Source of the DNA: a virus
Length of the DNA: 23,038 bases
Virus record (IMG/VR): IMGVR_UViG_3300005613_000425
Span: 1-23,038 of that record
Direction: 5' to 3' (one strand)
Part shown: one piece after another, positions 1 through 23,038 of the stretch
How positions within the stretch are numbered: position 1 is the stretch's first letter
How the letters are laid out: each line of letters begins with the position of its first letter
Notes under the pieces: model-generated
What the model saw: only the letters and a program-made list of their open reading frames with translations
Told to the model about the DNA's origin: nothing
Database searches by the model: none
Program-made: the position numbers and the translations under genes

Positions 1-175
1 ATATATCTGCGAAGTCATCCAGAGATAAATCAACCGTAATACCGTCAGCCGCCCAGCCTAAGATATACACGTCACACTCTTTTGGATTCTTCGCTGTGGT
101 TGCGCCGCCAATATCCTGAGTCTTGATCAACACATTCCCGCCGCCGGGTAGCGGGCAACTAATAATCGGGATCAC
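1..175 (-). CDS. Hypothetical protein, 3' end outside window (partial)
   Basis: A reading frame starts with GTG at 173-175 and stays open to the window edge (58 codons). The GTG overlaps the TGA stop of the metallophosphoesterase gene in a GTGA arrangement, the same coupling used at the endolysin start, which is why I accept this start. The visible product begins MIPIISCPLPGGGNVL and continues through a segment reading CDVYILGWAADGITVDLSLD. It has no signal peptide or motif that I recognise. Its position at the end of the DNA-metabolism operon suggests a small accessory protein. Function unknown; the call rests on the open frame and the coupled start only. Confidence 0.55.
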   Translation of the reverse strand, partial: MIPIISCPLPGGGNVLIKTQDIGGATTAKNPKECDVYILGWAADGITVDLSLDDFADI

Positions 176-1338
176 GCTTTTACCTCATCAATACCAACTT
201 TGAATCGACTATGCTCGCCGTATTCCTTATCGAGTATAACGCAGGACATCGACCTAGCAGACCCGTAACCAGAAGCTGAATGGTACGCATCCGGTGGGCA
301 CAAGACGCCAAACGATTCCAAGTGCAAGCCGCCCATCTCTGTCACAGTACGGTGATGGATATGACCGTGATAAAGGTATCGGTGTTTAGTCCGGCCCCAT
401 TCCTCTGCGTAGTCTCTCGTAACAGCTTCGTAGAGTGCCTGAGTCTTCACCCGGTCCCCGTGGTGCATAACAACTAGGTTCTTGCCCCATTCAAAATGAA
501 TCCACTTTGAGAAGTTATCGAACACTTTTACCCGTGGCTCATTATGGAAGTACAAGCGCATCATCTCATTCAGCCAGAGACTCGCATCTGGATCGTGGTT
601 ACCTCTTACGTTGATCAGCCAAACTTCCTTGTGCGTCTCCAGCATCCGGGTGATCAGGACTTGAAAGAGATTACCGACAATACGAATGACTCGGCCTAGC
701 CTTCCATCGACATCGACGGGCGTTCCTTTTGCAGTCTTGTTGTCTCCGCTATTCGCATGGAGAAAGTCACCCAAGTTAATCAGTGCGCCTACTTCCGATT
801 CACCTGCCGCAGAGACCAGCTTATCGACAGCTTTAATCAATACGTCTTGGGCTATGTTTGTATCCCAATCGTCACCACCCGTCTCAGGAGACCAGCACAG
901 CGCGTTTAAATGATGATCTCCAATGAGGTAGGCCGATAGCCTGTCTTCGTTCTTCGCCGCTTGTGGGGCTTCTACGGGCGTGTAAAGGCCATCTACTTCT
1001 TCGAGGAATCCGGCCTTGAATGCTTCAAGCGCCGCCTCAAGCATTGCCTCTTTGTCAGCCATGGACTTAACCCATTGACCAACTGGCTTCCCGTCTTCGT
1101 TGTAGTAGGTGGAGACGCCCCGGACTTTAAACACATCGGGGACTGTGTGAGTCATATCATGCTCAGGCGAGTAGCCCTGCTTCGCGGCCTTGCCTCTTAT
1201 TAAGCGGATGCAGTCTCTAGCCACCCACCTCGAACTTAAACCAAGCTGTTCTGCTATTTTGGTGTAGCCCAAGCCCTGCTCATGAAGCTCTATGATCCTG
1301 CGCTGTCTGTCAGTTGTACAATACTCAAGTAATGACAT
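172..1338 (-). CDS. HTH-metallophosphoesterase (calcineurin-like) phage protein
   Basis: 388 residues. The first ~50 form a predicted helix-turn-helix (RQRRIIELHEQGLGYTKIAEQLGLS), typical of homeodomain-like or resolvase-type DNA-binding segments. From about residue 136 the calcineurin-like metallophosphoesterase motifs appear in order: GDHH (140-143), NLGD (188-191), GNHD (246-249), MHHGD (301-305) and HGHIHH (334-339). These supply the His, Asp and Asn ligands of a two-metal centre, so the protein is probably an active phosphodiesterase or nuclease, perhaps brought to DNA by its HTH. The ATG follows a strong Shine-Dalgarno (GGGGGGAG) in a 20-base spacer after the NinB-like gene. Substrate is unknown; relatives occur beside phage replication genes. 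The enzyme class is confident, the biological role is not. Confidence 0.88.
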   Translation of the reverse strand: MSLLEYCTTDRQRRIIELHEQGLGYTKIAEQLGLSSRWVARDCIRLIRGKAAKQGYSPEHDMTHTVPDVFKVRGVSTYYNEDGKPVGQWVKSMADKEAMLEAALEAFKAGFLEEVDGLYTPVEAPQAAKNEDRLSAYLIGDHHLNALCWSPETGGDDWDTNIAQDVLIKAVDKLVSAAGESEVGALINLGDFLHANSGDNKTAKGTPVDVDGRLGRVIRIVGNLFQVLITRMLETHKEVWLINVRGNHDPDASLWLNEMMRLYFHNEPRVKVFDNFSKWIHFEWGKNLVVMHHGDRVKTQALYEAVTRDYAEEWGRTKHRYLYHGHIHHRTVTEMGGLHLESFGVLCPPDAYHSASGYGSARSMSCVILDKEYGEHSRFKVGIDEVKA

Positions 1339-1358
1339 CGTCTCCCCCCGGATAGATG

Positions 1359-1754
1359 CTAGTTGCGCCTCCCGAATGGCACGTTGATCGAGTATTTTTC
1401 GACTAGCAGTCTACTCAAGACTTCGTAAATATCGTTGACTTCCATCGGGTTGATCTTTCTGGTGGACTCAACGCCTGTTACAGCCTTCTGAATTGGACGC
1501 CACATATAATCTTTAATCAGGTACATAGTGGGTTCGATAGGTACGCCGTCTTTAATGACGGTCTTCATGTCCATACCATGTGCCGCCATAACACTAGCGA
1601 CCTCACGGCAATATGCGTGAATAGCATCGTTCTGCTTTCCGGTACGGGTGAGAGGGATGATCTCGTAGATATGGCCCTTGTCTTTGTTCGCCTGTATGTA
1701 CTCACAGAATTGATCGGCTTGGAACTTGTTGTTGACTAACCAACGCTCAGACAT
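1359..1754 (-). CDS. NinB-like recombination protein
   Basis: 131 residues. The pattern RTGKQNDAIHAYCREVA, then a central region ending LIKDYMWRPIQKAVTG and a C-terminus reading EVLSRLLVEKYSINVPF, matches a widespread phage family usually placed with NinB/Orf proteins. In lambda, Orf binds single-stranded DNA and assists RecBCD-independent recombination in place of RecFOR. The start overlaps the end of the upstream nuclease gene by 8 bases, and the weak Shine-Dalgarno suggests coupling. The neighbourhood (annealing protein, SSB, nuclease) supports a recombination role. I recall the family from sequence pattern; a remote-homology search would be needed to confirm the NinB fold. Confidence 0.65.
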   Translation of the reverse strand: MSERWLVNNKFQADQFCEYIQANKDKGHIYEIIPLTRTGKQNDAIHAYCREVASVMAAHGMDMKTVIKDGVPIEPTMYLIKDYMWRPIQKAVTGVESTRKINPMEVNDIYEVLSRLLVEKYSINVPFGRRN

Positions 1755-2223
1755 TTCTCAAGCCATCCCATAGAGCATCCATTGGCGCCATGTTTGCATA
1801 AGAAATTTTCCCAGCATCGGCCCGCTCAATGAATAGGCCAGTGTCATCGCCTTTATGAACAATTCGAGCCTTCTTCCAAAAATGCGGCTTCCACATCCAG
1901 CCCATCAAAGACACTTCATCCTTAGTGACAGAAGCAAAAACATAGCCTTGGACTTTGTAATCTTTTTGATCAAGAGCGACGTGACCATCTTGCGACATCG
2001 ACGGCGGCACGTTTCTTTTCTTCGCTTTGATATCAAGCGTTACGTCTTTCTTCCCATGAATAACGAAATCATAAGGACCGGGCAAACACCCGGTATATGT
2101 GTAACTAATTTTTCTAGCCAATAGCTCTTGAGCAAAAACAGATTCAGCTTGCCAGCCGCATATTTGTCCTGAGCCATCAGACAATATTGTCATTGAATTA
2201 TAGGGCTTGCCCGTATAAATCAT
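1747..2223 (-). CDS. PD-(D/E)XK-type endonuclease, possible resolvase
   Basis: 158 residues. A conserved Glu sits in GWQAESVFAQELL (E27), followed by GPYDFVI (D52) and LDIKAKKR (D64-x-K66). This is the E...D...DxK order of the PD-(D/E)XK nuclease fold, found in phage Holliday junction resolvases and other DNA-cutting enzymes. A basic stretch (KAKKR) follows the catalytic strand. The length is normal for a single-domain resolvase-like protein. ATG overlaps the upstream TGA (ATGA) and is preceded by AAAGGG. Between a replication-like gene and a NinB-like gene, a structure-specific nuclease acting on recombination intermediates is the simplest reading. Specificity is not readable from sequence. 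Confidence 0.72.
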   Translation of the reverse strand: MIYTGKPYNSMTILSDGSGQICGWQAESVFAQELLARKISYTYTGCLPGPYDFVIHGKKDVTLDIKAKKRNVPPSMSQDGHVALDQKDYKVQGYVFASVTKDEVSLMGWMWKPHFWKKARIVHKGDDTGLFIERADAGKISYANMAPMDALWDGLRNV

Positions 2224-2603
2224 GCCGTTACCCTTTCACCGTCACGAGTAACGTACTGACCATAAGCTTGTAGACAGTGGCTCCGAAAAATCTCGGAGTT
2301 AAGGAAGTCATGGGTAAGATCGTCAAGTTGCGTCCATTGCTTTAAGCCGATGTTACCAGAATTTGTCTGCATTTTCTCTGCAAATGGACTGATCCCCTTT
2401 TCCATGTCAGCGGCACGTTTAAGCCATGAGGTTATGAACTGCTTGATACCTCGCGGCGTCTTACGTTTCTTGGGGTTGGCATCGCACCACATAGCCATCG
2501 CATTAAGCTCGGCAAAGACATCGACAGTTGAATAGGCCTGTTGCAGTTGAATCAGGTATTCATCATCGGGTTCGTAGTAAGTACCATCGTTTAAAATAAT
2601 CAT
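2220..2603 (-). CDS. Putative replication-associated protein (C-terminal replisome-organiser-like domain)
   Basis: 127 residues from the ATG at 2601-2603. A GTG six bases further upstream is also open, but GGGAAG lies directly against that GTG and at 5 bases from the ATG, so I prefer the ATG. The core (about residues 28-68) reads VFAELNAMAMWCDANP then KKRKTPRGIKQFITSWLKRA. This pattern, with the Asn-Pro, a basic stretch and FI-x-WL-x-RA, is common at the C-terminal ends of phage replication initiator or helicase-loader proteins. Here it is not preceded by a winged-helix DNA-binding part, so the protein is either a short stand-alone version or works with a partner. Replication is inferred from the motif and from neighbouring recombination genes. 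Confidence 0.55.
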   Translation of the reverse strand: MIILNDGTYYEPDDEYLIQLQQAYSTVDVFAELNAMAMWCDANPKKRKTPRGIKQFITSWLKRAADMEKGISPFAEKMQTNSGNIGLKQWTQLDDLTHDFLNSEIFRSHCLQAYGQYVTRDGERVTA

Positions 2604-2623
2604 CCACACTTCCCTTTTAATGC

Positions 2624-2637
2624 CGGAGCAAGCTCCG
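2624..2637. repeat. Short inverted repeat before the replication-type gene
   Basis: CGGAGC-AA-GCTCCG on the plus strand is a perfect 6-base inverted repeat. As RNA it would fold as a 5-base stem with a CAAG or CTTG loop. It is not followed by a T tract on either strand, so it is not an intrinsic terminator. It lies 21 bases upstream of the ATG at 2603 and could be a binding site or an RNA processing site. Confidence 0.45.
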
Positions 2638-2642
2638 ACAAA

Positions 2643-2765
2643 TCAGTTAATTAGTAATGACGAGCTTTGATTACTGTATCGAATCTTGACATCTATCCGC
2701 TTGACCTGCTCTCGGCCTGCGGGGCGCATCATGGAGAGGGTCAACTCCGTCTCCGAGGTTTTCAT
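2643..2765 (-). CDS. Possible 40-residue protein with start codon in a hairpin loop
   Basis: ATG at 2763-2765 opens a 40-codon frame encoding MKTSETELTLSMMRPAGREQ and continuing with VKRIDVKIRYSNQSSSLLIN. A GAGG lies only 3 bases upstream, closer than ideal. I do not recognise the product. In its favour are a Shine-Dalgarno-like sequence, a start held in a distinctive hairpin, and an otherwise unexplained gap. Against it are the short length, the cramped ribosome site, and the fact that the same frame stays open far upstream, so the coding signal may be chance. Confidence 0.25.
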   Translation of the reverse strand: MKTSETELTLSMMRPAGREQVKRIDVKIRYSNQSSSLLIN

Positions 2766-2774
2766 ATTCCTCGG
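2753..2774 (-). promoter_or_regulatory. Hairpin sequestering a ribosome site and start codon
   Basis: In the minus-strand RNA, CCGAGG (2774-2769) pairs perfectly with CCTCGG (2758-2753) around a 10-base loop AATATGAAAA. The GAGG Shine-Dalgarno lies in the 5' arm and the ATG of the 40-codon frame lies in the loop. Such an arrangement is known in translational operators. Function here is inferred; the repeat could equally be a DNA-binding site. Confidence 0.4.
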
Positions 2775-2814
2775 CCTAACGCCCAGTAATCTCTGACAAA
2801 AAAGTAGATGAGGG

Positions 2815-2844
2815 AATACACGGAATGGTTTTGTGTTGTATAAT
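2815..2844 (+). promoter_or_regulatory. Candidate sigma70-type promoter on the plus strand
   Basis: TATAAT at 2839-2844 is a perfect -10 hexamer. The best -35 candidate is AATACA at 2815-2820 with an 18-base spacer, matching the consensus only at its last three bases, so the promoter would need activation or be weak. A start near 2851 would yield a transcript running straight to the terminator at 2907-2933. No protein gene lies downstream on this strand. The hexamer alone could be chance in an AT-rich stretch. Confidence 0.35.
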
Positions 2845-2850
2845 CCATTC

Positions 2851-2933
2851 ATCTTCTTGTCTGACCCCTTGAAGATATCATTGGTCCCTCCCTTGGACAA
2901 GTGATTAGGCCCCTTTACCGGGGCCTTTTTTTT
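2851..2933 (+). ncRNA. Candidate small structured RNA (about 83 nt)
   Basis: The proposed RNA would start just after TATAAT and end at an intrinsic terminator. It contains three potential hairpins: ATCTTC (2851-2856) with GAAGAT (2871-2876); TT-G-GTCC (2881-2887, one bulged G) with GGACAA (2895-2900); and the terminator stem (2907-2926). It lies opposite the gene direction, almost entirely between genes, reaching only the stop codon of the HTH gene at 2932. It has no open frame worth calling. Phage small RNAs of this size can act on host or phage messages, but no target is evident. I know of no matching described family. The structures are hand-drawn, not computed. Confidence 0.35.
2907..2933 (+). 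terminator. Intrinsic terminator, plus strand
   Basis: AGGCCCC (2907-2913), a six-base loop TTTACC and GGGGCCT (2920-2926) form a perfect 7-base, GC-rich stem followed by an uninterrupted T tract to 2933. This is a textbook rho-independent terminator for rightward transcription. Read leftward, the stem is preceded by A residues and followed by TAATCACTT, so it should not terminate the phage operon efficiently, though it could pause polymerase or be an RNase III target. Its orientation against all the genes is the notable point. Confidence 0.72.
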
Positions 2934-3138
2934 ACCTGATAAACCACTCGGCAATCCGCACTGACTCACCGTACCGATTGAGCACTGGCTTCATGTTTGT
3001 CTGGATCTCGTGACCTTCATGCCGCAACTCTGAGATACGCGCCGGGGTCTCAATAACTCCCAGCTCATCCCATGCGTTCAGCCTGTTTAATACCTTGCCT
3101 TGCTTGAGGTACTGAAGTACCCGATCTTTCTGACTCAT
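2932..3138 (-). CDS. Small helix-turn-helix DNA-binding protein (HTH_39-like)
   Basis: 68 residues. The opening MSQKDRVLQYLKQGKVLN, then NAWDELGVIETPARISELRHEGHEI, matches the short helix-turn-helix family seen in many phages and plasmids (HTH_39 type), in which the A-RI-ELR-x-GH segment is the hallmark recognition helix plus wing. The rest (VLNRYGESVRIAEWFIR) would form the closing beta strands. It probably binds DNA as a regulator or a replication accessory. ATG overlaps the upstream TGA (ATGA) and has GGAGA six bases upstream. The stop abuts the T tract of the plus-strand terminator. Family is fairly clear, target unknown. Confidence 0.75.
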   Translation of the reverse strand: MSQKDRVLQYLKQGKVLNRLNAWDELGVIETPARISELRHEGHEIQTNMKPVLNRYGESVRIAEWFIR

Positions 3139-3494
3139 ACCTTGTCTCCAAACTCTTCAAGAAACGGTTCGTTAAGCTCTAGCACCCGGCGAGCACGGCA
3201 CAGAAAGCCGCCCCCCCCCTCGTGCGCCCGACGTGAACACCCGACACTTTGCAAGTCTGGGTTCTGCATCTGGTAGTTGTAGAACGCCTGTAGCCGCTCT
3301 AATGAACTAACCCGGTGACTAACAATCGTCGGGTTCTGTGGTTGCTCTTCCAGCATCTCAATGTACTCACAGATCGCCATTAGTGAGCCGATGTCCTTAC
3401 CTCTGAACACCATGATTGGCTCATCCTCTGGCAAGACATACCCGCTTATGTGGTTCATCTTTCCATCAATTACTGGATACTTTGGATCGCTCAT
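3135..3494 (-). CDS. Conserved phage protein of unknown function
   Basis: 119 residues. The N-terminal half (GYVLPEDEPIMVFRGKDIGS, then a long helix ending EYIEMLEEQP) recalls a widespread small phage protein seen near replication and recombination genes, but I know of no assigned activity. The middle reads ERLQAFYNYQMQNPDLQSVG, followed by CSRRAHE and a four-glycine run encoded by nine consecutive G residues. The C-terminus is acidic and helical. No membrane segment is visible. The ATG follows AGGGAGATAACA, a good ribosome site. The G tract might shift frame by slippage or by sequencing error, but the frame as given stays open to a sensible end. Confidence 0.6.
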   Translation of the reverse strand: MSDPKYPVIDGKMNHISGYVLPEDEPIMVFRGKDIGSLMAICEYIEMLEEQPQNPTIVSHRVSSLERLQAFYNYQMQNPDLQSVGCSRRAHEGGGGFLCRARRVLELNEPFLEEFGDKV

Positions 3495-3496
3495 TG

Positions 3497-3706
3497 TTAT
3501 CTCCCTAAATCAAGAAACGACTCAAAGGTTTCATCGTAGTAATCAGCGAAGTCCAGAATGCGAGTAAGGGTTGCATCCTTTGCATTCCTCCAGCGCTGAA
3601 TAGTCATCTCAGAAACCTCGAAGTCTTTTGCCATCTGGCGATTAGTGACGCCCATCTGTTTTTGCGCCGCACGAAGCGACGCACCTACATCAAAATGGAA
3701 TGTCAT
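3497..3706 (-). CDS. Cro/C1-like (XRE family) helix-turn-helix regulator
   Basis: 69 residues from the ATG at 3704-3706. A longer frame opens at 3805, but its first 33 codons lie inside the SSB-like gene and carry no domain. The core reads LRAAQKQMGVTNRQMAKDFE, then VSEMTIQRWRNAKDATLTRI. This is an XRE-type HTH: helix 2 (NRQMAKDFEV) and recognition helix 3 (SEMTIQRWR). The C-terminus (FADYYDETFESFLDLG) is the usual closing helix. The small size and lack of an oligomerisation or cleavage domain make it Cro-like rather than CI-like. It overlaps the SSB-like gene by 17 bases. A possible target is the inverted repeat in the control region at 4990-5003; this is inference. Confidence 0.78.
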   Translation of the reverse strand: MTFHFDVGASLRAAQKQMGVTNRQMAKDFEVSEMTIQRWRNAKDATLTRILDFADYYDETFESFLDLGR

Positions 3707-3983
3707 CGAACTGCTCTGTTGGAGTTGCGACGGATTCTCTGACTTGCTGAACGCCATCCGCATGAACTTTTGCCGGGTCTGGCTCCCATGTGTCGAGCTT
3801 GGCATAAATCTTATCTCCGCTTTTTGCTTTAAGAACTTGAAGGTTTACCCAGTCGCCAGACTGAGAATTCAAAAAGGGGACAAACTCCGACTTCTTGACT
3901 GATAGGTTGCACACCACAAAGTCTGGTGCATTGTCTTTACGCTTGCAGATTAGGCCATCTGCGAACACTGTTTCTTTACTCAT
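3690..3983 (-). CDS. Probable single-stranded DNA-binding protein with SSB-like C-terminal tip
   Basis: 97 residues. The first ~70 (VFADGLICKRKDNAPDFVVC, NLSVKKSEFVPFLNSQ, WVNLQVLKAKSGDKIYAKLD) alternate short beta strands with basic loops and look like a compact OB-type fold seen in phages. The chain ends EQFDDIPF: an acidic tail with a terminal Pro-Phe, the signature of bacterial SSB C-termini that recruit host repair and replication proteins. It is shorter than E. coli SSB (about 178 residues) and lacks the long linker. ATG overlaps the upstream TGA (ATGA) behind GGAGAG. Its place right after the annealing protein fits. The ssDNA-binding call relies on the tail and context. Confidence 0.72.
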   Translation of the reverse strand: MSKETVFADGLICKRKDNAPDFVVCNLSVKKSEFVPFLNSQSGDWVNLQVLKAKSGDKIYAKLDTWEPDPAKVHADGVQQVRESVATPTEQFDDIPF

Positions 3984-4573
3984 GCTGTCTCTCCCAAGAT
4001 TAGCTTGCGTGCTTCGTTAAACTCATTGCTTTTCAGATCACTACGCTCGGCAGTTGTGAAGATGCCGCCCTTACTAGGTGCCAGCCACAATGCCTTCTTG
4101 TCGTCGTTGGTGATCTCGCCCCATGCCTCTGCTACGGCCTCCCATGCCCGTAGAGCAAGGTGCTCTTTAATAAAGTACACAGACGCATAATTGCGCTGTA
4201 GTGCTTCGTTGTGAGCCAGTAGTGGCCCGGTGTCTTGTTGCTGTTGGATAGCGTGGGCAACCTCATCGGCTGACGCATACTCTGTGCCGCCAAACCCTAG
4301 TGCACTTAAGCACCTGCCAATTGCCGAGGTCTCCGCATTTTCGAGAGCTGAGGTGGCGTTGATCTTGCTCGCCGCTCGTACCTCTTCTGAATAACCAGTA
4401 GCCAAGAGACGGCCATCGTTATCCAAGATGCTGGCCTTCATAATCACCAGCACATCATTGGCCTCGACCAGCTCAGTCGAGATTGTGTAGTCAGGATGGG
4501 TGGCTCTAAACTCAGCTACCCGAAGTGCCACGGTCTTGTATTCTTTACCGTGAATTTTTACGACGCCATTCAT
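3980..4573 (-). CDS. Putative single-strand annealing recombinase (ERF/Rad52-like superfamily)
   Basis: 197 residues. The key block at about 70-109 reads KINATSALENAETSAIGRCL then SALGFGGTEYASADEVAHAI. This resembles the SA-x-ENAETSAIGRALAALG pattern of a large phage family that precedes SSB-like genes and is often described as ERF/Rad52-like annealing proteins. The N-terminal half is predicted beta-rich with strands around residues 30-60. The C-terminal third (WGEITNDDKKALWLAPSKGG, IFTTAER) is another block recurrent in these proteins. No ATPase motif is present, as expected for an annealing protein. ATG overlaps the upstream TGA (ATGA) behind AAGGAG. Recombination via annealing is inferred from pattern and neighbours. 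Confidence 0.62.
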   Translation of the reverse strand: MNGVVKIHGKEYKTVALRVAEFRATHPDYTISTELVEANDVLVIMKASILDNDGRLLATGYSEEVRAASKINATSALENAETSAIGRCLSALGFGGTEYASADEVAHAIQQQQDTGPLLAHNEALQRNYASVYFIKEHLALRAWEAVAEAWGEITNDDKKALWLAPSKGGIFTTAERSDLKSNEFNEARKLILGETA

Positions 4574-4758
4574 GGTCGGTCTCCTTGGTTTTCATATTCA
4601 TAACAATCGGCATAGCCTGCGTTGTACGCGTCAGACGCATCCAAGTGGCTCTTACCGATCTCGCAATCAGTCCAGCCACGCAGATAGTCTTGCTCTGCAA
4701 GTGTGATAAAGTCAGCTAGACGCGCATCTCTGTGCACGTCTTGAGGATGACGTTTCAT
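4570..4758 (-). CDS. Small phage protein of unknown function
   Basis: 62 residues. The segment YLRGWTDCEIGKSHLDASDA followed by YNAGYADCYEYEN has a repeated aromatic-Gly pattern (YLRGWTDC and YNAGYADC) that I have seen in short early proteins of several phages; the two halves may be an internal duplication forming a helical hairpin. No enzyme motif is present. The ATG has AGGGGG at 8 bases and an 11-base spacer from the upstream gene. It overlaps the annealing-protein gene by ATGA, so it is in the same transcript. Confidence 0.62.
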   Translation of the reverse strand: MKRHPQDVHRDARLADFITLAEQDYLRGWTDCEIGKSHLDASDAYNAGYADCYEYENQGDRP

Positions 4759-4769
4759 TCTGATCCCCC

Positions 4770-4970
4770 TTAGCGTTCGAGATCTACGATGTCGCCAATC
4801 ATGGCGTCATACATAGCTTTCAATTCAAGGTAGGATTGAGCTTGCAAGTCAGTGAGGCCATGCAAGTTATTGGCTCTGTCGATCTCAGCCAGTGCGGTGT
4901 CAATGCCATCGAGGATGGCGTTATAAGTGACGATCTGCTCGCCTAAGTCTTCGTTTTCATATACACACAT
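4770..4970 (-). CDS. Small helical protein, first gene of the DNA-metabolism operon
   Basis: 66 residues, acidic, and almost entirely predicted helix (YNAILDGIDTALAEIDRANN, then AQSYLELKAMYDAMIGDIVD), consistent with a short helical hairpin or coiled coil. I do not recognise the family. It is the first gene after the promoter-like region and has a strong ribosome site (AAGGGAGAAACATC before ATG). A leading position suggests an early-expressed small effector or structural adaptor, but nothing in the sequence proves it. Confidence 0.6.
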   Translation of the reverse strand: MCVYENEDLGEQIVTYNAILDGIDTALAEIDRANNLHGLTDLQAQSYLELKAMYDAMIGDIVDLER

Positions 4971-4989
4971 GATGTTTCTCCCTTGGTTA

Positions 4990-5003
4990 GTCCCACACGG
5001 GAC
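4990..5003 (-). promoter_or_regulatory. Inverted repeat in the leader, possible operator
   Basis: GTCCC-ACAC-GGGAC is a perfect 5-base inverted repeat. It lies between the proposed -10 and the first start codon of the DNA-metabolism operon. It could be an operator for the XRE-type regulator encoded within the operon, or a small hairpin at the 5' end of the message. No T tract follows. Confidence 0.4.
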
Positions 5004-5011
5004 ACAAACAT

Positions 5012-5039
5012 ATTATGTTATGTTTAGGGAGAATGCAAA
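5012..5039 (-). promoter_or_regulatory. Candidate sigma70-like promoter of the DNA-metabolism operon
   Basis: Read on the minus strand, TTTGCA (5039-5034) and CATAAT (5017-5012) are separated by 16 bases and match the -35 consensus at 4 of 6 and the -10 at 5 of 6. An overlapping alternative -10 is TAATAT. The surrounding 80 bases are AT-rich and lie between the endolysin stop and the first gene of the next block. No terminator is visible after the endolysin gene, so late transcripts may also read through. Confidence 0.5.
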
Positions 5040-5050
5040 CAGTTTTTGTT

Positions 5051-5407
5051 TTAGTTGTAGTAGGTCCACATGACGGGTGTGGTTTTGCGGGTATCGAGGT
5101 GCACGAAATTTTTACCAACACCTATGCCGTTGAAGCATCCCATCTTGAGAGCCTCATGCACAATATTCATACGCTCGAAGCCGTTGGACACTGCGATGTC
5201 ACAGGCGATGCCTTGGTTGTGTGTGCCGGGCTTTTCCTTTCTTTCCTCAGCGGGATGGGTCGCATCTCTCCAGCCGGAGGTTATGCGGAACGGAAAGCCA
5301 CATATCTCTCGGAGCATATCTAGCAGCTCAAGAAACTCGGGGTCCATGTTATCCCCACCTGTTCCCGTATGGGTACAGTCAAACTCTCTGATATTAAAAT
5401 ACTTCAC
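5051..5407 (-). CDS. Endolysin, M15-family D-Ala-D-Ala/L,D-type peptidase
   Basis: 118 residues, a single peptidase M15_3-type domain. Visible motifs are RITSGWRD (42-48), GTHNQGIACDI with ligands H63 and D70, and FVHLDTR with H103 and D105. Together they supply the zinc-binding and catalytic residues of peptidoglycan carboxypeptidases or endopeptidases. There is no signal peptide and no wall-binding domain, so it should need the holin upstream to reach the wall, as usual for phages of Gram-negative hosts. The start is GTG at 5407, overlapping the TGA of the tiny upstream gene (GTGA). It closes the lysis block. Substrate bond is not readable. Confidence 0.88.
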   Translation of the reverse strand: MKYFNIREFDCTHTGTGGDNMDPEFLELLDMLREICGFPFRITSGWRDATHPAEERKEKPGTHNQGIACDIAVSNGFERMNIVHEALKMGCFNGIGVGKNFVHLDTRKTTPVMWTYYN

Positions 5408-5532
5408 TTCTTTTTCTTCTTGGCTTTTGACAGCGCGATAGCGACAGCTTGCTTTTCTGGATAGCCTTCACCACGTAACAGGCTGATGTTCTTGCCGATA
5501 GTCTTGCGGCTTTTACCTTTCTGTAATGGCAT
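5404..5532 (-). CDS. Tiny lysine-rich conserved phage protein
   Basis: 42 residues: MPLQKGKSRKTIGKNISLLR, then GEGYPEKQAVAIALSKAKK and a lysine tail. This matches a very common small protein in phages of aquatic bacteria (MPLKKG-S-x-IS-NI-x-L-x-EGYPQKQAVAIAL-x-A-x), whose function is unknown. The strong basic character suggests nucleic-acid or membrane-surface binding. ATG overlaps the holin stop as TAATG. Its stop overlaps the endolysin start, so it sits coupled between two lysis genes, which may only be convenient packing. Confidence 0.75.
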   Translation of the reverse strand: MPLQKGKSRKTIGKNISLLRGEGYPEKQAVAIALSKAKKKKK

Positions 5533-5927
5533 TAGTTCCTCGCTACGCTCTTGGTCTTCTCGTAGGTTCTCAGGCCACCAAGCCCCAGCATACCCAAGAG
5601 TACAGGCATCATCTCGCTAAGGTCTAAGGGTGGAACGGTGACAGGGGATTCAGTGATAGTAAGTAGAAAATTGCAAACAGGAACAAACAAGTAGTTAGTC
5701 GCAAGACCGATAGCGCAAATCCATCCAGTAGCTGGACGCCAGCCTGCCACAAACATCGAATGACTTTGAGCCTCTTCCTTGTTAACTTCGATCTGAGCCT
5801 TGGCGATATCATGAGCTTGTCTCGTGGCTAGAGTAGATATCTCGTTAGCCAATCGGTAACGCTCATCGGCATCCGGTATAGCCTTATCCAACAACTTGGA
5901 TATAGGCAGGATCAGCTTATCTAACAT
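5532..5927 (-). CDS. Holin, GTA-type three-transmembrane family
   Basis: 131 residues from the ATG at 5925-5927. A longer TTG-started frame (5972) lies inside the upstream gene and adds no family residues. The family signature is clear: a helical N-terminus, then QSHSMFVAGWRPATGWICAI, a hydrophobic stretch to about residue 90, PPLDLSEMMPVLLGMLGLGG and LRTYEKTKS. This is the GTA_holin_3TM pattern known from Rhodobacter gene transfer agents and many phages. It would form pores in the inner membrane that release the M15 endolysin. The start overlaps the upstream gene by 11 bases and has no clear Shine-Dalgarno, so translation is probably coupled. Confidence 0.85.
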   Translation of the reverse strand: MLDKLILPISKLLDKAIPDADERYRLANEISTLATRQAHDIAKAQIEVNKEEAQSHSMFVAGWRPATGWICAIGLATNYLFVPVCNFLLTITESPVTVPPLDLSEMMPVLLGMLGLGGLRTYEKTKSVARN

Positions 5928-6189
5928 AGTACGTCGCAAGGCCAATAATCGACGATATGAGAATCCAGACAAAGCGCTCTGCGATCTTTACTGACTGAGC
6001 GTTATAGCCGACGATACCCTTCACGCTATCAAGGTCTGTCTCGTACTCATCAAGACGGTATTCAAGTCGATCAATGCGCGCACTTCCCGCAGTCAACTTC
6101 TCATCGACGCGAGCAATCATGGTCATCGCTTCGGTTAGCTTATCTAACTTAACTTCAATCCGATTAAGTCGTGCCGATTGATCATCCAT
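5917..6189 (-). CDS. Coiled-coil protein with C-terminal membrane anchor (XhlA-like)
   Basis: 90 residues. Residues 5-65 show heptad-like leucine, isoleucine and charged spacing (LNRIEVKLDKLTEAMTMIAR, RIDRLEYRLDEYETDLDSVK), indicating a coiled coil. Residues ~70-88 (RFVWILISSIIGLATYYV) form one transmembrane helix with a short basic end. This layout resembles hemolysin XhlA-type proteins, which are holin partners or lysis regulators. It directly precedes and overlaps the holin gene. The ribosome site AGAGG lies across the stop of the previous gene. A lysis-accessory role is likely but rests on topology and position. Confidence 0.68.
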   Translation of the reverse strand: MDDQSARLNRIEVKLDKLTEAMTMIARVDEKLTAGSARIDRLEYRLDEYETDLDSVKGIVGYNAQSVKIAERFVWILISSIIGLATYYVR

Positions 6190-6192
6190 GAC

Positions 6193-6345
6193 TTACCTCT
6201 TAGCTGTCTTCGCTGCGTCTTTAAATGCTTTGGCAGTTGGCGCGCCAGCAGTGCCGGGCTTACGCATACGCTCACCAGAACCAGAAGCAATGCGCTCCCG
6301 CTTCTTCATAATATTATAGTACAAACCTTTCTTTGGCTTCTTCAT
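6193..6345 (-). CDS. Tiny basic conserved phage protein
   Basis: 50 residues: MKKPKKGLYYNIMKKRERIA, then SGSGERMRKPGTAGAPTAKA and FKDAAKTAKR. This is a recurrent small phage protein with the pattern MKKPKKGLY-NI-xKRxRI-x-GSGE-MRKPG-x-GAPTA-x-AFK. The role is unknown. Strong positive charge and small size suggest virion DNA or capsid association, which is speculation. ATG overlaps the previous gene's TGA (ATGA). It sits between the DUF-type basic protein and the lysis genes. Confidence 0.75.
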   Translation of the reverse strand: MKKPKKGLYYNIMKKRERIASGSGERMRKPGTAGAPTAKAFKDAAKTAKR

Positions 6346-6650
6346 GCTTTCCTCGCTTTGTTCCTTTTTGAGATATTAGCCGCTATACGTCTAGCTTCTG
6401 CTTTAGAATCTGCGCCCCATGCTCTAAGCGACAAGAGCAAGCGGGTAGGTCTACCTTTGCTATCTCGCTCAGGCCCAGACATCCCACCCATCCGAGCAAG
6501 AAAGCTAGCACGGCGGGGATTGTCGCCAGACTTAACAGGACGGCGAAGATTGCTACCCGGATTTGCGCGTTCGTAGGACCGTCTTCCTGCTTCATTCAAG
6601 CCGCCTTTGGGATTCTTCCCTGCCTTACGTTGCCATGCTGGTGTGCTCAT
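6342..6650 (-). CDS. Basic conserved phage protein (DUF6321-like)
   Basis: 102 residues, very rich in Arg, Lys and Gly. The hallmark segments are AWQRKAGKNPKGGLNEAGRR, then SYERANPGSNLRRPV, FLARMGGMSGPERDSKGRPT and RLLLSLRAWG. These match a family common in aquatic phages (I associate it with DUF6321), with no assigned activity. The charge suggests nucleic-acid binding. A shadow frame inside encodes a hydrophobic peptide that I reject. ATG overlaps the upstream TGA (ATGA) and the gene is coupled downstream in the same way. Confidence 0.72.
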   Translation of the reverse strand: MSTPAWQRKAGKNPKGGLNEAGRRSYERANPGSNLRRPVKSGDNPRRASFLARMGGMSGPERDSKGRPTRLLLSLRAWGADSKAEARRIAANISKRNKARKA

Positions 6651-7045
6651 GGGTTTACCTTCGCCAATAGCATCTTTATTGCTACAGTTGTTGGGATGAT
6701 TGCCTTATACCAAGGCCAGAAGTCGTGGCCCAGCTCTTCCATGGCTTCACGCTCAACCCATGCCTTTGTCCAGTTATCAATGTACATATCACCGTAGCGT
6801 AGTACAGCATGGCCTCCGCCGTTCTTTGTATAGCAGCCACATATCTCAGCTTGAAAGGTAGCCAGTAGCCACCAGAATCTAAGCCATGACTTCTTACAGA
6901 TAACGTAATACAGGACAGATAGTGAGTAGTCCTCGCAATCGCCTCGAAACATTCCGTCAGAATCGCGCTTTAGTACGCGCCATCGGTCTCGACCTTTCAA
7001 ATCGTACTTGTATTTGTAGCAATCATTGAAGTGCTGTAGGTTCAT
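6647..7045 (-). CDS. Transglutaminase-like cysteine peptidase (BTLCP-type)
   Basis: 132 residues from the ATG at 7043-7045, which forms TAATG with the upstream stop; a GTG six bases earlier is also open. The segment FRGDCEDYSL carries the nucleophile Cys37, and GGGHAVLRYGDMYIDNW carries His79 and Asp90. This Cys-His-Asp spacing and the GDCEDY...GHAVL...DN pattern match bacterial transglutaminase-like cysteine proteinases (BTLCP, papain-like fold). The middle (ICKKSWLRFWWLLATF) is aromatic and could touch membrane. It follows the tail-fibre block and precedes lysis genes. Possible jobs are virion maturation, host protein cleavage or wall action; nothing in the sequence decides. Confidence 0.75.
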   Translation of the reverse strand: MNLQHFNDCYKYKYDLKGRDRWRVLKRDSDGMFRGDCEDYSLSVLYYVICKKSWLRFWWLLATFQAEICGCYTKNGGGHAVLRYGDMYIDNWTKAWVEREAMEELGHDFWPWYKAIIPTTVAIKMLLAKVNP

Positions 7046-7359
7046 TACCACGGAACGCCGTTATCAGTTGTTGGGTTCTTCTGCTCTTCAATCTTAGCTG
7101 TCAGAGAGTCTTGAATGCGTGTTACTTCATCAACACCCATAGCGTCAAATACCCACTGAAGTACAACCATTTCAGTTAGGTCATCGTAAGGGACAAAATC
7201 AGGGCTTGAGGCGTCGTATGTAAACGACTGAGTGCCGTAAGCAGACGCTGTGTACGTGTTGTCACCAACAGTCTCTGAGTCATTTACACGCCAGTGAGCA
7301 ACGATAACGCCGCCGTCAGCCGTGTTGTGTTCCATTGTAGATATAGTCCATGTAGCCAT
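7045..7359 (-). CDS. Small conserved phage protein after the tail fibre gene
   Basis: 104 residues: MATWTISTMEHNTADGGVIV, AHWRVNDSETVGDNTYTASA, and a C-terminal helix around VVLQWVFDAMGVDEVTRIQD. It fits a small family I have seen repeatedly in phages of aquatic bacteria (W-I-x-x-M-x-x-N-x-x-DGGV-x-x-AHWRV), probably a DUF family. It is mostly beta strands followed by one helix. The product is acidic and has no membrane segment. The location between fibre and peptidase suggests a virion or fibre-associated protein. There is a 15-base spacer with AAGGAG before its ATG. Confidence 0.65.
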   Translation of the reverse strand: MATWTISTMEHNTADGGVIVAHWRVNDSETVGDNTYTASAYGTQSFTYDASSPDFVPYDDLTEMVVLQWVFDAMGVDEVTRIQDSLTAKIEEQKNPTTDNGVPW

Positions 7360-7374
7360 TAGTTAGCTCCTTAA

Positions 7375-10300
7375 TTAAAACAAGTCATTCCAAGCTGTGC
7401 CGTCGTAACAGCGTAGCTTGCTTAAAGTACTATCAAAATAAATATCACCAGCCGCAGGAGACGAAGGCGCAGACGCTCTTGGCTCAAGACGCATAACGTC
7501 ATCTACGTGCAATGCTCTAGCAGGCAAATTAGTACCAATACCTAGCCGTGAAGTGCTTGCGTCCCAGCGCATACCTTCGGTGCCAGTGTCATCAAAAAAT
7601 CGGTAGTCCCCTCCGGCATTTATTTGTGCGGTATTAAAAGTGTCGGTTCCATCGGTTCTAGCAAACGTAATTGCACCGTAAGAAGACGCACCGCCTCTTG
7701 AAATGACGTTAAGAGACACTCCGCTATACTGAACGTCACCATAAGTATTAGTGCCGCCATCATCTTCCAGCCTTATTTGGGGGCTGTCTGACTTAATGTG
7801 AATTTCATGGGCAGGGTTTGTTTCTCCCAGACCTAGCCGTCCAGAGCTATCAAACCTAGCGTACTCCGTAGTGCCTGCATTATTTTTAAACGTAGTGTCG
7901 CCACGTAGACCGCCTGACAGGTAAAGGTCTTTCCATCTGTAGTCTGTTTGTCCAATATCTTCTGTAGCATCAGACAAAGCCCCTGTATTATCAGTAGGAA
8001 GCATTCCAGTGGATGCAAACCGAACACCTCCATGGTCAGTAGCGGAGGAATATATTGTTAAGTCGCCGTTTTTTGTACCAATATTACCGACTGTTGAGTT
8101 GCTTCTGAGGAATTCTACAATGGATCCGTCTGTGTTAAGGCGATTAAGCATAAGCACAGTATTTACATCCGCTGTGGCAGATGACCTTGTGATTTTGGTG
8201 AAACCGTCGTCGCCCGTCTCAAAACCATTTACAGAAATGCCAGAAGAAGTCTTCCCCACAAACAGATTGCCAGAGCTATCGATGCGCATGCGTTCGTTAT
8301 TATTAACACTAAACTGCATTGAATCGAAATTATTATCATAGATTAAAGCGCCAACATCATTACTAGCTTCGTCACTAAAATAAATTGCGGTTTGTGTATT
8401 ATCACCACCCGCAATAGTTATTGCTGATCCAGAGTAGTCGTCAGTTGTGCCGCTGTGAAAAAATGCCGTAGTGATGGCTTTCGGAGCAACACCCGCCCAG
8501 TTGCTTCCTGATCGAGATACTACTAATTTTTCTGTTGGCGCTGAGTCTCCAATACCAACGTTGCCATCGCTATCAATCCGCAATTGTTCCGTTAAAGAGT
8601 TTATGCGCCCCGTACTAAACGACATTGCGTTATAAGCTGGGTAGGTGGTGCTTCCTGAATTATCATCGAAGACTTTAATTTGTCCTCTAATAGCTTCTGA
8701 GGTAGAGCCATCCTCTGTCTTGAAGTTAATGGTTCCAATTACATCGCCGCTAGTCCATCCGCCGCCATCAAAGCTATTTGTAATATTAAGTGTTGCACCA
8801 TTCGTTTGATCATCGTTTCTCACTTCAAACGAACCATCATTAATAGTGATATCACCATTGACCGTTAAATCAATTCCCACCTCACCGTTGTTATCAAGAA
8901 CAACGTTTGTGAAAACGTGCTTAATTAAAAAAGAGTTTGTGCTAGTTGTGATTGCCTCATCCAGTCCGCTATCAATCGTAAGCGTATAAGGATCTGAGCC
9001 AGTGACAGCCGTGACTTCTTTGAAGTACACATCTGTATCACCATCGTTGTTAAACGAGATCCAATCACCAACAGCAAACGTCTCCCCGCCATCAATGTTA
9101 GTGACCACAACCGACGTTGCACCTGACGATGCACTAGCATTTATGTCTAGTGATTTCGTAGTCGTAATCTTGTGGTGTTGATCGCGCACAGCTCGCGCCT
9201 CAACAAGAGACGTTTCCAGTGGATCTACTAAGAATGCACCGCGTACTGGTGTCGGTGCTGTACCCGAAATCGTAGGGTCAAACTGACGATTGATAAGTCT
9301 GTAATGATGCTCTCTCGCCGATGTTGTATCCCCGCCGTACACGAGGATGCCATCAGTGCCGTCAATCTTAACCTCAATCGGTGGCGCATCACTGAAGCCT
9401 GTGCCATTTAAGAAGAAGTCATCAGGGTCAATGGCTGTCGCGTCGCTTGCATCAACACCTTCAAAGATTATTTTGTTATCAAACGCTGATTGATAAAGAC
9501 CTCTTAGCACAGGGACTCGCTCGCCTGTTCGCTTGGGTAAACGCAAGTTGTCAAAGATAACATCCGACAATCTCTCAAACTCAAAGTCGCCAATGAGTCG
9601 CGTGTTTTCAAAGTGGCCTGATCGAATCTTGGTTGTAATCCGAGCGAATAAGCTGTCGTCGGTTAGCAGGCTGCCAGCCGGGGCTTCAAAGTTATTCGAT
9701 CCACCTGCAATACACTGGTAATACGTGTTGCTGGTTGTGACCTTAACGATAGCAAGCCGCTCGATATCTTGCGTTGTTGTCGCACTAGACTCTACATAAT
9801 AAACGCGAGCCTTTTCTGTGAAGTAGCTAGTGTTTGTAAGTAACGTGCCGCTAGGTGCTTCGTAGCTATTACCAGAGCCAGCAGTACACTCATAAATCAA
9901 GCCAGAGGCGGTATTTAGAATAAACTCGCCTTCATAGTAATCGCGGGTTGTTGTTGTCGATGTTTCTTCCTGTTCATCGCCTCGATAGAAGTAGTCGATG
10001 TTAGTCTGGCCCATCTGCTGAATGACTGTGTTGCTAAAGTACACCTCACCCAAGCCAGTATTTAGCCGGAAGTTAGTGGCCTTCAGATTACAGTTTTCAT
10101 AGATCAGAGGCTCACAAATTGACCGACCGTTCGCATTTAGGTCGTCGCCCTCAATCTCGAAGTATGCACCTTCGCAATCCATGTTGCAGTTTTGGAAGAT
10201 CATCTTGTCTTGCGTGATTGCGTCAACGCCAGAGTATGTCGTTCCAAGAACGTGCCTAACGATGTTGAAGAAATTACAATTAACGAACGTCGCCTTGCCG

Positions 10301-12081
10301 CCAATAAGATGGTGCGTACTGTTTCGTGACGCCCAGTTTAAGCATGGCTGCTGGTATGTCTGACGCGGCACAAAGTCATCGTCATTTATTCCGTCAAAGA
10401 CGCAGTTTTGCCATACCATCTCGGGGAAGAAGTTTTTGCTTGTCTCGGGTGTGTACGCATAGAGGAAGCCGTCTTGGTTGCTATGCGCCCAATCACAGTT
10501 TTCTGCATATAGATAGCCGGGCTTTGTTTCATTCGCCCAAACCAAAACCTGCTTCGCGATATCTCGCAGATCACGTACTTTGAGGTTACGCATATAAAGC
10601 GCATTGCCACGGAAGAACATTGAATCCAATGCAATCCCGTTGATCTCACAATCAATAATGCTTGCTGTTGCCGCCTCGGTTGTGTCGTTGACGTTAATCG
10701 CATAAGCATTAGGCATGTTCTGGAATGTCACGCCTTCAATGTGGAATCGACCAGCACCCGTAAAGCCTATGCCGTGCTTATCAAAGCGAGCATTGAACAG
10801 CCATGCGTTACCCGGAATGCTCTCACCAACACCACCAACGGTAAGCGTAGAAAGAACTTGGTGCGTTAGCGTGATAGTCGTGTCAGTTTTTGACGCAACC
10901 GTATTAAACTCGCCAAGCGTTCCTGTTCTGCTAGTGCTGTTTGGAAGATAGGTATTACTCCAGCTAGACGCGATCTGATCGCCTGCTTCAAAGTTGTGGC
11001 CTGACTGAACAGTAATCGTTGTTGGCTCGTCAATTGTCTCGCCATTTACCTGAGCAATCTTCCAGTTACCATCAACAGTTGCGCCATCACCAATAATGGC
11101 AAAGTCATCAACGTCGATAGTAATTTGCGCGTTGTTTGTTAGGTTCCATGTGTTGCCTTGAAACATCCAACGACGCGCTATACCGCCAGCAGGGAAGCTC
11201 CAATCGGCATCAATGTCCATGGTTGTGCCGCCAAAAAGAATGATCTCAGCGGCATTACAGGCGTTTGTGAGCGCAACAGAATCTGAAACAGGGCCACTAC
11301 CATCTGGCGGGTTTATGTATTCATTAATGTGAGCAATGCTTTCTACATCAACAGAGTCGATCTGCTCCTGAACATTTCCGGTTAAGCCATCCAAATAGTT
11401 AAGCTCTGTGCCTGAGACAGTTACCGATGTTGAGTCAAGTGTGAATGGCGATGGAATCGTGACTGTCCCAGTAAATGTAGGACTATCAATAGGTGCCTTT
11501 GTCTCTAAGTCAGCGCCAATCTCTTGCAGCGCACCTTCAACGTCATTGGAGTCGTAATAGTTTCCAGCATCTTCAATAGTTACCGCGTCAGCAGAAACGC
11601 TAACAGTAGCGCCAGCAACATCAACCGCGCCAGTAGCATCAAACTTTAGGAACTTATCAGCACGAGTCGCCGCATCTGGAAGCTCCATAGAGATAGAATC
11701 TGAATCGGTAATAGGCTTGCGGATAGCAGAATTTACTGTGCGATTCGTTTGCTCACCTGCCAACCAAAGATTGTCAAAGTCGCTGTTTACCTCAGAGGCT
11801 AGGAAGTCACCAGAGTTTGTATAGTTCTGGTCACGCGAGTAAGGCATATCCCTGTAAAGGGTCATAATATCGCCAGCAGTAGCGCCTGACGTTAGGGTTA
11901 CGTTACCCCCATTGTCATTGCCTACGTTCGACACAGTGTAATCTGTGCCCTCTGAGAGAGCCGTGCCATTCTGTAAGACAACGATATGATCCTTGTCTAC
12001 GATCTCAAACGTATATGCGAATACTGTCTGTCCAGATGTCGCGGTGTATTGGTTACGGCTTGTGTTGTCTGCTACTGTCAT
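7375..12081 (-). CDS. Tail fibre/tailspike with T7-fibre-like N-terminus and beta-helix
   Basis: 1568 residues, the largest gene here. Residues 1-120 resemble the T7 tail-fibre attachment domain (YTFEIVDKDHIVVLQNGTAL, MTLYRDMPYSRDQNYTNSGD). Residues ~270-700 form a right-handed parallel beta-helix, rich in short Asn-Cys rungs (CEINGIALD, YMRNLKVRDL, NCNFFNIVRH), as in tailspikes that bind or cut surface sugars. Two copies of a short Tyr/Cys module follow (~715-755 and ~775-810). The C-terminal half has repeated R-D-S-G-x-x-G-G elements near 1168, 1264, 1410 and 1505, and a DYRWKDLYLSGGL segment. I see no S74 chaperone. ATG has GGAGG at 7 bases. Host recognition is the likely role; depolymerase activity is possible, not shown. 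Confidence 0.88.
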   Translation of the reverse strand: MTVADNTSRNQYTATSGQTVFAYTFEIVDKDHIVVLQNGTALSEGTDYTVSNVGNDNGGNVTLTSGATAGDIMTLYRDMPYSRDQNYTNSGDFLASEVNSDFDNLWLAGEQTNRTVNSAIRKPITDSDSISMELPDAATRADKFLKFDATGAVDVAGATVSVSADAVTIEDAGNYYDSNDVEGALQEIGADLETKAPIDSPTFTGTVTIPSPFTLDSTSVTVSGTELNYLDGLTGNVQEQIDSVDVESIAHINEYINPPDGSGPVSDSVALTNACNAAEIILFGGTTMDIDADWSFPAGGIARRWMFQGNTWNLTNNAQITIDVDDFAIIGDGATVDGNWKIAQVNGETIDEPTTITVQSGHNFEAGDQIASSWSNTYLPNSTSRTGTLGEFNTVASKTDTTITLTHQVLSTLTVGGVGESIPGNAWLFNARFDKHGIGFTGAGRFHIEGVTFQNMPNAYAINVNDTTEAATASIIDCEINGIALDSMFFRGNALYMRNLKVRDLRDIAKQVLVWANETKPGYLYAENCDWAHSNQDGFLYAYTPETSKNFFPEMVWQNCVFDGINDDDFVPRQTYQQPCLNWASRNSTHHLIGGKATFVNCNFFNIVRHVLGTTYSGVDAITQDKMIFQNCNMDCEGAYFEIEGDDLNANGRSICEPLIYENCNLKATNFRLNTGLGEVYFSNTVIQQMGQTNIDYFYRGDEQEETSTTTTRDYYEGEFILNTASGLIYECTAGSGNSYEAPSGTLLTNTSYFTEKARVYYVESSATTTQDIERLAIVKVTTSNTYYQCIAGGSNNFEAPAGSLLTDDSLFARITTKIRSGHFENTRLIGDFEFERLSDVIFDNLRLPKRTGERVPVLRGLYQSAFDNKIIFEGVDASDATAIDPDDFFLNGTGFSDAPPIEVKIDGTDGILVYGGDTTSAREHHYRLINRQFDPTISGTAPTPVRGAFLVDPLETSLVEARAVRDQHHKITTTKSLDINASASSGATSVVVTNIDGGETFAVGDWISFNNDGDTDVYFKEVTAVTGSDPYTLTIDSGLDEAITTSTNSFLIKHVFTNVVLDNNGEVGIDLTVNGDITINDGSFEVRNDDQTNGATLNITNSFDGGGWTSGDVIGTINFKTEDGSTSEAIRGQIKVFDDNSGSTTYPAYNAMSFSTGRINSLTEQLRIDSDGNVGIGDSAPTEKLVVSRSGSNWAGVAPKAITTAFFHSGTTDDYSGSAITIAGGDNTQTAIYFSDEASNDVGALIYDNNFDSMQFSVNNNERMRIDSSGNLFVGKTSSGISVNGFETGDDGFTKITRSSATADVNTVLMLNRLNTDGSIVEFLRSNSTVGNIGTKNGDLTIYSSATDHGGVRFASTGMLPTDNTGALSDATEDIGQTDYRWKDLYLSGGLRGDTTFKNNAGTTEYARFDSSGRLGLGETNPAHEIHIKSDSPQIRLEDDGGTNTYGDVQYSGVSLNVISRGGASSYGAITFARTDGTDTFNTAQINAGGDYRFFDDTGTEGMRWDASTSRLGIGTNLPARALHVDDVMRLEPRASAPSSPAAGDIYFDSTLSKLRCYDGTAWNDLF

Positions 12082-14399
12082 TTAAAGGCCTCCGGTAAAG
12101 GCTCACCGGGTTCCCACCAGTAGCCTTGGTCATAATCTCTCATTCGATTACGCATTATGCGATTATACTTTCTCTGAGCGTCTGGGTCAGCCATTAGCTC
12201 TAGTTGATCAAACATTGCATTCTTGGCTGTTTGAATCTGCCAAATATCAGGAGTGTAACGCTCCGCAAAGTCTATAGTCTCACTGAAGATATGAGTTTCT
12301 TCTCCGCGTATAGCCTCTTGAATGTTGCCGATACTTAGTCGTGCCGCCCTGTTTACAAGATCACCAGTTGGCCCAAGTAATGTAGATGCTGGGCCTGACC
12401 CAAATCGGTTTTGGTCTGAAAACAGGAAGTCTCCAAAGATTCCAAGGCCGCCGCCTTGTGCCATTGCCGCAACAACAAACTCCGGCTTTAGTACGCCATC
12501 ATTATCTAGCATTGGTCTTGGCTCTCGACCTGCCGCCAAGTCTTTGGCTTGCAAAGTAATTCCGCCAAGTATTGTGGTGATTGCCATAAGGCCGCCAAAA
12601 TACTGCAATTTCTTACCGGCAGTGTCTTGATAAAACATTCTCATTCCATGTCCCATAAGAATGGTTATAGGGAATGATTTAAGTTGCATGACTGTTCGGA
12701 TACCCATGCCCGAAACGGTAGCGCGTGACGTTCCCATAGTGGTTACAGCTCGGACTCTCGCGTCTGGTGTAGGTACGGCAAAGTCGGTCTCAGATAAAAC
12801 CATCTGATGAAATTTAACGCCGCCTTCTTGTGTCATGTCAGCGTAAGGCGCACCACGCAACATCAATGGCGGTTGCTTTCTAAATCCATCCCAATCTTGC
12901 TCAGTAATGCCATATCTGCCGAATGCGTCTTGCAATCCAGTTTCTAAATCAGCAAATGACTTTTGAAAGTTATCAGCAAGCAGGGCAGAAAACTCCATGC
13001 CAAATGCTTTGCGGGCCGCGTTTGTCCATGCTTCTAAACCTGACGCTCGCATAACGCCTTCAGCTAACTTTGCGGCCTTGCCTGTGCCATAAGTGTCAGC
13101 ATATCTATTGGCGGCTGTTTGCCTTGCGGCATTCTCAGCAGTTAGGCCAAGACGAGTGCCAAATATGCGATCAGCTTCATTGTCTGGCCTCATAAGGGCT
13201 ATCTGCTGGCGTATTACTTTAAGTGGTGCAATCCCGTTCATCTTTGCGGTCATCGCCACAAAGCCAGAATCACTAAGCGCAGAGATAAATGCACCGCCCA
13301 ATGTCACCGATGTGAGCACGTTACGGGTAGCCTCCAGCGCGTCCGCCGCACTTGTCAGCTCGCCGCCATTAACTTGACCTGCCGCAACCTTAAAGACAGC
13401 ATTGTTAAATGCTTCTTGTGGTCCGGTTAAATCTTCTTCCAGCTTTGCTTTGTTTAACAGGAAATCAAACGTATTACGGGGTGACGGACCAAGCGTTTCC
13501 ATGACTGCAATGTCGTTAGACATCATATTGATATAGTCGGTTAGCGCATCAAAGACGTTGCCGCGACCAAATCGGTTTTGATACTTCATCCATGAGTCAG
13601 CATCTTTAAAATATAGGAATCGTTTTTCTCCACCTTTGCGAGATAACTTTTTACCTAGCCGTGGAACGCTTAGCCCCTTGGCTTTGTTCAAGCCGCCAGT
13701 GCTAATAGTCTCGTAAACAGCGTCAAGCGCCTCTTCAAACTGCTCATCACTTAGTGGACGCCCGGCCTCATCAACCATGAACTCACGATCAAGCAAATCC
13801 CTAATCGTTTTCTTCCACGTCTCCACACCAGCCTTTTTGATTGACGCCTGATCATGTCGCTGCGGCATTAACCATCGCTCATTCTTAGAAATAGAGCCGC
13901 CACGCGCATTAAACAAAACACGCATCTGCTCGGCAGTCTCGTGCCATGCGTCAGCCATTGCCTTTATTTCTGGGTCGTCTACGTCTTCTCTATAGATAGC
14001 TTTAAGAAACTTGGCTAGTTCTTCCTCGTCCTGCTCAATACCAAACATCCGCGAACGAAACTTAGCCAGAGCCTCAGCATTCATGCTATGGAATTTGCCT
14101 TCGTAATACTTAGCAAGAAACTCGACGTTTTTATACTTGGCATTGCCACGAGGGTCTTTAGTCAATAACGCTGTGATACCTGCCGCCATGCCTTGTGGAT
14201 GAGACTTAACGGAGTCATATGCCTGAGATATGCGAACAGCTTGTATGGCTGTCTCGCGCTTCTGGCGCGTTAGATTGCCAAGCACATCGTCAATGGCCTG
14301 ATTAGGGTCATCAGAATCAAGGATTGCTTGCGCCACGTCCTTAGACAGACGGTTCTGTGCAAGTGCTTCATTGACACATCTTTCAAATCCGTTAGCCAA
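12078..14399 (-). CDS. Large internal virion / DNA ejection protein (gp16-like, second part)
   Basis: 773 residues, starting with TTG at 14397-14399. GAGG sits 7 bases upstream and the next Met is at residue 71, so TTG is the best start; the N-terminus MANGFERCVNEALAQNRLSK is coherent. The chain is mostly helical with a hydrophobic segment near 353-392 (VTLGGAFISALSDSGFVAMT) and one near 596-622 (YFGGLMAITTILGGITL). Order in the cluster and overall character match the ejection proteins of T7-like phages, which build a channel for DNA across the envelope. I see no catalytic motif. Overlaps with its neighbours are 8 bases upstream and 4 bases downstream. Confidence 0.68.
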   Translation of the reverse strand: MANGFERCVNEALAQNRLSKDVAQAILDSDDPNQAIDDVLGNLTRQKRETAIQAVRISQAYDSVKSHPQGMAAGITALLTKDPRGNAKYKNVEFLAKYYEGKFHSMNAEALAKFRSRMFGIEQDEEELAKFLKAIYREDVDDPEIKAMADAWHETAEQMRVLFNARGGSISKNERWLMPQRHDQASIKKAGVETWKKTIRDLLDREFMVDEAGRPLSDEQFEEALDAVYETISTGGLNKAKGLSVPRLGKKLSRKGGEKRFLYFKDADSWMKYQNRFGRGNVFDALTDYINMMSNDIAVMETLGPSPRNTFDFLLNKAKLEEDLTGPQEAFNNAVFKVAAGQVNGGELTSAADALEATRNVLTSVTLGGAFISALSDSGFVAMTAKMNGIAPLKVIRQQIALMRPDNEADRIFGTRLGLTAENAARQTAANRYADTYGTGKAAKLAEGVMRASGLEAWTNAARKAFGMEFSALLADNFQKSFADLETGLQDAFGRYGITEQDWDGFRKQPPLMLRGAPYADMTQEGGVKFHQMVLSETDFAVPTPDARVRAVTTMGTSRATVSGMGIRTVMQLKSFPITILMGHGMRMFYQDTAGKKLQYFGGLMAITTILGGITLQAKDLAAGREPRPMLDNDGVLKPEFVVAAMAQGGGLGIFGDFLFSDQNRFGSGPASTLLGPTGDLVNRAARLSIGNIQEAIRGEETHIFSETIDFAERYTPDIWQIQTAKNAMFDQLELMADPDAQRKYNRIMRNRMRDYDQGYWWEPGEPLPEAFK

Positions 14400-16818
14400 G
14401 AGCGCACCTCAATACGTCTTCAATGTTTTTAATCTCGTCGTCTAGCGGCTTCATCTCAGCATCAGCAACTTCGAGTATCTCTTGCATAATAGGGTCATCA
14501 GTAATCCGCGCCCTTACAGGCGGTTGAGTAATAACACCTTCTGCCGATGTCCATTCGGGCATCAAGCCCATTTTTTGATCTGCAAATACCGTATCTAAAA
14601 CGCCAGCCGTTCTGTTAGTTTCGCCATACGGGCCATAGTTTAGCCAGCTATTTTGGCCTCGGGTCTCTGTAGTCAGTGCGCGTCTAGCTGGGCCAGTGAA
14701 TAACTGCATATGCGCTTGGAATGCGTTTTCTTCCCCGCGCGCCCTAAATCCGGCGCCTTCTAGCGAGTGACCAAAGGCATCATGCACAGCTCGGAATAGA
14801 TCGTTATTAGTAACAACCTGCTCCTTACCGTTTTGATCTTTCCATCGTAATCCACTGTCTTGGAGTAAAATTCTGTTTGGATCGCCTAGACTTTCTTTAA
14901 ATTCATCAAGCGTACCAAAGCCGTCATACGTTCCATAAACAGCCATGCGCTTATTCTTTCGCAGATCACGCAAAGCATTATACGGATTGCCGTCATACGG
15001 GTCGGTCTTTGAGTCAAAAAATGTAAACTCATAACCATCTTCAATAAGTGCGTCGTATTGAGCGCGAGTTTGATTGGCTAGGTCTCGGTAGGCTTCTTGA
15101 ACTGCGGGATCAGAAGGGTTGTCCTCCATATCCTCAAAGGCTTGAGCTATACGCCGCGCACGGTCTTCATCAACCTCTACGTATTCTGCTTGTCGAGAGA
15201 AGGGGATTCCATTGGCTCTGGCGTATTTCTCTGCGGCATCGGTGATTCTGAGGTCTGGGCCTGTTGCGTCTCTGACACTGGGCGCACCTTCGAGCGGTTG
15301 CTCGCGTGGAATTTGATCCGCTGTCGGCGCAGTGACTCGCTCCTGATCGCGTCGTCTTCTGTCTCCGGTGCGTTCGGGTCGTACTTCATCGGCTGTCCTT
15401 AGATTGTTAAACGCTTCAATATCAGCGTCGAAATCTTCTGCAATGCCATTCCTGACAAGTATATCACGCTGACGCTCTGTAGTCGTTTGTGGTGCGGCCT
15501 TCTGTGGCTGTGGCTCTTCATACTTAGCCGGTATTTTTGAAGGCTGGTCATACATCTCACTTCGGGTTTCTCTCTCCGAAAGGAACTGTATGTCTTGGTT
15601 GATTTCTTCCTCTATTAAAATCTCATTGAGACGGCGCTCATACAGGGGCGGGATAACTCCCTGCTTGATTCGGTCTAAGTCACCAAACGCCTCTCGCGCT
15701 ATATCGTCTTGGCGCAACATCTCCTGAATGCGGGTAACACGGTCTGACAGTCCTGCTCGTTGCTCTTGTGCAAGCTCTTGGCCGCGCTCAATAGCCCGTC
15801 TCTTTGCTACTCGGGCCGGTACTCCTCGCTCCTTGATAACCTCTTCGGGAACGTCTGAGATTCTTTCCAGCCTAAACTCAAGGTCTTTTAGTTCAGATTT
15901 AAGAGCCTTACGCTCACCAACCTCAAGGCGGTTGCCAGCAGTAGCGGTTAGCTCCTCGGTAACTTCACGCAAAAACTCAGCTTGAATGGCATCTCGGTCG
16001 ATGGGCGGAATATCGCCTCTAGCCTTGGCAATCTCCAAGTCTTCAATCAGCCGTTCATTAGCCTCTCGGACCATTGCTTCGGGTGTATCAGGCTGTACAG
16101 CGCCAAGCTCATCGGCCTTGCTGTTGACCGCTCGGAGGTATCCAGCCAAACCACCCGCTATACCCCCTAACACAGCGCCTCCTACTGCCGCTGTAGCGAT
16201 GTTTGCCAGCGCCTCTTGTGCTGAGTAGGGTGATTCAATATCGAGCTTGTGAGTGTATACAAGCGGCTGTATGGCTAGTTCTGTTGCCGCCGCAATCCCG
16301 GCCTCAGCTTTAGCAACGCGCATTGCATTGGCAGTTACCCCTAAACCTCGGGCGGTTGTTAGTGCCGCGCCTGTACCCATAGTCACAATACTGATCGGGT
16401 CAAGCATGAATGCAGTCATAGAGCCTGCAAATTGAGCCATTCCGCTTCCACGAGATATAACGTCCTGTGCGTATTCTCTGCGCTTGCGTAGCTTCTCATT
16501 ACGCCGCTCGCGTAGCTCTTCATCGGTTGCAAGCAAGCCTGTGTCTTTGGCTATACGGTCGTAATCTATCCGGCCTCTGCGGTCGGTATACGGGCTTCTA
16601 TCGAAGCCATCATCAACCATGCCGCGCAATGCGGCTTGACGCTCTTGATACATCTCTTTGTTTAAGGCACTAGAAATTGACAACTCTTCATCTATAACAA
16701 GACCAAGCGACGCGCCAAAGACTTCGCCAAATGATGACTCAATAACTAAGTCGTCTGGAGTAAACAGTCTGTATGACTGATCAAATGTCCGTTTATCTCT
16801 GTCAGAAACAAAAGGCAT
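14392..16818 (-). CDS. Internal virion / ejection protein with HDxxGH domain (gp16-like)
   Basis: 808 residues. Two membrane-active segments stand out: about 126-153 (MAQFAGSMTAFMLDPISIVT) and 205-228 (ATAAVGGAVLGGIAGGLAGY). Long charged helices fill 230-430, and a Pro/Arg-rich linker runs to ~550. A compact C-terminal domain (~560-735) contains FFDSKTDPYDGNPYNALRDL, NNDLFRAVHDAFGHSLEG, RGEENAFQAHMQ and TTETRGQNSWLNYGP. The HDAFGH plus GEEN residues look like a metal or catalytic site, and I recall the same domain in other phage virion and polyvalent proteins. There is no lysozyme domain. The ribosome site is weak, suggesting coupling to the gene upstream. Confidence 0.72.
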   Translation of the reverse strand: MPFVSDRDKRTFDQSYRLFTPDDLVIESSFGEVFGASLGLVIDEELSISSALNKEMYQERQAALRGMVDDGFDRSPYTDRRGRIDYDRIAKDTGLLATDEELRERRNEKLRKRREYAQDVISRGSGMAQFAGSMTAFMLDPISIVTMGTGAALTTARGLGVTANAMRVAKAEAGIAAATELAIQPLVYTHKLDIESPYSAQEALANIATAAVGGAVLGGIAGGLAGYLRAVNSKADELGAVQPDTPEAMVREANERLIEDLEIAKARGDIPPIDRDAIQAEFLREVTEELTATAGNRLEVGERKALKSELKDLEFRLERISDVPEEVIKERGVPARVAKRRAIERGQELAQEQRAGLSDRVTRIQEMLRQDDIAREAFGDLDRIKQGVIPPLYERRLNEILIEEEINQDIQFLSERETRSEMYDQPSKIPAKYEEPQPQKAAPQTTTERQRDILVRNGIAEDFDADIEAFNNLRTADEVRPERTGDRRRRDQERVTAPTADQIPREQPLEGAPSVRDATGPDLRITDAAEKYARANGIPFSRQAEYVEVDEDRARRIAQAFEDMEDNPSDPAVQEAYRDLANQTRAQYDALIEDGYEFTFFDSKTDPYDGNPYNALRDLRKNKRMAVYGTYDGFGTLDEFKESLGDPNRILLQDSGLRWKDQNGKEQVVTNNDLFRAVHDAFGHSLEGAGFRARGEENAFQAHMQLFTGPARRALTTETRGQNSWLNYGPYGETNRTAGVLDTVFADQKMGLMPEWTSAEGVITQPPVRARITDDPIMQEILEVADAEMKPLDDEIKNIEDVLRCALG
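14407..14410 (-). promoter_or_regulatory. Ribosome binding site fixing a TTG start
   Basis: GAGG on the minus strand (14410-14407) lies 7 bases before the TTG at 14399. With no other start for 70 codons and the upstream gene ending 5 bases inside this one, it supports TTG as the true initiation codon. Confidence 0.55.
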
Positions 16819-16820
16819 TG

Positions 16821-18857
16821 TTATCGACCAGTGTTACGCCGCGATCTTCGCGGTATTGTTTCGGTTACAACCGATTCATCGTAGGTAAAGGTAAAGGCAT
16901 TCCCGTTTTTGTTGACCATTAAAACACCATCGCCAGTAACCAAGTTATATTCGTTCTTGTTGTTTGGAACGCTAACAACGCGAGCATTTTTAACCTGCTT
17001 GATTGCCTGATTAACGGTCATCATTCCGATGCCGCCATACGCCTCAAGCCAATCCTCATTGACTCTATCAAGCATTTTCTCGAACTGACTCTCTGTTACG
17101 TCCCTTGGCAGTTGATACTTGCCTTTGTTGAACGTACCAATACCGCCAGTGATAGAAGCCAAAGAGTCTTCAAATGCGCCGCCATCAAATATGCTTGGGT
17201 CTGGGTTGCTTTTGGCATAGTGATTAAGAGCGGCTTGAATGACTAAACCGCGATTCTCAGTCTGATAAACTTCACCGGCTGGCCCCAAGTAATCATCGGC
17301 TACGCCTATATAATTTTGGAATGAAGGCAACTTGGCTTGGCCTTGCGCCACCATCTCTTGACCTTTGAGTGCGGTCTTTTGCACTGTCATGTCATTGGTT
17401 GCGCCAATCATTGCAAATAATGGGTCACCAACTTTGCTGATCGTATTCCATACCGCCGGGTCTTCATTAAGGCTTTGAGCCATGCTTAACTTTTCAGCAA
17501 CAGTCATCTCTTCTAGGCTATCGCTAAACGCATCAGCTTCCGCGTCAGTCATTGCCGGTATATCACGACCATAGTGAATAGATGCTTTCTTGGCCTCGGC
17601 TACCCTATCAATCCATGACTGTGGGTTGCTCATATCGAGCGGCGCATCAGACACTATGCCTTGCTTAATCGCAAATCCCATTGGGTCTTTATTAAGCTGA
17701 GTGTTAATGCCATTTTGTGTTTTGATAAGGATTTCCGCTCTTTCCACCTCATCAAGGCCAACAGCCTCGACCTGCGTTAGTACGGCGGATCGCTGCGAAG
17801 CAGACATCAAAGCGAAGGTTCCGGCTTCTTCTACTAACTGAAACTCATCTTCGTATTCAGTTCCAGCAACAGCAGTAGCAAGCTCTTTCATCTCGCCGGG
17901 ATCAACCTTTATACCAAGTGAGACTGCGGTTGCCGCTTGACCTACCTGCTCTTTGAGCGCGTCATCTGCGGCCTTAGTGGAAGCATCGAACAATGACTTT
18001 TGGCGAGTTACAAGCTGTCCGGTTGCGGCTTTCCAAGCATCCCACTCGCTGGCCTCAAATTGTTCCGGCCTTTCAGCGTCAACAATTAATCCATACGCAG
18101 TGCCAAAGTCATCAGCATCTATAGCTTGCCGGACTTCGCGCATAATCGCGCCAGTGGCAAGGCTTTGCTCTACGCTCTTTCTTACACCTTCAACATAGCT
18201 AGGCTTTACATCACCAGCATCAGCTAGTGCTTGAGCGGCACTGACGGCTTCAATGCCAAGCTGTTCAGCATAAGCAACAGTGCCTTCTTGAGCCTCAGTG
18301 TTTATTTGCCCTAACTTGTTATCAATATTAGACGTAGTGGTATCAACAGCAACAGCCCTAGCTCGCTTGCGGCCTAGCTCTGCAACTCTTACGCCATTGC
18401 GCTCAAACGCCTCATCGTAGACAGAGCGGAGCATTGGCTGGAATCGCTCATCGACGTTTTGCGATAAGCCTTGAAAGTATTTGTTGGCATTCTCAGAAAA
18501 CTGCTCAAAGTCACCATCTGACTCTACATTGAAACGATCAACAGCCGATCGTATGTCGGAGGTAACTTCGTTGATATATGCGTTTTCTACAGTCTGGTTA
18601 AATGACTGGTCATATATGCTGATAGCACTTAACAAGCCCTCTTTGATCTCGGGTGATCGGCCTTCTTCAGCCGCCGCCAGTGCTTCCGCCGATGCGTCTT
18701 CAATAGCCTTTCTCTTCTGTGTGCGACCACCAACCTCAAACGCAATGTCACCGACCTGTTCAGCCAACCCAGAGAGAGCCTGCAAGCGTTTCGCCTGAGA
18801 CGTATCTACACCTGTTGGTGTAAACCTGCCGTAGTAATCAATGCGCTTCTGAGCCAT
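16821..18857 (-). CDS. Internal virion protein, T7 gp15-like position
   Basis: 678 residues, largely helical and acidic, opening with RIDYYGRFTPTGVDTSQAKR then LQALSGLAEQVGDIAFEVGG. This N-terminal style recurs in internal core proteins of T7-like and related podoviruses. Repeated helical segments of about 35 residues run through the middle (for example AEQLGIEAVSAAQALADAGD). The C-terminus turns beta-like and basic (NNKNEYNLVTGDGVLMVNKN, then PRRSRRNTGR). I find no lysozyme or transglycosylase motif. Between a gp14-like and a gp16-like gene, a gp15-type role in the ejected channel across the periplasm is likely. The ATG follows GGCGG closely. Confidence 0.68.
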   Translation of the reverse strand: MAQKRIDYYGRFTPTGVDTSQAKRLQALSGLAEQVGDIAFEVGGRTQKRKAIEDASAEALAAAEEGRSPEIKEGLLSAISIYDQSFNQTVENAYINEVTSDIRSAVDRFNVESDGDFEQFSENANKYFQGLSQNVDERFQPMLRSVYDEAFERNGVRVAELGRKRARAVAVDTTTSNIDNKLGQINTEAQEGTVAYAEQLGIEAVSAAQALADAGDVKPSYVEGVRKSVEQSLATGAIMREVRQAIDADDFGTAYGLIVDAERPEQFEASEWDAWKAATGQLVTRQKSLFDASTKAADDALKEQVGQAATAVSLGIKVDPGEMKELATAVAGTEYEDEFQLVEEAGTFALMSASQRSAVLTQVEAVGLDEVERAEILIKTQNGINTQLNKDPMGFAIKQGIVSDAPLDMSNPQSWIDRVAEAKKASIHYGRDIPAMTDAEADAFSDSLEEMTVAEKLSMAQSLNEDPAVWNTISKVGDPLFAMIGATNDMTVQKTALKGQEMVAQGQAKLPSFQNYIGVADDYLGPAGEVYQTENRGLVIQAALNHYAKSNPDPSIFDGGAFEDSLASITGGIGTFNKGKYQLPRDVTESQFEKMLDRVNEDWLEAYGGIGMMTVNQAIKQVKNARVVSVPNNKNEYNLVTGDGVLMVNKNGNAFTFTYDESVVTETIPRRSRRNTGR

Positions 18858-18859
18858 TC

Positions 18860-19306
18860 TTAACCGCCTTCTCCGCCGCCTTCTCCGCCGCCACCGCCTG
18901 CCAGTGTCGCGGCTTGGACGCCTGTTTGAAGCAATGTGCTTGCCGCCGCCAATCCTGCTTGTCGTGTTGATTGTCTAGCTTGACGTTCTAATGACGCCCT
19001 TCGTAGTTTTTCTGATAGGTCAATAGTCATCTCGCTAAGACCTGCTTGACGTGCGCTTTCCAAGGCCAGACTTGCTGGCGTACCTTCCCCACTAATTCCT
19101 GCTGTTGAGAGTGCCGCGACGTTGGCCGCGAGTGCACGGTTTAGTTCTTGCCGACGCTGTAGCTCTTGGCTTTGCGCCGCCATCTCTTCCTGCTTGGCTT
19201 GCTCTTTTAGCGCTACTTTTTGAGCTTTTCCAGCTTGCACTTGACCGTAGGCAGAAACACCGCCAGAAGCCGCGACAGCAAGCGCCAATATAGTGAACGG
19301 GTCCAT
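18860..19306 (-). CDS. Small internal virion protein, T7 gp14-like
   Basis: 148 residues. An N-terminal hydrophobic helix (FTILALAVAASGGVSAYGQV) is followed by a long charged helical region (KVALKEQAKQEEMAAQSQEL, RRQELNRALAANVAALSTAG) and a second apolar stretch (AAASTLLQTGVQAATLAGGG). The chain ends in a Gly/Glu tail, GGGGGEGGGEGG. Size, N-terminal membrane helix and place directly after tail tube B match gp14-type proteins, which insert in the outer membrane at infection. ATG follows the TAG of the previous gene directly, with GAGGG upstream. Confidence 0.72.
   Translation of the reverse strand: MDPFTILALAVAASGGVSAYGQVQAGKAQKVALKEQAKQEEMAAQSQELQRRQELNRALAANVAALSTAGISGEGTPASLALESARQAGLSEMTIDLSEKLRRASLERQARQSTRQAGLAAASTLLQTGVQAATLAGGGGGEGGGEGG
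18866..18889. repeat. Perfect 12-base tandem duplication in a coding region
   Basis: GCCTTCTCCGCC occurs twice head to tail, encoding the repeated Gly-Gly-Glu-Gly tail of the gp14-like protein. Its 12-base unit keeps frame, so copy number can change without breaking the gene. Confidence 0.7.
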
Positions 19307-21790
19307 CTAGTTACCCTCGATCTCGTATTCAATCATCTGTATGTGCATGGGAGTAGGATCAGGACACGTAATCGTCGGTACGACCTCTCTACCCCAGCCG
19401 TTAATATCGTAAACGTCCTCTATTATGCCACTTGTCGGGACAATAGACTCAGGGCTTAGTGGTGACGTATCTCCAGCAGGACCAAAAGCCCGGATAGGTA
19501 CAGGTATATTATCAATGTATATACCGGAAGATTCGTAGACACGAAGGTTCATGCGAACAATCTTCTTGAGTCGCATCTGGTTCTGGCCTGAGCCAATGTT
19601 TGTATTCAGTGGCATCGGCTTGATAGTAGTGGTGAACAACAAGCCAACCTCGTAATCACCCGAATATTCTTCGTTTGCATCAAGCGTTACCTGATTAGAC
19701 GATACAGTGCGTGAATCAAGCACATAGTTTTCATCATCAACTAAGACTTGAACCTCTTCGCCATCTAAGTGATCTAGCCCCGTGATATTAGATCCTGTGC
19801 GCGTGCTCTTGACTGAGCAATCAAGCATATAGTCAAAGTCCCAGCGCTCAATGAATCGCTTGTCAGTGCCGTTAATGTCGCGCTCAACAACCATGAACAA
19901 CTCATCATCAACAACGCAGACGCTTTTGATCTCACCGTCCGTGCTCCATCGCGTAAAGCCGTTAATGTCCTGACTTCTTAATGTGTTTAAGATCGTGCCG
20001 CTTCCATCCTCATTGACTATAAACAGCCAGTTAGCATCATCGCTCGCAGTGCCTGCTAGGAGCGCCATATCGACGGGCTGATTAATTAAATGCGAAGCCA
20101 GTACCGACCTATCATCCGTGGTGTAAGCATCCTCATTGAACGAATACAGGAAGCTCAGAAGGGACTTGCCATGACGGTCTACAAATATGGTCGAGCCATC
20201 AACGTCTTGGACTTCTACATTGCCAGAGCCATGCGATGTCTGTGGTTGAATGTTGATATTTGAAGGTGTGACAGGCCGACTTGTTACAGCAAACTCAGCG
20301 CCCGAGGTGAATATCTGCAAGTTACGACCGGGATATACGTCAACAATGTCATTCAGTTTGCGAGACGAGATAGTCGCAAAGATGCCTTCATCGTCGTCGC
20401 CTTCATCAATCTCAAAGTCAAAAAATGCGCCTGTCTTAGACATAAAGAGAGACTGCGGCTTTGATCTGGTGCCACCAAAGATCAAGCGCCCTTCATAAAA
20501 ACAAACGCTTCTAGGCCATCCCCGGATAGTAGACCAAACGTTTTCTTTTCTTGGGCTACCACTTGCGCTCTTAGTAAACGACACCGTATTGCTTGCCGCG
20601 CCTTCAGTAAAGTAGCCAGAGAATAGCTCGAAGTCTTTGGTTGATTCGCCGGAAATCGTGATCGTGTACTGCAATGCGCCCGTTCTACTAACAGCCACAC
20701 CTGTCTCACCAAATACTGGCATATCTTGCAGGTTCTTTTGGATGTTGAAGACAGTCGCAGCCTGCTCATCGGCAGTCGAATCACCCGCAAAAGTAATGTT
20801 CTTTGATTGTACTGACTCAATATCCACTTGGAATCGGTCACCTTTGGCTAAGTCTGGACCGCCAATTGTCAATACCTGTACGTCATCAACGGGTGTTGGG
20901 CTATTGGCGTCGTCATAGTCGTATTGAGGTACATTCACAAAAGGAACGTCATCCAATATCCACTCATCGTCGTCGCCCAAATTCACTAGACGCTGAGGTC
21001 TTAGATTTTCTTGCACAATGATCATTACATTTTCGATCTGTGCTACCCGAATTTCTTCGGGCTTGCCAACTGTTAGTTTGATATCAGCAACATAAGTGTT
21101 CGGGGTTCGATAGATCCTCAAGTTCTCTTGTGAAAACTCAAGCAAATAGTGCCTGTCATCCTCAATACTAAAGTCTTCAACACGAGCTTTTGTAAGTACG
21201 CCGTTAGGCTTTTGCAAATTAAATCCGGCAAGCGTTAAAGTTGCAGAGCCTAAATCCAAAGAGCCAATACGAGCCAATCGCCAATACCTAGCACTGTGAT
21301 TAACAAGTAAACGAAAGTCCTGTGGCTCAGTGCCAATCAAAGGAACAGACGCAATGGTTGTATAGGTAACGTCATCATCTGAATACTGAATTTTAAATTG
21401 ATTAGAGTTACCGCTTGAAAGCCTAATCTTTCGCAGATCAACGAACTGCACGGTCTGCGCTGTAGTGATATCGAACTTTGCAACTACAAACGGGTTGGTT
21501 GTGCCAATTGCGCCTGTGGTTGTCGTTGTTACATCCGAGCCATCATTAATCTGTAAGCCACTACCGCCCTCGGGCATGGTTGGTGTGCCTGTTTGGAAGG
21601 TCAAGCCGCCTACCGTTTCGCCGATAAACTGAGTACCCGGACGCCGACGCAATCCACCTTGAGGGACGATCACCACGTTATCAGCCGTCTCTGCCGCTTG
21701 ATAATACTGGTTGATATCAATACGGCCTTTCAGCAGTGGCGATAATTCACCGCTTACAAAGTTAGACTGTATGTAACGTGACTTAGCCAT
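19307..21790 (-). CDS. Tail tube/nozzle protein B (T7 gp12-like) with inserted discoidin-like domain
   Basis: 827 residues. The start IQSNFVSGELSPLLKGRIDI, then NVVIVPQGGLRRRPGTQFIG, is the signature of podovirus tubular tail protein B homologues, and the family resumes at ARVEDFSIEDDRHYLLEFSQ. Later conserved blocks are NVWSTIRGWPRSVCFYEGRL and IFGGTRSKPQSLFMSKTGAF. Between residues ~59 and ~199 sits an extra beta-rich segment (FVDLRKIRLSSGN, QFKIQYSDDDVTYTTIAS, HSARYWRLARIGSLDL) resembling an F5/8 type C (discoidin) sugar-binding fold. The core builds the tail nozzle to which fibres attach. The 148-residue gene follows immediately after its TAG stop. Confidence 0.86.
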   Translation of the reverse strand: MAKSRYIQSNFVSGELSPLLKGRIDINQYYQAAETADNVVIVPQGGLRRRPGTQFIGETVGGLTFQTGTPTMPEGGSGLQINDGSDVTTTTTGAIGTTNPFVVAKFDITTAQTVQFVDLRKIRLSSGNSNQFKIQYSDDDVTYTTIASVPLIGTEPQDFRLLVNHSARYWRLARIGSLDLGSATLTLAGFNLQKPNGVLTKARVEDFSIEDDRHYLLEFSQENLRIYRTPNTYVADIKLTVGKPEEIRVAQIENVMIIVQENLRPQRLVNLGDDDEWILDDVPFVNVPQYDYDDANSPTPVDDVQVLTIGGPDLAKGDRFQVDIESVQSKNITFAGDSTADEQAATVFNIQKNLQDMPVFGETGVAVSRTGALQYTITISGESTKDFELFSGYFTEGAASNTVSFTKSASGSPRKENVWSTIRGWPRSVCFYEGRLIFGGTRSKPQSLFMSKTGAFFDFEIDEGDDDEGIFATISSRKLNDIVDVYPGRNLQIFTSGAEFAVTSRPVTPSNINIQPQTSHGSGNVEVQDVDGSTIFVDRHGKSLLSFLYSFNEDAYTTDDRSVLASHLINQPVDMALLAGTASDDANWLFIVNEDGSGTILNTLRSQDINGFTRWSTDGEIKSVCVVDDELFMVVERDINGTDKRFIERWDFDYMLDCSVKSTRTGSNITGLDHLDGEEVQVLVDDENYVLDSRTVSSNQVTLDANEEYSGDYEVGLLFTTTIKPMPLNTNIGSGQNQMRLKKIVRMNLRVYESSGIYIDNIPVPIRAFGPAGDTSPLSPESIVPTSGIIEDVYDINGWGREVVPTITCPDPTPMHIQMIEYEIEGN

Positions 21791-22447
21791 CTACACTTCC
21801 AAGAATGTGAGGTTCATGCCAAAGATATCGACGGTCAAACCGGTAGTGCCGTCGCCCTTCATTTTGACTTCAAACTCATCATTGGTGTTGATCTGAAAAA
21901 TACCGTTCGATGACGTTGATCCGCGTTTGTTAGCCGAGGTAAACGAGCGCACTACCGTCTGTCCTGACGCTACGCCATTGATAAACAGCGTAATGTGAAT
22001 GTCTGCGTTCTTCTGCGAAGACATATCGACAGAGCCAACAAAGTGAAACAAGCCGCCAACGCCGTGATACTTCAACGTCCCGTCAGTGATCGTAAAATCG
22101 CGCACAAGCGGCGCAATCATGTTGGGCACCTTGGTATAGGTCACGCCGTCATCGTTCAATGCAAGCGGTGTCTCTTGGCTTATGTAGTAATAAGCGTACT
22201 CACGGTCGAGGAATGATGTCTTCTGCACCACAACGAGGTTCTTAGATACGGCAGTGACCTTCGCCGTATATACCTCAACGCTATTGTTGACGATGATCAG
22301 GTCTTTAACCTGAAACTTCGTGTGCGCTTCGTTGAAGTAGCCAGCACCTAAGACGATAGTACGGTCTTCTTCCGTCTCATACGTGTAGATACGTGGAGCT
22401 GGTGAGCTTCCGCCAACGTGTGAAAGGGTCTCGTTATCAAACGCCAT
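21791..22447 (-). CDS. Structural protein of unknown function between tail tube A and B
   Basis: 218 residues. The N-terminal half contains SSPAPRIYTYETEEDRTIVL, GAGYFNEAHTKFQVKDLIIV, a block often seen in phage structural proteins that describes a small beta domain (GYFN-x-A-x-x-x-QV-D-I-V). The C-terminal half (GGLFHFVGSVDMSSQ, DIHITLFINGVASGQTVVRS, DEFEVKMKGDGTTGLTVDIF) reads like a beta jelly-roll, as in head or tail decoration proteins. No catalytic residues are apparent. Both flanking genes encode the tail tube, so a minor tail or adaptor protein is likely. ATG overlaps the upstream stop as TAATG. Confidence 0.6.
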   Translation of the reverse strand: MAFDNETLSHVGGSSPAPRIYTYETEEDRTIVLGAGYFNEAHTKFQVKDLIIVNNSVEVYTAKVTAVSKNLVVVQKTSFLDREYAYYYISQETPLALNDDGVTYTKVPNMIAPLVRDFTITDGTLKYHGVGGLFHFVGSVDMSSQKNADIHITLFINGVASGQTVVRSFTSANKRGSTSSNGIFQINTNDEFEVKMKGDGTTGLTVDIFGMNLTFLEV

Positions 22448-23007
22448 TAGAACCTCACGTTAGTAAATGGGTTGCTTCGTAGTTGCTCCGTTGGGTACTG
22501 CTGAGAGTCCGTGAATCGCGCCATACGGGACGCATTTACATAAGCCGCCGCCATCTCACCCCTAGCCGCAGAGCTGTCACGTATGCTCGCAGCGAAGTCC
22601 ATAGCCAATGCGTACTCGATCATCTTTGCAAAGTACACAGGCCACTCATCTTCTGGCGTATTAGCAATGTAGTCAGCGTATAGGGCTTGGGTAGAATTGC
22701 TGTAAACCTTGTCACCATAAATCTGATAGTTGGAATCAGGTGTCACAGTGATCAAGAACAGCATATCAGTGGGTAGCTGGTAGATGCTTTTCCAGCCATT
22801 GGGGTCAACAGGTGTATCCGTCAAGCGAGATATCTGTGCCTTCCTACGTGCAAAGCCCCAACGATGCTTTGTCAGCTCGTTTTGGACGATGTTGTCGTAG
22901 AGATTGTTGGCTACCGTCTCGCGCCGTGATCCACCAGTCAGTGAATTAATCGGAGTATCCCCGATCAGAATTAGCGCATTGCTGATTAAGTCGATCTTAC
23001 TCGCCAT
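22447..23007 (-). CDS. Tail tube protein A (T7 gp11-like)
   Basis: 186 residues. The pattern IDLISNALILIGDTPINSLT, NNLYDNIVQNELTKHRWGFA and RRKAQISRLTDTPVDPNGWK, then YQLPTDML and the late EYALAMDFAASIRDS, matches tail tubular protein A (gp11) homologues that form the ring joining portal and tail nozzle. Length is typical (T7 gp11 is 196 residues). ATG follows GGGTGAG, although the proximal spacing is short. It is the first complete gene of the window in the direction of transcription; the upstream gene, probably a capsid gene, ends outside or at the edge. Confidence 0.85.
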   Translation of the reverse strand: MASKIDLISNALILIGDTPINSLTGGSRRETVANNLYDNIVQNELTKHRWGFARRKAQISRLTDTPVDPNGWKSIYQLPTDMLFLITVTPDSNYQIYGDKVYSNSTQALYADYIANTPEDEWPVYFAKMIEYALAMDFAASIRDSSAARGEMAAAYVNASRMARFTDSQQYPTEQLRSNPFTNVRF

Positions 23008-23038
23008 AACTCACCCAGAATTAGAATGGCCCCCGAAG

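Follow-up and report, generated by a model that had tools for sequence, protein, structure and literature searches.

The window analysed here, a 23,038-nt stretch of viral DNA (IMG/VR record IMGVR_UViG_3300005613_000425), carries every likely gene on the minus strand, and the plus strand of its one long gap holds a promoter box followed by a terminator. Which RNA is encoded against the direction of the genes, and on which message would it act?

The plus-strand element and its genomic setting

In gene content the window resembles part of the genome of a podovirus-type phage. It encodes tail tubular proteins, an internal virion protein, a tail fibre, a holin and an endolysin, past which lies a series of small genes of early type, among them those for Cro-like and winged HTH proteins, NinB and a DNA repair exonuclease. 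None of the named phages searched is close to it, and the nearest matches of the tail protein are only ~31% identical. A host search in genome_contigs returned no relative of a virion protein, and scanning these contigs with the pattern of the small RNA (sRNA) gave no copy. An integrase was found in 0 of 11 related records (up to 38 kb, perhaps incomplete), so that a role of the sRNA in lysogeny is not suggested; the search for an RNA polymerase in related records has no bearing on its presence, since its own controls were silent. As a separate observation, a run of nine C (nine G on the coding strand) occurs at 3211–3219 inside gene 3135–3494, where it is read as GGGG while the homologue in L013 has GASS; sequence variation or a sequencing error is possible.

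The original prediction placed the element in the only long gap of a one-directional array. The gap at 2610–2931 is indeed the sole long one, but it is not otherwise empty, as it also houses a conserved structured RNA on the gene strand. The features of this region are:

2612–2799, minus strand: second conserved structured RNA, 5′ leader of gene 2220–2609, separate from the sRNA
2839–2844, plus strand: −10 box TATAAT of the sRNA promoter (variants in relatives limited to TATAAT, TATACT and TACAAT)
2850–2933, plus strand: small RNA gene, ~83 nt, three hairpins and a U8 tail
2851–2876, plus strand: hairpin 1, arms ATCTTC (2851–2856) and GAAGAT (2871–2876)
2878–2904, plus strand: hairpin 2, outer stem TCAT/GTGA, inner stem GTCC/GGAC, loop CUCCCUU
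2888–2896, plus strand: proposed seed CUCCCUUGG, loop and first stem bases, complementary to the Shine-Dalgarno (SD) sequence of the first early gene
2907–2933, plus strand: intrinsic terminator hairpin and T8 tract

The TATAAT box, the two short hairpins and the terminator are present as predicted, and the start of the RNA is predicted at ~2850–2852. The reservation about a weak −35 element was justified as well, since a plus-strand promoter scan passes no promoter at the sRNA and no clear −35 is seen. The terminator (AGGCCCC-TTTACC-GGGGCCT, 2907–2926, with T8 at 2926–2933) has a perfect stem of 7 bp, 6 of them G-C. It combines the most G-C pairs with the longest T-tract among the 12 terminator-like sites found in positions 1–12000, where 9.2 sites of any strength were expected. 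The folding check that had been proposed was favourable: the predicted energy of 2815–2940 is −36.3 kcal/mol compared with −26.2 ± 3.1 for shuffled sequences (z = −3.27; 0/200 shuffles as good). The sRNA hardly overlaps coding sequence and ends at the stop codon of the neighbouring gene. Thus, the description of an RNA transcribed against all genes holds for its orientation but probably not for its function, given that the conserved complementarity described below concerns a site 2 kb away.

Dyads overlap the −10 box of the sRNA promoter (2823–2850) and that of the early promoter (about 5006–5030); their arms vary by lineage but remain symmetric, resembling operators with changing specificity. 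Furthermore, in L020, L046, L064 and L074 a site ~40–50 bases upstream of the sRNA forms an inverted repeat with the 5′ arm of hairpin 1 (GATGAATG/CATTCATC, GAGGATAGG/CCTATCCTC and GGATGAGGA/TCCTCATCC), both sides of which change between lineages.

The gene-strand RNA at 2612–2799 is conserved in 32 distinct sequences. It has a closing stem GATTACTG/CAGTAATC, further stems with compensatory changes and highly conserved internal segments (GGGCGTTAGGC and GATAGATGTCAAGATTCGATAC), has no Rfam match to E 1, and precedes genes that vary. Its appearance is that of a riboswitch or ribozyme. A 40-aa gene at 2643–2765 (minus strand) was rejected in favour of RNA because relatives lack the start codon. 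In the far group, the same place (about 4701–4960 in L051) is occupied by a different conserved leader of ~245 nt with predicted structure, likewise giving no Rfam match.

Conservation and covariation of the small RNA

IMG/VR searches with the two flanking proteins recovered 27 and 50 loci, and the element is retained in many of these. With 12 close relatives as its basis, a covariance model detected 54 loci beyond the window, including weak but correctly placed matches, all of them antisense to the genes; three additional weak plus-strand matches are probably false. Two DNA-pattern scans extended the set by ~14 contigs, the model giving 22 matches on the loci so found, ~14 of them on new contigs, while the pattern matches L084, L087, L089 and L090 were rejected as chance matches. 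Overall, >60 IMG/VR contigs carry the sRNA in antisense orientation to the genes. The gene 3′ of it has been replaced several times in kind with the sRNA retained; L022 and L023, which carry a more distant gene-5 homologue in a different setting, are without it.

Joint treatment of all lineages by MAFFT and RNAalifold misaligned the stems (3 pairs) and was replaced by the covariance model from close relatives. In the resulting alignment of 53 distinct sequences, which is fitted to the model and includes the three weak, probably false plus-strand matches, 95.3% of the pairing cells are standard, compared with 35–52% when the partner is slid by 1–3 columns and 78% in shuffled alignments, of which 0/500 reach the observed pairing. 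Two-sided changes occur in 18 of the 21 pairs. A near-group alignment made from sequence only gives 99.6% pairing, with two-sided changes in three pairs. Read on the plus strand, one-sided changes are of the G-C to G-U type; an RNA from the minus strand would have A-C mismatches at these places. Since these changes and the U-tract fit the plus strand, this is the strand of the sRNA.

These comparisons establish a structured RNA on the plus strand together with its −10 box and terminator, which point to an independent transcription unit despite the weak −35. Covariation, which had been suggested as a check, is found in the stems with compensatory changes, and the loss of TATAAT and stems that would have spoken against the prediction is not seen: dozens of relatives have retained the −10 box, the U-tract and every one of the three stems, in support of a short structured RNA as the explanation. 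Among unpaired positions, CCCUU in the loop of hairpin 2 is the most conserved motif, present in nearly all lineages, while the hairpin 1 loop GAC(C/T)CC is conserved in near relatives only.

A candidate target in the early leader

The conserved loop has a counterpart at the start of the early operon, where the following features are found:

4770–4970, minus strand: first early-operon gene, 66 aa, uncharacterised, with unrelated proteins in its place in relatives
4978–4986, minus strand: proposed target CCAAGGGAG, 9 nt, SD of the first early gene
4987–5039, minus strand: early promoter-like site TTTGCA-N16-CATAAT (5039–5012) and leader start
4990–5003, minus strand: leader dyad or hairpin GTCCC-GTGT-GGGAC

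Gene 4770–4970 is the first after the endolysin and lies directly behind the promoter-like site. The palindrome in its leader, GTTCCAYGTGGAAC in relatives (e.g., at 2902 in L061) and GTCCCGTGTGGGAC in the window (4990–5003), resembles a bacterial parS site TGTTCCACGTGGAACA; it could form a hairpin at the 5′ end of the mRNA or else be bound by a protein.

The window loop is the exact complement of the SD. Taken alone, this match means little: 25–30% of whole-sRNA shuffles have a 9-nt complement to some start region, and a whole-sRNA target search restricted to the window is not significant. Within the near group, however, the 9-mer is the longest AAGGG-centred gene-strand complement in nearly all loci holding the region, and it sits at the SD of the first early gene, 1.4–2.5 kb from the sRNA. 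The complementarity persists where the first early gene is of a different type (MSEF, MARF, MCVY or MSKIG) and even in L009, L018, L019 and L020, in which the leader hairpin preceding the SD is different too. The loop of hairpin 1, serving as an internal control, has no consistent target across relatives.

Comparison between lineages further establishes that this complementarity is partly compensatory. It recurs in nine lineages, with 10 nt in L061 (loop UCCCUUGUAA, leader UUACAAGGGA), 8 nt in L065, 7 nt in L074 (UCCCUUC:GAAGGGA) and 6 nt in the far group (CCCUUC and GAAGGG), where the match is thus weaker. In two lineages the seed has moved out of the loop: L013 lacks the motif there and has CUCCCUU in the linker before the terminator, facing AAGGGAG in the leader, while in L025 the linker seed and the early SD have changed together (CUCCCGU:ACGGGAG, 7 nt). 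When the sRNAs and leaders of the nine lineages were permuted, using the same stretch for all (hairpin 2 plus linker), the true assignment, with a sum of 71 nt (mean 60.7), was at the top of all permutations (p = 2.6e-4), or p = 0.009 by duplex energy; these p values are optimistic, as the linker was added after L013 and L025 had been seen and the lineages share ancestry. Among five well-separated lineages the true assignment is the sole best (1/120). Loci outside the set from which the idea was formed agree, with 9 nt in L086, 6 nt in L105 and 7 nt in L111, whose SD is rebuilt. On the other hand, AAGGG is a common SD core, a point against this target.

We consider it probable, on the strength of these alignments, that the seed pairs with the SD of the first early gene, blocks ribosome binding and lowers expression of the early operon. 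Host RNA polymerase would transcribe the sRNA from a sigma70-like promoter, against the direction of the genes, and transcription would stop at the sRNA's own terminator to yield an RNA of ~83 nt with three hairpins. The C-rich loop CUCCCUUGG would then act as seed on CCAAGGGAG, the SD of the gene that opens the leftward early operon, and the pairing would keep ribosomes from binding. The simplest interpretation is that a loop seed blocks the SD. We infer expression of the sRNA, the pairing itself, repression rather than activation, and help by Hfq through the U-tail, the U7–8 tail being only a suggestive hint of the latter. The sRNA could serve as a timing device, as a brake on the early genes or as a barrier to superinfection.

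Alternatively, the sRNA could be a genuine trans-acting regulator of a general anti-SD kind, whose C-rich loop is mainly directed at other messages, such as host AAGGG-type SDs or gene 4. We regard this as possible but rather unlikely. The conservation of CCCUU across nearly all lineages would suit such a regulator, bacterial sRNAs with anti-SD loops are known (PMC10746234), and the Betaproteobacteria toxic sRNA, with its CUCCUC loop, weakly matches L051. Moreover, the start region of gene 4, just beyond the second structured RNA, also pairs in a lineage-matched way (permutation p = 6e-4), over 9 nt in L074 and 8 nt in L048. The near lineages argue against it, as gene 4 matches over 5–7 nt there and the early leader over 9–10 nt, and so does the joint change of seed and early SD in L025. 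In the commonest far group the order is reversed, the gene-4 start (6–9 nt) matching better than the early leader (6 nt); because of this and of the permutation result, the early leader is a tentative choice of target and gene 4 a second candidate. The sRNA may even control both ends of the early region.

An improbable reading is that of a cis-antisense unit like lambda OOP, in which opposite-strand transcription, or the RNA itself, disturbs the leftward operon RNA or triggers its processing. The sRNA does lie inside the operon on the opposite strand, and read-through operon RNA holds its perfect complement. It covers, however, no coding sequence past the neighbour's stop codon, the 3′ neighbour differs in kind among relatives, and plain cis-antisense action requires neither a conserved loop nor covarying stems. 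It is very improbable that the structure forms in the leftward mRNA or is part of a replication origin: a structured gene-strand leader adjoins it and dyads flank the promoter, but the U-tract and the G-U pairs fit the plus strand only. Finally, a terminator that merely protects the operon against antisense transcription, TATAAT being there by chance and no functional RNA being made, would agree with the terminator being the strongest part of the element and with the weak −35, but this is hardly credible and already disfavoured, since hairpins 1 and 2 covary and the −10 box and loop are conserved together across lineages.

Relation to known small RNAs

To our knowledge, a target backed by cross-lineage comparison exists for very few phage small RNAs, most of them known from temperate phages that infect enteric bacteria. 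The family described here spans >60 environmental phage contigs, matches no Rfam family and offers a seed and a target open to testing. It suggests that early genes are under RNA control in phages for which the integrase search was negative, and the lineage-matched changes make the pairing directly testable. A bolder and doubtful extension is that in lytic aquatic phages the lineage-specific sRNA–leader pairs amount to an RNA code for immunity or timing. Under an immunity code, the sRNA of a resident phage would silence the early operon of any incoming phage whose leader matches, and escape would proceed by joint change of seed and leader, even by a shift of the seed from loop to linker.

No Rfam family exceeds its gathering score for the sRNA. 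The best weak matches come from the far relative L051: anti-hemB (RF02837), with 30.5 bits against a cut-off of 49.5, and the Betaproteobacteria toxic sRNA (RF02278), with 23.9 against 50; the window sRNA scores 16–18 bits with both. These two families share a similar hairpin-plus-terminator plan, but the scores are far below the cut-offs.

The alpha-r14 or cuckoo sRNAs such as NfeR1 are Alpha-proteobacterial and thought to act via anti-SD motifs (PMC10746234). They resemble our RNA in having three hairpins with unpaired anti-SD motifs, the motif being conserved while the stems vary. Unlike the present RNA, they are bacterial and carry CCUCCUCCC in all three hairpins; reading the phage sRNAs by eye showed CCUCCUCCC to be absent from the unpaired regions of the three hairpins, and the phage-encoded RNA has instead one CCCUU-type seed with a lineage-matched target. 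Lambda OOP RNA (77 nt) and P22 sar (68/69 nt) are also short (PMC12197685), possess their own promoter and terminator and belong to the early region, OOP running against early genes. OOP, however, is cis-antisense with extended complementarity to cII, whereas here the neighbouring coding sequence shares no such complementarity and a short loop seed faces a distant leader.

In P1 and P7, the c4 RNA is processed from the ant transcript itself. This antisense RNA has been described as blocking the ribosome-binding region of a phage mRNA by loop pairing; in temperate phages it targets ant and is the basis of heteroimmunity (PMC12197685). In both cases loops of a phage RNA pair, or would pair, where ribosomes bind a phage mRNA, and the pairing specificity differs among related phages. 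Unlike c4, the sRNA has a promoter and a terminator of its own, on the opposite strand, and its candidate target is ~2 kb distant; nor did the search for an integrase find one. No ant antirepressor mRNA is adjacent, the candidate targets encoding small uncharacterised proteins 1.4–2.5 kb away, and the c4 Rfam model gives no gathering match and is absent among matches up to E 10. As a mechanism, c4 nevertheless provides the best comparison: the sRNA would work like P1 c4 RNA while standing outside the c4 family.
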